Shown here: in pieces, positions 1-64,000 of the stretch
Position numbering within the stretch: the stretch's first letter is position 1
Layout of the letters: each line of letters opens with the position of its first letter
Assembly (NCBI RefSeq): GCF_002754375.1
Contig: NZ_PEFF01000001.1
Span: forward strand, 372,001 to 436,000
DNA: 64,000 nucleotides
Direction: 5' to 3'
From: Variovorax sp. 54
GTDB taxonomy: Bacteria > Pseudomonadota > Gammaproteobacteria > Burkholderiales > Burkholderiaceae_C
The notes under the pieces: generated by a model
Database searches by the model: none
What the model saw: only the letters and a program-made list of their open reading frames with translations
What the model was told of the DNA's origin: nothing
Program-made: the position numbers and the translations under genes

Positions 1-419
1 CCCGCCTGAACTTCGCCGAGGTCAAGCGGCTTCCCGCCGACGAGCGCCGGCTCAAGTGGGAGCAGTACCAGGCACTGAGCGAAGAAGAAAAGCGCAAGCT
101 CGCCGAGCGCGCACCGCCCAAGCCGCGCGGCGCCGCCGTGCCGGTGCGCCCGGTTTCATCGCAAAAACTCGTGCCTGTGCCGGCCGTCACGCCGCCCGGA
201 CAGCACACGCCCCGCATCGTGCCGGCCACGCTCCCCACGCCCGTGCTGCCGCCGGCGGCCGTCGTGGTGAGCTCGCCGGCAACATCGCCCGCTGCAACGG
301 AACGCGCGCCCACACCGGCCAGCACCGTCGCAGCCCCGGCCGCCTCCGCGCCGAACGGCGTCACGCCGCCCCCCGTGCCCGCCGAAGCGCAGGTGCCGGC
401 GCCGTCCTCCGCTCCCTGA
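1..419 (+). CDS. DUF3106 domain protein, C-terminal part
   Basis: The reading frame is already open at base 3 and ends at the TGA at 417-419, so the gene begins upstream of the window. The visible start is a charged helical stretch (LPADERRLKWEQYQALSEEE and onward) typical of DUF3106 proteins. About 95 residues rich in Pro, Ala and Val follow and look disordered. It sits 4 bases before the RDD membrane protein, and in related genomes DUF3106 genes lie downstream of an ECF sigma factor. Function is unknown; I infer an envelope protein but cannot see the N-terminus. Domain assignment rests on recognition of the helical repeat. Confidence 0.7.
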   Translation, partial: RLNFAEVKRLPADERRLKWEQYQALSEEEKRKLAERAPPKPRGAAVPVRPVSSQKLVPVPAVTPPGQHTPRIVPATLPTPVLPPAAVVVSSPATSPAATERAPTPASTVAAPAASAPNGVTPPPVPAEAQVPAPSSAP

Positions 420-423
420 CAAG

Positions 424-999
424 ATGTCGATGGTTTCCAGTTCTCCCGAGACCTCGGGTCCCGGCCAGTCGGCCTCGCCCCTTCCCACCGCGGCCGGCCA
501 CGGCGTCTCGCCGACCGTGCCCGGCCTCTGGCGTCGCATGGCCTGCTGGCTTTATGAAGGCATGCTGCTGTTCGCGGTCGTGTTCGTGTCCGGCTGGCTG
601 TTCAGCACGCTGGGCCAGATGCGCGACGCCATGGACGAACGGCGGCACCTGCTCCAGGCTTTTCTCTTCGTGGTGTTCGGCGTCTACTTCGTCTGGTTCT
701 GGGCCAAGGGCCAGACCCTGGCCATGAAGACCTGGAACATCCGCATCGTCGACCGCCACGGCCAGCCCGTCACCCAGGGTCGCGCGCTGGCGCGCTACCT
801 CCTGAGCTGGATCTGGTTCCTGCCGCCGCTCGCCGCCATCGCCCCGTTCAAGCTGTCGGGCGGCGAATCGACCGTGCTGATCTTCGGCTGGGTCGCCGTC
901 TGGGCCCTGCTGGCCCGTTTTCACCCCGACCGCCAGTTCTGGCACGACGCCTGGGCCGGTACGCGGCTCATCACCTCCAAGCCGATGAGCCGCCAATGA
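424..999 (+). CDS. RDD family integral membrane protein
   Basis: A 191-residue protein. After a polar N-terminus of about 35 residues it shows the RDD-domain layout: an Arg-led first helix (residues about 39-60), a second helix (about 78-98), the short GQTLAMKTWNIRIVDRHG motif common in the family, and further hydrophobic segments at about 125-165. RDD proteins are small multi-pass inner-membrane proteins; some have been linked to ion transport, but the role here is unknown. Its stop codon overlaps the next start (ATGA at 996-999), so it is probably translationally coupled to the diacylglycerol kinase gene. Confidence 0.85.
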   Translation: MSMVSSSPETSGPGQSASPLPTAAGHGVSPTVPGLWRRMACWLYEGMLLFAVVFVSGWLFSTLGQMRDAMDERRHLLQAFLFVVFGVYFVWFWAKGQTLAMKTWNIRIVDRHGQPVTQGRALARYLLSWIWFLPPLAAIAPFKLSGGESTVLIFGWVAVWALLARFHPDRQFWHDAWAGTRLITSKPMSRQ

Positions 1000-1394
1000 G
1001 TGCCTTGCCCGACCCCGCCGTGAACCCGCAGAAGGCCCGCAAGGGCCTCGAGCGCGTCTGGCACGCCACCCTGATCTCGTTGCACGGCTTGCGCGCCGGC
1101 TGGACCGAGCCGGCGTTCCGCCAGGAAGCCATCCTGTCGATGGTCATGATCCCGGCCGCCTTCTGGTTGGGGCGCAGCTGGGTCGAGGTGGCGCTGCTCG
1201 CCGGCAGCGCCGTGCTCGTGATGATTGTCGAGCTGCTCAACACGGCGGTCGAGGCCGCCATCGACCGCATCGGCCCCGAATGGCACGACCTCTCCAAGCG
1301 CGCGAAGGACATGGGCAGTGCCGCTGTCCTGCTGTCGCTCACGCTGTGCGGTGGCATCTGGGCCGCAGCCCTGTGGCAACGCTTCGTGTCATGA
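996..1394 (+). CDS. dgkA: diacylglycerol kinase (DgkA)
   Basis: A 132-residue inner-membrane enzyme that phosphorylates diacylglycerol to phosphatidic acid, recycling the diacylglycerol released when phospholipid head groups are used for periplasmic glucans or other products. The family signature ELLNTAVEAAIDRIGPEWHD followed by SKRAKDMGSAAVL is intact at about residues 76-110. Three hydrophobic segments and a length near 120-130 residues are as expected. The ATG lies in an ATGA overlap with the RDD gene. An amphipathic N-terminal helix (about residues 10-30) precedes the first membrane span. Confidence 0.95.
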   Translation: MSALPDPAVNPQKARKGLERVWHATLISLHGLRAGWTEPAFRQEAILSMVMIPAAFWLGRSWVEVALLAGSAVLVMIVELLNTAVEAAIDRIGPEWHDLSKRAKDMGSAAVLLSLTLCGGIWAAALWQRFVS

Positions 1395-1425
1395 GCGGGT
1401 CTGCCGCCTGCGGCATGATCGCAAG

Positions 1426-2016
1426 ATGACTCCTGAATTTTCGATTTGCGTGTATTGCGGCTCGCGCCCCGGCGAACGCCCCGAGTTTTCCCAGGCCGCC
1501 CAGGCCGTGGGCCAATGGATCGGCCAGAACGGCGGCCAGTTGGTCTACGGCGGTGGCCGCACCGGCCTGATGGGCACGGTGGCCGAGGCCACCCGCCTGG
1601 CCGGCGGCCGCGTCGTCGGCATCATTCCCAAGGCCCTGGTCGACAAGGAACTGGCCAACCCCCTGTGCGACGAGCTGCACGTGGTCGACACCATGCACGA
1701 GCGCAAGGCCATGATGGGCGAGCGCGCCGACGCCTTCCTCGCAATGGCGGGCGGCATCGGCACCTTTGAAGAACTGTTCGAGATCTGGACCTGGCGCCAG
1801 CTCGGCTACCACGACAAGCCGACCGGCATCCTCAACACCGCCGGCTATTACGACGGCCTGCTGGGCTTCCTGGCGCACAGCGTGCGCGAGGGCTTCATGG
1901 GTGAATGGCAGATGGACCTGGTCCGCACCGGCACCGACGTGCCCGAACTGCTGACCGCGCTGCGCGCCGAAGTCCCCCTGCACCCCCGCGACGACAAGCT
2001 GTCAGAAAACCTCTGA
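1426..2016 (+). CDS. LOG family protein (TIGR00730; nucleoside-monophosphate phosphoribohydrolase type)
   Basis: A 196-residue Rossmann-fold protein starting MTPEFSICVYCGSRPG. It has the LOG motifs GGGRTGLMG (about residue 42) and a GGIGTFEELFE loop near residue 105; the usual PGG is AGG here, keeping the catalytic Glu. LOG enzymes cleave cytokinin riboside or other nucleoside 5-prime monophosphates to free base and ribose phosphate; the natural substrate in non-plant-associated bacteria is often unclear. The ATG at 1426 is chosen because homology begins there, although the frame stays open further upstream. It converges on the P-II gene. Confidence 0.9.
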   Translation: MTPEFSICVYCGSRPGERPEFSQAAQAVGQWIGQNGGQLVYGGGRTGLMGTVAEATRLAGGRVVGIIPKALVDKELANPLCDELHVVDTMHERKAMMGERADAFLAMAGGIGTFEELFEIWTWRQLGYHDKPTGILNTAGYYDGLLGFLAHSVREGFMGEWQMDLVRTGTDVPELLTALRAEVPLHPRDDKLSENL

Positions 2017-2045
2017 CCGGAACGGGCCCCTGCCCCATTCCAGCG

Positions 2046-2133
2046 AACACCGAGGAACCGGCTCCGCCGGGCCTCAGGTGTTGCCCCCGGTAGGGGGTTG
2101 GCGAAGCGACACGAAGTGCGCGCAGCCTGGGGG
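2046..2133 (+). repeat. Intergenic G/C-rich palindromic repeat (REP-like)
   Basis: The gap between two convergent genes carries a compact set of inverted repeats: CCCCC (2084-2088) against GGGGG (2093-2097), and a second match of the GCCCCC block to the GGGGGC at about 2128-2133, with AAGCGACACGAAGTGCGCG between them. This layout resembles palindromic elements scattered between genes in Comamonadaceae. It could end transcription from both sides. Identity as a dispersed family is inferred from one copy plus a related one at 4745-4795. Confidence 0.5.
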
Positions 2134-2139
2134 CGAGTT

Positions 2140-4172
<2,033 letters not shown>

Positions 4173-4191
4173 ACAGAAGGAAGAAAAAGGC

Positions 4192-5433
4192 TTGAACGAT
4201 TATGTCATTCGGGTTCTGGCGTCGCCGTCGGACATCGACCCGCAAGCCTGGAACGCCCTGCTCGCGGCGCAGCCCGAGCCCTCGCCCTTCATGCGCCACG
4301 AATACCTCGCGGCGATGCACGACAGCGGCAGCGCCTCGCCCGAGCGCGGATGGACGCCGCAGTTCGTCACGCTGTGGCGCGGCGACGTGCTCGAAGCCGC
4401 CTGCGCGCTCTACCTCAAGGACCATTCCTACGGCGAGTACGTGTTCGACTGGGCCTGGGCCAACGCCTACGAGCAGCACGGGCTCGCCTACTACCCCAAG
4501 GCGGTGGTGGCGGCGCCCTTCACGCCCGTGCCCGGCGCCCGGCTGCTGGCGCGCGACGCACAAAGCCGCACGCTGCTGGTGCAGGGGCTGGTGGCCGTCT
4601 GCAAGGAACAGGAACTTTCGTCTCTGCACCTGCTGTTCGGCGCCGATGCCGACATCACCGCGTGCACCGAAGCCGGGCTGATGCTGCGCCACACGGTGCA
4701 GTTCCATTGGACGAATGTGGCCCCCACGCTCGGCACTGACGTGTCCTCGCTGCCCCCCGAGGGGGCGCGTTTCGCCTTGGGGCGGCCCGGCGGCGAAACC
4801 GAAACCGGCTACGCCGACTTCGACGCCTTCCTCGCGAGCCTCTCGCACGACAAGCGCAAGAAGATCCGCCAGGAGCGCCGCAAGGTTGCCGACGCCGGCG
4901 TCAGCTTCCGCTGGTCACGCGGCACCGACATCTCGACCGCCGATTGGGATTTCTTCTACCGCTGCTACGAGCGCACCTACCGCGAGCACGGCAACCCGCC
5001 CTACCTCACGCGCGACTTCTTCCAGCGCATGGCCGACACGCTGCCCGAGGCCTGGCTGCTGTTCGTTGCGGAGCGCGACGGGCGCCCCATCGCGACCAGT
5101 CTGATCGCGCTCTCCACCGACGAGGCCCAACCGCTGGTGGCCTATGGCCGCTACTGGGGCGCACTGGAGCGCGTCGACTGCCTGCATTTCGAGGCCTGCT
5201 ACTACCAGCCGATCGCCTGGTGCATCGCGCACGCCGCGGCACGCTTCGAGGGCGGCGCGCAAGGCGAGCACAAGATGGCCCGCGCGCTGATGCCGGTGCG
5301 CACCACCAGCGCCCACTGGCTCGCGCACCCGTCGTTCGCCGATGCCGTCGAGCGCTTTCTCGAGCGCGAGGGCGCCGGCATCGAGAACTACATGGACCAC
5401 CTCGGCGAGCGCAGTCCGTTCAAGGCGGCCTGA
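4192..5433 (+). CDS. FemAB-like GNAT-fold acyltransferase (PF04339 type) with an in-frame repeat insertion
   Basis: A 413-residue protein of the family once called peptidogalycan biosynthesis proteins, related to FemAB aminoacyl transferases and GNAT enzymes. Recognisable blocks are PSPFMRHEYLAAM, the basic LSHDKRKKIRQERRKV segment, and RYWGALERVDCLHFEACYY near the end. The TTG at 4192 is preferred because family homology starts there and AGGAAGAAAAAGG precedes it; ATGs at 4114 and 4153 would overlap the divergent nadE start. Between the family blocks QFHWTN and GYADFDAFL lie about 30 extra residues encoded by a palindromic repeat. Substrate unknown. Confidence 0.85.
   Translation: MNDYVIRVLASPSDIDPQAWNALLAAQPEPSPFMRHEYLAAMHDSGSASPERGWTPQFVTLWRGDVLEAACALYLKDHSYGEYVFDWAWANAYEQHGLAYYPKAVVAAPFTPVPGARLLARDAQSRTLLVQGLVAVCKEQELSSLHLLFGADADITACTEAGLMLRHTVQFHWTNVAPTLGTDVSSLPPEGARFALGRPGGETETGYADFDAFLASLSHDKRKKIRQERRKVADAGVSFRWSRGTDISTADWDFFYRCYERTYREHGNPPYLTRDFFQRMADTLPEAWLLFVAERDGRPIATSLIALSTDEAQPLVAYGRYWGALERVDCLHFEACYYQPIAWCIAHAAARFEGGAQGEHKMARALMPVRTTSAHWLAHPSFADAVERFLEREGAGIENYMDHLGERSPFKAA
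4745..4795 (+). repeat. Palindromic G/C repeat inserted in a coding frame
   Basis: Within the FemAB-like gene, CCCCCC at 4753-4758 faces GGGGG at 4761-4765, followed by GGGGCGGCCCGGCGGCG. It resembles the intergenic element near 2084-2097, which has the same TGCCCCC-spacer-GGGGG core. It is translated as SSLPPEGARFALGRPGG, a low-complexity linker between conserved family blocks. Reading it as a repeat that landed in a gene and kept the frame is an inference. Confidence 0.5.
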
Positions 5434-5458
5434 GCGGCGTGGGGGCGCCGGGGGCTGC

Positions 5459-5464
5459 TATAAA
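5459..5464 (+). promoter_or_regulatory. Possible -10 element upstream of the TPR gene
   Basis: TATAAA lies 46 bases before the start codon in an otherwise very GC-rich gap. There is no convincing -35 hexamer at 16-18 bases upstream, so this is only a candidate. Confidence 0.3.
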
Positions 5465-5510
5465 CCCGCCCGGCACTCAAACAACCACACACAACACACA
5501 GGGAGCACCG

Positions 5511-6263
5511 ATGCCATTCGTCGGACTGGGACTGCACATCCTCATCGCGCTGTACTTCGCCGTGCATGCCATGCGCCACGGCAAGCAGATGTACTGGCTC
5601 ATCATTCTTTTCAGCTTTCCGCTGTTCGGCAGCATCGTGTACTTCGTCGTCGAGTACCTGCCCGCCTCGCGCCTGCAGCGCACCGCCGGCAAGGTGGCCA
5701 GCGCGGCCATCGGCTTCATCGACCCCGAGCGCGAGTACCGCGCCGCTGCGGATGCCTACGACCTGGCGCCCACCGCACAGAACAAGCTGCGCCTGGCCAA
5801 GGCCGCCCTCGACCGCGGCCAGGCGGCCGATGCCGTCGGGCACTACCGCGACGCGCTGAAAGGCCCCTTCGCTTCCGACCCCGAGTTGCAGTTCGGCCTG
5901 GCCAGCGCCCTGGTCGCCGAGGGCAGCCCGGCCTCGGGCCGCGAGGCCCACTTGGCGCTGCAGGCCCTGCGTGCCACGCGCGACGACTACCGCAAGGACG
6001 AGGTCGCCGTGCTGAACGCCCGCGCGCTCGCCGCCGAGGGCCGCACGCCGGAAGCGCGCGAAGCCTTCGAGAATGCGCTGAACACTTACAACACGGTGGA
6101 AACGCGCGCCCGCTACATCGCGTGGCTGGCGCAACAAGGTGACACAACCGCTGCGCAGCGCCAGTGGGACGAGCTGCAGCAGGCTGCGCGCCACTGGAAC
6201 TCGCATGCGCGAGGCGTCAACCGCGAATGGATGCGGCTGGCCGGGGACGCGGTCCAGGGCTGA
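5511..6263 (+). CDS. membrane-anchored TPR protein with PLDc_N-like N-terminus
   Basis: A 250-residue protein. The first 45 residues hold two hydrophobic helices separated by HAMRHGKQMYW, which looks like the cardiolipin-synthase N-terminal (PLDc_N) motif. The rest is helical repeat sequence with TPR-like pairs (for example YRAAADAYDLAPTAQNKLRL and AVLNARALAAEGRTPEAREA), probably in the cytoplasm. No catalytic motif is visible. A GGGAG Shine-Dalgarno precedes the ATG. I infer a scaffold at the inner membrane; partner proteins are unknown. It converges on the pyrophosphatase gene across a hairpin. Confidence 0.8.
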   Translation: MPFVGLGLHILIALYFAVHAMRHGKQMYWLIILFSFPLFGSIVYFVVEYLPASRLQRTAGKVASAAIGFIDPEREYRAAADAYDLAPTAQNKLRLAKAALDRGQAADAVGHYRDALKGPFASDPELQFGLASALVAEGSPASGREAHLALQALRATRDDYRKDEVAVLNARALAAEGRTPEAREAFENALNTYNTVETRARYIAWLAQQGDTTAAQRQWDELQQAARHWNSHARGVNREWMRLAGDAVQG

Positions 6264-6289
6264 CGGCCCGGAGCATCCAGGCCGTCTTT
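6262..6289 (+). terminator. Hairpin between convergent genes
   Basis: GACGGCC (6262-6268) pairs with GGCCGTC (6280-6286) and is followed by a short T run. It sits between the TPR gene stop and the ppa stop and may serve both directions. The T tract is short, so terminator strength is uncertain. Confidence 0.5.
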
Positions 6290-6305
6290 CAAGCGAAAGA
6301 AAAAA

Positions 6306-6833
6306 TTACTTCTTGTACGCGGCGATGCCGTCAAGAATTTCCTTCTTGGCAGCGTCGATGCCTTCCCAGCCCAGCACCTTGACCCACTTGCCGGCTTCCA
6401 GGTCCTTGTAGTGCTCGAAGAAGTGGCTGATGGCCTTCAGGCGCATCGGGTTCACGTCGTCGACCGACTTCCAGTGGCTGTAAATGGGCAGCACCTTGTC
6501 GGTGGGCACGGCCAGCACCTTGCCGTCGACGCCGGCTTCGTCTTCCATCATCAGGATGCCCAGCGGGCGGCAGGGCACGACCACGCCCGGCAGCAGCGGG
6601 TACGGGGCAATGACGAGCACGTCGACCGGGTCGCCGTCGCCCGACAGGGTCTGCGGCACGTAGCCGTAGTTGGCCGGGTAGTACATGGCCGTCGTCATGA
6701 AGCGGTCCACGAAGATCGCGCCCGATTCCTTGTCGACTTCATACTTGATCGGGTCGGCGTTCATCGGGATTTCGATCACGACATTGAAGGCGTCGGGAAC
6801 GTTCTTGCCGGGGGAGACTTTGTCGAAGGACAT
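6306..6833 (-). CDS. ppa: soluble inorganic pyrophosphatase (family I)
   Basis: A 175-residue cytoplasmic enzyme hydrolysing pyrophosphate to two phosphates, pulling nucleic acid, NAD and activated-precursor synthesis forward. Family I signatures are visible: [17 protein letters not shown], the metal-binding DGDPVDVLV, and [11 protein letters not shown]. Length matches bacterial family I enzymes. The start [16 protein letters not shown] is chosen over upstream in-frame codons because homology begins there. It is divergent from the membrane pyrophosphatase gene across 254 bases, so one region may balance energy-wasting and energy-conserving pyrophosphate hydrolysis. Confidence 0.96.
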
Positions 6834-7087
6834 GACGTTTTTCGAGTAGTTGAAAAGTATGAGACGGATGGGGACAAACCCGGAGTTTACTTTCCGTGTC
6901 ACGGACCGGTCGCACGCGTGTGTGTTTTTGCCTGTAAATTGCAACCGTTGGCCAATCGGCTCCGCACCTTCGGTGCAGTGAGCTTCGAGGAAGCAACGCG
7001 GCGGAGAACATGGTCCCGTACGCGTTGCGCGCAGGGCCCAGGCTGTCCGTCTCCACAAGTCACAACGAACGAATGGAGAAGCTAAGC
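6834..7087. promoter_or_regulatory. Divergent ppa / hppA regulatory region
   Basis: This 254-base gap separates the two pyrophosphatase genes. It is less GC-rich near ppa and contains a stem-loop at 6959-6983 (outer arms GCTC/GAGC, inner arms GCACC/GGTGC) in what would be the hppA leader. The hppA Shine-Dalgarno GGAGA lies at 7075-7079. I could not assign clear -35/-10 pairs for either gene. Confidence 0.4.
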
Positions 7088-9604
<2,517 letters not shown>

Positions 9605-9605
9605 C

Positions 9606-9974
9606 ATGCCCACCGCCGCCCGGCTCGAAGCCTTCATTGCCGCCGTCGAAGGCGGCGCGCATGCCCAGGTCATCGAAGACTTTTATACCGAAGACGCCAC
9701 CATGCGCGAGAACCAGGCCGAGCCGCGGCGCGGGCGCAGCACGCTGGTCGCGCAGGAAAGCGCCGTGCTCGCGCGCACCGAGTCGGTGGCGTCGACTTGC
9801 GTGCGGCCGGTGCTGGTGAACGGCGACCACGTCGCCATCCACTGGATCTTCGAATTCGCCTTCAAGGGCGGCGGCCGCATGCGCATGGAAGAGATCGCCT
9901 GGCAGCGCTGGGACGGCGAGCGCATCGCCGAAGAGCAGTTCTTCTACGACCCGGCGCAGCGCAAGCCGGGCTGA
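9606..9974 (+). CDS. nuclear transport factor 2 (SnoaL-like) family protein
   Basis: A 122-residue protein with the NTF2-like cone fold pattern: an N-terminal helix, FYTEDATMRENQ, a central strand pair ending VAIHWIFEFAFKGGGRMRMEEIAWQRW, and EEQFFYDP. This fold is used by small hydrolases, isomerases and binding proteins, so the activity cannot be assigned. The ATG follows the hppA stop by one base, implying co-translation with the pump, though no functional link is known. A hairpin with a T run follows at 9984-10012. Confidence 0.8.
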   Translation: MPTAARLEAFIAAVEGGAHAQVIEDFYTEDATMRENQAEPRRGRSTLVAQESAVLARTESVASTCVRPVLVNGDHVAIHWIFEFAFKGGGRMRMEEIAWQRWDGERIAEEQFFYDPAQRKPG

Positions 9975-9983
9975 GGATGCAGC

Positions 9984-10012
9984 GCCCGGACCGCGTGGCC
10001 CGGGCTGGTTTT
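9984..10012 (+). terminator. Rho-independent terminator after the hppA unit
   Basis: GCCCGG (9984-9989) pairs with CCGGGC (10000-10005), followed by TGGTTTT. It closes the hppA-NTF2 transcription unit before the MerR regulator. Confidence 0.55.
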
Positions 10013-10047
10013 ATGCAACATTTTCGATGTAACATTGAAACTGTCAC

Positions 10048-10779
10048 ATGAACGCATCCACCGCCGCCCCCGATTCCACTGCCCCGCAGGACCTCTCCAT
10101 CGAGGCCCTGGCGGCGCGCTCGGGCGTCACGGTGCGCAACATCCGCGCCTACACCACGAGCGGGCTGCTGCCGCCGCCCCGGCTGCAGGGCCGGCTCGGC
10201 CTGTACGGCCCCGACCACGTTCAACGCCTGGCGCTGATCCGCGAACTGCGCGAACAGGGCTTCGGCATCGAGGCGATCCGCCGCATCTTCACGCGCGCGC
10301 CGGCCTCCACCTGGCCCGATCTGCTGGCCGTGGCGCGCTCGGTGTCGGGCAGCCTGTTTGCCGAAGAAACGCCCGTGGTGGTGTCGGCCCAGGCGCTGGC
10401 CACCAAGTGGCAAGGCCAGATGACACCTGCCCTGCTCGGTCGCGCCACCCGCGCCGGCCTCATGCGTGAACTGCCCGACGGCCAGGTGCAGGTGCTGAGC
10501 CCGGCGCTCGGCCAGGTCGCCGAACAACTGGCCGCGCTCGGCCTGCCGCTCGAAGCGGTCATCGGCATGCAGGAAACCATGGTCCGCACGCTGCGCACCG
10601 TGGCGCGGCGCTGGCTGCGCACGCTGGCCGACAGCCTGCTCTCCGGAGACACCCTCGATGCCGGCCGCGCCGCGCAGCTGCTCGAGAAAGCACGGCCGTT
10701 GGCCACCGGGGCGGTGCAGGCCGCCTTTCCCGTGATCCTGCAGCAGGAGCTCGACGCCCTGCTGCACAAGACCGCCTGA
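10048..10779 (+). CDS. MerR family transcriptional regulator
   Basis: A 243-residue regulator. The winged helix-turn-helix of MerR proteins lies at residues about 16-85 (LSIEALAARSGVTVRNIRAY, then the wing LYGPDHVQRLALIRELREQG and FGIEAIRRIF). The C-terminal 150 residues form an Ala/Leu-rich helical effector domain without the Cys pattern of metal-sensing MerR members. The TolC gene starts on its stop codon (TGATG), so it heads the exporter operon and probably controls it. The AT-rich stretch just upstream has ACAT/ATGT arms (about 10019-10031) that could be an operator. Confidence 0.88.
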   Translation: MNASTAAPDSTAPQDLSIEALAARSGVTVRNIRAYTTSGLLPPPRLQGRLGLYGPDHVQRLALIRELREQGFGIEAIRRIFTRAPASTWPDLLAVARSVSGSLFAEETPVVVSAQALATKWQGQMTPALLGRATRAGLMRELPDGQVQVLSPALGQVAEQLAALGLPLEAVIGMQETMVRTLRTVARRWLRTLADSLLSGDTLDAGRAAQLLEKARPLATGAVQAAFPVILQQELDALLHKTA

Positions 10780-12224
10780 TGCCGATGACACGCCCTCGCC
10801 TCGCTCTTTTTCCGTCCCTGCTGCTGTCGTTACTGCCGGCCTTCGTGGGCCCTGCGGCCTTCGCGCAGCAGCAGGCCCGCGGCGACACCAACGCCCTGGC
10901 ACTGAGCTTCGACGCCGCGCGCCTGCGCATGGTTGAACGCTCCGACAAGCTGGCCGCCGCGCGCATGGCCGTCGAGGCCAAGGAGCTGCAGAGCGAAGGC
11001 GTCAAGCGCCTGGGCGGGCCGGTGGTCAGCATCTCGGGGCTGGCCTATGCGTACAACGCGAACCTGAACCTCGATCTCGACCCGCTCAACCAGAAGCTCG
11101 GCCAGATCGGCTCGTCGCTGCCGCCGTCGATCCAGGGCTTCATCTCGCGCGTGCCGATTCCGCAGCTGCCCAACAGCTACACGCTGAACCGCCACGACAC
11201 CGGCGCCAACGCCTCGGTATCGGCCGTGTGGCCGCTCTACCTGGGCGGTGCGACCGACGCGGTGCGCGGCTTTGTCTCGGCGCAAGCGCGTGAGGCCCAG
11301 GCCGATGCCGAACAGGCCGGCCACGAAGTCGACACGCTGCTGGTGCAGCGCTACTTCGGCGCCCAGCTCGCACAGCGCGCCGCCACGCTGCGCCTGCAGG
11401 CCGAGCGCACCATCGCCCAACACGACGCGGCCGCGCAGAAGATGCTCGCGGCCGGCGTGATCTCGCGCGTCGAGCGGCTGCAGGCCAGTGCCGCCTACGA
11501 AGAGGCGCGCCGCAACGCCAGCAAGGCCGAGAACGACGCCGCGCTCGCGGGCGTGGCCCTGGCGCGCACCGTGCGCGCCGAGGGCAGCGTCACGCCGCAG
11601 ACGCCGCTGTTTCTCATCAGCGCGCCGATCGAACCGCTCGGCCACTTCATCGATGCAGCGCTCACGCGGCATCCGGGCCTGGGCAAGGTCGCGGCCAAGA
11701 AGGCGCAGGCCGAGCAGTTGCACGAAGGCGAAGAAGCCCTGCGCCGCCCGCAGGTCATCGCCTTCGGCACGCGCGAGATCAAGAGCGGCAACGCCGACTG
11801 GGTCGCCGGCCTCGGCGTGCGCTGGACGCTGTACGACTCGGTCGACCGCAACGCGCTCTCGGCCGCCTCGCACAAGCAGGTCGAACAGGCCGAGCGCACC
11901 GACCTGCAGGCGCGCAGCGACATCTCGCTGCTGGTCGAGCGCAACTGGCGCGCGCTGGACAACGCGCGCCGCCAATATCTCGAGATGAAAGTCTCGGTAG
12001 AGCTCGCACAAGAGGTCGTCAAGCTGCGCACCGCCGGGCTGCGCGAAGGCACCAGCACCACGCTCGACCTGATCGACGCCGAGACCAACCAGGCCAAGGT
12101 ACTGACCGAACGCGCGCAGGCCGCCAACGACTACGTGCAGGCGCTCGCGCAGCTGCTCGAGAGCGCGGGCCTGTCCGAGACTTTTTCCGACTACATCGCG
12201 CGCGCCGACGTGAAGGTGAACTGA
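10779..12224 (+). CDS. TolC family outer-membrane efflux channel
   Basis: A 481-residue protein with a signal peptide (cleavage likely after PAAFAQ) and the duplicated coiled-coil outer-membrane factor organisation: long Ala/Glu/Arg-rich helices around residues 165-260 and 330-470. It would form the outer-membrane exit duct for the HlyD-type adaptor and the two permeases encoded directly downstream. The start overlaps the MerR stop by one base. Divergence from E. coli TolC fits a dedicated partner of an ABC-2 type exporter. The cargo is unknown. Confidence 0.88.
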   Translation: MPMTRPRLALFPSLLLSLLPAFVGPAAFAQQQARGDTNALALSFDAARLRMVERSDKLAAARMAVEAKELQSEGVKRLGGPVVSISGLAYAYNANLNLDLDPLNQKLGQIGSSLPPSIQGFISRVPIPQLPNSYTLNRHDTGANASVSAVWPLYLGGATDAVRGFVSAQAREAQADAEQAGHEVDTLLVQRYFGAQLAQRAATLRLQAERTIAQHDAAAQKMLAAGVISRVERLQASAAYEEARRNASKAENDAALAGVALARTVRAEGSVTPQTPLFLISAPIEPLGHFIDAALTRHPGLGKVAAKKAQAEQLHEGEEALRRPQVIAFGTREIKSGNADWVAGLGVRWTLYDSVDRNALSAASHKQVEQAERTDLQARSDISLLVERNWRALDNARRQYLEMKVSVELAQEVVKLRTAGLREGTSTTLDLIDAETNQAKVLTERAQAANDYVQALAQLLESAGLSETFSDYIARADVKVN

Positions 12225-12226
12225 CC

Positions 12227-13213
12227 ATGATGAGTGCCAAGACCCGCCGACTGATCGCCATCGCTGCCGCACTGCTCGTGCTGGTGCTGCTCGTCTGGGG
12301 CTTCTGGCGCGCCGCGCAGCCGGCGCCCGAGGTGTTCCAGGGCCAGATGGAAGCGCGCGAGACCGATGTGGCCGGCAAGGTTACGGCGCGCATCGCCGAG
12401 GTGGCTGTGAAGGAAGGCGAGCGCATCCAGGCCGGCGCCCTGCTCGTGCGCATGGACAGCCCCGAGGTGCGCGCCAAGCTGGCACAGGCCACCGCCGCCG
12501 AGCAGGCCGCACAGGCCGTGGCCGACAAGGCGCAGCACGGCGCCCGCCCGCAAGAAATCGAAATGGCGCGCATGCAATGGCAGCGCGCCGAGACCGCCGC
12601 ACAGCTCGCGCAGACCTCGTTCCGCCGCGTCGACGGGCTGGCACGCGACGGCCTCGTGGCCGACCAGAAGCGCGACGAGGCCGAAGCCAACTGGAAGGCC
12701 TCGCGCGACGCCGCGGTGGCCGCCAAGGCGCAGTACGACATGGCGCGCACCGGCGCCCGCACCGAAGACAAGGCCGCCGCCAACGCCCAGGTGCGGCAGG
12801 TGGCGGGCGTGGTCGCCGAGGTGGAAGCCGCCAAGGCCGAGACCGAGCTGCGCAGCCCGGTCGCCGGCGAAGTGGCCAAGGTGCTCGCCAAGGTCGGCGA
12901 ACTCTCGCCGCAGGGCGTGGCTGTGGTCACGGTGGTCGACCTGAACGACCAGTGGGTGGTGCTCAACGTGCGCGAAGACCGGCTGGCCCGCTTCGCGCTC
13001 GACAAGGAATTCGACGCGCGCCTGCCGGCCCTGCCCGAAGAGCAGCGCACGGCCCGCTTCAAGGTGTACTACAGCGGCGTGCTGCCCGACTTCGCCACCT
13101 GGCGCGCCACGCGCGGCGGCGCCGGCTTCGACGTGCGCACCTTCGAGGTCCGCGCCCGGCCGCTCAAGCCGATCGAAGGCGCGCGCCCCGGCATGAGCGT
13201 GCTGGTGGACTGA
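12227..13213 (+). CDS. HlyD family membrane fusion protein
   Basis: A 328-residue periplasmic adaptor, with an N-terminal membrane anchor (residues about 8-28), a split lipoyl domain beginning QGQMEARETDVAGKVTARIA and resuming at AETELRSPVAGEVAKVLAKV, and a coiled-coil hairpin between them (about 85-200). A beta-barrel segment follows. This is the layout of adaptors such as YhiI that link ABC-2 type permeases to TolC proteins. It starts 2 bases after the TolC stop and precedes the two permease genes. Confidence 0.9.
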   Translation: MMSAKTRRLIAIAAALLVLVLLVWGFWRAAQPAPEVFQGQMEARETDVAGKVTARIAEVAVKEGERIQAGALLVRMDSPEVRAKLAQATAAEQAAQAVADKAQHGARPQEIEMARMQWQRAETAAQLAQTSFRRVDGLARDGLVADQKRDEAEANWKASRDAAVAAKAQYDMARTGARTEDKAAANAQVRQVAGVVAEVEAAKAETELRSPVAGEVAKVLAKVGELSPQGVAVVTVVDLNDQWVVLNVREDRLARFALDKEFDARLPALPEEQRTARFKVYYSGVLPDFATWRATRGGAGFDVRTFEVRARPLKPIEGARPGMSVLVD

Positions 13214-13226
13214 AGCCGAACCCGCC

Positions 13227-14411
13227 ATGAGCCTGCGCGGCTTTTCCACCGCCAGCGCCCGGCGCGAATTCGCGCTGCTGCGCACGCGCCCGTGGGACCT
13301 GGCCATGATCTCGTGGGTGCCGCTGCTCGCGGTGTTCCTGATCTGGTGGATCTTCTCGGCCGGCCTGCCCGAGCGCCTGCCGACCGGCGTGCTCGACCAG
13401 GACCACTCCGCCCTTTCGCGCCAGCTGGTGCGCTTCCTGGACGCCACGCCGGGCCTGCGCGTGGCGCAGCAGTACGCCGACGAGGCCGAGATGCAGCGCG
13501 CGCTCACGAGCGGCGCGGTCGATGCGGCGGTGCAGGTGCCGCGCGAGCTGAGCCGCGACGTCAAGCAGGGCCGCGTCGGGCAGATCGTGCTGCTGCACAA
13601 CGCGCAACTGGGCACGCATTCGAGCCTGATCCAGCGCGACGTGCGCACCGCCGTCGCCACCCTGTCGGCCGGCGTCGAGCTCGCGGTGCGCAACAAGCGT
13701 GGCGAGTCGATGAAGGCCGCGCGCGTGAGCATGGAACCGGTCAAGGCCAGCATGGTGGCGCTGTTCAACACCTCGACCGACTACGAGCAGTTTCTCGGCG
13801 CCGCGCTCATTCCGGCGCTGCTGCACATCCTCGCCATGACGGCCGGAGCCTGGGCCGTCGGCCGCGAACTGCGCGACCGCAGCCTGGGCGGCTGGCTCGG
13901 CGCCGCGCCGCGCTGGCCCGAGGCACTGGCCGCGCTGACGGGCAAGCTGGCGCTGCCGTTCGCGAGCCTGTCGGCCGTGGGCATCGCCGCCATGCTGTGG
14001 ATCACTGCGGGCCGCGGCTGGCACCCGGTCGGCTCGGTGGGGTGGACGCTGTTCGCGCTGGTGGTGTTCGTGGCGCTGTCGATCGCGCTCGGCGCCTTCG
14101 TGTCCAGCCTCACGCGCTCGCTGCGCACCGCGCTGTCGGCCACCGGCTTCATCACGGCGCCGGCCTTCGCGTTCGGCGGCGTGGGCTTTCCGCTGGTCGC
14201 CATGCCCGTGCTCGCGCAGCTGTGGGCCAGCCTGCTGCCCTACACGCACTACATCCGCGTGCAGATGGAACAGCTGCAGATGGGCGCGCCCGTGACGTAC
14301 TCGGCCGCGACGCCGCTGTGGATGGTGGTGGGCACTGCGGTGCTGCTGGCCGTGTCGGCCACGCTGCTGGTGCGCGCGGCCGCTGCGCCCGAGACGTGGG
14401 GAGGCCGCTGA
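13227..14411 (+). CDS. ABC-2 type permease, first subunit
   Basis: A 394-residue membrane protein with one N-terminal helix (about 25-45, DLAMISWVPLLAVFLIWWIF), a large periplasmic domain with LPTGVLDQDHSALSRQLVRF, then five to six helices from about residue 185. This is the YhhJ/ABC2_membrane_3 architecture. No nucleotide-binding motifs are present. Its stop overlaps the next permease start (TGATG), suggesting the two form a heterodimer. The periplasmic domain shares the VxDQDHSxLSRQ motif with its neighbour, indicating gene duplication. Confidence 0.88.
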   Translation: MSLRGFSTASARREFALLRTRPWDLAMISWVPLLAVFLIWWIFSAGLPERLPTGVLDQDHSALSRQLVRFLDATPGLRVAQQYADEAEMQRALTSGAVDAAVQVPRELSRDVKQGRVGQIVLLHNAQLGTHSSLIQRDVRTAVATLSAGVELAVRNKRGESMKAARVSMEPVKASMVALFNTSTDYEQFLGAALIPALLHILAMTAGAWAVGRELRDRSLGGWLGAAPRWPEALAALTGKLALPFASLSAVGIAAMLWITAGRGWHPVGSVGWTLFALVVFVALSIALGAFVSSLTRSLRTALSATGFITAPAFAFGGVGFPLVAMPVLAQLWASLLPYTHYIRVQMEQLQMGAPVTYSAATPLWMVVGTAVLLAVSATLLVRAAAAPETWGGR

Positions 14412-15553
14412 TGAGCGAACCCACCCAAGGCTTCGGCGCCGCCTGGCGCGACACGGCGCTCGATGTGTTGCGCGACAAGGGCGTGCTGCTGATCATGCTG
14501 CTCGCGCCCATCATCTACGGCTTCTTCTACCCCTGGCCCTACGGCACGCAAGCCGTCACGCGGGTGCCGGTGGCGGTGGTCGATCAGGACCACAGCGGGC
14601 TGTCGCGGCAGATCGCGCGCTTCGCGATGGCCAACCCGCGGCTCGACGTGCGCATGGTCACGTCCGACGTGCACGAGGCGCAGCAGGCGCTGTGGCGCGG
14701 CGAGATCGAAGGCTATGCACTGCTGCCGCAAGACCTCAAGCGCAACGTGCTGCGCGGCACGCCGGCGGTGGTGACCATCGAGGGCAACGGCGCCTATGCG
14801 CTGCTGAACAAGGCGGTGCTGTACGGCTTCTCGGAGGCGGTGGGCACGGTGTCGGCCGGTGTCGAGATCCGCAAGCTGCAGGCCGGCGGCCAGAGCGCCA
14901 TCCAGGCGGCACGCAGCCGCAGCCCGCTCAACACGCAGCTCGTGCCGCTGTTCAATCCGACCGAAGGCTACGGCAGCTACGTGGTGCCGGCGGTGGCGCT
15001 GTTGATCCTCCAGCAGACGCTGCTGATGGGCGCCGCGATGCTGGCCGGCACCTGGGCCGAGGCCCGTCGCCTGCGCACGGGCATGGGCGCCTGGCTCGGG
15101 CGGCTGGGCGCGCTGTCGGGCTTCGGCGTGCTGAGCGGCGTGTTCTATTTCGGCTGGGTGTTCTTCTTGCAGGACTATCCGCGCGGCGGCAATCCGTTCG
15201 GGGCGCTGGTGCTGCTGCTGTTCTACGTGCCCGCGATCTGCGTGCTTGGCCTGCTGCTGGGCTGCTGGTTCCGCGACCGCGAGCGTGCGCTGCAGGTGCT
15301 GCTGTTCACTGCGCTGCCGATGGCGTTTCTCTCGGGCTTCTCTTGGCCCGTCGAGGCCCTGCCCGCACCGCTGCAGGCGCTGCGCTGGCTGTTCCCGAGC
15401 ACAGCAGGCATCCAGGCCTCACTGCGGCTCAACCAGATGGGCGCGCCGCTGCATGACGTGCTGCCTTACCTGGGGGCGCTGGCGGCGATGGTGGTGGCGG
15501 GCCTGCTGGTGCTGTGGATCGCGGCCACGCCGCGCAAGGCCAAGCGAGCTTAG
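14411..15553 (+). CDS. ABC-2 type permease, second subunit
   Basis: A 380-residue paralogue of the preceding permease, with the same plan: N-terminal helix ending in IIYGFFYPWPYG, periplasmic domain with VAVVDQDHSGLSRQIARFAM, and a C-terminal membrane domain of about six helices. It starts on the stop codon of the first permease. No ATPase gene follows; instead a TetR gene converges, its TAA overlapping this gene's stop. The energy source must come from an ATPase encoded elsewhere or from another mechanism. Confidence 0.88.
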   Translation: MSEPTQGFGAAWRDTALDVLRDKGVLLIMLLAPIIYGFFYPWPYGTQAVTRVPVAVVDQDHSGLSRQIARFAMANPRLDVRMVTSDVHEAQQALWRGEIEGYALLPQDLKRNVLRGTPAVVTIEGNGAYALLNKAVLYGFSEAVGTVSAGVEIRKLQAGGQSAIQAARSRSPLNTQLVPLFNPTEGYGSYVVPAVALLILQQTLLMGAAMLAGTWAEARRLRTGMGAWLGRLGALSGFGVLSGVFYFGWVFFLQDYPRGGNPFGALVLLLFYVPAICVLGLLLGCWFRDRERALQVLLFTALPMAFLSGFSWPVEALPAPLQALRWLFPSTAGIQASLRLNQMGAPLHDVLPYLGALAAMVVAGLLVLWIAATPRKAKRA

Positions 15554-16179
15554 CGTCGGCTGTCGGCCGCCACGGCGCGCACCAGCCGCGTGGCCGGCGC
15601 CACCAGCTCTCGCAGGTCGCCCACGCGGTCCTGCTCGATAGCCTGCAGCACCAGTTCGTTGATGCCGCCCACCACCGTCATCGCCATCTGGCTGCTGAGG
15701 TGCGCCGCGGGTGTCTCACCTGACTCGCTGCTGTTGATCGCCACCTGGATGAAGTTGGCGATCTCGCCATTCACGCGCCGCCGCGCCGCCAGGCCCGGCA
15801 GGCCCAGCCCGAGGATTTCGACGAACAGCGTGCGCAGCAGCACCGGGTCTTGCGCGAGGTAGTCCATGTACGCGGTCATCGCCTGCTCCACCTGCGTGTG
15901 CCAGGGCTGGGCCGGGTCGAAGGCCTCGCTCACGGCCTGCAGGCCGAGCCGGCTGGCCGTTTCGTACAGCGCGATCAGGCACTCGGTCTTGGTGCTGAAG
16001 TGCTCGTAGAACGTGCGCCGCGACACGGCCGCCTCGCGCACGATGTCGGCGATGGTGGTGTCTGCGTAGCCCTTGGCCGCCACGGCATGCGCCATGCCCT
16101 GCAGCAGCCGCGTGTAGTGCTCGCTCGGCGCGCCTTCGGCGGCATCGGGCGTGGCGGGTTTGTCGATGGTGGCAGTCAT
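15550..16179 (-). CDS. TetR/AcrR family transcriptional regulator
   Basis: A 209-residue repressor. The helix-turn-helix is at about residues 22-67 (HAVAAKGYADTTIADIVREA, then VSRRTFYEHFSTKTECLIAL). The C-terminal helical ligand domain has no obvious ligand signature. It is divergent from the ferritin-like hydrolase gene, and the 118-base gap holds two matching inverted repeats that are likely its operators. It is convergent with the exporter operon, sharing stop-codon bases, so that operon is a less likely direct target. Confidence 0.92.
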   Translation of the reverse strand: MTATIDKPATPDAAEGAPSEHYTRLLQGMAHAVAAKGYADTTIADIVREAAVSRRTFYEHFSTKTECLIALYETASRLGLQAVSEAFDPAQPWHTQVEQAMTAYMDYLAQDPVLLRTLFVEILGLGLPGLAARRRVNGEIANFIQVAINSSESGETPAAHLSSQMAMTVVGGINELVLQAIEQDRVGDLRELVAPATRLVRAVAADSRR

Positions 16180-16203
16180 GTGCGATTCATTTTCCTACGC
16201 CTT

Positions 16204-16219
16204 GGTACTTGACAGTACC
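16204..16219. promoter_or_regulatory. Operator copy 1 (GGTAC-N6-GTACC), overlapping a TTGACA -35
   Basis: A perfect inverted repeat, GGTACTTGACAGTACC, in the TetR/hydrolase divergent gap. The spacer contains TTGACA at 16209-16214, a consensus -35 hexamer reading toward the hydrolase gene, so a bound repressor would block it. No good -10 is visible at the ideal spacing. Confidence 0.65.
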
Positions 16220-16247
16220 AATTCACAATTGCACCATGGCGGCACGC

Positions 16248-16263
16248 GGTACGGAGTTGTACC
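16248..16263. promoter_or_regulatory. Operator copy 2 (GGTAC-N6-GTACC)
   Basis: A second inverted repeat with identical half-sites and identical 6-base spacing, starting 44 bases after the first (about four helical turns). Two copies in one short gap strongly suggest binding sites for the adjacent TetR protein. Confidence 0.65.
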
Positions 16264-16297
16264 AACTTTTGCCCCCGACCTCAGGAATTGCCATCCC

Positions 16298-17134
16298 ATG
16301 ACCGAACTCGTTGTCCGCCGCCTGCTGATCGATCTGCAACCGCCCTTCTCGCGCGACTGGTGCGGCGGCGATGCCTTTTCGACGGCTTTCTTCAACGCCC
16401 TGTCGATGAGCTTCCCCTTCGGCGAGCAGTTCTTCATCGACGCCGTGCGCGACGCCATGGCCACGCTGCCGCCCGAGCTGCAGGAGCGCTACCGCGCCGA
16501 CGTGCGCGGCTTCATCGGACAGGAGGCGACGCACCGGCGCATCCATTCGCTGTTCAACGCGCACCTCGACCAGCAGGGCCTGGTCGACCGCTGGACCGCG
16601 CGCGCCAGTCAGCGCATGGAACTGATGGACGGCGCCGATCCGCGCCACGCGCTGGCCGTGACGGCCGCCACCGAGCACTTCACGGCCATGTTCGCCGAGT
16701 GGCTGCTGGCCCGCCCCGAGATCCTGGACGGCGCCGAGCCCCGGCTGCGCACGATGTGGCTGTGGCACAGCGCGGAAGAGCTGGAGCACAAGAGCGTCGC
16801 CTTCGACATCTACAAGGCCGCGGGCGGCTCCGACGAATGGCGCACGCGCTGGTTCCGCCGCGTGACGGTGATGTTCCTCGGCGACCTGATGCGCCAGACG
16901 GTCGACAACCTGCGGCATGAAAAGCAATTGTGGAAGTGGGCCACCTGGAAGAGCGCCGCGCGCATCCTGCTGGGCCGCGGCGGCCTGCTGCGGGGCAATC
17001 TCGCAGGCTGGCGCCAGTACCTGCGCAGCGACTTCCACCCCGACCAGCAGGACAGCAGCCTCTCGGCGCGCTGGCTGGCCGACAACGGCGCGCAGTTCAC
17101 GCCGGTGGGCGCTGCTGTGGCAACGTCGGCCTGA
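16298..17134 (+). CDS. ferritin-like metal-dependent hydrolase family protein (PF10118 type)
   Basis: A 278-residue protein of the family annotated as predicted metal-dependent hydrolases. Conserved pieces are FPFGEQFFIDAVRDAM, FIGQEATHRRIHSLFN, TEHFTA and HSAEELEHKSVAFDIY; the spaced Glu/His pairs are those expected of a four-helix di-iron site. Some members act in aromatic or lipid oxidation, but no substrate is certain. The ATG at 16298 follows AGGAATTG. Expression is probably controlled by the divergent TetR protein, suggesting a response to a small lipophilic compound. Confidence 0.85.
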   Translation: MTELVVRRLLIDLQPPFSRDWCGGDAFSTAFFNALSMSFPFGEQFFIDAVRDAMATLPPELQERYRADVRGFIGQEATHRRIHSLFNAHLDQQGLVDRWTARASQRMELMDGADPRHALAVTAATEHFTAMFAEWLLARPEILDGAEPRLRTMWLWHSAEELEHKSVAFDIYKAAGGSDEWRTRWFRRVTVMFLGDLMRQTVDNLRHEKQLWKWATWKSAARILLGRGGLLRGNLAGWRQYLRSDFHPDQQDSSLSARWLADNGAQFTPVGAAVATSA

Positions 17135-17139
17135 GTTCG

Positions 17140-17733
17140 TCAGTAGATGCTGGCGCGGTGCGGGCTCAGCGCGCCCGCTTGCGTCGGCTGCCCGTCGGCG
17201 CGCATCGTGAGGTCATGCAGCGTGTCGAAATCCGACGGGGCGTCGGGCACGCGCATCACCACTTCGAGCTCGTGCATGGAAGCCACCCAGCGGCCGGCCG
17301 GTGATTCGGCCGGTTCGTCGTTGGCGAACACGCCGTCGCGGATGTAGAGCGTTTCGCCTTCGGGGCGTTCGCCGTGCAGCTCGATCAGGCGTGCGATCGA
17401 GAAGTTGTAGGTCACGAGCTTTTCGCGCGTGCGGCGGTCCTTGCCGCCGCAGTTGAACGAGCCCTCGGCTGCGATCACGATGCAGGAGCCGTCGACCCCG
17501 CCGTCGATGGCGATCTCGTTGCCCGAGCGCCAGATGGCGTTGGGCAGGCGCACGCGGACCTTGTCGATCACGAGGTCGCGTTGTTTGTTGAGGGCACCCA
17601 GCGGCGGCACCAGCGAGCGCAACTGACGCAGGCGCTCGGCGAAGTTGTCGTCCATCAGGAATTCGACGTGGTGCGTGGCGCTGCCGGACGAGCGCTTGAC
17701 GACCTGCATGACGACGTGGCGCGGCTTGTTCAC
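17140..17733 (-). CDS. conserved hypothetical protein, 197 residues
   Basis: I do not recognise this family. It is a soluble protein without signal peptide or membrane span. After a basic start (MNKPRHVVMQVVKRSSG) it has mixed strand/helix sequence, including EIAIDGGVDGSCIVIAAEGS and a polar C-terminal tail of about 25 residues likely to be disordered. Composition and codon use match the neighbours. It lies downstream of the lipid operon, separated by 225 bases with an AT-rich region and a palindrome, so it probably has its own promoter. Confidence 0.7.
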   Translation of the reverse strand: MNKPRHVVMQVVKRSSGSATHHVEFLMDDNFAERLRQLRSLVPPLGALNKQRDLVIDKVRVRLPNAIWRSGNEIAIDGGVDGSCIVIAAEGSFNCGGKDRRTREKLVTYNFSIARLIELHGERPEGETLYIRDGVFANDEPAESPAGRWVASMHELEVVMRVPDAPSDFDTLHDLTMRADGQPTQAGALSPHRASIY

Positions 17734-17839
17734 AGCTCAGTCCCTCCATGCAGAGAAAAATCCACACCCACTGCGGGGCACCGATCGCCTTCTTGCTGGA
17801 TTTGAGTGGTCATCGGCTACAAATTAGAACTTTAGATTA

Positions 17840-17855
17840 ATGCAATTACTTGCAT
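17840..17855. promoter_or_regulatory. Palindrome ATGCAA-N4-TTGCAT in an AT-rich gap
   Basis: A perfect 6+6 inverted repeat about 107 bases upstream of the 197-residue protein, inside the most AT-rich stretch of this area. Further arms ACAAAT (17819-17824) and ATTTGT (17857-17862) flank it. It is a candidate operator for an unknown regulator. The rest of the gap 17734-17958 shows nothing else I can name. Confidence 0.4.
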
Positions 17856-17958
17856 CATTTGTGTCCAACTGTATATCGATTGCGCCCGGGAGGGAAGGCA
17901 ATCGACGACATGCCGATGAGGCCATGTCGCCAACGCGACGCGGCGTCGTGCTAGGGGT

Positions 17959-18207
17959 TCAGCTCGACGATGCTTCAGCCTCGAGGGCCTCGTCGAGCGC
18001 CTTGCACGACGGTGCGCAAACGGTCTGCGACTTGCCCAGCACCTGGCGCGTGCGCAGCTGCGACCGCACGCGGTGCTTGCCGCACATGAAGCAGGACATC
18101 GTGGCCCCGCTGAACGACGCCGAGGCGCGGAACGGAGAGCCCGGCGCCTTCGATTTGTAGCGCAGCCCGTCCGCCACCACTGCCGTTTTCACTTCACCCT
18201 TGGCCAT
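17959..18207 (-). CDS. small four-cysteine protein, 82 residues
   Basis: An unrecognised small protein. It has a CxxC pair (SCFMCGKHR, about residues 52-60) and a CxxxC pair (TVCAPSCK, about 75-82 before the acidic tail), a pattern compatible with a zinc ribbon, with many basic residues between. No signal peptide. The ATG at 18207 is chosen because the upstream in-frame codons overlap the preceding gene much further. It overlaps the previous gene by 14 bases and is the last gene of the lipid operon. Nucleic-acid binding is possible but not shown. Confidence 0.7.
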   Translation of the reverse strand: MAKGEVKTAVVADGLRYKSKAPGSPFRASASFSGATMSCFMCGKHRVRSQLRTRQVLGKSQTVCAPSCKALDEALEAEASSS

Positions 18208-18553
18208 GCATCTTGTCCTTGTTCGATTCGTCACCGCGCATGGCGCGGGCAATGGCTTCCCTGGCTGCGCCTTCGGCGGCCAGGGAAACGTCCAGCGCCG
18301 AGCGGCAAAGGCCGGCGTGCTGGTAATTCATATTTTCGTAGACCTCGGAGGCGGCCGGATAGGCATCGAGCAGTTGGCCCAGTTCGGCACCGGCTTCGAC
18401 GTCTTCGAATTCATGCACCAGGTGCTCGACCACCGAGCGGTACTGCTCGGCGCCAACCGGCACGGCGCTGTGCTCAAGCCTCTCCAGCAGTTGAGCCAGT
18501 ACGTGGGTCACTGCCAGATCGGTCTTGGGGGACGGATTTCGGGTCGTGTTCAT
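18194..18553 (-). CDS. small helical protein of unknown function, 119 residues
   Basis: An unrecognised acidic, helical, soluble protein starting MNTTRNPSPKTDLAVTHVL; an ATG 9 bases upstream (18562) is an alternative start. Sequence such as LLERLEHSAVPVGAEQYRSV and VVEHLVHEFEDVEAGAELGQ predicts a bundle of helices, with YENMNYQHAGLCRSALDVSL toward the end. No catalytic motif is visible. It lies between the 303-residue protein and the four-cysteine protein in the lipid operon. A carrier or accessory role is possible, but there is no phosphopantetheine DSL motif. Confidence 0.65.
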   Translation of the reverse strand: MNTTRNPSPKTDLAVTHVLAQLLERLEHSAVPVGAEQYRSVVEHLVHEFEDVEAGAELGQLLDAYPAASEVYENMNYQHAGLCRSALDVSLAAEGAAREAIARAMRGDESNKDKMHGQG

Positions 18554-18579
18554 GGTTTGCATGTGGGGACAGCATACCC

Positions 18580-19491
18580 CTATGCAAGGGGCGGGTCGCG
18601 CGGAAGTGTCTCTGCCGACATGGCTTCCCGCGCCGCGCGCATGCGCTGGAGCAGGCTGTGAAGCATTTCGGTCGACAACCCGTGGATCACCAGCCGGTGC
18701 CCGGCCCGCAAGGTCGACAGCGGCACCAGCGGATGCTTGTTGTTGACCAGGATCAGGTGCTCGGGCGCGTTCAGGATCGTCGCCGCGTAGATGCCGATCG
18801 TTTCGTCCAGTTGCAAGGAGTTGGCCGCGCGCCAGAAATCGTTGTCGGTCAGCATCAGCTGGTACAGCGGCGTGAACAGCTCGATGGCGCTTTGCAGGTC
18901 GAGAAAATTCAGCTTGCCCTGGGGCATGTCTTCCAGCCGCAGCGCCGGCGACTGGATCATCGAGAAATCGACCTGCTCGCCCTTGCACAGCGCCAGCCCC
19001 TTGTCGCGCAACGCTTTGTTCAGCCGGATCACGAAGTTGAACAAATTCAGGTCGTGCTTCAGGAACATCTCGTCCTTCAGCGCGTCGATGTCGGCCGGCT
19101 CCAGCGGCGACGTGCCCACGGGCGCGGGCGAGTTGCGCCCGATGAACGCCAGCACCTGCGAGCCCAGGTGAAAGTGCCGCAGGATCAGCCAGTTGGCTTC
19201 GGGCGACACGAAGCGCTTGAGCCCCCACGCCAGGAAGCGGTGCAGCAGCATCGAATGCGACCAGTTGCGCGGCACGAACACCTTCACGATCTGGATCAGG
19301 ATGATCGTCAGCCGCGCGATCGGCCGCAGGAACGGCAGCAGGTACTGGCGCGACGCCGAGCTCGAATCGGCCAGCCACGCGGACTTGACGTCGTCGGGCA
19401 GCGGCGTGCTCTGGTCGAGGTACAGCGCCAGCCACGGGCTAGGGTCGCGCTCGTCGTGGGCTTGCGTCAAAAATTCAGGCGTTCGGCTCAT
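18580..19491 (-). CDS. conserved hypothetical protein of the lipid operon, 303 residues
   Basis: I do not recognise the family. The N-terminal third has a hydrophobic, possibly membrane-associated segment (ARLTIILIQIVKVFVPRNW, about residues 58-77) followed by FVSPEANWLILRHFHLGSQV. The rest is soluble and helical, with KDEMFLKHDLNLFNFVIRLN. Scattered His, Glu and Asp could bind metal, but no family motif is evident. Its start overlaps the end of the KAS-oxidase fusion gene by 17 bases, so production is probably coupled to that enzyme and it may act with it. Confidence 0.75.
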   Translation of the reverse strand: MSRTPEFLTQAHDERDPSPWLALYLDQSTPLPDDVKSAWLADSSSASRQYLLPFLRPIARLTIILIQIVKVFVPRNWSHSMLLHRFLAWGLKRFVSPEANWLILRHFHLGSQVLAFIGRNSPAPVGTSPLEPADIDALKDEMFLKHDLNLFNFVIRLNKALRDKGLALCKGEQVDFSMIQSPALRLEDMPQGKLNFLDLQSAIELFTPLYQLMLTDNDFWRAANSLQLDETIGIYAATILNAPEHLILVNNKHPLVPLSTLRAGHRLVIHGLSTEMLHSLLQRMRAAREAMSAETLPRDPPLA

Positions 19492-21394
19492 GAGGCATTC
19501 GTTCGGTGATGTGCTGGAACTGCATCAGGTACAGCGCCGCCGTGTGGCGCGCGGTGTCGGCAATCTGGCGGGCGGCGCGGGCCTGCCCTTCCACGGCCAT
19601 CACCATCTCGACCGCCGCGAGCCAGCGGTTCAGGTGGTGCTCGTCGTTGTGGCCGTGGTACTCGAGGAAACGGAAGGCTTCGGGCGGCAGCTTCAGGCTG
19701 GCCTTGAGCAGCGGCAGCAGCGCCGGCACGATGCGCTGGCCCGTGCCTTCGATGATGTAGATCGCGCCCAAGAGGCCAATCGGGTCGCGCGTGGCGGCCA
19801 GTCCGTGCAGGTAGGCGTTGAGCGCCTCGCCGCCCGGGTTGCGGCGCAACTCGTCGATCGACTCGACCGTGCCGCCGGCCTTGCGGTAGTCGCTGAAGAG
19901 AATGTTGAAGTCGTTCTGCTCCTCGCCCGCGTGCACGTCGATCAGTGACGACAGCATGCGGTACGGCGCGCTCAGCGAGGCGGCACCCTCGCGCATCCAC
20001 AGGCTGCCTTCGCGCACCTGCGGCACCCACTGCTCCATCCAGTTCAGGTAGTCGGGCACGGCAAAACGGCGCTCGCGGATCTGACGGATCAGCGGCGTGC
20101 GCCACACGCGCGAGCGGTAGTCGTGCCAGATGGCGGCCAGCTCCGTCAGCAAGGCGCCCAGGCCTTCGGGCGCGGCGGCCGGGTCGTGCGGCGGCGCGAT
20201 GACGAGGTCGTCGTCGGGCACCACAGCCGCGGCGCGGGGCGCGATCACGACCGGCGCCGCATCGACGGCCTCGACCTCCAGCAGCATGTACGCCGCCATG
20301 AAGCGCCCCGACTCCGGCACGTAGCAGAAGATCTGCTCGCCCGGCTTCAGCGCCTTGGTGTGCAGAAACTCCGCCAGCATCACGAGGATCGACGCCGCGC
20401 CGGTGTTGCCGCGCCACGCCAGGTTGCTCCACCAGCGCTCGCGCGGAATCGCCAGATCGGCCTTGGCCATCAGGTCTTCGACCACCGGGATGAATTTTTC
20501 CGACGAGTAGTGGCACAGGAAATGGTCGACCCGCTTCGGATCGACCCAGCCGTCGCGCACCAGCCCCGCGTACTCGTGGATGCCGATGTCGAACAGGTGC
20601 GGCAAGAGGCGAATGTCCTGGCGCAGCGACAGCGCACCGGCCGCCTCGGCTTCGGCCCATGAGCCGAAATCGAGGTGCCCGCGCGCACGGTCTTCGGTGA
20701 GGCCGAGCTGCATGCACACCGGGTAGTCGCCCGAGAAGGCGCGCTGGTGCACCCACTTCAGCTTCAAACGCAGCCCCGGCTTGCCGGCCAGCGCAGGCGT
20801 GCCGTCGGACAGCAGCAGCGCGCCCGCGCCATCGGACAGCATCCAGCGCAGAAAGTGCGAGTCGAAATCGGTCTCGTAGCCGCGCGCGGCGAAGCGCGAG
20901 CGCTTGAACAGGCGCGACGGCATTTCGCTGGCCACCGCCAGCGCCGAGCGGTGCGCGCCCAGCTCGATGCCTTGCGCGGCCGTCTGGATCGCCGACACAC
21001 CGGCCGCGCAGATGCCGTGGACCGAATGCGTTTCCATCGGCTGCGCCGCCAGTTCGCCCTGGATCATGTTGGCGAAGCCGGGCATCAGCGTGTCGCCGCC
21101 CGACGAGCCGCTGGCCAGCAGCGACACGCGCGACAGCTCGGCACCGCCGCGCTGCAGGCAGTCGCGGATCGCGCCGGCCGCCAGTTGCGCATTGGTGTGG
21201 CGCGTCACGCCCTCTTCGTCGATCGCGTAGTGCCGCGTGAGGATGCCGTTCTCGGCCAGGATGCGGCGCTTGATGCGCTCGGACATGCGGTTGAGCGGCG
21301 CGATGTACGCGTCCATGCGGTCGTTGGGAACAGGCTCGCCGGGCATGAAATAGCCGGCGCTTTCGAGGTACACGCGTTGGAATGAAACGGGCAT
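19475..21394 (-). CDS. KAS III-like condensing enzyme fused to a haem-oxygenase-like di-iron oxidase domain
   Basis: A 639-residue fusion. Residues 1-380 are a thiolase-fold ketoacyl synthase III-type domain with an intact triad: Cys129 (HGICAAG), His295 (LCHYSS) and Asn330 (GNTGAAS). After a Pro/Ala-rich linker (about 380-412), residues about 415-630 match the haem-oxygenase-like domain of iron-containing redox enzymes such as UndA relatives, with candidate ligands Glu454, His488, Glu491/492, Glu549 and the His580-x3-Asp584 pair. Such domains oxidise acids, amines or fatty acyl chains with O2. The ATG at 21394 follows the desaturase stop by 4 bases. Likely substrate: a fatty acyl thioester, by inference. 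Confidence 0.88.
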   Translation of the reverse strand: MPVSFQRVYLESAGYFMPGEPVPNDRMDAYIAPLNRMSERIKRRILAENGILTRHYAIDEEGVTRHTNAQLAAGAIRDCLQRGGAELSRVSLLASGSSGGDTLMPGFANMIQGELAAQPMETHSVHGICAAGVSAIQTAAQGIELGAHRSALAVASEMPSRLFKRSRFAARGYETDFDSHFLRWMLSDGAGALLLSDGTPALAGKPGLRLKLKWVHQRAFSGDYPVCMQLGLTEDRARGHLDFGSWAEAEAAGALSLRQDIRLLPHLFDIGIHEYAGLVRDGWVDPKRVDHFLCHYSSEKFIPVVEDLMAKADLAIPRERWWSNLAWRGNTGAASILVMLAEFLHTKALKPGEQIFCYVPESGRFMAAYMLLEVEAVDAAPVVIAPRAAAVVPDDDLVIAPPHDPAAAPEGLGALLTELAAIWHDYRSRVWRTPLIRQIRERRFAVPDYLNWMEQWVPQVREGSLWMREGAASLSAPYRMLSSLIDVHAGEEQNDFNILFSDYRKAGGTVESIDELRRNPGGEALNAYLHGLAATRDPIGLLGAIYIIEGTGQRIVPALLPLLKASLKLPPEAFRFLEYHGHNDEHHLNRWLAAVEMVMAVEGQARAARQIADTARHTAALYLMQFQHITERMPHEPNA

Positions 21395-21398
21395 GGGT

Positions 21399-22343
21399 TC
21401 AGGCAATAGGTGAATCGGGAGGCATCAGCGAGCGGCTGCGAAAACGCGGCCACACGGTCCCCAGCACGAAGACGCGCACCATGTACGGCACCAGCCCGCC
21501 CTCGTTGAGCGCGGGTGCCACCTGCGCGCGGTAGCGCGTGTGATGCAGGTGCGTGAGCTCGGACCAATGGGCATGCGGGTTCTCGTGGTGTGCGGTGTGC
21601 AGGCCAATGTTGAACAGCAAGGGGTTCACCAGCCCCTCGAAATTGCGGGCGTAGTTCAGCTGGCTACCGCGGGTATCGCCGGGTGCCTCCTTGCGCGGCG
21701 TCTTGCGGCCGTCGGCGTGCGCGTGTTGCAGGTAGTTGGTGGCCAGCAGCCAGTGCAGGCCGTGCAGTTGCGGCACGATCACGAAGATCAATGCCTTGCG
21801 CCAGTCGACCGCCAGCAACACGGTCCAGCTGAGCAGCCACAGCGCGTACTGCGCCATGCAGTAGCGCCAGGCGCCGCGGTGGTGCCGGTGCAGCCGCGCG
21901 AGCCAGCCGACGAACACCGGCATCAGCACCCACACCGCCTGGAACGGGTGCAGCAGGTAGCCCCACAGATGGTTGGTGTCGCCGCCGAAGCGGTAGGTGC
22001 GCACCACGTCCTTCGGCCCATGGCGATGGCGGTGGTGGTTGGCCACGTGCGCGGGCCAGAAGACGAAGGTCGGGTGGCCCTGCAGCAGCGTGATCCAGAA
22101 GTCGGTCAGCCGGTTCATGCGCCGACCGCGCCACATGCGCAGGTGCACGTGGTTGTGATGGATCACGCCGATGCCGAGCGTGAGAAACAGCATCAGCGCA
22201 TACAGCACCCCCTGGAAGCCATGCACCCACTGCCACGCCGCCAGTGCAGGCAAGGCGACGAGGTAGGCGAGGCTTTGCCAGTCGCGCCAATGGCGCAGCC
22301 TCGGCAGCCGATGGCGCGCGGCGTCAGGCGGTCGTGGCGCCAT
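21399..22343 (-). CDS. membrane fatty acid desaturase family protein
   Basis: A 314-residue membrane di-iron enzyme. Histidine boxes typical of PF00487 are present: HHNHVH (about residue 62), HVANHHRHRH (about 96) and HTAHHENPHAHW near the C-terminus, with four hydrophobic segments between. Members desaturate or hydroxylate acyl chains, carotenoids or alkanes using O2; the substrate here is unknown. Its start overlaps the preceding hydroxylase gene by 20 bases, and the KAS-oxidase fusion begins 4 bases after its stop, so all three are likely made together. Confidence 0.88.
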   Translation of the reverse strand: MAPRPPDAARHRLPRLRHWRDWQSLAYLVALPALAAWQWVHGFQGVLYALMLFLTLGIGVIHHNHVHLRMWRGRRMNRLTDFWITLLQGHPTFVFWPAHVANHHRHRHGPKDVVRTYRFGGDTNHLWGYLLHPFQAVWVLMPVFVGWLARLHRHHRGAWRYCMAQYALWLLSWTVLLAVDWRKALIFVIVPQLHGLHWLLATNYLQHAHADGRKTPRKEAPGDTRGSQLNYARNFEGLVNPLLFNIGLHTAHHENPHAHWSELTHLHHTRYRAQVAPALNEGGLVPYMVRVFVLGTVWPRFRSRSLMPPDSPIA

Positions 22344-23097
22344 GCTTCTTTCGAAAAGCCTGGAACAACGGCTCGGCCGCATCGGCCGCGATGCGCGTGC
22401 GGAACAGCCGGTCCATGAAGGTGAACTGAAAGCCGTAGTTGCCGTTGTGCACGGCATGGTGCAGGTGGTGCCGGCGGCTCGCGGCGAACCAGTGGCTGTA
22501 CGACACGCCGGGCACGAAGTCGTAGTTCGAATGCCCGACGCAGTTGAAGAACAGACTGAAGACCGGCACCGACGCCAGCGACCAGAAGCTGAAGTCGTGC
22601 AGCACCATCGGCAGCAGGATCACGTTGCCGAGCATCAGCGCCTCGATCGGGTGAAAGCTGTACGTGGCCCACGGCGTGGTCACGAACGAGCGGTGGTGCG
22701 GGCCGTGGAAACGGCGCAGCCAGCGCGTGTGCAGCAGCCGGTGGTTGAGCCAGAAATGCACGTCGTTCCACACCGCGAGCACGAGGATTTCGACGCCGAT
22801 GCGGCGCCAGCCCGCGTCGGGCTCGAGCCGTGCCCAGCCCAGCTGCAGCAGCCCCCACGGAAACACCATGCCCAGCCCGAAGATCAGCACCGAGATGCCC
22901 GATTGCGTCAGTTCGCGCCGCAGCTGGCCGGGCTGCAAGGGTCGCGGGTCGAGCGCGCGCCCGATGTGCAACGCCGGCAGCACCCGCTTCGTGAGCAGCC
23001 AGGTGAGTGCGCCGAAACCCAGGTAGATGCCGCCGAAAAAAAGCAGGCCCCACAGCATGACCTGCGGGGCCGAAAGAGAAGTGAAGGTCTGCGCCAT
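22324..23097 (-). CDS. sterol desaturase / fatty acid hydroxylase family protein
   Basis: A 257-residue integral membrane protein of PF04116. The His motifs are in order: HFWLNHRLLH (about residue 113), HGPHHRSF, HPIEAL and RHHLHHAVHNGNYGF (about 205-225), which bind two irons. About four membrane spans. Family members hydroxylate fatty acids or lipids (for example at C2 or in ornithine lipids) or desaturate sterols. It lies 9 bases after the phospholipase-like lipoprotein gene and overlaps the desaturase gene, giving the operon two distinct membrane lipid oxidases. Confidence 0.9.
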   Translation of the reverse strand: MAQTFTSLSAPQVMLWGLLFFGGIYLGFGALTWLLTKRVLPALHIGRALDPRPLQPGQLRRELTQSGISVLIFGLGMVFPWGLLQLGWARLEPDAGWRRIGVEILVLAVWNDVHFWLNHRLLHTRWLRRFHGPHHRSFVTTPWATYSFHPIEALMLGNVILLPMVLHDFSFWSLASVPVFSLFFNCVGHSNYDFVPGVSYSHWFAASRRHHLHHAVHNGNYGFQFTFMDRLFRTRIAADAAEPLFQAFRKKHGATTA

Positions 23098-23106
23098 CCC
23101 CCGAGG

Positions 23107-24672
23107 CTACAACAGCATCTCGGGCACCAGCGGAGAGATCAGGGTGTTGTACAGGCGCTGGAAGAAACCCGACTCGGGTTCCGAGGTGAGGATCATCTCT
23201 TTCTCGCCATCGTTCGTGAGCCATTCGAGCGTGCCGCCCTCCTTCGACAGCCGCAGCCGGTACGAGTTCTGCAGCTTGCTCACATGGATGATGCGCAGCA
23301 TCTCGCGCGCGAGTTGCGGGTTGTCGACCACCACGCCCATCTCGGTGTTCTGGCTGGCCGAGCGCGGGTCGAGGTTCATCGAGCCGATGAAGATGCGCGT
23401 CTTGTCGATGGCGGCGGTCTTGGCGTGCAGCCGGCCCAGCGAGTTGCCGAAGCTGCCGAAACGCATGCTCGCGGTGGTGCGCTGCGGGCTCAGTTCGTAC
23501 AGGTCGGCGCCGCCTTTGAGTAGGCGCTCGCGGTAGCGCGCATAGCCGGTGTGCACCAGCGGCTCGTCATTGGCGGCCAGCGAATTGGTCAGCAGCGTGA
23601 GCTTGACCTTGCGCCTGGCCAGGTCCTCGAAGGCCGCCATGCCGCGCTCGCCGGGCACGAGGTAGGGCGAGGTCAGGTCGACCTCGGTCTTGGCGTCGAG
23701 CAGCAGCGCCCAGACCTTCATCGTCACGCTGGTGGCAATGGCGTCTTCGGCCGTCAGCGTCGTGGGCTTGGAGGGCGGGTCGGCGATGGCGCGTGCCTCG
23801 CCCCACAGCAGGCCCATGCGGCCGCCGTCGAGCTCTTCGGCGATCGGGCCGTAGCCGAGGATGTCGGAGGGCGGCAGCACGACCTTCGGCGGCGGCCCGG
23901 CCATGCCGACCTCGTCGTCGAAGGTCGCGGCGCCCGCCTCTTTGCGCACGATGTCGGCAATGGGCCAGATTTGGTCGCTGTTCCAGTAGGCGTCGAAGAT
24001 GCTCTCGAGCTGCGGCACGACCTCGCCGACCACCAGCGCGTCCATGTCGATGAAGTTCTGCGCCTCGCTCAGCACGAAATACTCGTCGGCGATGTTGCGC
24101 CCGCCCACCACCGCCATCGCGCCGTCGGCGATGAACAGCTTGTTGTGCATGCGGTGGTTGAGCCGGTGGATGTCGAAGATCGACACCACGAAGCGCGAGA
24201 GAAAGCCATCGCGCGCGCAGCAGAACGGGTTGAAGAGGCGCACCGACACATTCGGCGTTTCGGACAGCGCCAGCAAGAGCTGCTGGCTCTTCACCGTGTA
24301 CAGGTCGTCCACCAGCACCCGCACCTTCACGCCGCGCGCCGCCGCTTCGCGCAGCGTGCGCAGCAGCAGCCGGCCGGTGGCGTCGTTCTCGAGCTGGTAG
24401 TACTGCACCACCAGCGAGCGCTCGGCGCGCTGCGCGAGCTGCAGGCGCGCGTCGAGCGAGTACACGCCCAGCGGCATCAGCCGGAAACCCGAGTGCTCGC
24501 CGGGCGGCGTGGAGGCCGCGGCGATCTTCGCGAGCGCGGTGCCCGGGTCGGCCGTGGCCGCGTGCTCGGCCGGGCGTTCGCGCGCCGGCGGCAACGAACC
24601 GCACGCGCCGAGCAATGCCAGCAGCACGCCGGCCAGCGCCGTGCGCAAGAAAGACCGGGCCCAGGCATTCAT
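23107..24672 (-). CDS. phospholipase D-like lipoprotein (cardiolipin synthase family)
   Basis: A 521-residue protein with a lipoprotein signal (LLALLGAC; Cys near residue 24) and two HKD motifs: HNKLFIADGAMAVVGGRN in the first half and HAKTAAIDKTRIFIGSMN in the second, both complete. Enzymes of this superfamily transfer phosphatidyl groups or hydrolyse phosphodiesters. The lipid anchor places it in the periplasm. A good Shine-Dalgarno (AGAGGA) precedes the ATG. It is the first gene of the minus-strand lipid operon and divergent from the peroxiredoxin; it may supply or modify the phospholipid the operon enzymes act on. Confidence 0.9.
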   Translation of the reverse strand: MNAWARSFLRTALAGVLLALLGACGSLPPARERPAEHAATADPGTALAKIAAASTPPGEHSGFRLMPLGVYSLDARLQLAQRAERSLVVQYYQLENDATGRLLLRTLREAAARGVKVRVLVDDLYTVKSQQLLLALSETPNVSVRLFNPFCCARDGFLSRFVVSIFDIHRLNHRMHNKLFIADGAMAVVGGRNIADEYFVLSEAQNFIDMDALVVGEVVPQLESIFDAYWNSDQIWPIADIVRKEAGAATFDDEVGMAGPPPKVVLPPSDILGYGPIAEELDGGRMGLLWGEARAIADPPSKPTTLTAEDAIATSVTMKVWALLLDAKTEVDLTSPYLVPGERGMAAFEDLARRKVKLTLLTNSLAANDEPLVHTGYARYRERLLKGGADLYELSPQRTTASMRFGSFGNSLGRLHAKTAAIDKTRIFIGSMNLDPRSASQNTEMGVVVDNPQLAREMLRIIHVSKLQNSYRLRLSKEGGTLEWLTNDGEKEMILTSEPESGFFQRLYNTLISPLVPEMLL

Positions 24673-24804
24673 GATCGGATTCCTCTTGTCGTTGTGGTTG
24701 CCATTGCCCTGATGTACGCCGCCGCGCCCGCTGCGGTTTCAGCGAGGGCCCATTTCGCAAGGCACCGTCCTAGAATTCGGTTCACTTCGCTTCGGAGTTA
24801 CATC

Positions 24805-25362
24805 ATGGCCCGATCGCTCCTTCTGCGCACCGCTTTGTGGGCCGCGGCCCTCACCGCCGGGGTACCCCCTGCCCACGCCGCACTCGACATCGGCGATCCC
24901 GCGCCCAAGTTCACGGCCACGGCCGCGCTCGGCGGCAAGACCTTCCGCTACTCGCTGGCCGAAGCGCTGGCCAAGGGGCCGGTGGTGCTGTACTTTTTTC
25001 CGGCGGCCGACTCGAACGACTGCTCCATCGAGGCCCACGCCTTCGCCGAGGCGGTCGACCAGTTCGCAGCGCTCGGGGCCACGGTGATCGGCGTCTCGGC
25101 CGACGACATCGACACGCTCTCCAAGTTCTCGGTCAAGTCGTGCCAGAGCCGCTTTCCAGTGGCGTCCGACCAGGGCAAGACCGTGATCCAGGGCTTCGAC
25201 GCGCTGATGCAGACCCGGCCCGACTTCGCCAACCGCCTGTCGTACGTGATCGCGACCGACGGCAAGGTCGCCTACTACTACCAGAACCTCAACCCCGACA
25301 AGCACGTCGAGCGCATGCTGAACGCCGTGCGCGCGCTGCCCAAAGCCACCGCGGCGAAGTAA
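24805..25362 (+). CDS. exported peroxiredoxin (AhpC/TSA family)
   Basis: A 185-residue thioredoxin-fold protein with a cleavable signal peptide (cleavage likely after VPPAHA). The peroxidatic Cys is probably Cys73 in FFPAADSNDCSIEA; the usual PxxxTxxC Thr is Ser70 here. Cys113 (VKSCQ) could be the resolving residue. The Cys five residues after the first in classic BCP proteins is absent (EAHAF). It would reduce peroxides in the periplasm. Divergent from the lipid operon by 132 bases; TAGAAT at 24771-24776 is a possible -10. The nearby O2-using enzymes make a protective role plausible. Confidence 0.85.
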   Translation: MARSLLLRTALWAAALTAGVPPAHAALDIGDPAPKFTATAALGGKTFRYSLAEALAKGPVVLYFFPAADSNDCSIEAHAFAEAVDQFAALGATVIGVSADDIDTLSKFSVKSCQSRFPVASDQGKTVIQGFDALMQTRPDFANRLSYVIATDGKVAYYYQNLNPDKHVERMLNAVRALPKATAAK

Positions 25363-25417
25363 GGCGGGCCGGCCGGGGCACCACGCGCGGGACGTGCTTC
25401 GCGCAAAATCTCGCCCC

Positions 25418-26851
25418 ATGCAGCTCAACTACATCGCCAACGCGGACGTCCCTTCCGCCTCCGGCCGCACCCTCCCCGTCATCGACCCGTCGGACGGCCA
25501 GCCCTTCGACGAGATCCAGCGCAGCAACGCCGCCGACATCGACGCCGCCGTGCGCGCCGCGCGCGACTGCTTCGAGGGCGTGTGGCACAAGGTCAGCGCC
25601 GCCGACCGCGGCCGACTGCTCTTCAAGCTCTCGCAGAAGATCGCCGAGCACGTCGACGAGCTCGCACTCATCGAGCAGCGCGACTGCGGCAAGCCCGTGA
25701 AGCAGGCCCGCGCCGACGCGGTGGCGCTGGTGCGCTACTTCGAGTTCTACGCCGGCGCCTGCGACAAGCTGCACGGCGAAACCATTCCCTACCAGGACGG
25801 CTACAGCGTCTTCACCTGGCGCGAGCCGCACGGCGTCACGGGCCACATCATTCCGTGGAACTACCCGATGCAGATCTTCGGGCGCAGCGTGGGCGGCGCC
25901 CTGGCGGCCGGCAACGTGTGCGTGGTGAAGCCGGCCGAAGACGCCTGCCTCTCGCTGATTCGCGTGGCACAACTGGCGGCCGAGGTCGGCTTTCCGGCCG
26001 GCGCGCTCAACATCGTGACGGGCTACGGCCATGAAGTGGGCGACGCACTCGCACGCCACGAAGGCATCGACCACATCAGCTTCACGGGCAGCCCGAAGAT
26101 CGGCACGCTGATCCAGCAGGTGGCGGCCGAACGGCACTGCCCGGTCACGCTCGAACTGGGCGGCAAGAGCCCGCAGATCATCTTTGCCGATGCTGACCTC
26201 GACGCGGCCGTTCCCGTGATCATCAACGCCATCGTGCAGAACGCCGGCCAGACCTGTTCGGCGGGCTCGCGCGTGCTGATCCAGCGCGACATCTACGAGC
26301 CCCTGCTCGAGCGCCTGGGCCACGCCTTCGAAGCCCTGCGCGTCGGCCCCGCCGCCATGGACCTCGACGTCGGCCCGCTGATCCGCCAGACACAGCAACA
26401 GCGCGTGTGGGACTTCTTGAGCGACGCGCAACACGCCGGCATCCCGATGGTGGCGCAGGGCGTGGTGGTCGAAGAAGCGCCCGAGACCGGCTTCTACCAG
26501 GCCCCGACCCTGCTGCGCGACGTGCCCGTGGGCCATCGCCTCGCACAGGAAGAAGTGTTCGGCCCCGTGCTCGCCGCGATGCAGTTCGCCGACGAAGACG
26601 AAGCCGTGGCACTCGCCAACGCCACCCAGTTCGGCCTCGTGGCCGGCGTCTGGACAGCCGACGGCGCGCGCCAGTTCCGCATGGCCAAGCGCGTGAAGAG
26701 CGGCCAGGTGTTCATCAACAACTACGGTGCAGGCGGCGGCGTGGAGCTGCCCTTCGGCGGCGTGAAGTCGTCGGGCTACGGGCGCGAGAAGGGTTTCGAG
26801 GCGCTGTACGGCTTCACGACGCTCAAGACTATCGCCATCAAGCACGGCTGA
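25418..26851 (+). CDS. aldehyde dehydrogenase family protein
   Basis: A 477-residue NAD(P)-dependent dehydrogenase. Conserved features are the cofactor-fold segment ending HIIPWNYPMQ, the general base Glu246 in TLELGGKSPQ and the catalytic Cys280 in NAGQTCSAGSRV, plus the C-terminal NNYGAGGGVELPFGGVKSSG. The family oxidises aldehydes to acids; the substrate cannot be fixed from sequence, though betaine-aldehyde or semialdehyde types are similar. The ATG lies 8 bases after CAAAAT, a possible -10, so the transcript may be almost leaderless. Convergent with the ZIP gene. Confidence 0.93.
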   Translation: MQLNYIANADVPSASGRTLPVIDPSDGQPFDEIQRSNAADIDAAVRAARDCFEGVWHKVSAADRGRLLFKLSQKIAEHVDELALIEQRDCGKPVKQARADAVALVRYFEFYAGACDKLHGETIPYQDGYSVFTWREPHGVTGHIIPWNYPMQIFGRSVGGALAAGNVCVVKPAEDACLSLIRVAQLAAEVGFPAGALNIVTGYGHEVGDALARHEGIDHISFTGSPKIGTLIQQVAAERHCPVTLELGGKSPQIIFADADLDAAVPVIINAIVQNAGQTCSAGSRVLIQRDIYEPLLERLGHAFEALRVGPAAMDLDVGPLIRQTQQQRVWDFLSDAQHAGIPMVAQGVVVEEAPETGFYQAPTLLRDVPVGHRLAQEEVFGPVLAAMQFADEDEAVALANATQFGLVAGVWTADGARQFRMAKRVKSGQVFINNYGAGGGVELPFGGVKSSGYGREKGFEALYGFTTLKTIAIKHG

Positions 26852-26875
26852 GGCCGACGGCGCCGCGCCCGGGCG

Positions 26876-27799
26876 TCAGCCCAGCGCGGTGTCCAGCAAC
26901 ATCATGAGCACGAAGCCGATCATCAGCCCGCTGGTCGCATAGGTTTCGTGCCCCTTGCGGTGCGATTCGGGAATGATCTCGTGGCTGATCACGAACAGCA
27001 TCGCACCCGCCGCAAAGCCCAACCCCCAGGGCAGCAGCATTGCCGAGTGCCCCACCACCGCCGCGCCAAGCACGGCACCGAGCGGCTCGACCAAGCCCGA
27101 CGCCATGCCGATCAGCACCGCGAACAAGCGGCTGTAGCCGGCCGCCAGCAGCGCCACAGCCACCACCAGCCCTTCGGGCACGTCCTGGATCGCGATGCCG
27201 GTGGCGAGTGCATCGGCGCGCACGCCGTTGTTGGCCGCGTAGCCGACGCCGATGGCCAAACCCTCGGGCACGTTGTGCAGCGCAATCGCGAACACGAAGA
27301 GCCAGGTGCGACGCAGTTGCCGCCCCGTCTGCCCTTCGCGGCCCTTGATGAAATGCTCGTGCGGCAGCACGCGGTCCATGGTCATGAGCACCAGGCCGCC
27401 GAGCAAAATGGCCGCGCCGATCACGCCGCCGGCCGCCCAGTCGCCACCGCCGAAGACGCCCGTCGATTTGGCCGCGTCCAGCCCCGGAATGATCAGCGAG
27501 AAGGCACAGGCCGCGAGCATCACGCCCGCGCCGAAGCCGAACAGCGTGTCTTGCAGCTTGTCGGGCAACCGCTGCGAGAACAGCACCGGCAGCGTGCCCA
27601 GCGCGGTCGCCAGCGCCGCCACCGAACCGCCGCGCAGCGCGTTCCACACCATCGGGTCGGCGCGCACGAACGACCAGAACTGCGACGCCAGCGCCAGCGC
27701 ACCGGCCGCGACGATGGCAAAGCCGATCCATTCGCGCACCGTGCGCGGCGACCTTGGCGACGGCTGTGCGGCCATCGTTCCCTGCGGCGAGTCGTTCAT
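26876..27799 (-). CDS. ZIP family divalent metal transporter
   Basis: A 307-residue inner-membrane protein with eight predicted spans. The ZIP signature motifs are ALHNVPEGLAIGVG (TM4) and IQDVPEGLVVAVAL (TM5), both with the metal-binding His/Asp-x-x-x-Glu pattern. A His/charged loop (RVLPHEHFIKGREG) precedes TM4. Members import Zn, Mn or Fe. It starts 22 bases after the Mn superoxide dismutase stop on the same strand, so manganese supply for that enzyme is a sensible guess. Start at 27799 chosen; an upstream in-frame Met would run into sodA. Confidence 0.9.
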   Translation of the reverse strand: MNDSPQGTMAAQPSPRSPRTVREWIGFAIVAAGALALASQFWSFVRADPMVWNALRGGSVAALATALGTLPVLFSQRLPDKLQDTLFGFGAGVMLAACAFSLIIPGLDAAKSTGVFGGGDWAAGGVIGAAILLGGLVLMTMDRVLPHEHFIKGREGQTGRQLRRTWLFVFAIALHNVPEGLAIGVGYAANNGVRADALATGIAIQDVPEGLVVAVALLAAGYSRLFAVLIGMASGLVEPLGAVLGAAVVGHSAMLLPWGLGFAAGAMLFVISHEIIPESHRKGHETYATSGLMIGFVLMMLLDTALG

Positions 27800-27821
27800 G
27801 GGCAGGCTCCTCTTCGGCTCA

Positions 27822-28457
27822 TCAGCCGCCGGTCGCAGCGGCATGGCGGCGGGCCACTTCGGCCCAGTTCACCACGTTGTAGAAGGCCGCGATGTAGTCG
27901 GGGCGGCGGTTCTGGTACTTCAGGTAGTAGGCGTGTTCCCACACATCCAGGCCCAGGATCGGGGTCTTGCCCGAGCCGATGCCACGCATCAGCGGGCTGT
28001 CCTGGTTGCCACTGCTTTCCACGGCCAGCTTGCCGTCGGCGCCGACGACCAACCAGGCCCAGCCGCTGCCGAAGCGCGTGAGCGCGGCCTTGGTGAAGGC
28101 GTCCTTGAAGGCGTCGAAACCGCCCAGGTCGGTGTCGATGGCGTTCGCGAGCGCGCCCGAAGGCGCCCCGCCGCCGCCCTGGCCCACCGGAGCCATGACG
28201 GTCCAGAACAGGCTGTGGTTGGCATGGCCGCCGCCGTTGTTGCGCACGGGCGCGCGCAGCGCCTCGGGCAGTTCCTCGACACCGGCAATGAGGGCTTCGA
28301 CCGGCGTGTCCGCAAGCGGCGTGTCTTTCAACGCCGCATGGAGGTTGTTCACGTAGGTTTGATGGTGCTTGCCGTGGTGGATTTCCATCGTCTGCGCGTC
28401 GATGTGGGGTTCGAGCGCATCGAAGGCATAGGGCAAGGCTGGCAGGGTGTACGGCAC
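27822..28457 (-). CDS. sodA: manganese superoxide dismutase
   Basis: A 211-residue cytoplasmic enzyme converting superoxide to peroxide and oxygen. Metal ligands are His27, His81, Asp171 and His175. The second-shell pattern [10 protein letters not shown] with [10 protein letters not shown] (Gly about 77, Gln152) is that of the Mn-type rather than the Fe-type. It ends with the usual [15 protein letters not shown] and VVNW segments. A Fur box lies about 70 bases upstream, so expression should rise when iron is scarce, as for E. coli sodA. It forms a probable operon with the ZIP gene. Confidence 0.95.
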
Positions 28458-28526
28458 GGTTCGGAAGCTCCTTGGTTGAAGAGAGCCCTTTGCGTGGTGC
28501 TTGTGCTGCGTACTCAGGCGTTCAAA

Positions 28527-28541
28527 TGATAGTAATTCTCA
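28527..28541. promoter_or_regulatory. Fur box upstream of sodA
   Basis: TGATAGTAATTCTCA matches the 7-1-7 Fur consensus TGATAAT-A-ATTATCA at 13 of 15 positions. It lies about 70 bases before the sodA start on the minus strand. AATGAT and CATTGTC extend the symmetry on each side. Confidence 0.75.
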
Positions 28542-28709
28542 TTGTCTGCGTCAAGATATCGGCGCCATAGATGCCGCCAATCGGCCAGCCCGCCAAGCAC
28601 CTGCCCTGCGGCCCGTCCACCGATACACTGCCCGGCGACCGGTTCGAACGGACGGCGTCAAGACCGTCCTGCCGGTTCCATCCTTCCACCACCGACGGAG
28701 ACAACACGC

Positions 28710-29999
28710 ATGACCTTCCTGAAGCGCCGCGCCCTGGTGCGCACAGCCCTGCTCGGCCTGAGCCTCGCCCTGCCGCTGCTCGCCACCGCCCAGTCGCTAC
28801 CCACCGCCCGGCCTGAATCGGTGGGCCTGTCCACCGAACGTCTGCAGAAGCTCACCGACGTGCTTAAGGCCGACGTGGCCGCCGGCAAGATTCCCGGTGC
28901 GGTGCTGCTGGTCGCGCGCCAGGGCAAGGTCGCGTGGTTCGAACCGGTCGGCAAGCTCGACGCCACCGCCGGCACGCCGATGCCGCGCGACGGCATCTTC
29001 CGCATCTACTCGATGAGCAAGCCCATCACCACCGTCGCCGCGATGATGCTGGTGGAAGACGGCCGCATGAAGCTCGACGACCCGGTGGCGATGTACCTGC
29101 CCGAATACGCCAGCATGACAGTCGGCATCGAGAAGCCCGGCGCCGACGGCAAGCCGGTGCTCGAGACCGTGCCCGCACGCCGCCCGATCACCGTGCAGGA
29201 CCTGATGCGCCACACCTCGGGCCTGACCTACGGTTTCTTCGGCCCCGGCCTCGTCAAGCAGGCCTACAACGCCGCCGACCTCGCGGCCGGCGACCCGACC
29301 AACGCCGAGTTCTCGCAGCGCCTGGCCAAGCTGCCGCTGGCCTACCAGCCCGGCACGACCTGGGACTACAGCTATTCGACCGACATCCTGGGCCGCGTGG
29401 TCGAGGTGGTGTCGGGCCAATCGCTCTATCAGTTCGAAAAGACGCGCCTGCTCGACCCGCTGGGCATGAAGGACACCACGTACTACGTGCCCGAGCCCGC
29501 GCGCCAGCCGCGCATCGCCGAGCCGCTGCCGAGCGACCGCAGCTTCGGCGTGGGCGCCGACCTGAACGACCCGCGCATCGCGCGCAAGCTCGAATCGGGC
29601 GGCGGCGGGCTGGTGTCGACCGCGTCCGACTACGCGCGCTTCCTGCAGATGTTGCTCAACGGCGGCACGCTCGACGGCACGCGCTACCTCGGCCCGCGCA
29701 CGCTGGCGCTGATGACGAGCGACCACTCGAACGCCGGCGCCGGCATCACGGCCGGCCCGCTCTACCTGCCGGGCCCGGGCTACGGCTTCGGCCTGGGCTT
29801 CGCGGTGCGCCGCAACGACGGCGAGGCGCCCTACCCCTCCGGCGGCGGCGAGTACAACTGGGGCGGCGCGGGTGGCACCTACATGTGGATCGATCCGAAG
29901 AACGAGATGTTCGTCGTGCTGATGCTGCAATCGCCCAAGTACCGCACCCATTACCGAAGCCTCGCGCGCAACATGGTCTATGCGGCGGTGCTGAAGTAG
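28710..29999 (+). CDS. exported serine hydrolase, beta-lactamase class C / EstB-like family
   Basis: A 429-residue protein with a signal peptide (cleavage likely after LLATAQ). The active-site SxxK is Ser101-Met-Ser-Lys104 in RIYSMSKPI; the second motif Tyr lies in [10 protein letters not shown], and [12 protein letters not shown] stands where beta-lactamases have KTG. This pattern is typical of EstB-type esterases and D-alanyl-peptide hydrolases rather than true AmpC. It is periplasmic. GACGGAGAC precedes the ATG. Nothing in the neighbours fixes the substrate. Confidence 0.9.
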
Positions 30000-30048
30000 C
30001 CCGCATGGCGCGCGCCCGCGGGCCATGGCGCAAAATCGGCATCGCCCC

Positions 30049-31194
30049 ATGAAGAACAGCAGCATCAGCAGCACCGTCATTCCGATCGCCCAGGCCGGCC
30101 ACGCCGTCGCGGCCGCGCCCGATGTCGCCGTGCCCGCCACCGGCCTGCTGGCCGACCGGCTCGGCCGCCCGCTGACCGACCTGCGCATCAGCGTGACCGA
30201 CCGCTGCAACTTCCGCTGCAGCTACTGCATGCCGAAGGACGTGTTCGACAAGGACTACCAGTACCTGCCGCACAGCGCCCTGCTGAGCTTCGAGGAGATC
30301 ACGCGCCTGGCGCGCCTCTTCGCCTCGCACGGCGTGCGCAAGATCCGCCTGACCGGCGGCGAGCCGCTGCTGCGCAAGCACATCGAAGGGCTCATCGGGC
30401 AACTGGCCGAGTTGCGCACGCCCGATGGCGACCCGCTCGAACTCACGCTCACCACCAACGGCTCGCTGCTGAAGCGCAAGGCCGCCGCGCTGAAGGCCGC
30501 CGGCCTGCAGCGCGTGACCGTGAGCCTGGACAGCCTCGACGACGCCGTGTTCCGCCACATGAACGACGTCGACTTTCCGGTGGCCGACGTGCTTGCCGGC
30601 ATCGACGCCGCGCTCGCAGCAGGCCTGGGCCCGATCAAGGTCAACATGGTGGTCAAGCGCGGCACCAACGAGCAGGAGATCCTGCCGATGGCGCGCTACT
30701 TCCGCGCGCACCACGGCGGTAAGGTCGTGCTGCGCTTCATCGAATACATGGACGTGGGCGCCACCAACGGCTGGCGCATGGACGAGGTGCTGCCTTCGGC
30801 CGAAGTCATCGCGCGCATCGCGGCCGAGTTTCCGCTGGTGCCGCTCGAGGCCACCACGCCCGGCGAAACCGCCCAGCGCTGGGCCTACGCCGACGGCGGC
30901 GGCGAGATCGGCGTGATCAGCAGCGTGACCCAGGCCTTCTGCCACGACTGCAGCCGCGCGCGCCTGTCGACCGAGGGCAAGCTCTACCTGTGCCTGTTCG
31001 CGAACGCCGGCCACGACCTGCGTCCGATGCTGCGCGGCAACGCGAGCGACGACGACATCGCCTCCGCCATCGGCCATATCTGGCAGGGCCGCGCCGACCG
31101 CTACTCCGAGCTGCGCGCCCTGCGCGGCCCCGACGATGGCGCCCCCGACGCGGCGGCGCCCCGGCGCGTCGAGATGAGCTACATCGGCGGATGA
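30049..31194 (+). CDS. moaA: GTP 3',8-cyclase (molybdenum cofactor biosynthesis)
   Basis: A 381-residue radical SAM enzyme that starts molybdopterin synthesis from GTP. The SAM-binding cluster Cys are Cys53, Cys57 and Cys60 (RCNFRCSYC), followed by the GGEPLLRK motif. The second cluster Cys lie in [12 protein letters not shown] and LYLCLF. The protein ends in Gly-Gly, as needed for activity. About 35 residues of low-complexity N-terminus precede homology. It heads moaA-mobA-moeA; 49 bases separate it from the serine hydrolase, too few for a Moco riboswitch. Confidence 0.96.
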
Positions 31195-31205
31195 GGCCGC
31201 CCGCC

Positions 31206-31850
31206 ATGGACGCCGCACGGGCCATCGCCCAGGCCGACATCACGGGCCTCGTGCTGGCCGGTGGCCTCGGCACCCGCATGGGCGGGCTCGACAAGGGCCT
31301 GCAGTTGTTCCAGGGCGAAACGCTCGCCGCGCACGCCGTCCGACGGCTGCGCCCACAGGTCGGCCGCGTGCTGCTCAATGCCAACCGGAATTTCGCGGCC
31401 TACGAAGCGCTGGGCGTGCCGGTGTTCGCCGACAGCGTGCCCGACCACCCCGGCCCGCTCGCCGGCATGCTGAGCGGGCTCGAACACAGTCCCACGCCGT
31501 GGCTGCTCACCGTGCCCTGCGACACGCCGCGCTTTCCGACCGATCTGGCGGCGCGGCTGGCCGAGGCCCTGGCTGCCGACAGCAACCACGCGCGCCTCGC
31601 CATCGCCAGCGCCCCCGAAACCGGGCCCGACGGCGGCACGGTGCTGCGACCGCAGCCGGTGTTCTGCCTGCTGCACATCGAACTGCGCGACAGCCTGCGG
31701 CGCTTCGTCAAAGACGGCGGCCGCAAGGTCCGCGCATGGGCTGCACAGCACGGCGCCGTGATCGTTCCCTTCGACCGCCCGGGCGACGCGCCCGACGCTT
31801 TCTTCAACGCCAACACGCCGGCTGACCTGCAGGCCCTCGACACCCCATGA
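31206..31850 (+). CDS. mobA: molybdenum cofactor guanylyltransferase
   Basis: A 214-residue enzyme that attaches GMP to molybdopterin, forming the guanine dinucleotide cofactor of DMSO-reductase-type enzymes. The nucleotide-binding start [20 protein letters not shown] and the later VPCDTPRFP are family signatures. The ATG at 31206 is preferred because GAGG lies 9 bases before it; the ATG at 31191, overlapping the moaA stop, would add five residues. Its stop overlaps the moeA start (ATGA). Confidence 0.93.
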
Positions 31851-33157
31851 GCCGCATCGCCGCCATTGCTGCCGACCTCGCGGACTACGACGCGGGCGAC
31901 CTCGACGTCGACACCGTCACCGCCTTTCTTGCGCGCCTCGTCGCGCCGCTGGCCGTGGCCGAAACTGAAGAGATTGCGCTGCGCGACGCGCTCGGCCGCG
32001 TGCTGGCCGACGACCTCGTGTCGCCCGTGAGCGTGCCGCCGCACGACAACTCCGCCATGGACGGCTACGCCTTCGACGGCGCGCTGCTGCCGGCCGATGC
32101 GCCCATCGACCATTCGCTCACGCTGCGCGTGGCGGGCACGGCGCTGGCCGGCTCGGCCTGGCGCGGCGCACTGGGGCCGCGCGACGCGGTGCGCATCATG
32201 ACCGGCGCAATGATGCCGGCCGGCCTCGACACTGTGATCCCGCAGGAGTTCTGCAAGGTCGACGGCGACCAGGTCTGCTTCCCGGCCCGTGTGCTGCGGC
32301 GCGGCGACAACCGCCGCCTCGCAGGCGAAGACCTGATGCAGGGCCAGCCGGCGCTGCGGCGCGGCGAACGCCTGTCGCCGGCCGCGCTCGGCATGGTCGC
32401 CAGCCTGGGCATGGCGCGCGTGACCGTGCGACGCCGGCTGCGCGTGGCGTACTTCTCGACCGGCGACGAAATCCTCTGCCTGGGCGACACACCGCGCGAA
32501 GGCGCCGTGTACGACAGCAACCGCTACACCCTGTTCGGCCTGCTCACGCGGCTGGGCTGCGAGGTGATCGACCTCGGCCTCGTGCACGACGACCCCGCCA
32601 CGCTCTCCGCCACGCTGCAGCGCGCGGCGCGCGAAGCCGACGCCATCGTCACCAGCGGCGGCGTGAGCGCGGGCGCGGCCGACCACACGCGCGACGTGAT
32701 GCAGCAGCTGGGCGACATGGCCTTCTGGCGGGTCGCGATGCGGCCCGGACGGCCGCTGGCGGTGGGGCTGATTCCACGCGACACCGCAGCGACGTCTGCC
32801 GTACTGTTCGGCTTGCCGGGCAATCCGGTGGCGGCGATGGTCGCCTTCCTGGCCTTCGTGCGGCCGGCGCTGCTGCGGCTGATGGGCTGCCACGACGCGG
32901 CCTCCGCTCCGCCGCCGCTGCTGCGCGCGCGCAGCGCGGGGCCCATCCGCAAGAAGCCGGGCCGCACCGAGTACCAGCGTGGCGTCGTCCGGCAGGTGCC
33001 CGGCTCGCTGCCCGAGGTGCAGGTGGCGGCGCACCAGGGCTCGGGTGTGCTGAGTTCGATGCTCGAGGCCAATGGGCTCGTGGTGCTGCACCACGACCAG
33101 GGCCATGTCGACGCCGGGCAGGAAGTCGACGTGATGATCTTCGAAGGACTGATCTAG
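31847..33157 (+). CDS. moeA: molybdopterin molybdenumtransferase
   Basis: A 436-residue enzyme inserting molybdate into adenylylated molybdopterin. Diagnostic sequence includes [14 protein letters not shown] near the start, [31 protein letters not shown] and [18 protein letters not shown], then [14 protein letters not shown]. Length and domain order are normal. The start overlaps the mobA stop by four bases, making moaA-mobA-moeA a compact transcription unit. It converges on rnhA with a 13-base gap. Confidence 0.96.
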
Positions 33158-33170
33158 CCGAGGGGACCGG

Positions 33171-33620
33171 TCAGATCCGGCCCAGGGCCTTGTCCACGCC
33201 CTTGTTGGCCAGCATGTCGGCCCGCTCGTTGCCCGGGTCGCCCGAGTGGCCCTTCACCCAGCGCCACTCGATCTGGTGACCGCCTTCGGCCACCAGCTTG
33301 TCCAGCTTCTGCCAGAGCTCGACGTTCTTCACGGGTTGCTTGCTGGCGGTCATCCAGCCCTTGGCCTTCCAGCCGCGAATCCACTCGGTGATGCCCATGC
33401 GCACGTACTGGCTGTCGAGGTACAGCAGCACCTTGCAGGGCCGCTTGAGCGCGGCCAGGCCTTCGATCACGGCCGTGAGTTCCATGCGGTTGTTGGTGGT
33501 GTTGAGTTCACCGCCGAACAGTTCCTTCTCGGTGGGGCCCGACTTGAGCCACGCGCCCCAGCCGCCCGGTCCCGGGTTGCCCTTGCATGCGCCATCGGTG
33601 TAGATCACGACTTCGTTCAA
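33171..33620 (-). CDS. rnhA: ribonuclease HI
   Basis: A 149-residue endonuclease that degrades RNA in RNA-DNA hybrids. The catalytic acids are Asp9 ([12 protein letters not shown]), Glu47 (NNRMELTAV), Asp69 (LYLDSQYV) and Asp135 (NERADMLAN), and the basic handle [12 protein letters not shown] is present. The length is standard. The gene follows the methyltransferase gene on the same strand, with a 68-base gap, an order common in proteobacteria (methyltransferase, rnhA, then often dnaQ). Confidence 0.97.
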
Positions 33621-33688
33621 ACTGACTGTTCCTTGTTTCTGTAGCTTTTCATGCGGGCGATGCCGCCCGCTTCTGTGTTCTGTTCAAT

Positions 33689-34459
33689 TCAATTCTTGCC
33701 CGCTTTGCTGCGGTGCACCTTGCCCGCGATGGGCACCGGCGCTGTCGCCCGCGCACCGGCGCGGCGCCAGTCGGTGCTCAGCAGGCGCATGCCGCGCACG
33801 CGCTTCACCGCCACCAGGAAGTAGGCCGCGCCGAAGATCGGCCACCAGCGCTCGCCGGCAGCGTCCATCCAGCGCGAGCGCTCCAGCCAGGCTTCGCTGC
33901 GCACCGCCGGCCGGTAGATGCCGAAACGGCCCGACTCCACCTCGAAGCTCAGCAGGCGCAGCCAGTCGCGCATGCGCCAATAGCCGATGAACTCGCCCGC
34001 CTCGGGCAGGAAGGTCTCGCCCAGGCCCAGCCGGCGGTAAATGTGCCCGCGGCGCTGCCGCAGGCCCCACAGGCTGGTCGGGTTCAGGCCGCAGATCACC
34101 ACCCGGCCCTCGGGCACCAGCACCCGCTCCACCTCGCGCAGCGTGGCGTGCGGATCGGGACTGAGTTCCAAAGCGTGCGGCAGCACCACGAGATCCAAGC
34201 TGTTGGCCGCGAACGGCAAGGCCGCAAAGTCGGTCACCAGCGTGGCCTTGCCGGCCCGCACCGGGTCGGTCAGGGCCAGCCAGCGGTGCGGCATGCGGTT
34301 GGTGCGCAGCCCGTTGACCTCGGCGGCACCGAGCTGCAAGGCGTGGTAACCGAATACATCGGCCACCGCCTCGTCGAACTGGGCCTGTTCCCAGGCCAGG
34401 AGGTAGCGGCCGGGGGGGGTCGCGAACCAATCCTGCAAACCTATAATTTGACCGCTCAT
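33689..34459 (-). CDS. class I SAM-dependent methyltransferase
   Basis: A 256-residue protein starting [20 protein letters not shown]. The central part is a methyltransferase type 11 domain: [20 protein letters not shown], then [20 protein letters not shown], with [13 protein letters not shown] after it. The usual first SAM-binding glycine motif is degenerate. The C-terminus is basic. Target unknown. The ATG overlaps the divergent gloB ATG (CATG at 34457-34460); a TTG at 34438 is a possible alternative. A run of eight G on the plus strand at 34412-34419 lies in codons near residue 14. Confidence 0.85.
34442..34447 (+). promoter_or_regulatory. Consensus -10 (TATAAT) for gloB
   Basis: A perfect TATAAT ends 10 bases before the gloB ATG, so transcription would begin only a few bases before, or at, the start codon. 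It lies inside the first codons of the divergent methyltransferase gene. No clear -35 is seen. Confidence 0.55.
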
Positions 34460-35237
34460 GACCCTTGTTCCGCTGCCCGCTTTTGCTGACAACTACATCT
34501 GGATGCTGCACGACGGGCACCACGCCATCGTGGTGGACCCGGGCGATGCCCAACCGGTGTTCGATGCGTTGGCGCACCACAAGCTGCAGCTGGCCGCGAT
34601 TCTAGTCACGCACCACCACCCCGATCACACGGGCGGCGTGGCCGCGTTGCATGCGGCCACGGGCGCCAAGGTGTGGGGCCCCGCGCGCGAGCGCATCCCC
34701 GAGCCCTTCACGCCACTGGTGCAAGGTGACATCGCCCAGGCCCTGGGCCTGCGCTTCGAGGTCATCGACGTGCCGGGCCACACGGCCGGGCACATCGCGT
34801 ACTTCCTGCCGGCCTCGGCCACGCAGGCCCCCGTGCTGTTCTGCGGCGACACCCTCTTCTCCGGCGGCTGCGGTCGCCTGTTCGAGGGCACGCCCGCGCA
34901 GATGCTGGCCTCGCTCGACGCGCTGGCCGCGCTGCCCGGCGACACACGTGTGTGCTGTGCGCACGAATACACACTTGCTAACCTGAAGTTCGCCCGCGCC
35001 GTGGAACCCGGCAACGACGAACTCACTCACTACAACGCGCATTGCGAAAGCCTGCGCGCACAGGGGCAGCCCACGCTGCCCTCGCAACTGGCGATCGAAC
35101 GCCGGATCAACCCCTTTCTTCGCAGCCGCGAAGCCACCGTCTTTCGAGCGGTGCGGGCCCATGCCGAGCTTTCCGCGGATGCCGCCGAAGCCGAGGTGTT
35201 CGCCGCGCTGCGCCAATGGAAAAACGACTTCCGATGA
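34458..35237 (+). CDS. gloB: hydroxyacylglutathione hydrolase (glyoxalase II)
   Basis: A 259-residue metallo-beta-lactamase-fold enzyme that hydrolyses S-lactoylglutathione, finishing methylglyoxal detoxification. The start [17 protein letters not shown] is canonical for the family. Metal ligands are in [10 protein letters not shown] (His52, His54, Asp56, His57), GHTAGHIAY and the later Asp of [18 protein letters not shown]. The C-terminal glutathione-binding domain with NPFLR is present. Its stop overlaps the mltD start (ATGA). Confidence 0.96.
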
Positions 35238-36832
35238 AATTTATTGTTGCCACCTGCCTCGCAGGTTCACTGGTACTCGCGGGCTGCGCGAGCACGGACA
35301 ACAGCGCTTCTTCTTCCTCGACCACCACCGCCAACGCCGGCGGCACGGGCGCCCGCCCGTCGGGCAGCGCCACGCCCATCTATCCGCGCGACGCCAACCT
35401 CAGCCCGCTGACCAGCGGCCAGGCCCGTTCGCAGAGCGTGGTCACGCTGGCACCGCCGGCCGACATGTGGGACCGCATCCGTCGCGGCTTCAAGATGCCC
35501 AACCTCGAGAGCGACCTGGTGCGCGATCGCGAGCAGTGGTACGCCAGCCGGCCCGACTACATCCTGCGCATGACCGAGCGCTCGAACAAGTACATCTTCC
35601 ACATCGTCGAGGAACTCGAGCGCCGCAACATGCCGACCGAACTCGCGCTGCTGCCGTACATCGAGAGCGCCTTCAACCCGCAGGCCGTGTCGAGCGCGCG
35701 CGCCGCCGGCATGTGGCAGTTCATGCCCGCCACCGGCACCGACTTCGACCTCAAGCAGAACATCTTCCGTGACGACCGCCGCGACGTGGTGGCCTCGACC
35801 CGCGCCGCGCTCGACTACCTGCAGAAGCTCTACGGCATGTTCGGCGACTGGCAGCTCGCACTGGCCGCCTACAACTGGGGTGAAGGCAGCGTGGGACGCG
35901 CCATCGCCAAGAACCAGCGCCTGGGCCTGCCCACCACCTACAGCGACCTGTCGATGCCGGCCGAAACGCGGCTCTACGTGCCCAAGCTGCAGGCCGTGAA
36001 GAACATCGTGGCGAATCCGCAGGCCTTCAACGCCGAACTCCCGCTGATCGCCAATCACCCCTACTTCCAGACCGTGCCGCTCACGCGCGACCTCGACGTG
36101 GAACTGGCGGCCAAGCTGGCCGACGTGCGCCTCGAAGACTTTCGCGCGCTCAACCCCGCTGCCCACAAGCCCGTGCTGATCGCGGCCGGCACCTCCGACA
36201 TCCTGCTGCCCTGGGACAACGCGGCGGTGTTCAAGCGCAACTTCGACGCCTACTCGCAAGGCCAGTACGCCAGCTGGACCGCCTGGGTCGTGCCCAGCAC
36301 CATGACGGTGGCCGACGCTGCCCAGCGCTCGGGCATGAGCGAATCGGACCTGCGCGCGCTCAACAACGTGCCCCCGCGGATGCTCATCAAGGCAGGCTCC
36401 ACGCTCATCGTGCCGCGCGGCGCGCGCGTGAAGGAAGACGTGGCGGCGGTCGTGGCCGATGGCGGCCACCTGAGCTTCCAGCCCGAGATCATCACGCGCC
36501 GCACCACCGTCAAGGCCGGCCGCTCCGACAACGTGGCGAGCATCGCGCGCCGCTACAACCTCAAGCCGGCGGCCGTGGCCGACTGGAACGACGTGAACAC
36601 GAGCCACGCCTTCAAGCGCGGCTACAGCGTGGTCGTGTACCTGCCGGTGCGCGCCACGCCCACGGCCCGTGTCGGCTCGGGCGCGGCACCCGCGCGCGGT
36701 CGGGGCGCCGTGGTGGCCACCTCCAAGCGCGGCGGTACGCCCAGCAAGACCGCTGCACGCGGCAGCAGCAGCGCCAAGCAGGCGGTGGTGCGCCAGCCGC
36801 GCGGCGGCACGCCGTCCAAGCACAAGCGCTGA
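35234..36832 (+). CDS. mltD: membrane-bound lytic murein transglycosylase D
   Basis: A 532-residue lipoprotein (lipobox LAGC, Cys18) that cleaves peptidoglycan glycan chains. The SLT catalytic domain spans about 110-250, with Glu144 in [15 protein letters not shown] and [10 protein letters not shown], followed by [14 protein letters not shown]. Two LysM-type peptidoglycan-binding segments follow ([20 protein letters not shown] and [20 protein letters not shown]). A basic Ser/Thr/Lys-rich tail of about 60 residues is longer than usual. Translationally coupled to gloB, an order widespread in proteobacteria. Confidence 0.95.
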
Positions 36833-36865
36833 GCACCGTCGTCGGCAACGGCAACGCCGCGCCGC

Positions 36866-38059
36866 TCAGGGGTGCGGCGCCTGCGCGGCCCCGGCCCGGC
36901 GGCGCACCACGGCTTCCAGCGCCGCCACGCCCACCATCACCAGCGTGGTCAACGTCCCCACCACCAGGATCGAGAGCTGCGAGGCGAACACCGCCAGCAC
37001 CGCGAGCAGGGCCAATCCGTAGAGATGCGACTGCGGTAGGAAGCCGCGCACCACGCGCTTGAACAGCGCATTGCCGAACAGATAGATCGCCGGCCCGCCC
37101 AGCAGCGGCCCGAGGTGCTTCCACTGCGCATGGTGCGAGCCCTCGCCGATCACGAGCTCGTCGGCCACGGCGCAGACGATGATGCCGGCCACCAGAATCA
37201 CGTGCGTGTAGTGGAACTTGGCGCCCACGCCGCCCGGGTCTTTCGCGTGCTCGATGACGTGCGTCGCCTCCTTGGCGCTGGTGTCGAAGTACATCCACCA
37301 CATCGCGAGGCTGCCGACGAAGCTCACGAGCAGCGCGAACAGATCGACGCCGTGCCACTCGGCGTGGTGGCCGAAGGCGATGCCGGTGGCCAGCACCGAT
37401 TCGCCCAGCGCCACGATCACGAACAGCTGGCAACGCTCGGCCAGGTGACCGCCGTCGATGGTCCAGTCCGCGGTGGTCGAACGCCCGAGCCCCGGAAAGC
37501 GCAGGCCGATCATCGGCGCCACGTACTCGCACAGGACGGCGATCGCCCACAGCAGCAGGCGAAGCAGGCCTTGCTGCGCCAGGCCGCCCGCGATCCAGAA
37601 CACCGCGGCCACGCAGTTCCAGGCCAGCAGGCGCCGGAAGTTGGGCGCCAGTGCATGGTCGCGCCCCACCGCCACCAGCATGCCGAAGGTGCGCCCGACC
37701 TGGATGCCTGCAAAGCACAGCGCAAACACCAGCCCGCGCTCGCCGAAGGCACCGGGCAGTGCCGACGCCATCACCAGCGCGAGCAGCATGACGCCGAACA
37801 GCATGCCCCGGATCCGCAGCGCACCCGGGTTGAACCAGTTGGTCGCCCATGCCGTGTACTGCCAGCCCAGCCACACCGCGAACCACATCACCAGCGTCTG
37901 CAAGGCGCCGAGCAGCGTGAGGTGGTCCAGCAGGTAGTGGGACAGTTGCGTGACGGAAAAGGCGTAGACCAGATCGAAGAACAGCTCTTCGTTCGACACC
38001 CTTGCGGCTTCGCCGCGCGAGCGCAGGGTGCTCCCGCGCGGGCTCTTGTGGTGGTTCAA
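36866..38059 (-). CDS. low temperature requirement A (LtrA) family membrane protein
   Basis: A 397-residue inner-membrane protein with about eleven hydrophobic spans. The LtrA signature is the N-terminal ELFFDLVYAFSVTQLSHYLL and the later ERCQLFVIVALGESVLATG. First described in Listeria for growth in the cold, its biochemical role is not established. Start at 38059 (MNHHKSPRG) gives the usual length. It is downstream of, and on the same strand as, the ABC importer permease, with 64 bases between. Confidence 0.88.
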   Translation of the reverse strand: MNHHKSPRGSTLRSRGEAARVSNEELFFDLVYAFSVTQLSHYLLDHLTLLGALQTLVMWFAVWLGWQYTAWATNWFNPGALRIRGMLFGVMLLALVMASALPGAFGERGLVFALCFAGIQVGRTFGMLVAVGRDHALAPNFRRLLAWNCVAAVFWIAGGLAQQGLLRLLLWAIAVLCEYVAPMIGLRFPGLGRSTTADWTIDGGHLAERCQLFVIVALGESVLATGIAFGHHAEWHGVDLFALLVSFVGSLAMWWMYFDTSAKEATHVIEHAKDPGGVGAKFHYTHVILVAGIIVCAVADELVIGEGSHHAQWKHLGPLLGGPAIYLFGNALFKRVVRGFLPQSHLYGLALLAVLAVFASQLSILVVGTLTTLVMVGVAALEAVVRRRAGAAQAPHP

Positions 38060-38123
38060 GATTCACTCCCAGACGTTGTTGCCGCGCCCCCCTGGCGCGC
38101 CGGGGCGATCATCGCACCGCGGC

Positions 38124-38957
38124 TCAGAGCTTCTCGGTTTCTCCGCTGCGCGGCTGCCATTTCATGAGCCGCTTCTCGATCAGCCCCACGAGCCCGTCGA
38201 GCGCCAGTGCGAAGGCCGTGAGCACCACGATGCCGGCAAAGACCGTGTTCACGTCGAAGGTGCCCTCGGCCTGCAGGATCAGGTAGCCCACGCCGCGCGC
38301 CGAGCCCAGGTATTCGCCCACCACCGCGCCGACGAAGGCCAGGCCCACCGAGGTGTGCAGGCTGGAGAACACCCAGCTCGTGGCGCTCGGCAGGTACACC
38401 GTGCGCAGCAGCTGCCGCTGGTTGGCGCCCAGCATCTTCGCGTTGGCCAGCACCACCGGACTCACTTCGCGCACGCCCTGGTAGACGTTGAAGAACACGA
38501 TGAAGAACACCAGCGTGACCGCCAGCGCCACCTTGCTCCAGATGCCCAGGCCGAACCACAGCGCGAAGATCGGCGCGAGGATCACGCGCGGCATCGAGTT
38601 GGCGGCCTTGATGTACGGGTCGAGGATCAGGCTCGCCGTGGGCGCCAGCGCGAGCCACAGGCCGCAGCCCAGCCCGAGCGCCGTGCCGATGCCGAAGGCC
38701 AGCACCGTTTCGAGCAGCGTGGTGCCCAGGTGGCGGTAGATGTCGGCATTGCCTTTCAGGCCTTCGGGAAACAGCAGGTTCGGCGGCACCTCGAAGGGCA
38801 GGAACCAGCTCCAGATGCGCCCCGCCACCACGATCGGCTGGCCGAGGAAGAACGCGATCTGGTCGTTGCGCGAGGCCACGTGCCAGGCCACGAGGATCAC
38901 GGCCAGCAGCACCAGCTGCCAGAAGCGCGCGTGGCGTGCGTCGAGGCGCGGCATCAT
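38124..38957 (-). CDS. ABC transporter permease, nitrate/sulfonate/taurine type
   Basis: A 277-residue inner-membrane permease with six spans and the cytoplasmic EAA-like loop (AKMLGANQRQLLRTVYLPSA). It resembles SsuC/TauC family members. ATGATG at its start overlaps the ATPase stop. Together with the ATPase and the binding protein it forms an importer for a small organic anion or similar compound. No sulfonatase, taurine dioxygenase or pyrimidine gene is adjacent, so the substrate remains open. Confidence 0.92.
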   Translation of the reverse strand: MMPRLDARHARFWQLVLLAVILVAWHVASRNDQIAFFLGQPIVVAGRIWSWFLPFEVPPNLLFPEGLKGNADIYRHLGTTLLETVLAFGIGTALGLGCGLWLALAPTASLILDPYIKAANSMPRVILAPIFALWFGLGIWSKVALAVTLVFFIVFFNVYQGVREVSPVVLANAKMLGANQRQLLRTVYLPSATSWVFSSLHTSVGLAFVGAVVGEYLGSARGVGYLILQAEGTFDVNTVFAGIVVLTAFALALDGLVGLIEKRLMKWQPRSGETEKL

Positions 38958-39769
38958 GCGGCCTTCCTCAGTTGCTGCGCGTAGCCCTTGAGCACCTCGT
39001 CGCGCAGCACTTCCCAGATCTGCCGATGCAGTTCGACGAAGCGCGGTTGCGTGCGCACCTCGGCCACGTCGCGCGGACGCGGCAGGTCGATCACGAACTC
39101 GCCGATCGGCCGCGTCGCCGGGCCGGCCGACAGCACCACCACACGGTCGCTCATCGCAATCGCCTCGTCGAGGTCGTGCGTGATGAAGAGCACGGCCTTC
39201 CTCTTTGCACTCCAGAGTTCGAGCACTTCGTTTTCCATCAGCTGCCGCGTCTGCACGTCGAGCGCGCTGAAGGGCTCGTCCATCAAGATGATGTCGGGGT
39301 CGAGCACCAGCGTCTGCGCCAGCGCCACGCGCTTGCGCATGCCGCCCGAGAGCTGGTGCGGATAGCGATCACCGAAGCCCGTGAGGCCCACGCGAGACAG
39401 CCAGGCCTCGGCCTGCGCGTGCGCCTCGGCATCGGGCACGCCGCGGTACTGCAGCCCCACCTTCACGTTGTCGATGGCGCTGCGCCACGGCATCAGCGCC
39501 TCGGTCTGAAACATGTAGCCGGCGCGCTTGTTCACGCCCGTGAGTGGCTGGCCGAAGACCTTCACCCCGCCCGACGACGGCTCGAGCAACCCCGCGCCCA
39601 CATTCAGCAGCGTCGACTTGCCGCAGCCCGTGGGCCCGACCACCGACACGAACTCGCCGGCGCCGATGCGCAGCGTGGTGTCGTCCACCGCCGTGTAGCG
39701 CTGGCCCGGATCGTCCTTCGAATGGAAGGTGCAGCGGATGGAAAGGAGTTCGAGGGCGTAGTCCGACAT
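38954..39769 (-). CDS. ABC transporter ATP-binding protein, nitrate/sulfonate/taurine type
   Basis: A 271-residue ATPase. Walker A is GPTGCGKST, the signature LSGGMRKRVALAQ, Walker B IILMDEPFSALD, and the switch His is in LFITHDLDEAI. The start MSDYALELL is chosen because the upstream in-frame stretch runs through a terminator hairpin. It pairs with the permease whose start overlaps its stop. A strong hairpin separates it from the binding-protein gene upstream. Confidence 0.93.
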   Translation of the reverse strand: MSDYALELLSIRCTFHSKDDPGQRYTAVDDTTLRIGAGEFVSVVGPTGCGKSTLLNVGAGLLEPSSGGVKVFGQPLTGVNKRAGYMFQTEALMPWRSAIDNVKVGLQYRGVPDAEAHAQAEAWLSRVGLTGFGDRYPHQLSGGMRKRVALAQTLVLDPDIILMDEPFSALDVQTRQLMENEVLELWSAKRKAVLFITHDLDEAIAMSDRVVVLSAGPATRPIGEFVIDLPRPRDVAEVRTQPRFVELHRQIWEVLRDEVLKGYAQQLRKAA

Positions 39770-39782
39770 GGCGCTCCGGAAG

Positions 39783-39806
39783 AAAAAACCCGGCCGAAGC
39801 CGGGTT
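39783..39806 (-). terminator. Intercistronic Rho-independent terminator
   Basis: On the minus strand, AACCCGGC-TTCG-GCCGGGTT is followed by a T run (six T in all). An 8-base-pair stem with a UUCG loop sits between the binding-protein stop and the ATPase start, so most transcripts would stop after the binding protein and only some continue. Confidence 0.85.
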
Positions 39807-39821
39807 GCTGAACGTTCGCAA

Positions 39822-40859
39822 TCAGGCTTTGAACCTGTCTTTCGCACGCTTTGCAAAATCGTTGGTGTAGGTCTTGGCAAGGTCGATCTTGTCGGCCTTC
39901 ACCGAGGTATCGAAGCTCGCGATGGCATTGAGCGCCGTCTTCGGCCCCTCGGCCGGCACGAGGCCGTCGGTGGCGATGGACTCGCGCACCTTGTCGAACG
40001 ATGCGAGGTACAGCGCGCGGTCGCCAAGCAGGTAGGTCTCGGGCACGGTCTTGATGATGTCGCCCGGCCCTGCTGTCTGCAGCCACTTGAGGCCGCGCAC
40101 GATCGCATTGGCCAGTGCCTGGCAGGTGTTGGGATGCTTCTGGATGAAGTCGGTCGGTGCGTAGAGGCAGGCCGCGGGCATCGGCCCGCCGAACACCTGC
40201 TCGGTGCCCTTGAGCGTGCGCGTGTCGCTGATGATCTTCACATCGCCCTTCTGCTCCAGCATCGTCATCACCGGGTCGGTGTTGCTGATGGCGTCGATCT
40301 GGCCCGAGCGCAACGCGGTGAGCGCACCGGCCGCCACGCCCACGCCGATGAAGCTCACGTCGCTGGCCTTGAGGCCGCCGCGCGAGAGCACGAGATTGGC
40401 CACCATGTTGGTCGAGGAGCCCGGCGCCGAGACGCCGATCTTCTTGCCCCTGAGGTCCTGGATGCCGGTGTAGCCCGCCATGTTCTTCGTCGACACGCCC
40501 ACCGCGATCTGCGGTGCGCGGCCCTGCAGCACGAAGGCCTGGAAGAACTGGTTCTTGGCCTGCAGGTTGATCGTGTGTTCGTATGCGCCCGAGCAGACAT
40601 CGGCCGAGCCGCCCACCACCGCCTGCAATGCGCGTGCACCGCCGGCGAAATCGGAGATCTCGACCTCGAGGCCTTCGGCCTTGAAGTAGCCCAGCTGTTC
40701 GGAGATGGTGAGCGGGAGGTAGTAGAACGCCGCCTTGCCGCCCACTGCGATGGAGATCTTGGTCTTCTCCAGCTTGGCCTGCTGCGCAAAGACCCGCGGC
40801 AATGCAATCGCTGCGGCAGCGACTGCGGAGGCGGAAATGAGGGTTCTGCGATGAAGCAT
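39822..40859 (-). CDS. ABC transporter substrate-binding protein (NMT1/THI5-like, SsuA type)
   Basis: A 345-residue periplasmic protein with a signal peptide (Arg-rich start, cleavage likely after VFAQQA). The type II binding-protein motifs include ISIAVGGKAAFYYLPLTISE near the start, then ALQAVVGGSADVCSG and LRGKKIGVSAPGSSTNMVAN. It belongs with proteins binding nitrate, sulfonates, taurine or pyrimidines; the exact ligand is unclear. It is the first gene of the importer. I saw no TPP riboswitch in the 138 bases upstream. Confidence 0.92.
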   Translation of the reverse strand: MLHRRTLISASAVAAAAIALPRVFAQQAKLEKTKISIAVGGKAAFYYLPLTISEQLGYFKAEGLEVEISDFAGGARALQAVVGGSADVCSGAYEHTINLQAKNQFFQAFVLQGRAPQIAVGVSTKNMAGYTGIQDLRGKKIGVSAPGSSTNMVANLVLSRGGLKASDVSFIGVGVAAGALTALRSGQIDAISNTDPVMTMLEQKGDVKIISDTRTLKGTEQVFGGPMPAACLYAPTDFIQKHPNTCQALANAIVRGLKWLQTAGPGDIIKTVPETYLLGDRALYLASFDKVRESIATDGLVPAEGPKTALNAIASFDTSVKADKIDLAKTYTNDFAKRAKDRFKA

Positions 40860-40964
40860 GGCGCGGTCCTGCGGGCTCTGTGATTCTTGTGAAGTGAATC
40901 GAGCTTAGGCGTGCGCACCGCCGGCCTGCATCGGGGTCATCCCGTGCGGGTTTTCACGTAAGCA

Positions 40965-40989
40965 CGAAGGCCTCTCCGAGAAGCCTTCG
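40965..40989 (-). terminator. Possible hairpin after the MAPEG gene
   Basis: CGAAGGC (40965-40971) pairs with GCCTTCG (40983-40989) just downstream of the MAPEG stop on the minus strand. There is no strong T tract, so it may be only a stabilising stem. Confidence 0.35.
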
Positions 40990-40997
40990 CCCGCGCG

Positions 40998-41390
40998 TTA
41001 TCGCGCCAGAAAAAGTATCGCGATATTGACCAGAAACGCGAGTGCCCAGACCGCGCTGCGCGCACTCGCCGCACCGCGGATGTACATGCCAAGGTAGATC
41101 ACGCGCAGCACCACGTAGGCCACCGCGAGCATGTCGAGCCGCGCCTGCGCCACGCCGAGCTGGTGCGCAATGAGCACCGCGCCGATGAAGAACGGCAGGC
41201 CTTCGAAGCTGTTGGCTTGTGCGCTGTTGGCGCGTGCGCGCCAGCCGCTTTGCTTGGCGGCCCAGTCGCGCGGATGCATGTTGTCGCGCGGACCGAAGTT
41301 GCCCGCCTTCGCGATCCACGCCGCGAGGTACGGCAGGCCGCAGGCGATGAACACACACCAGTAGGCGATGGTGAGCAAGGAGAAGGTCAT
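40998..41390 (-). CDS. MAPEG family membrane protein
   Basis: A 130-residue protein with four predicted membrane helices, the size and layout of MAPEG proteins (relatives of microsomal glutathione transferases). Typical pieces are NMHPRDWAAKQSGWRARANS, then AQANSFEGLPFFIGAVLIAH and RVIYLGMYIRG. Bacterial members of this branch have no proven activity. It lies between recR and the importer on the same strand with gaps of 60 and 138 bases. Confidence 0.88.
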   Translation of the reverse strand: MTFSLLTIAYWCVFIACGLPYLAAWIAKAGNFGPRDNMHPRDWAAKQSGWRARANSAQANSFEGLPFFIGAVLIAHQLGVAQARLDMLAVAYVVLRVIYLGMYIRGAASARSAVWALAFLVNIAILFLAR

Positions 41391-41450
41391 GGTGGCGACG
41401 ACAACAACAACGAAGAGGAAGAAAGAACGCGGCCTGCGCGAGGCCGTGCT

Positions 41451-42041
41451 TCAGCGGCGATCGACCAGCGCGTGCGCGATGGTGCCGAGGTCGACGTACT
41501 CGAGCTCGCTGCCGGCCGGCACGCCGCGCGCGAGACGCGTCACGGTGAGCCCGTGCTGCTTGAGCGCTTCGCCGATCACGTGCGCGGTGGCCTCGCCTTC
41601 GGCAGTGAAGTTGGTCGCGAGGATGACCTCGCTCACCGTGCCGTCGCGGGCGCGGTCGAACAGCTTCTGCAGGCCGATGTCCTTCGGCCCGATGCCGTCG
41701 AGCGGACTGAGCTTGCCCATGAGCACGAAGTAGTAGCCACGGAAAGCGCCCGTGCGTTCGAGCGCGGCCTGGTCGGCCGGTGTCTCGACCACGCAGAGCT
41801 TGGTGCCGTCGCGCCGCGAGTCCATGCAGACATGGCAGATTGGCGCTTCGGTGAAGGTGTTGCACAGCTCGCAATGCCGCACCTGGCCTGCCGCCTGCTG
41901 CAACGCGCGCGCGAGCAGCTGCGCGCCCTCGCGGTCGTGCTGCAGCAAGTGAAACGCCATGCGCGAGGCCGACTTGACGCCGACACCGGGCAACCGGCGC
42001 AGCGCATCGACCAGCGCATCGAGCGAACTGGCGTCTGCCAT
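41451..42041 (-). CDS. recR: recombination mediator RecR
   Basis: A 196-residue protein that with RecF/RecO loads RecA at gaps. It has an N-terminal helix-hairpin-helix ([20 protein letters not shown]), a four-Cys zinc site (Cys57, Cys60, Cys69, Cys72), and a Toprim domain beginning [17 protein letters not shown]. The length is standard. It is the last gene of the dnaX-ybaB-recR unit, separated from ybaB by 7 bases. Confidence 0.97.
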
Positions 42042-42048
42042 GCGTCGC

Positions 42049-42381
42049 TTAGAACGGGAGCTTCATGCCAGGGGGCAGGCCGGGCATGCCGGCCGTGAGC
42101 TTGCCCATCTTCTGTTCGCTGGTTTCTTCGGCCTTGCGCACGGCGGCGTTGAAGGCGGCAGCCACGAGGTCTTCGAGCATGTCCTTGTCGTCGGCCAGCA
42201 GGCTGGGGTCGATGGTGATGCGCTTGACGTCGTGCTTGCAGGTCATGACGACCTTGACGAGACCGGCGCCCGACTCGCCTTCGACCTCGATGTGCGCCAG
42301 TTCTTCCTGGGCCTTCTTGAGGTTGTCCTGCATTGCCTGCGCCTGCTTCATGAGGCCGGCCAGTTGTCCTTTGTTGAACAT
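42049..42381 (-). CDS. ybaB: YbaB/EbfC family nucleoid-associated protein
   Basis: A 110-residue DNA-binding protein starting [20 protein letters not shown]. The helical N-terminus and central strands ([20 protein letters not shown]) are typical. It forms a dimer that binds DNA in a tweezer-like manner. It lies between dnaX and recR, the near-universal order of these three genes. The C-terminal tail ([12 protein letters not shown]) is the common flexible end. Confidence 0.95.
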
Positions 42382-42454
42382 CGTTGGTCCTGTCTGTGAT
42401 GGGTTGGTGATGGAAAGAATACGGTCGAAAAATGCGGCGACTGCGGCGCCGGCT

Positions 42455-44320
42455 TCAGAGGGGCTTCAGCGATCCGGGAACAATCTTCGCATCGAAGTCG
42501 CGCATCAGCATCTGCACCTCGGGGTCGCTGCGGATGGCTTCCTCGGCCACCCGCTGGCGCTCGTCGGCCGCCTGCTTGTTGCGGCGCGCCGGGCTGTCGA
42601 CCACGCCGCCGATCTCGATGGCCAGCCTCACATTGTGGCCGAGGCCCTGCAGCGCCGCCGTGAGCTTCTCGCGGCTGGAGGGCTGGTTGAGGGTTTCGCG
42701 CTCGATGCGCAGCATCCACTGGTCGGTGTCGCGCGCCACCAGCTGCGACTGCAGCGCCAGCTCGCGCGCCAGTGCCGCCACGCTTTCGGCGGCGACGAGC
42801 TGCATGACCGTGGCGTGCCAGAAGTCGCCCTCTTCGCTCGGCGGGATCGGGGTGTAGGTGCTGCGCTGTTCTTCTTCGCGCGGCACGTCGCGCTGGCCGG
42901 GCGGTGGCTGCACGCGGATCGGCACGCCGACCACATGGGCCGCGGGCGCATCGGACGCCTCCTGCGCGGCAGGCCGGGGCATGGGCTGGCGCTGCGGGGC
43001 ATCGACCACCGTCAGTCGCTGGCCGGCCGGCATCGATTGCGCGGGCGGTTGCTGCGAAAAGGCGGGCGTGGAAGGCGTGGCAGCGGGTGCCGAATCGGGC
43101 ACCGAAGGCCGGGAAACCGGGGCAGCTTCGCGCGCGGGAGCCCGCGGCGCGGCGCCACCGGCGTCATTCAGAGTTTTTTTTTCCGTGGAGGCCGTCGAAG
43201 CGGCCGCATGGGAGGGCTTGAAGGCCAGCAGCCGCAACAGCACCATGGTCAGTGCCGCGTACTCGTCGGGCGCCAGGCCCAGCTCGCCGCGCCCGTGCAG
43301 GCACAGGCTATAGAGCAGTTGGGTCTCGTCGGCGGGCATCAGCGACGCCAGGCGGGCCGTGTCGGCCGCGTCGGGGTCGGTGGCCGCATCGGCCGATTCG
43401 GCGCGCGAGGGCACGGCCTGCAGCACGGCCATGGCCTGCAGCACCGACGTCATTTCTTCGAGCGTGGACGCGGCGGACATGCCGTCGCGGCGCAGCGCCT
43501 CGGAGGTGTCGACCACCGTCTTGCCGTCGCCTTGTGCGAGGGCCTCGATGAGGCGGAACACATGGCCGCGATCAACGCTGCCGAGCATCTGGCGCACGCC
43601 GGTCTCGAGCAGCTCGCCGTTGCCGAACGCGATGGCCTGGTCGGTGAGCGAGAGCGCGTCACGCATCGAACCGCGCGCGGCGCGTGCCAGCAGGCGCAGG
43701 GCCTGCGGCTCGGCCGGCACCTGCTCGGTCTGCAGCACGCCTGTCAGGTGTTCGAGGATCGTCTCCGGCGCCATCGGCCGCAGATTGAACTGCAGGCAGC
43801 GCGACAGCACCGTCACAGGCACCTTCTGCGGATCGGTCGTGGCCAGCACGAACTTGAGGTACTCGGGCGGCTCCTCGAGCGTCTTCAGCATCGCGTTGAA
43901 CGCGGTGTTCGTGAGCATGTGCACTTCGTCGATCATGAAGACCTTGAAGCGCCCCTGCACCGGCTTGTAGACCGCTTGTTCGAGCAGCGACTGCACTTCG
44001 TCGACGCCGCGGTTGGAGGCCGCATCGAGCTCGGTGTAGTCGACGAAGCGGCCCGAATCGATGTCGCGGCAGGCCTGGCACACACCGCACGGCGTGGCCG
44101 TGATGCCGCCCTGCCCGTCCGGGCCCTGGCAGTTGAGCGACTTGGCCAGGATGCGCGACACCGTGGTCTTGCCCACGCCTCGCGTGCCGGTGAACAGATA
44201 GGCGTGGTGCAGGCGCTGCGTCGTCAGCGCGTTTTCCAGCGCCTGGACCACATGCCCCTGACCGACCATCTCACCGAAGGTTTTCGGACGGAACTTGCGA
44301 GCGAGCACGAGATAAGACAT
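42455..44320 (-). CDS. dnaX: DNA polymerase III subunits tau/gamma
   Basis: A 621-residue clamp-loader ATPase. The start [15 protein letters not shown] is canonical. Walker A is [11 protein letters not shown], the zinc site Cys are in PCGVCQAC with an upstream Cys, Walker B IDEVHMLT, and the SRC motif VLSRCLQF. Domains I-III cover about 1-370. A Pro/Ala/Ser-rich linker and the tau-specific C-terminal domain follow. At codons 380-383 there is an A9 run; slipping by one base reaches a stop within a few codons and would give a gamma-like form of about 385 residues. Confidence 0.96.
43174..43182 (-). other. A9 slippage / programmed frameshift site in dnaX
   Basis: On the minus strand, GAA AAA AAA ACT reads Glu-Lys-Lys-Thr in the tau frame. 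A -1 shift reads AAC TCT GAA TGA, ending after Asn-Ser-Glu; a +1 shift reads CTC TGA. Both alternative frames therefore stop at once. A GC-rich stem (arms 43133-43137 and 43142-43146) lies about 28 bases downstream. Confidence 0.75.
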
Positions 44321-44419
44321 TGCGGGCATTCTAAAAGGCGCGGCGGGGGTCACTTCACGCTTGTTTCCCGTCCCCTCGAAATGATTCACGCCCCGGCGAA
44401 GGGGGCAAATTCACGCGGT

Positions 44420-44425
44420 TAGAAT
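44420..44425 (+). promoter_or_regulatory. -10 element of the SRP RNA gene
   Basis: TAGAAT (five of six consensus bases) ends 10 bases before the first paired base of the SRP RNA. No clear -35 was found at 16-18 bases spacing. Confidence 0.5.
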
Positions 44426-44435
44426 GCAGGCTGAC

Positions 44436-44524
44436 GGGCCTCCCTGCATGGTGAAGTGGCCAACCGGGTCAGGTGGGGAACCAAGCAGCCCTAACTGCGT
44501 AGTCAGTGCCAGGGGTAAGGCTCG
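44436..44524 (+). ncRNA. ffs: 4.5S RNA, signal recognition particle RNA (small bacterial type)
   Basis: The conserved apical domain GGTCAGGTGGGGAACCAAGC and then AGCCC (44467-44491) is the Ffh/FtsY-binding tetraloop region. The ends pair: GGGCCT (44436-44441) with AGGCTC (44518-44523), and CCCTG (44442-44446) with CAGGG (44510-44514). The RNA with Ffh targets inner-membrane proteins. It is divergent from dnaX. The exact 5' and 3' ends may differ by a few bases. Confidence 0.92.
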
Positions 44525-44544
44525 TCAACCTAACATCAAGAAGC

Positions 44545-44571
44545 CGTGAGTTCCTTTTCAGAGAACTCACG
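44545..44571 (+). terminator. Stem-loop after the SRP RNA
   Basis: A perfect 9-base stem, CGTGAGTTC against GAACTCACG, with a T-rich loop about 20 bases after the SRP RNA. It lacks a following T run, so it may stop or trim the transcript but is not a textbook terminator. Confidence 0.4.
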
Positions 44572-44634
44572 CGCTGTGTCCAGGGGTTACCGACCCCGGG
44601 CACGCCAACCTCCCAGAATTTCGCGCAGCCCGCC

Positions 44635-45063
44635 ATGAACATGGACATCCGGCCCGCCCGCCTCAGCGACCTCGACGCGCTGGTGCACCTCGACACCGTG
44701 GCCGCGCACGACGAGCGCCGCGCCGTGCAGATCAAAGGCTGGATCGAGGACCGCTTCTGCCACGTGATCGAGGTGGATGGCGACATCGCCGCCTACGGCG
44801 TGCTGCACCACCACTTCTTCGACAGCGGCTTCATCGAGATGCTGATGGTCGGCGAGAAGTTTCGCCGCCGGCGACTCGGCCTGAAGCTCGTTGATCACTT
44901 CCAGTCGATCTGCGAATGCCCCAAGCTTTTCACTTCCACGAACCGCTCCAACGAGGCGATGCAATCGCTGCTGAAAGAAGCTGGCTTCAGGGAGAGCGGC
45001 CACATCGACAACCTCGATGCGGACGACCCCGAGCAGGTGTTTTTCTGGCCGTGCAAGCGCTGA
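44635..45063 (+). CDS. GNAT family N-acetyltransferase
   Basis: A 142-residue acetyl-CoA-dependent acyltransferase. The start MNMDIRPARLSDLDALVHLD is the usual GNAT first strand and helix; the acetyl-CoA loop is in LMVGEKFRRRRLGLKLVDHF (a variant of Q/RxxGxG/A), and TSTNRSNEAMQSLLKEAGF is the C-terminal helix with the conserved Asn. Acceptor unknown. The ATG at 44635 is chosen because the longer frame would run through the SRP RNA. Confidence 0.88.
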   Translation: MNMDIRPARLSDLDALVHLDTVAAHDERRAVQIKGWIEDRFCHVIEVDGDIAAYGVLHHHFFDSGFIEMLMVGEKFRRRRLGLKLVDHFQSICECPKLFTSTNRSNEAMQSLLKEAGFRESGHIDNLDADDPEQVFFWPCKR

Positions 45064-45076
45064 GCAGCGCCTGCCG

Positions 45077-46315
45077 CTACAGCCCCAGTCGCTGGATCGC
45101 GCCCCGCGCCGCAGCCGCCCCGCTCGCCATCGACGCCGTGAGCAAATAGCCGCCGGTCGGCGCTTCCCAATCGAGCATTTCCCCCGCTGCGAACACGCCG
45201 GGCATCGCCGTCGCCATCAGTGTCGGATCGAGCGCATCGAATCGCACGCCACCGGCGGTGCTGATCGCCTCGTCGACCGGGCGCGTTGCGACCAGTTTCA
45301 GCGGCACCGCCTTGATCGTGGCCGCGAGCTGTGCCGGGTCCTGCATCGCTTCCTTGCTCAGCGCTTCGTGCAGCACGCCCGCCTTGATGCCTTCGATGCC
45401 GAGGCGGCTCTTGAGGTGGCTGCTCAGCGAGCGCGCGCCGCGTGGATGCTTCACCGCGGCGAGCACCTGCTCGGCGCTGCGGTCGGGCAGCAAGTCAAGC
45501 AGCAGCGTCGCGCTGCCATTCGCGGCAATCTCGTCACGCAACAGCCCCGATGCCGCGTAGACCAGGCTGCCTTCGATGCCCGTGGCCGTCGCGACAAACT
45601 CGCCCTTGCGCGCAAAGTGGCGCCCCTGGCTGTCGGTGAAGGCGATGGCGACCGACTTGAAGGGCTGCCCCGCGAAGCGGCTTGAAAAATGGTCGCTCCA
45701 GCCTGCACCGTCGAAGCCGCAATTGGCGGGCAGCAGCGGCGCGACCGCCACACCCTGCGCCTGCAGCCACGGTGCCCACGCGCCGTCGGAGCCCAAGCGC
45801 GCCCAGCTCGCGCCGCCCAGGGCCAACACCACGGCATCGGCCTTGGCCGTGACTTCGCCTGTCGGCGTCGCAAAGCGCAGCGCGCTCGCATCGAATGCCC
45901 CGTCCCCCACCCAGCGATGCCGCATGTGGAACTGCACGCCCGCGGCGCGCAAGCGATGCAGCCAGGCGCGCAGCAGAGGCGCGGCCTTCATGTCGGTCGG
46001 AAACACACGGCCCGACGTGCCGACGAAGGTCTCGATGCCCAGCCCGGCCGCCCACTCGCGCGCCTGCTGCGGACCGAACTTTGCGAGCAGCGGCTCGAGC
46101 TGCGCGCGGCGTTCGCCGAAGCGCATCACGAACACGTCGAAGGGTTCGGAGTGCGTGAGGTTGAGGCCGCCGCGGCCGGCCAGCAGGAACTTGCGGCCCA
46201 CCGAGGGCATTGCGTCGTACACGTGCACTTGCGCGCCGGACGCGCTCAGCACTTCGGCCGCCATCAGGCCGGCAGGTCCGCCGCCGATCACGGCGACGGT
46301 AGAAGAAACAGTCAT
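45077..46315 (-). CDS. BaiN/HI0933-like flavoprotein (TIGR03862 type)
   Basis: A 412-residue FAD-binding protein. The dinucleotide fold is VAVIGGGPAGLMAAEVLSAS at the N-terminus, followed by the family motif GRKFLLAGRGGLNLTHSEP. Near the C-terminus, FAAGEMLDWEAPTGGYLL binds the FAD. Members are usually called NAD(P)/FAD-dependent oxidoreductases; the reaction is unknown. The start overlaps the helicase stop (ATGA), so it is co-translated with the AddAB-like genes, an unexplained pairing. Confidence 0.9.
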   Translation of the reverse strand: MTVSSTVAVIGGGPAGLMAAEVLSASGAQVHVYDAMPSVGRKFLLAGRGGLNLTHSEPFDVFVMRFGERRAQLEPLLAKFGPQQAREWAAGLGIETFVGTSGRVFPTDMKAAPLLRAWLHRLRAAGVQFHMRHRWVGDGAFDASALRFATPTGEVTAKADAVVLALGGASWARLGSDGAWAPWLQAQGVAVAPLLPANCGFDGAGWSDHFSSRFAGQPFKSVAIAFTDSQGRHFARKGEFVATATGIEGSLVYAASGLLRDEIAANGSATLLLDLLPDRSAEQVLAAVKHPRGARSLSSHLKSRLGIEGIKAGVLHEALSKEAMQDPAQLAATIKAVPLKLVATRPVDEAISTAGGVRFDALDPTLMATAMPGVFAAGEMLDWEAPTGGYLLTASMASGAAAARGAIQRLGL

Positions 46316-49300
46316 TCGAGATTCACCAGTTCGCCCTGCCCGGTCAGGAACGCGGCGCGCACCGTGGCACCGGGGTAGGCATGTTGCACGGCAGCGCGGT
46401 AGCGCTGCATCTGTGCGATCAGGGCCGCGTCCCGTTCGGGGCGCGCGGCCGATTTGTAGTCGAGGATCCACCATGCGCCGGTGGCGCGCTCGCGCACCAG
46501 CCGGTCGATGCGCAAGGTATCGCCCTCATGGACCAGCGTGACTTCATTGCCATGCCAGTCGATGCTGCGATCGTCCCACACCCAGGCACCGGCGCCCGCG
46601 CGGATGCGCTGGGCCAGCGCCGCGGCGCCACGCGCCTGCTGTGGATCGAGCATGAACTCGCGCGCAGCCGCCCGCACATGGGCCGGTGGCAGCGCCTCGC
46701 CGGGCACTGCCCATTCGAGCAGCCGATGCATGGCCTGGCCGAACGCAGCGGCGCGCGCGTCGACCGTGGCGTCTTGCGCCTTCTTCTTTTCGGGCACCGC
46801 ATCGGTTGCAGCCACGAGCGGAGTGAGCGGTGCGGGCAGGCGCTTCATCGCGAAGGTGGCCGATGCGGCCTCCGTGGCAGCAGACGCCTCGACCAGCGGC
46901 TCGTCGGCCTCGGTCGGCTCGCACAGCGGCTCCAGCCGCGTCCACCAGCTGCCCTCGTTGGCGCGCGACGGCTTCACCGACGACAGCACGAGACGCTCGC
47001 GCGCCCGCGTGGTCGCCACGTAGAGGCCGTTGAGTTCTTCGCGGTGGCGCGCGTGCTGCTCTTCTTCGAGCAGCGCGGCGGCGCAGGCCGGCGGCGTCTT
47101 CTCGCTGGCCAGGAAGACGAAGCGCGTCGGTGCGCTGTCGCTGCCCTTCCATTCGACCAGCACGCCCATGGTCTGCGCGCGCGGCGGCGGGGCGTCGCAG
47201 TCGAGCATCAGCACGGTGTCGGCTTCGAGGCCCTTGGCGCCGTGCACGGTCAGCAGCTGCACAGCCTCGGGCGCAGCCACGGTGGGCGCGCGCACGCCGC
47301 CCGCGCGCAAGGCGCGCACCAAGGCGTAAGGCGTCGCGAAGCGCGCGCCGTCGATGTCGAGCGAGGCGGCGACCAGCCCACGCAGGTTGGCCAGCGCGCT
47401 CTGGCGCAAGGCCGCCGGCACCGCGGCACCGAACTTCGCGAGCAGGTCGCCATCGTGAAAGATCGCGTCCAGCGCGTCGTGCGGCGGCATCGCCATCAGC
47501 CAGCGCTGCCAGCGGCGCAGTTGCACGCCCGCCTCGGTCAGCACGGGCGGCAGCCCCTCGCCCTTCTGGATCAGCGAGAACCAGCTGGCCACCGGTGTCT
47601 CGCGCTGGCAGCGGGCCAGTTGCACCAGCGTGTCGTCGTCGATGCCGAACAGCGGCGACTTGAGCGCGCGCGCCAGCGACAGGTCGTGCGCGGGCGACAC
47701 CAGCGCATCGAGCAGCGCGACCACGTCCTGTACTTCGGGGGCATCGTTCAGGTCGTTCTTCTCGGGCTGCTGCACGGGGATGTGGCGGCGGCGCAGTGCG
47801 TCCTGCATGGCCGACAGCCGGCTGCGGCGGCGCGCCAGCACCATGATCTGGCGCGGCGGCGTGCCGTCGGCGATGCGTTGCGCGACCCAGCGAGCGGCCT
47901 GTTCGCACTCTTTCTGCAGCAGCTGTTCTTCGGGCAGCACGCGCGGTGTGACGAGGCTGTCACGCCAGTGCAGCATGCCATCGTCGGCCGGCGCGGCGAC
48001 CGCGGCGGTGTCGACTGCGTCGCGGTCGATCGCGGGCAGCTTCAGCAGTTCGCCGTCGTCGCCACGCTCGGTGGTGTGGGCGCGGTAGCCGTCGAACTCA
48101 CCGGCCGCCTGCGCGGCCAGCATCGCGCTGTTGACGAGGCCGACCACGGCGCGCGCGTTGCGGTGCGTGTGGTCGCAGTTGAGCAGTTCACCGCCCAGCC
48201 CTTCACGCACGAACTTCTTGGCCGCGATGAACACCTGCGGCTCAGCGCGGCGGAAGCGGTAGATGCTCTGCTTGGGGTCGCCCACGATGAACACGCGCGG
48301 TGCACTGCCGCCCGCACCCGTGTAGGCGCTGAGCCAACCGTAGAGCGCCTGCCACTGCAGCGGGTTGGTGTCCTGGAACTCGTCGATCAGCAGGTGGGCG
48401 ACGCGGGCATCGAGCCGCTCCTGCACCCAGCCCGACAGCGCCGACTGGCCCAGCAGCAGCTGCGCGGCCTGCTCGACGTCGTTCATGTCGACCCAGCCGT
48501 GGGCGCGCTTGACCTCGCCGAAGGCGGTGATCAGCAGGCGCGTGAGTCGGGTCATGCGTTGCTGGTACAGCCACGCCGCGTGCTGGGCCTGCGCGGCGCA
48601 CAGCAGTTGCAGTTCGGTTTCGGCTTCTTGCGCGGCGGGGAATTTCTGCAGGTTCTTGGTGAGCCGGTCTTCGCTCGCGACGAAGAAGGTCTTGCGCAGC
48701 ACCGCGAGCGCGTCGGTCAGCGCTTCGGGCGCGGGCTCGCCCGTGCCGAACACGTCGATGATGGCTTCGGCCGCCTTCTGCGGCGTCTTGTTGGCCTCGC
48801 GACCGAGGGCGGCGGCACGGTCGAGCCAGCGGCGGCGCACAGCCTCGCCGCGCAGCGCGTCGGTCGGCACCTCCAGCCCCTGCAGGGTCGGGTACAGCAC
48901 GTCGAACGGCGCCACCGCACTTTCTGCGTCGGACAGCGAGAACTCGACGCGCTTCGACAACGCCTCGCCCAGCGCCTTGGCCGTCTGCGAGCGCCCGTGC
49001 GTGGCGACGACGGCGTAGTAGTCGGCCAGCGCGCGCGCGTCGCCGGTCACAGATTCGAAGAACGGCCGCCAGGTGTGGGTGCGCGCCTCGGCATCGTCTT
49101 CGAGCAGCTCGTAGTTCGCCGGCAGGCCCAGCTCGCGCAGCACGGCGAGCGGCGCGTTGCGCAGCAGGCCCGCGAACCACGCGTGGAAGGTGCGGAACTG
49201 CACGGGCCGCCCGCCTTCGAGCAAGCGCCGGTAGAGCCCCTGCAGGCGCGGCACGGCCGCCTGCGCGGCCTCCGGCGTCATGCCGCGCATCACGAGTTCG

Positions 49301-49593
49301 CGCTGCGAAGCGGCCGGATCGAGCTCGGCGAACAGCGCGAGCCACTGGTCGAGCCGCTCGCGCATTTCGCCGGCGGCCTTCTTGGTGAAGGTGATGGCCA
49401 GGATCTCGTGCGGCTCGCAGGCCGACTCGCCTTCTTCGAGCAAGGCGCGCACGATGCGCGACACCAGCATCCAGGTCTTGCCGGCGCCCGCGCAGGCTTC
49501 GACCGCGACCGAGCGCCGCGGGTCGCAGGCGACGGTGTAGAAGGCCTCGCGCGCGACGTGCCGGCTGTTGTGTTCGTAGGCGGCGTCGTTCAT
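46312..49593 (-). CDS. AddA-like UvrD-type helicase/nuclease for double-strand break repair
   Basis: A 1093-residue protein. The helicase has Walker A ACAGAGKTWML near residue 31, FTKKAAGEMRERL (motif Ia), LIDEFQDTN (Walker B), GDPKQSIYRFR (motif III), VHGAKGLEADTV (motif V) and YVATTRARERL (motif VI). The C-terminus carries a PD-(D/E)xK nuclease with WWILDYKSA. It would process DNA ends with the nuclease subunit encoded directly upstream. The ATG overlaps that gene's stop (ATGA). This is the AddAB-type alternative to RecBCD. Confidence 0.93.
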   Translation of the reverse strand: MNDAAYEHNSRHVAREAFYTVACDPRRSVAVEACAGAGKTWMLVSRIVRALLEEGESACEPHEILAITFTKKAAGEMRERLDQWLALFAELDPAASQRELVMRGMTPEAAQAAVPRLQGLYRRLLEGGRPVQFRTFHAWFAGLLRNAPLAVLRELGLPANYELLEDDAEARTHTWRPFFESVTGDARALADYYAVVATHGRSQTAKALGEALSKRVEFSLSDAESAVAPFDVLYPTLQGLEVPTDALRGEAVRRRWLDRAAALGREANKTPQKAAEAIIDVFGTGEPAPEALTDALAVLRKTFFVASEDRLTKNLQKFPAAQEAETELQLLCAAQAQHAAWLYQQRMTRLTRLLITAFGEVKRAHGWVDMNDVEQAAQLLLGQSALSGWVQERLDARVAHLLIDEFQDTNPLQWQALYGWLSAYTGAGGSAPRVFIVGDPKQSIYRFRRAEPQVFIAAKKFVREGLGGELLNCDHTHRNARAVVGLVNSAMLAAQAAGEFDGYRAHTTERGDDGELLKLPAIDRDAVDTAAVAAPADDGMLHWRDSLVTPRVLPEEQLLQKECEQAARWVAQRIADGTPPRQIMVLARRRSRLSAMQDALRRRHIPVQQPEKNDLNDAPEVQDVVALLDALVSPAHDLSLARALKSPLFGIDDDTLVQLARCQRETPVASWFSLIQKGEGLPPVLTEAGVQLRRWQRWLMAMPPHDALDAIFHDGDLLAKFGAAVPAALRQSALANLRGLVAASLDIDGARFATPYALVRALRAGGVRAPTVAAPEAVQLLTVHGAKGLEADTVLMLDCDAPPPRAQTMGVLVEWKGSDSAPTRFVFLASEKTPPACAAALLEEEQHARHREELNGLYVATTRARERLVLSSVKPSRANEGSWWTRLEPLCEPTEADEPLVEASAATEAASATFAMKRLPAPLTPLVAATDAVPEKKKAQDATVDARAAAFGQAMHRLLEWAVPGEALPPAHVRAAAREFMLDPQQARGAAALAQRIRAGAGAWVWDDRSIDWHGNEVTLVHEGDTLRIDRLVRERATGAWWILDYKSAARPERDAALIAQMQRYRAAVQHAYPGATVRAAFLTGQGELVNLE

Positions 49594-52145
49594 GGCGTGA
49601 CCTCCCAGAAATCCTTGCGGCACAGGCCGCGTGCGGCACAGAAATCGCAGACGCTGCCCTCGCCCAGCGGCGGCAGCGGCGCGCCCTGCGCGATGCGCGC
49701 GAAGTCGTCGATGATGCCGGCGACCAGCGCATCGCGCGCCTCGACCACAGCCGGCTGTTCGACGGTCTGCGTCCCTGACGACTTCTCGCCGACGTTGACG
49801 TAGGCCGCGTGCAAGGTGTCGTCGGCCACCAGCGCCGCGTAGAAGGCGAGCTGCGTGTCTTCGGTCGGGTCTTTCACGCGCTCCTTGGTGACAGAGGCGG
49901 TCTCGGTCTTGTAGTCGATCACGAAGGGCTGGCCGTCGGCGGTGCGGTCCACGCGGTCGAGCCGGCCGACCAACCGCAGGGTGCCCAGCGGTTGTTCTTT
50001 CCAGGGTTCGGCCTCGACGAAGACCGCCCCGCCCGCTTCATGTTTCGCGAGCCATTCGAGATACCCGTCGCGCACCGCCGGCCACGCGGCGGCGAACGGC
50101 AGGAACTCGGCGTCGGAATAGCCGAGCGTCTGCGTGACTTCGCGCGCGGTGTCGGCGAGCAGCGCGGCGCGCGCTTGGGCATCGTTCGTCGGTGCGTCGC
50201 GCAGGGTCTCGTGGAACTGGCCGAGCACCGCGTGCAGCCAGTTGCCGAAGTCGCGCTTGTCGACCTCGGCATCGAGCTCGTCGGCAGTGCGCAGGCCGAG
50301 TTGGCGCAGCGCGAAGAAGCGATAGGGGCAGCGGCGCAGGTCTTCGTAGACGCTGGTCGACACGTTGGTGAGCGGCAGCAGCGCGCCCGAGGGCGTGGGG
50401 CGCAAGGTCGGCGTGACGGCGACGTCGCGTGGCGTGCGCGGATCAACGCCCGGCTGCAGTGCATGAGCGAGCTGCAGGGCCTGCACGAGCGGGCTCGGCC
50501 GCACGGGCTCGCCGCTGGCGTCGGAATGGCGCCAGACCAGGTCGCAGCACGGGTTGCGCGTGGCCATGGCCCAGGCCGCGCGCTGCGCGACTTCCAGCAC
50601 GTCGCGCGACGCCAAGCCCAGGTCGAGGCGCTGCGCCGCGCTCCAGTTGCCCGGCGGTTCGGGCGACGCGGGCATGCGGCGGTCGTCGCAGCCGGGAATG
50701 ACGACGGCGCCGAAGACGCGGCCCAGCAACTGGTTCATCGGCAGCACGGACACCTTGGGGGTCTCGTCGCCGGCGGGCGGCACGAAGCTGGCGTCTTCGA
50801 GCACGTCGCGCGCCCAGGCCGTGAACTCGGCGAGGCTGTGGCGTCCGCCGGGGAACTCGTCTTCCTCGCCGTGCGCGTCGGCATCGAGCCACAGGGCTCC
50901 GATGACCTTGGCGCCTGCGAAGTCGGCGGTGAGCGCGTCCCACTGTTCGCCGGCCGTCAGCAGCTCGCGCAGCGCGCGGTGCCAGTCGGCCAGAGAGCGC
51001 ACGCGCGCCATCGGGGCGCGGCGGGCTTCGATGGTGAGGGTGAAGGTGCGCAGACCTTCGTCCTGCGGTTTCTCGCTGCGCGCGATCAATGCGCACCAGG
51101 CCTGCCAATCGCGCACGCCTTCGCGCCGCAGGCGCATTTCGAGCGACTGGACGGCGTGCACATCGACCTCGGCGCCGCTCTTGAGCCATTCGAGCACCTG
51201 GTCGGTGGCGGCGTCGTGTGCGCAGGCGCGCAGTGCGCTCATCAGCGTGGCGGCGGCGCGCGTAGTCGAAAGCTTCCAGCCGGTTTCGTCGTGCGTGACG
51301 ATGCCCTGGGTGCTCAGCTGCGCACTGATGCGGCGGGTCAGCGCACGGTCGGTGGCGACGAGCGCGACAGGCGCGCGGCCCTCGGCCAGGTGCTGCAGCA
51401 CGCAGGCGGCGGCGAGCTGGGCCTCGTCTTCGGGGTCGAGCGCCACATGGGCGTGGGCAGCGGACGGCGGTGCGTCGGCGGGCACGAGCGGAATGCGGAT
51501 CGCGCGGTCGCCCCACAGCGTGCACAGCGCCTGCGTCAGCGGGTCGGTCTGGAAGCCTTCGAGCACGATCAGCGCATCGACCTGGGTGCGTGCCGCATCG
51601 CGCAGCAGCACGTCGGTCGCATAGCCCGAGTTCGCAGCCCAGGCCACGGCGACGCGGATCAAGGCGCTCTCGATACGGAACCACTCCGACTCGCTGCCCG
51701 CCTCGGCCACCTTGGCCGCGCTCTGTGCCCAGTCACTGCTGCGCAGCTCCGGCGCCACGGCAGCGGCCAACGGCGCCAGCTGGTAGGCCAGCTCGACCAC
51801 GCGCCCGGCAAGCGCGAAGCGTTCGGACTGGAAGCCCGACTGCGCGAGCAGGCCCTGCGCCGTGACCAAGTCGCGCGCCATGTCGAAGGCGATGTCGTAG
51901 CCGGACGGCAGAAAGCCGCCCGCGCTGCGCGCCCAGTTGTGCGTGGTTTCGAAGCGCGGCACGAAGCCCGGGCTGCCGCAGCGCGCCCACATGCCGCGCG
52001 CGACCGCCATCAGCTGCGCATACGGCACCAGCACCACGGTGCGCGCCGCATGCAGCTGCCGTTCGCCGAGCGCGCGGACGATCCGCGCGACGACGCCGTC
52101 GGCGGGATCGCACCACAGGGCCTGGACGGGGTGGCCTTCGTTCAT
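49590..52145 (-). CDS. AddB-like PD-(D/E)xK nuclease subunit with a putative iron-sulfur cluster
   Basis: An 851-residue partner of the AddA-like protein. The N-terminal part resembles an inactive helicase; I see no Walker A. The nuclease core is PFVIDYKTETAS. A Cx2Cx5C group at Cys833, Cys836 and Cys842, with an upstream Cys in LRRCPYRFFALRQLG, is the iron-sulfur staple found in AddB and Cas4-type nucleases. Expected role: recombination-site recognition and 5' strand cutting. It is divergent from trxA. Confidence 0.9.
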   Translation of the reverse strand: MNEGHPVQALWCDPADGVVARIVRALGERQLHAARTVVLVPYAQLMAVARGMWARCGSPGFVPRFETTHNWARSAGGFLPSGYDIAFDMARDLVTAQGLLAQSGFQSERFALAGRVVELAYQLAPLAAAVAPELRSSDWAQSAAKVAEAGSESEWFRIESALIRVAVAWAANSGYATDVLLRDAARTQVDALIVLEGFQTDPLTQALCTLWGDRAIRIPLVPADAPPSAAHAHVALDPEDEAQLAAACVLQHLAEGRAPVALVATDRALTRRISAQLSTQGIVTHDETGWKLSTTRAAATLMSALRACAHDAATDQVLEWLKSGAEVDVHAVQSLEMRLRREGVRDWQAWCALIARSEKPQDEGLRTFTLTIEARRAPMARVRSLADWHRALRELLTAGEQWDALTADFAGAKVIGALWLDADAHGEEDEFPGGRHSLAEFTAWARDVLEDASFVPPAGDETPKVSVLPMNQLLGRVFGAVVIPGCDDRRMPASPEPPGNWSAAQRLDLGLASRDVLEVAQRAAWAMATRNPCCDLVWRHSDASGEPVRPSPLVQALQLAHALQPGVDPRTPRDVAVTPTLRPTPSGALLPLTNVSTSVYEDLRRCPYRFFALRQLGLRTADELDAEVDKRDFGNWLHAVLGQFHETLRDAPTNDAQARAALLADTAREVTQTLGYSDAEFLPFAAAWPAVRDGYLEWLAKHEAGGAVFVEAEPWKEQPLGTLRLVGRLDRVDRTADGQPFVIDYKTETASVTKERVKDPTEDTQLAFYAALVADDTLHAAYVNVGEKSSGTQTVEQPAVVEARDALVAGIIDDFARIAQGAPLPPLGEGSVCDFCAARGLCRKDFWEVTP

Positions 52146-52305
52146 GTTCTATCGAGGGGGTTGAGGGGGTCGGCGGCAGGGCCGCAAAGGGCTTTGGCTA
52201 TCGCTGCCATAGCCGGGCCGCGTGGCACGTCACCCCTTGGTTTCTGTCACAATGACCAGCACTTTAGCTGCACCGAAACTCTCTCTGCGCACAAGGACAC
52301 ATCAC

Positions 52306-52638
52306 ATGGCCAGCGAACTGATCAAACACATCTCCGATTCTTCCTTCGAGGCCGACGTGCTCAAGTCCAGCCAGCCGGTTCTGGTCGACTACTGGGCCGA
52401 ATGGTGCGGTCCCTGCAAGATGATCGCCCCCATCCTTGACGAGGTCTCGGCCACGTACGAAGGCAAGCTGCAGATCGCCAAGCTCAACGTCGACGAAAAC
52501 CGCGACATCCCCGCCAAGTTCGGCATTCGCGGCATCCCCACGCTGATGCTGTTCAAGGACGGCCAGCTGGCCGCCACCAAGGTCGGCGCCATGAGCAAGG
52601 CACAACTCACGGCCTTCATCGACCAGCAACTCGCCTGA
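52306..52638 (+). CDS. trxA: thioredoxin 1
   Basis: A 110-residue general disulfide reductant. The active site is WCGPCK (Cys34, Cys37), with the cis-Pro loop [11 protein letters not shown]. Length and sequence are standard. ATG at 52306 ([10 protein letters not shown]) follows AAGGACAC. It is followed by a hairpin terminator and then rho, a conserved order in proteobacteria. The 160 bases upstream, shared with the divergent addB-like gene, contain the promoter, but I could not assign hexamers confidently. Confidence 0.97.
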
Positions 52639-52648
52639 TGCATTTCTT

Positions 52649-52684
52649 CCGGCCAGCGCGCAATGTGTTGGCCGGGGCGATTTT
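52649..52684 (+). terminator. trxA terminator overlapping the rho promoter
   Basis: CCGGCCAGC (52649-52657) pairs with GTTGGCCGG (52667-52675) with one G-T pair, followed by GATTTT. The right arm contains the TTGGCC -35 of the rho promoter. Confidence 0.65.
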
Positions 52685-52695
52685 CCTGTCATAAT
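52668..52695 (+). promoter_or_regulatory. Sigma70-type promoter of rho
   Basis: TTGGCC (52668-52673) and CATAAT (52690-52695) with a 16-base spacer. Transcription from here would give a leader of roughly 120 bases before the rho ATG. The part of the leader just before the gene is rich in C and poor in G. Confidence 0.6.
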
Positions 52696-52820
52696 CGCCC
52701 TCAGTTCACCGGGCCTTTCATCAGGCAACCGGTTCGAGTTCCCCGGTTCGTGAGGCAGTTCTTGCCCCACATCAAACCTCCCCCCGTTCCCGATTCGATT
52801 ACCCCTCCAGGGGTCGTTCC

Positions 52821-54086
52821 ATGCACTTAAACGAACTCAAGGCACTCCACGTGTCTGAAGTCTTCAAGCAGGCTGAGGCGCTTGAAATCGAAAACATCGG
52901 CCGCATGCGCAAGCAAGAGCTGATGTTCGCGATCATCAAGAAGCGCGCCAAGGCCGGCGAACAGGTCTTCGCCGACGGTGTGCTCGAAATCCTGCCCGAC
53001 GGCTTCGGCTTCCTGCGCAGCCCCGACACCAGCTTCACGGCCAGCACCGACGACATCTACATCTCGCCCAGCCAGGTGCGGCGCTTCAACCTGCACACCG
53101 GCGACATGATCGAAGGTGAAGTGCGCACGCCCAAGGACGGCGAGCGCTACTTCGCACTGACCAAGCTCGACAAGGTCAACGACGGCGCACCCGAAGCCAA
53201 CAAGCACAAGGTGATGTTCGAGAACCTGACGCCGCTGTTCCCCAAGGAACAGATGAAGCTGGAGCGCGAAGGCGTCAAGGGCGAAGAGAACCTCACCGGC
53301 CGCATCATCGACATCATCGCCCCCATCGGCAAAGGCCAGCGCGCCCTGCTCGTGGCACCGCCCAAGAGCGGCAAGACGGTGATGATGCAGCACATCGCCC
53401 ACGCGATCAGCGCCAACTACCCCGACGTGCACATGATGGTGCTGCTCGTGGACGAGCGCCCTGAAGAAGTGACCGAAATGCAGCGCACGGTGAAGGGCGA
53501 AGTCATTGCTTCGACCTTCGACGAGCCTGCAGCGCGCCACGTGCACGTCGCCGAAATGGTGATCGAGCGCGCCAAGCGCCTGGTCGAACTCAAGAAGGAC
53601 GTGGTGATCCTGCTGGACTCGATCACGCGTCTGGCCCGCGCCTACAACAACGTCGTGCCCTCGTCGGGCAAGGTGCTGACCGGCGGCGTCGACTCCAACG
53701 CACTGCAACGTCCCAAGCGCTTCCTGGGCGCCGCGCGCAACGTGGAAGAAGGCGGCTCGCTGACCATCATCGGCACCGCGCTGATCGACACCGGCAGCCG
53801 CATGGACGAAGTGATCTTCGAAGAGTTCAAGGGCACCGGCAACTCCGAAATCCACCTCGACCGCCGCCTGTACGAAAAGCGCGTGTTCCCGTCGATCCAG
53901 CTCAACCGCAGCGGCACGCGCCGCGAAGAGTTGCTGCTGGCGCCCGAGATCCTGCAGAAGACCCGCATCCTGCGTCAGCTCATGTACAACATGGACGAGA
54001 TCGAGGCGATGGAGCTGATGCTCAAGAACATGAAAGCGACCAAGACCAATGTCGAGTTCTTCGACATGATGCGTCGCGGCGGCTGA
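52821..54086 (+). CDS. rho: transcription termination factor Rho
   Basis: A 421-residue hexameric RNA helicase that ends transcription of untranslated RNA. The start [15 protein letters not shown] is canonical. The cold-shock-like RNA-binding domain ([12 protein letters not shown]) is at about 60-70. The ATPase has Walker [10 protein letters not shown], Walker [17 protein letters not shown], the Q-loop [14 protein letters not shown] and the R-loop segment. Length matches the basic form without insertions. A strong intrinsic terminator follows the gene. Confidence 0.98.
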
Positions 54087-54103
54087 GCTTCAGGCTCTCC
54101 CGC

Positions 54104-54140
54104 AAAAGCGCGTCGGCCCCACGGGCCGACGCGCTTTTTT
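54104..54140. terminator. Strong bidirectional Rho-independent terminator after rho
   Basis: GCGCGTCGGCCC (54108-54119) pairs perfectly with GGGCCGACGCGC (54123-54134). A run of A precedes and six T follow, so it works for rho on the plus strand and for the oxidoreductase gene on the minus strand. Confidence 0.93.
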
Positions 54141-55207
54141 CATGGGCGCTCGATACGGAGGGCGCGGCCTTCGGCGGCGCTCTGGCGGCCGATGTCGAGC
54201 AGTTCCATCAATGCGACGGCCTGCTCGGGCGGCACGGGGTTCGGACCCTTGCCCAGGATCGCATCGCGGACCGCCGCGTAGTAGTCGACGTAGTTGCCGG
54301 CCTGCGTCGGCACCGCGTGAAAGTGCGGCGCGCCGTCACTGCCGATCAAGGTGAGTTCGCCATCGATCGGATCGGCGCCCCACCCTTCGGCCGGCGGTCG
54401 CTGGCCGGCGCGCAACGCGTCTTCCTGCGGATCGACGCCGTGCTTGACGTAGCTGCCGCGCGTGCCGTGGACGATGTAGCGCGGCGCCGCATGGGCAGCG
54501 AGGGTCGTGGCGTGCAGCACCACGCGCAGCGGCGCATGGGGGCCGCTTTCGTAGCGCAGCACGGCGTGGAAATAGTCTTCGACCAGCGCGCCATCACGCA
54601 AAGCGGCGGTGTCGAGCTGCAGCGTGGCAGGCCGGCCGAAGAGCTGCACGGCCTGATCGACCAGATGCGCGCCCAGGTCCACCCACAGGCCCGAACCGGG
54701 CACGGGCTGCTCCCGCCAGCGCTCGCGAACCTGGGGCCTGAACCGGTCGAAATGCGATTCCAGGTACACCGGACGCCCCAGATCGCCAGACCCCAGAACC
54801 TGCTGGAGCGTCAGGAAGTCGGCGTCGAAGCGGCGGTTCTGGTAGACCGAGAGCACGCGATTGTTGCGTCTTGACAACAATTCGAGCTCCCGCGCTTCGG
54901 CCACATCGAGCGTGAACGGCTTGTCGACGACAACGTGCTTGCCAGCCTCCAGGGCCGCCCTGGCGACCGGGTGGTGCTGGGCGTTGGGCGTTGCCACCAC
55001 CACAAGGTCGATGCCCGCCCGGGCGACCAGCGCCGCCACATCGGGCACCACGGCCACGCCCGGCCAGTCGGCGTGCACCTTGTGCGGCTGCGAGCTCGCC
55101 ACGGCCGCCAGTTCGAGCCCCGGAACGGCCGAAAGCACCGGCGCATGGAAGGTCTGGCCGGCAAAACCGTAGCCGACGAGGCCGGCGCGAAGGGGTGTGG
55201 AAGTCAT
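54140..55207 (-). CDS. Gfo/Idh/MocA family oxidoreductase
   Basis: A 355-residue NAD(P)-dependent dehydrogenase. The nucleotide fold is AGLVGYGFAGQTFHAPVLSA, a form seen in the YdgJ-like branch, and the conserved EAGKHVVVDKPFTLDVAEAR contains the catalytic Lys motif (DKP). Substrates are usually sugars, inositols or related polyols; none can be chosen here. Its stop lies on the T run of the shared rho terminator. Divergent from the L31 gene. Confidence 0.92.
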   Translation of the reverse strand: MTSTPLRAGLVGYGFAGQTFHAPVLSAVPGLELAAVASSQPHKVHADWPGVAVVPDVAALVARAGIDLVVVATPNAQHHPVARAALEAGKHVVVDKPFTLDVAEARELELLSRRNNRVLSVYQNRRFDADFLTLQQVLGSGDLGRPVYLESHFDRFRPQVRERWREQPVPGSGLWVDLGAHLVDQAVQLFGRPATLQLDTAALRDGALVEDYFHAVLRYESGPHAPLRVVLHATTLAAHAAPRYIVHGTRGSYVKHGVDPQEDALRAGQRPPAEGWGADPIDGELTLIGSDGAPHFHAVPTQAGNYVDYYAAVRDAILGKGPNPVPPEQAVALMELLDIGRQSAAEGRALRIERP

Positions 55208-55220
55208 GGGAGGGCCCGGT

Positions 55221-55250
55221 TTGCTCGCAATTGGGGCAGTATGCGATAAT
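55221..55250 (+). promoter_or_regulatory. Promoter of the L31 gene
   Basis: TTGCTC (55221-55226) and GATAAT (55245-55250) with an 18-base spacer and TG just upstream of the -10. It would give a leader of about 150 bases before rpmE2. The intervening gap shows no named riboswitch. Confidence 0.5.
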
Positions 55251-55407
55251 CATGGGCTCCGCGAAAAGTGCGGCTGGGCACGTCGCCCGGCTTCCTTGGC
55301 CTTCACGTCAAGACGTCAAGACCCAAGGGCGGCGCGCCAGATTGCTGGCACGCTGGTGGCTCTCGCATCGACCGCGCATTGATTCCAACAGCGCAAAAGG
55401 AAACACC

Positions 55408-55668
55408 ATGGCAAAAGAAGGCATCCACCCGAATTACCGCGAAATCCTGTTCGTCGACATGTCGAACGGTTTCAAGTTCGTGACCCGTTCGTGCGCAAGC
55501 ACCAAGGAAATGGGCAAGACCGACGACGGCCGCGAGCTGCCCCTGTACAAGCTCGACACCACGAGCGAATCGCACCCCTTCTACACCGGCACGCAAAAGT
55601 CGGTGGACAACATGGGCGGTCGCGTCGAGAAGTTCCGCAACCGTTTCGGCAAGACCGCTGCCAAGTAA
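55408..55668 (+). CDS. rpmE2: 50S ribosomal protein L31 type B
   Basis: An 86-residue ribosomal protein that bridges the subunits. It has the B-type insertion (KEGIHPNYREILFVDMSNGF) and lacks the CxxC zinc site; only one Cys is present, in TRSCAS. Zinc-independent L31 forms commonly replace zinc-binding L31 when zinc is scarce; whether a zinc form also exists cannot be seen here. AAAGGAAAC precedes the ATG. A terminator follows at once. Confidence 0.96.
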   Translation: MAKEGIHPNYREILFVDMSNGFKFVTRSCASTKEMGKTDDGRELPLYKLDTTSESHPFYTGTQKSVDNMGGRVEKFRNRFGKTAAK

Positions 55669-55691
55669 TCAGGCACGCGCTCTGGCGTCGA

Positions 55692-55722
55692 GGGCAGCCC
55701 GGTTTACCGCGCTGCCCTTTTT
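55692..55722 (+). terminator. Rho-independent terminator after rpmE2
   Basis: GGGCAGC (55692-55698) pairs with GCTGCCC (55711-55717), with an inner CGG/CCG pair, followed by five T. Confidence 0.9.
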
Positions 55723-55758
55723 CTTTCCAATCACCCGTTCGCCTCTTCCGCCTCGCCC

Positions 55759-57492
55759 TTGAACCAGCCGACCCCCGCGATCGTTGCCCAGAATGCCGTC
55801 CGCCGGCTGCCGCGCGTCGCGTTGCTGCTGTTGTGCGCGGCTTATCTGCTGCCTGGCCTGCTCGGCCGGGGGCCCTGGAAGAGCGCCGACATCACGGCCT
55901 TCGGCTACATGGCCGAACTGGCCCGCAGCACCGAGGGCCTCGCCCGCTGGTTCGACCCGCTGCTGCTGGGCATGCGCCCCGAGACCCCCGCTCTGATCCC
56001 CTACTGGATCGGCGCCTGGGCGATCCAGCTCGCCCCGTCATGGGTCAACCCCGACCTGGCCGTGCGCTTCGTGTTCGCGCTGATGCTCTGGGGCACCTTC
56101 ACCGCGACCTGGTACGCCGTCTACTACCTGGCCCGCACGCCGCGCGCCCAGCCCGTGGCCTTTGCCTTCGGCGGCGAGGCGCGCCCGACCGACTACGCCC
56201 GCGCCATTGCCGACGGTGGCCTGCTGGCACTGATCGCCTCGCTCGGCCTGGCCCAGCTGGGGCATGAAACCACGCCCGCGCTGGCGCAGCTGTACTTCGC
56301 CTCGCACCTGTTCTACGGCGTGGCCGCGCTGCCCTACCGCCGCGTGGGCCCGGTGATCGCGCTCGTGGTCGGCACGCTCGGCGTGACGCTGAGCGGCGGG
56401 CCGACGGTTGGCCTCGCGCTGGCGATCGGCAGCGCGGTGTACATGGTCTACGAACGCCGCCAGCGCGCCGCCCGCGAAGCAGAAGGCCGCAGCGACGACG
56501 AGAGCCCCGGCTTCACCCTGCCCGCCCTGCTGACGATGGTCGGCATCACCGTGCTGGCCGCCGCGCTGGTCTTCGGCCTGGGCCTCGCGCAATGGAAGAT
56601 CACGGTGGGCAACGGCAGCGCGCTGTTGTCCGACGTGCGCAGCCAGGCAAAGTTGCTGCTGTGGTTCACCTGGCCGGTCTGGCCGCTCGCGCTCTGGACG
56701 CTCTGGCGCTGGCGCCGCCAGTGGCTCGAGCGCCACGTCGCGCTGCCGCTGTGGTTCGCGCTGGTGCCGCTGGCCGCCACCTGGACCACCGACTTCTCCG
56801 ACCGCTCCCTGCTGCTGGCCCTGCCCGCCTTCGCCACGTTGGCGGCCTTTGCGCTGCCGACCTTCCGTCGCAGTGCGGCTGCGCTGATCGACTGGTTCAA
56901 CGTGCTGTTCTTCAGCGGCCTGGCCGTGCTCGGCTGGATGTACTGGATCGCCATGCTGACCGGCGCGCCGCGCAAGCCCGCCGCCAGCGTGGCGCGGCTG
57001 GTGCCGGGCTTCGAGGCCGCGTTCTCGCCGGTTGCCTTCGTGCTCGCACTGGCCGCCACGCTGGCCTGGTGCTGGCTGGTGCGCTGGCGCACCGGGCGCC
57101 ATCGCGCCGCGCTCTGGAAGACGCTGGTGCTGCCGGCCGGCGGCACCGCCCTGTGCTGGATGCTGCTGATGACGCTCTGGCTGCCGCCCATCGACTACGC
57201 GCGCAGCTACATCCCGCAGGTGCGCGCCGTGACCGAGCGCATCGGCCAGCCGCGCTGCGTGGCCGAACTGGCGCTGAGCCGCCCGCACATCGCGGCGCTG
57301 CGCCACCACGGCAACCTCAACCTGCAGCCGCTGCTGCTGGGCAACGACTGCCCGTGGCTGCTTGTGAGCCCCGAGACCATCGAGCGGCTGCACACCATCA
57401 TCCCGATGGACCAATGGCGCTTCAGCGGCACCCTGCGCCGCCCCAGCAGCCCCGCGGACGACCTGCTGCTCTACGAAAAGATCGTGCGCTGA
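55759..57492 (+). CDS. polytopic membrane protein, glycosyltransferase (GT39/ArnT)-like
   Basis: A 577-residue protein with about 11-12 membrane spans. The early loop GRGPWKSADITAFGYMAELA, with an acidic residue after the first helix, and the following ETPALIPYWIGAWAIQLAPS resemble the catalytic periplasmic loop of ArnT/GT39 lipid-linked sugar transferases. A C-terminal periplasmic domain starts near residue 475. The start is TTG at 55759; the next in-frame ATG lies after the first helix. A MATE gene starts 3 bases after its stop. Function is inferred only. Confidence 0.75.
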   Translation: MNQPTPAIVAQNAVRRLPRVALLLLCAAYLLPGLLGRGPWKSADITAFGYMAELARSTEGLARWFDPLLLGMRPETPALIPYWIGAWAIQLAPSWVNPDLAVRFVFALMLWGTFTATWYAVYYLARTPRAQPVAFAFGGEARPTDYARAIADGGLLALIASLGLAQLGHETTPALAQLYFASHLFYGVAALPYRRVGPVIALVVGTLGVTLSGGPTVGLALAIGSAVYMVYERRQRAAREAEGRSDDESPGFTLPALLTMVGITVLAAALVFGLGLAQWKITVGNGSALLSDVRSQAKLLLWFTWPVWPLALWTLWRWRRQWLERHVALPLWFALVPLAATWTTDFSDRSLLLALPAFATLAAFALPTFRRSAAALIDWFNVLFFSGLAVLGWMYWIAMLTGAPRKPAASVARLVPGFEAAFSPVAFVLALAATLAWCWLVRWRTGRHRAALWKTLVLPAGGTALCWMLLMTLWLPPIDYARSYIPQVRAVTERIGQPRCVAELALSRPHIAALRHHGNLNLQPLLLGNDCPWLLVSPETIERLHTIIPMDQWRFSGTLRRPSSPADDLLLYEKIVR

Positions 57493-57495
57493 CCC

Positions 57496-58854
57496 GTGAG
57501 CAGCAGCACGCACGGCAGCGAACGAGGACTCATCGCGCGGCACGCCGGCACGGTGCTGATCGGCCAGCTGGCCGTGATGGCCTTCGGCGTGGCCGACACC
57601 ATCATCGCGGGCCGCTACTCCGAAGGCGCGCTGGCCGCACTCTCGGTGGGCGCCGCGATCTTCGTCAGCGTGTATGTCTCGCTGATGGGCGTGCTGCAGG
57701 CACTGCTGCCGGTGTGGGCCGAGTTGCACGGCGCCAACCGGGGCAGCGAAATCGGCCGCTCGGTTCGCCAGTCGCTCTACCTCGCCGCCATCGCCGTCGT
57801 GGTCGGCATGACGGTGCTGCTGCTGCCCGGCGCCGCGCTGCGCTGGACCCAGGTGCCCGCCGACATGCGCGGCGAGGTCGAGGCCTACCTCGCGGTACTG
57901 GCCTTCGCGCTGGCGCCCGCCCTGCTCTTTCGCCTTTTCAGCACCCTGAACCAGAGCCTGGGCAAGCCCAAGCTCGTGACCTGGCTGCAGCTGGCCTCGC
58001 TGCTCGTGAAGCTGCCGCTGTCGGTCTGGTTCACCTTCGGCGGCGCCGGCCTGCCTGCGATGGGGCTGGTGGGCTGCGCCTGGGCCACGCTGTGCGTGAA
58101 CTGGGCCATGCTCGGCTGCGCGGTCTGGCTGCTGCGCCATGGCGCGTTCTACCGCGGCTACCAGCTGTGGGAGCGCATCGAGGCGCCCGACTGGCGCCAG
58201 ATCCGGCTCTTCGCGCGGCTGGGTGTGCCCGGCGGCCTCGCGGTGCTGGTGGAAGTGACATCGTTCACGCTGATGGCGCTCTTCATCGCGCGCCTGGGCA
58301 CCACCGCGGCGGCCGCGCACCAGATCGCGTCGAACCTGCTGGCCGTGGCCTACATGACGCCGCTGTCGCTCGCCATCGCAACCAGTGCGCGCGTGAGCTT
58401 CTGGCTCGGCGCCGGCGACACCGCCAAGGCGCGCCATGCCTGCCGGCTGGGCTTCGAGCTCACGGCGCTGTTCGCGCTGCTCTATGCCGGCGCGATGGCC
58501 GCGTTCCGCACGCAGCTCGCCAACGTGTACTCCGACAACCCCGCCGTGATCGCGATGGCCTCGGCGCTGCTGGTCACCGTGGCGCTGTATCACATCGCCG
58601 ATGCATTCCAGACGCTGTGCGTCTTCGTGCTGCGCTGCTACCGCGTGACGCTGGCGCCGCTGGTCATCTACTGCACGATGCTCTGGGGCATGGGCCTGGG
58701 CGGCAGCTACCTGCTGGCCTACCGCGGCCTGGGGCCGTGGCCGGCCATGCAGTCGCCGCTGGCCTTCTGGCTCATGAGCGCTGTGGCGCTGGCGCTCACG
58801 GCGCTGTTGTTCGTCGCGCTGCTGCGCTGGACGATGAAGGCGCGGGCCCGCTGA
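57496..58854 (+). CDS. MATE family transporter
   Basis: A 452-residue MOP-superfamily protein with twelve predicted spans in two related halves. Family sequence includes LIGQLAVMAFGVADTIIAGR in the first half and HQIASNLLAVAYMTPLSLAI in the second. MATE proteins export drugs or metabolites using Na+ or H+; other MOP members flip lipid-linked sugars. The start is GTG at 57496, 3 bases after the preceding gene, so the two are probably one unit. Convergent with phoR. Confidence 0.9.
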   Translation: MSSSTHGSERGLIARHAGTVLIGQLAVMAFGVADTIIAGRYSEGALAALSVGAAIFVSVYVSLMGVLQALLPVWAELHGANRGSEIGRSVRQSLYLAAIAVVVGMTVLLLPGAALRWTQVPADMRGEVEAYLAVLAFALAPALLFRLFSTLNQSLGKPKLVTWLQLASLLVKLPLSVWFTFGGAGLPAMGLVGCAWATLCVNWAMLGCAVWLLRHGAFYRGYQLWERIEAPDWRQIRLFARLGVPGGLAVLVEVTSFTLMALFIARLGTTAAAAHQIASNLLAVAYMTPLSLAIATSARVSFWLGAGDTAKARHACRLGFELTALFALLYAGAMAAFRTQLANVYSDNPAVIAMASALLVTVALYHIADAFQTLCVFVLRCYRVTLAPLVIYCTMLWGMGLGGSYLLAYRGLGPWPAMQSPLAFWLMSAVALALTALLFVALLRWTMKARAR

Positions 58855-58870
58855 AGGCCGCGCGGCCTGC

Positions 58871-60208
58871 TTACTTGACCATCACGCGTGCTTCGCGCAC
58901 GCGCGTCGCCGGGAACAGCAGCGCGAAACGACTGCCCTTGCCCACCGTGCTCTCGATGCGCAGCTCGGTGCCGTGGCGCTGCGCGATGTGCTTCACGATC
59001 GCCAGTCCGAGCCCCGTGCCACCGGTCTCACGCGACCGACTGCGGTCGATGCGATAGAAGCGCTCGGTGAGCCGCGGAATGTGTTCGGCGGCAATGCCCG
59101 GGCCCGTGTCGCGCACCGCGTATTCACCGCGCCCGTCGGGCAACACCCGCCACGTCACCGCCACCTCGCCGCCGCCCGGCGTGTAGCGGATGGCGTTGGT
59201 CACGAGGTTCGACATCGCGCTCTGCAGCTCGGTCGGCGCGCCCGACAGCTCGGACTCGGCTTCCGACGTGAACGTGAGCCGGTGCCCCTGCGGCGTGAGC
59301 CGGCCCGACAGGCCTCGCCCTTCGTCTTCGCACTGCGCCAGCAGCGCGCGCATGCGCACCCACTGGTTGCCCGAAGGCGCTGCGCTGCCTTCCAGCCGCG
59401 ACAGCGTCAACAGGTCGTTCACCAGCGTTTCCATGCGGTGCGACTGCTGCCCCATCAGCGACAGATAACGCGTGCGCTCATCGGCATCCAGCGGCAGGTT
59501 CTGCAGCGTCTCGACGAAGCCCGCCAGCACCGTGAGCGGCGTGCGGATCTCGTGCGACACGTTGGCCACGAAGTCGCGCCGCATCGCCTCGGCCTGCTCC
59601 AGCGCCGTGATGTCGCGCGTGAGCAGCATGCGCCGGTTGCCGGCGTAGGGATGCACCTGCACCGACAGCCGCACCGGGTGGCCGCGATGCTGCGCATGCA
59701 CGAGACCGGGCGCGTCGATGACGACATCGCGGCTGTAGTTCCACGAGGCCAGATAGGCCACGAAGGCCGGATCGCGCACGAGGTTCGCCAGGTGCTGCAG
59801 CAGGTCGCGCTCGGCGTCGATGCCGAACTGGCCCGCCGCCGTCTGGTTGCACCACTCGATGCGGCCCTGCTCGTCGAGCAGCACCACGCCGTTGGGCGAG
59901 GCCTGGATGGCGGCCAGGAATTCCTGCAGCCGGTCTTCCGCCTGCCGGGTCTGTTGTTCACGCTCGCGCAGCAGCTTGCGGATGCGCTCCGAGAGCTCGC
60001 CCCACACACCCGGCCCGCGCGACGGCAGCCCGGCCGCGTCGTTGCGCAGCACGCGCAGCAGGCGGTCGGCGCGCCAGGCATCGAGGCCCAGCCAGAGCAC
60101 CGCGCCCAACCAAGCGCCCAGCCAGCCGTACTTCCAGCCGAAAAGGCCGACAGCGCCCGCCGCAATTACGAGGGACGCTATTAAAAACGTAGCAATACGA
60201 AAAGGCAT
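58871..60208 (-). CDS. phoR: phosphate regulon sensor histidine kinase
   Basis: A 445-residue membrane sensor kinase. Two N-terminal helices (about 5-45) with almost no periplasmic loop, a PAS domain (about 92-200), and the kinase core with phospho-acceptor His219 in VSHEIRTPLTVL follow. The ATP-binding boxes are NLVTNAIRYTPGGG, DTGPGIAAEH and GGTGLGLAIVKHI. PhoR senses phosphate through PhoU and the Pst transporter rather than directly. It follows phoB by 44 bases. Confidence 0.95.
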   Translation of the reverse strand: MPFRIATFLIASLVIAAGAVGLFGWKYGWLGAWLGAVLWLGLDAWRADRLLRVLRNDAAGLPSRGPGVWGELSERIRKLLREREQQTRQAEDRLQEFLAAIQASPNGVVLLDEQGRIEWCNQTAAGQFGIDAERDLLQHLANLVRDPAFVAYLASWNYSRDVVIDAPGLVHAQHRGHPVRLSVQVHPYAGNRRMLLTRDITALEQAEAMRRDFVANVSHEIRTPLTVLAGFVETLQNLPLDADERTRYLSLMGQQSHRMETLVNDLLTLSRLEGSAAPSGNQWVRMRALLAQCEDEGRGLSGRLTPQGHRLTFTSEAESELSGAPTELQSAMSNLVTNAIRYTPGGGEVAVTWRVLPDGRGEYAVRDTGPGIAAEHIPRLTERFYRIDRSRSRETGGTGLGLAIVKHIAQRHGTELRIESTVGKGSRFALLFPATRVREARVMVK

Positions 60209-60252
60209 GGCGGGCGATTATCCGCGCCCGCCGCCGAGGCTCACGGCGCTGC

Positions 60253-60945
60253 TCACACCGTGACTTGGGCCGTCAGCCGGTAACCCGCGCCGCGAACGGT
60301 TTCCACCATCGGCGCAGCCGCACCCAGCGACTCACGCAGGCGCTTGACGTGCACGTCGACCGTGCGTTCCTCGATATAGACGTGGTCGCCCCACACCTTG
60401 TCGAGCAGTTGCGCACGGCTGTGCACGCGCTCGGCGTGCTGCATCAGGTAGGCCAGCAGCTTGAATTCGGTCGGGCCGACCTTCAGCGCCCCGCCCTGCC
60501 ACGTGACGCGGTGGGTGGAGGTGTCGAGGGCCAGTTCGCCGATCTCGACGCGCTCGGTCACCACCTCGGGCGCGCGGCGGCGCAGCACGGCGCGGATGCG
60601 CGCCAGCATTTCCTGGGTGGAGAACGGCTTGGTGATGTAGTCGTCGGCACCGGCATCGAGGCCGGCGACCTTGTCGGGCTCGTCGCCGCGCGCCGTGAGC
60701 ATCAGGATCGGGATGGCCTTGGTGCGCGGGTCTTTGCGCCATTGGCGCGCGAGCTGCAGGCCGCTCTGGCCCGGCAGCATCCAGTCGAGCAGGATCAGGT
60801 CCGGCAGGAAGGCGTCGATTTCACGCTGGGCAGCGGCGCCGTCTTCGGACCAGATCGGCTCGAAGCCGTTGTGGCGCAGGTTGACGGCGATCAGCTCGGC
60901 GATCGAGGATTCGTCTTCGACGATCAGGACTCTTGGTTTCTTCAT
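60253..60945 (-). CDS. phoB: phosphate regulon response regulator
   Basis: A 230-residue OmpR-type regulator. The receiver domain has the acidic pocket VEDE and phospho-acceptor Asp54 (LILLDWMLPG), with Thr and Lys in MLTARG and ITKPF. The winged helix carries VGPTEFKLLAYLMQHAERV and EERTVDVHVKRLRESL, typical of PhoB DNA recognition. The start at 60945 (MKKPRVLIVEDE) is canonical. It lies between phoU and phoR. Confidence 0.96.
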   Translation of the reverse strand: MKKPRVLIVEDESSIAELIAVNLRHNGFEPIWSEDGAAAQREIDAFLPDLILLDWMLPGQSGLQLARQWRKDPRTKAIPILMLTARGDEPDKVAGLDAGADDYITKPFSTQEMLARIRAVLRRRAPEVVTERVEIGELALDTSTHRVTWQGGALKVGPTEFKLLAYLMQHAERVHSRAQLLDKVWGDHVYIEERTVDVHVKRLRESLGAAAPMVETVRGAGYRLTAQVTV

Positions 60946-60976
60946 GCGTTCTGGGGAGTCTGTGCGGCGACGGTCG

Positions 60977-61678
60977 TCACTGCAATGCCGACTCGATTTC
61001 CTCCATCGAAGTGTGCCGCACATCGGCGCCCTTGACGATGTAGATGATGAACTCGGCGATGTTCTTGGCGTGGTCGCCGATGCGTTCGATCGCCTTGGCC
61101 AGGAACAGCAGGTCCAGGCTGGCGGAGATGGTGCGCGGGTCTTCCATCATGTAGGTGACCAGCTTGCGCACGAAGCCGTCGAACTCCTTGTCGATGAGGT
61201 CGTCGTCTTTCAGGATCGACAGCGCGGCCGCCGTGTCCAGGCGCGCGAAGGCGTCCAGTGCGGTGCGCAGCAGGTTCGAGGCCAGGTCGGCGGCAATGCG
61301 CAGCTCGGTGGTGGGCAGCTGGCGGGCCGATCCGCTTTCGATGATCGACTTGACCATGCGTGCGATCTTGTTGGCCTCGTCGCCCACGCGCTCCAGGTTG
61401 GCGGTGGTCTTGCTGATGGCGATGAGCAGGCGCAGGTCGCGCGCCGTGGGCTGGCGGCGCGCAATGATCGACGACAGCTCGCGGTCGATCTCGATCTCCA
61501 TCGCGTTGACGCGGTGCTCGGTCTCCATCACGCGGTCGGCGGCTTCGGGGTCGAACTGCAGCAGGGCGTACACGGCCTGGTGGATCTGCGACTCGACCAT
61601 GCCGCCGAGCTCCATCACGCGCGACGAGACGCCGTTGAGTTCGCTGTCGAACTGGCTGGAAAGGTGTTTCTCGGTCAT
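60977..61678 (-). CDS. phoU: phosphate signalling protein PhoU
   Basis: A 233-residue protein of two three-helix PhoU repeats. The metal-binding signatures are ARRQPTARDLRLLIA with NLERVGDEANKIAR in the first half, and FLAKAIERIGDHAKNIAEFI in the second. PhoU couples Pst transport activity to PhoR so the regulon is off when phosphate is plentiful. Start MTEKHLSSQFDSELN chosen. It lies 22 bases after pstB. Confidence 0.97.
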   Translation of the reverse strand: MTEKHLSSQFDSELNGVSSRVMELGGMVESQIHQAVYALLQFDPEAADRVMETEHRVNAMEIEIDRELSSIIARRQPTARDLRLLIAISKTTANLERVGDEANKIARMVKSIIESGSARQLPTTELRIAADLASNLLRTALDAFARLDTAAALSILKDDDLIDKEFDGFVRKLVTYMMEDPRTISASLDLLFLAKAIERIGDHAKNIAEFIIYIVKGADVRHTSMEEIESALQ

Positions 61679-61700
61679 GGTGTTTTCCTTTGACTTCAAC

Positions 61701-62486
61701 TCAACCGAAGCGGCCGGTGATGTAGTCCTCGGTCTCCTTGCGCTGCGGCTTGAAGAACATCTGTTCGGTGGCACCGAACTCGATCAGGTCGCCGAGGTAC
61801 ATGTAGGCGGTGTAGTCGCTGCAGCGGGCAGCTTGCTGCATGTTGTGGGTCACGATGACCACGGTGTACTCGTTTTTCAGCTCGGCGATCAACTCTTCGA
61901 TCTTCGCGGTCGAGATCGGGTCGAGTGCGGAGCAGGGTTCGTCGAGCAGCAGCACTTCAGGCTTGATCGCAATGCCGCGTGCAATGCACAGGCGCTGCTG
62001 CTGGCCGCCCGAGAGTCCCGAGCCGCTTTGCTGCAGCTTGTCGCGCACTTCGGTCCACAGGGCGGCCTTCTTCAGGGCCCACTCGACGCGGTCGTCCATG
62101 TCGCTGGCCGAGAGGTTCTCGAACAGCTTCACACCGAAGGCGATGTTGTCGTAGATCGACATCGGGAACGGCGTGGGCTTCTGGAACACCATGCCGACCT
62201 TGGCGCGAATGAGCGCCACGTCCTGCTTGGACGTGAGCAGGTTCTCGCCGTCCAGCGCAATGGTGCCTTCGGCGCGCTGCTCGGGGTACAGCTCGAACAT
62301 GCGGTTGAAGGTGCGCAGCAGGGTCGACTTGCCGCAGCCCGACGGGCCGATGAAGGCCGTGACCTTGTTCTCGGGGATCTCGAGGTTGATGCCCTTGAGC
62401 GCGTGGAACTTGCCGTAGTAGAAGTTCAGGTCCTTGACCGAAATCTTCGAGCGCGACGGTTGTTGTTGTGCGACGGTGTTTGGCAT
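61701..62486 (-). CDS. pstB: phosphate ABC transporter ATP-binding protein
   Basis: A 261-residue ATPase of the high-affinity phosphate importer. Walker A is GPSGCGKST, the Q-loop [15 protein letters not shown] is specific to PstB, the signature is [14 protein letters not shown], and Walker B is [15 protein letters not shown]. The switch His is in [14 protein letters not shown]. Start [13 protein letters not shown] chosen. It lies 20 bases after pstA. Confidence 0.97.
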
Positions 62487-62506
62487 GTTGGCGCCTTCTT
62501 GATTAT

Positions 62507-63394
62507 TTAGTGTTTGTTGCGCGTCAGCACGCGCGCCAGGATGTTGAGGGCAAGCACGGCGACGGTGATCAGGAACACGCCGGCCCAGGCCAGCTGTTGC
62601 CAGTTCTCGTACGGGCTCATGGCGAACTTGAAGATCGTGACCGGCAGGCTGGCCATGGGCTGGCTCACGTCGGCGGTCCAGAACTGGTTGTTCAGCGCGG
62701 TGAAGAGCAGCGGTGCGGTCTCGCCGGCGATGCGGGCCACGGCCAGCAGCACGCCCGTGACCACACCGGCGCGCGCGGCGCGCAGCGTGATGCTGAGAAT
62801 GACCTTCCACTTCGGCGTGCCCAGTGCGTAGGCCGCTTCACGCAGGCCCGGCGGCACCAGCTGCAGCATGTTCTCGGTGGTGCGGATCACCACCGGAATC
62901 ACGATGAGCGCCAGCGACAGTGCGCCGGCCAGGCCCGAGAAGGTCTTGAAGTAGGCCACCACCACGGCGTAGACGAACAGGCCGATCACGATCGACGGTG
63001 CCGACAGCAGGATGTCGTTGACGAAGCGCGTGATCGAGGCCAGCAGGCCCTTGGGGTTGTACTCGGCCAGATAGATGCCGGCCATGATGCCGATGGGCGT
63101 GCCCACGAAGGTGGCCAGCGACACCATCACGAACGAGCCGAAGATGGCGTTGGCGATGCCGCCCGCCTCGTTCGGCGGCGGCGTCATCTCGGTGAAGGTG
63201 GCGAGCGCCAGGCCGCCGATGCCCTGGCGCAGCGTTTCCCACAGGATCCACACCAGCCAGAACACGCCGAACGCCATCGCGGCGAGCGACAGCGTGAGCG
63301 CGATCTTGTTCACGCGGTTGCGCGCGGCGAACCTCGCCTGGCGCGTTTCGGCCAATGCCTTGGCGTTGATCAGGTTTTGCGCAGTGGTGCTCAC
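62507..63394 (-). CDS. pstA: phosphate ABC transporter permease PstA
   Basis: A 295-residue inner-membrane permease with six spans, a long polar N-terminus and the coupling loop [20 protein letters not shown]. The conserved [13 protein letters not shown] and [14 protein letters not shown] segments identify PstA. It pairs with PstC to form the phosphate channel. Its ATG overlaps the pstC stop by four bases. Confidence 0.97.
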
Positions 63395-64000
63395 GACTTG
63401 GTTCCTTCGCTCTTCTTCATCTGGGCCAGCAGCATCTTCGAGAGCGACAGCACGACGAAGGTGATGAAGAACAGCACGAGGCCGAGGTACATCAGCGCGG
63501 CCTGGTGCAGGCCCGCGCCGGCTTCGGCGAATTCATTGGCCAGTGCCGAGGTGATGCTGTTGGCAGCCTCGAACACCGACAGGGAGTTGAGCTGGTTCAT
63601 GTTGCCGATCACGAACGTGACGGCCATGGTCTCGCCCAGTGCACGGCCGAGGCCGAGCATGATGCCGCCGATCACGCCGGCCTTGGTGTAGGGCAGCACG
63701 ACCTTGGAAACGACTTCCCAGGTGGTGGAGCCCAGGCCGTAGGCCGACTCCTTGAGCAGCGCGGGCGTCACTTCGAACACGTCGCGCATCACCGAGGCGA
63801 TGAACGGAATGATCATGATCGCCAGGATGATGCCGGCCGACAGAATGCCGATGCCCACGGGCGGGCCGGACACCAGGGCGCCGAGGTACGGCACGCCGGC
63901 CAGCAGCTTCTGCAGCGGCTGCTGCACCCAGGTCGAAAGAATCGGGCCGAAGACCAGCAGGCCCCACATGCCGTACACGATGGACGGCACGGCAGCCAGC
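63391..64000 (-). CDS. pstC: phosphate ABC transporter permease PstC, C-terminal part
   Basis: The open frame runs off the right edge of the window, so only about 203 C-terminal residues are visible. They contain [14 protein letters not shown], the coupling loop [20 protein letters not shown] and [18 protein letters not shown], all characteristic of PstC. The GTG at 63988-63990 is an internal Val, not a start. It heads the visible pstC-pstA-pstB-phoU-phoB-phoR order; pstS is expected just outside. Confidence 0.95.

Follow-up and report, generated by a model that had tools for sequence, protein, structure and literature searches.

A four-gene cassette around a ketosynthase–HDO fusion in Variovorax and its putative role in the synthesis of oxidised dialkyl ring lipids

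Two groups of described systems come closest to the locus considered here. The first comprises the DarB/StlD ketosynthases, known from dialkylresorcinol, cyclohexanedione and stilbene biosynthesis, and the dialkylresorcinol (darABC) pathways, in which the aromatase, DarA, is a separate protein. The second comprises the haem-oxygenase-like dimetal oxidases (HDOs), including UndA, BesC, SznF, CADD and the members of family PF14518. The usual HDO ligand set consists of three histidines and three carboxylates (3H/3C), and the available part of one review also describes a 3H/4C subset (PMC13108848); the same part of that review contains neither the word 'fused' nor 'ketosynth'. Literature searches of open-access papers, a scope that takes in few subscription papers, found no ketosynthase–HDO fusion and no paper using the term DUF6999. 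They likewise found no report of a set made up of a fatty acid hydroxylase (FAH), a fatty acid desaturase (FAD), a ketosynthase–HDO and a DUF6999 protein, in keeping with an earlier statement that no characterised pathway is known with the gene set.

Such a set is present in Variovorax sp. 54, in a genome of 6,642,361 bases. In the window, that is, the whole stretch of 64,000 nucleotides that was analysed, seven genes follow one another closely. From upstream to downstream they are:

23107..24672, minus strand: PLD-like lipoprotein, 521 aa (PLDc_2, 124 bits), Variovorax neighbour upstream of the cassette
22324..23097, minus strand: FAH, membrane fatty acid hydroxylase, 257 aa (PF04116, 78 bits, E 1e-21), core cassette gene 1
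21399..22343, minus strand: FAD, membrane fatty acid desaturase, 314 aa (PF00487, 72 bits, E 7e-20), core cassette gene 2
19475..21406, minus strand: ketosynthase–HDO fusion (ACP_syn_III_C, 33 bits; Haem_oxygenas_2, PF14518, 41 bits), core cassette gene 3; StlD/DarB-like ketosynthase at residues ~1–385, then a linker, then the PF14518 HDO domain at ~405–635
18580..19491, minus strand: DUF6999 protein, 303 aa (PF22523, 438 bits, E 1e-131), core cassette gene 4
18194..18562, minus strand: 122-aa protein, Variovorax neighbour downstream of the cassette
17959..18207, minus strand: 82-aa protein (TRASH/metal-binding-like, sub-threshold), Variovorax neighbour

All seven open reading frames are present between 17959 and 24672, as a first, sequence-only reading of this DNA had reported. 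In the same order, the gaps between them are +9, −20, +4, −17, +17 and −14 bases; the +4 between FAD and the fusion applies to an ATG start at 21394, the probable start of the fusion, and becomes −8 with a TTG start at 21406. In the domain scan the matches to PLDc_2, PF04116, PF00487, ACP_syn_III_C and PF14518 all exceeded their family cut-offs, which bears out the domains that reading had named for the PLD protein, FAH, FAD and the fusion. It had also left three proteins unrecognised. One of these is the DUF6999 protein; the description still fits the other two, since the scan gave no family above cut-off for the 122-aa protein and a single, sub-threshold metal-binding/TRASH-like match (E 0.004) for the 82-aa protein. 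Among named database entries, the one nearest to the fusion carries the label Acidovorax cavernicola (98%), and those that follow are labelled Variovorax; the nearest neighbour of the window cassette in the tree is the cassette of Variovorax sp. Root473.

The middle four genes are kept in this arrangement far beyond chance. Among 300 Burkholderiales genomes (297 of high quality, 140 genera; apparently the same draw for both searches), DUF6999 occurs in 13 and the full-length fusion in the identical 13, which are not independent events because they are spread over 10 genera. The 303-residue protein is a true member of the unit. Six more of the 300 genomes carry a shorter, DarB-like ketosynthase only, with no DUF6999. 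The fusion and DUF6999 are adjacent in all 12 flanks fetched from this sample, and all four genes are found in 10 of these 12, or 11 of the 13 genomes counting the window. The exceptions are G195, which lacks the desaturase, and G135, in which the hydroxylase is missing and the desaturase seems to be broken. In a sample of the genus Variovorax, the fusion occurs in 22 of 37 genomes and is truncated by a contig end in one of the 22.

When GTDB species genomes were scanned with an alignment of DUF6999, 476 coding stretches were obtained, of which the best 80, a choice biased to close relatives, were analysed. Because several genomes occur in duplicate, as with G032 and Root473, these 80, like the 99 HDO domains considered below, are loci and not independent species. 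Within the best 80, all four genes are present at 76 loci, in identical order and strand in 76/76, with FAH at 78 and FAD at 77. Of the remaining four loci, L130 is cut by a contig end, L132 has no FAH, and both FAD and the fusion are missing from L124 and L125. The taxa that bear the cassette among these best 80 include plant-associated and soil Variovorax, Achromobacter and Bordetella. FAH, FAD, the ketosynthase–HDO and DUF6999 thus form a four-gene unit of fixed order that is independent of the outer genes and recurs across genera and families. The expectation that the genes would stay together in related genomes holds for these four, as does the idea of a dedicated unit in which carbon–carbon condensation is combined with three iron enzymes predicted to use O2. 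The anatomy of the locus and the four-gene unit are firm.

The outer three genes behave differently. The sequence-only reading had proposed a seven-gene lipid operon, and close spacing in the window and at many Variovorax loci would fit a single phospholipid-modifying pathway that includes the PLD lipoprotein and both small genes. That operon does not stand. Twelve of the 15 fusion-less Variovorax genomes were inspected (G012, G022 and G036 were left out), and in ten of the 12 the genes for the PLD, 122-aa and 82-aa proteins are directly contiguous at the best PLD locus, with none of the four between them; the remaining two showed no small genes in the 1.5 kb covered there. At L186, which belongs to the ten empty sites, the match to the 122-aa gene is split in two. 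PLD itself has 3–10 matches per genome at E 1e-50 in these 12 genomes. Among the best 80 of 476, PLD, 122-aa and 82-aa lie near 40, 38 and 40 of the named cassettes, and they are absent from the fetched flanks of the Achromobacter, Bordetella, Pseudorhodoferax and Pigmentiphaga cassettes; at the loci seen, only those of Variovorax have all three packed tightly against the cassette. The outer genes are older Variovorax neighbours outside the conserved unit, and a single seven-gene pathway is highly improbable. The suggestion of a modified phospholipid, which was based mainly on the PLD protein, has with it lost its main support.

The cassette also occupies other positions. In Variovorax G035 it lies at another site and groups with Pseudorhodoferax in the tree (97/96), and at L121, L123 and L128 it is placed differently relative to PLD. 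Together with the empty sites and with the genera in which the outer genes are missing, these positions indicate that the four genes seem to travel between bacteria as a unit. The insertion-site evidence alone is compatible with both gain and loss, and gain is likely at the window site.

Outside Burkholderiales, six DUF6999-matching genomes of other orders or classes were inspected. Four of them, the alpha- and gammaproteobacteria G515, G778, G621 and G937, carry a ketosynthase, a separate HDO gene and DUF6999 side by side; G667 has DUF6999 alone within 20 kb, and G814 has only a fragment with a stop. On a Pseudoalteromonas megaplasmid (THAF3), three separate adjacent genes of the same kinds are annotated as beta-ketoacyl-ACP synthase III, iron-containing redox enzyme family protein and hypothetical protein. 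The deeper core is therefore ketosynthase, HDO and DUF6999. When two proteins encoded separately in some lineages are joined in others, they usually function together, and this split elsewhere and fusion here offers the best clue that the HDO works on the ketosynthase product. At the non-Burkholderiales loci examined, the core has no homologue of FAH or FAD next to it; among the loci examined, these two genes accompany it only in Burkholderiales, and a tailoring role would therefore suit them. The position of FAH and FAD, ahead of the ketosynthase, is occupied at L083 and THAF3 by a small membrane protein rich in His (64% identity between the two; no Pfam match for that of L083). A Caulobacter control genome has DUF6999 and PF14518 matches too.

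DUF6999 is not tied to the ketosynthase everywhere, since it is alone in G667 and remains open in the two Variovorax that lack FAD and the fusion (L124 and L125). In these two genomes FAH is open as well, and w is 0.13 for DUF6999 and 0.11 for FAH, values that point to purifying selection after the loss if one shared loss before the split is assumed. Such cases would suit two sub-systems, in which the ketosynthase–HDO, perhaps with FAD, makes a metabolite while DUF6999 and FAH act on some other membrane lipid and can live alone. In all 13 Burkholderiales genomes of the sample, however, DUF6999 lies directly beside the ketosynthase–HDO, as it does in four of the six other genomes inspected, and those four have no FAH homologue there; a division into two sub-systems is unlikely. 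The protein matches PF22523 over its full length (positions 1–275 of 275), and the residues H106, H146, D147, D198, D229, H270 and E275 are invariant. Its AF2 model, built from a 10-sequence alignment, is all-helical (pLDDT 83, pTM 0.83) and matched no solved structure.

In the ketosynthase domain, the predicted catalytic residues C133, H299 and N334 are kept in 25 of 25 aligned sequences, and H299 aligns with the histidine mutated to alanine in an StlD structure (5gk2, H302A). This Cys-His-Asn triad of the KAS III/StlD type is what the fusion shares with DarB/StlD. The original KAS III assignment thus stands as to type, with the refinement that the domain is nearer to StlD/DarB ketosynthases than to FabH. 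The likeness has limits: against NF005293, the StlD/DarB model with a cut-off of 450 bits, the fusion scores 316, compared with 588 for the genome's own DarB. In an unrooted tree (FabH excluded, L061 and L062 included, L028 and L031 added, the last of these stop-free on both strands and read from the reverse strand), a 100/100 branch separates 12 DarB/StlD rows from 13 HDO-linked ketosynthases. As the fusion ketosynthase falls outside the DarB/StlD group and below the NCBI cut-off, its substrate and cyclisation may differ from theirs. A further difference from DarB/StlD is the fused HDO domain.

The cassette also differs from darABC clusters in lacking a dedicated acyl carrier protein; none was found among the ten window proteins scanned. 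No relative of the genome's putative DarA, a protein named by gene position that no family model matched, was found in 16 of 17 genomes tested, and the lone relative adjoins the other darB. The source Variovorax has an ordinary darB locus elsewhere as well (L090). Judged by the expected presence of DarA and DarC, the cassette would not belong to the dialkylresorcinol (darABC) clusters.

The HDO domain scores 40.9 bits against a PF14518 cut-off of 28.9. With L089, at a contig edge, excluded, residues H92, E96, D99, E127, E153, H184, D188 and H191 (domain numbering) are invariant in 99 of 99 complete HDO domains, and the first-helix motif is ExxD in all 99. The Glu, Glu, His-x3-Asp-x2-His pattern and the helical domain are shared with other HDOs; the ExxD in place of ExxH, the invariant histidine four residues before the glutamate and the ketosynthase fusion are not. 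Seventeen loci with other PF14518 proteins, from related genomes, were picked for comparison, with a third-helix H-x3-D/E-x2-H required. L219 and L227 yielded no usable row, and a row of L203 from the wrong strand was disregarded; the remaining 15 proteins all have a histidine after the first-helix Glu at the site equivalent to D99, either immediately or following a short insertion. By simple mapping the cassette ligands are therefore 2H/4C (E96, D99, E153, H184, D188, H191), and not 3H/3C. Since one canonical ligand histidine is missing, the domain may be inactive or mononuclear; H92, one turn before E96, could supply the third histidine. The HDO part of the fusion model is helical, and the structure match lists are filled by the ketosynthase domain. 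By sequence, the only convincing solved relative is 3dde (E 2e-10), a TenA/THI-4-like structural-genomics protein of haem-oxygenase-like fold, which shares the upstream histidine and the glutamate but has histidine at the cassette's Asp site and is a stand-alone protein of 239 residues.

These comparisons also bear on a linear or pyrone-type product. An OleA-like ketosynthase could give a head-to-head beta-keto acid, ketone or alpha-pyrone, from which a UndA-like HDO would make an alkene, ketone or volatile by cleavage or decarboxylation, with FAH and FAD tailoring the chain. In the structure comparison, however, StlD stands ~6 Z units above OleA, and UndA is missing from the HDO's solved sequence relatives; such a product is rather unlikely.

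The two membrane enzymes appear equipped for catalysis. The His-box motifs expected of FAH (PF04116) are present, with H114, H119, H123, H131, H134, H135, H189, H210, H213 and H214 invariant in 7/7 aligned sequences, as are the three expected of FAD (PF00487; H63/65/67, H99/103/104/108 and H249/252/253, invariant in 6/6). The predicted catalytic residues of the ketosynthase, FAH and FAD are thus intact.

It is tentatively proposed, as the preferred reading, that the locus is a mobile four-gene biosynthetic cassette for a putative oxidised dialkyl ring lipid, inserted in an older string of PLD, 122-aa and 82-aa genes. The ketosynthase would join two fatty acyl thioesters drawn from general fatty acid metabolism, most likely by a StlD/DarB-like condensation to a 2,5-dialkylcyclohexane-1,3-dione-type ring. 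The fused HDO would take the nascent product and oxidise it with O2, by aromatisation, ring hydroxylation or oxidative decarboxylation, and so fill the role that DarA, a separate aromatase, has in dialkylresorcinol pathways. DUF6999, which accompanies the ketosynthase–HDO pair across classes, would for that reason support a core step, and the alkyl chains would be hydroxylated and desaturated by FAH and FAD, the two membrane di-iron enzymes. The outcome would be a small group of oxidised dialkyl ring lipids serving as signal, antioxidant or antimicrobial and not as bulk membrane lipid. There are good grounds to infer condensation of acyl chains by the ketosynthase and action of the HDO on its product; the class of product is a guess that has some backing. 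A bolder version, in which the ketosynthase feeds a fused ExxD HDO with a new reaction (ring aromatisation or oxygenation), DUF6999 is an enzyme of new fold, perhaps metal-dependent, and the metabolites form a new oxidised lipid-like class, is doubtful.

For DUF6999, the association with the ketosynthase–HDO pair provides a genomic context. The cassette also draws attention to an HDO subfamily whose predicted metal site is altered and which is placed directly behind a carbon–carbon bond-forming enzyme, and raises the question of whether an HDO can replace a DarA-type aromatase. With the seven-gene operon call corrected, what emerges is a cassette of four genes that is open to cloning and testing.

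Near the cassette of the window lies a gene pair, and relatives of the first member recur at other cassette loci.

Window 15550-17134, near the cassette: PF10118 'metal-dependent hydrolase' gene and, on the other strand, a TetR-type regulator

The regulator has weak similarity to the fatty acid regulators FadR and FasR. The hydrolase occurs in 30 of the 80 named cassette loci (the best 80 of 476), every one of them from Variovorax; genome G043 carries a 47% relative approximately 8 kb away from its cassette. The PLD-like lipoprotein of the window (23107-24672) has 3–10 matches per genome in 12 Variovorax genomes, at 35–84% identity to the window copy.

In two related Variovorax (L124 and L125) the desaturase and the fusion are missing, and the fatty acid hydroxylase and DUF6999 genes directly adjoin each other; both reading frames are open and their selection ratios (w) are low. 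In G814 (locus L176), the DUF6999 match comprises only a C-terminal fragment with a stop codon, and no ketosynthase was found in the 20 kb examined around it.

The genome of the window additionally contains an ordinary darB-type locus, similar to the Azoarcus dar locus.

L090, G000:C1:5784001-5804000: DarB, which scores 588 bits, accompanied by a BtrH-like protein, a carrier protein, ABC transporter parts and a second ketosynthase

In two Gammaproteobacteria, a small conserved membrane protein precedes the separate ketosynthase.

L083:12240-12806, minus strand: small membrane protein, no Pfam match
L228:5436-5993: small membrane protein

Both copies share histidines H32, H49, H83, H88, H106, H108 and H151, and the protein is perhaps another membrane metal enzyme.

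Downstream of DUF6999 in G515 lies a large multidomain protein.

L081:6096-9497, minus strand: 1133-residue protein combining a transporter, an acyltransferase and an AMP-binding, acyl-activating domain

This protein resembles an Aas/LplT fusion, a possible hint that the pathway product or its acyl groups meet phospholipids.
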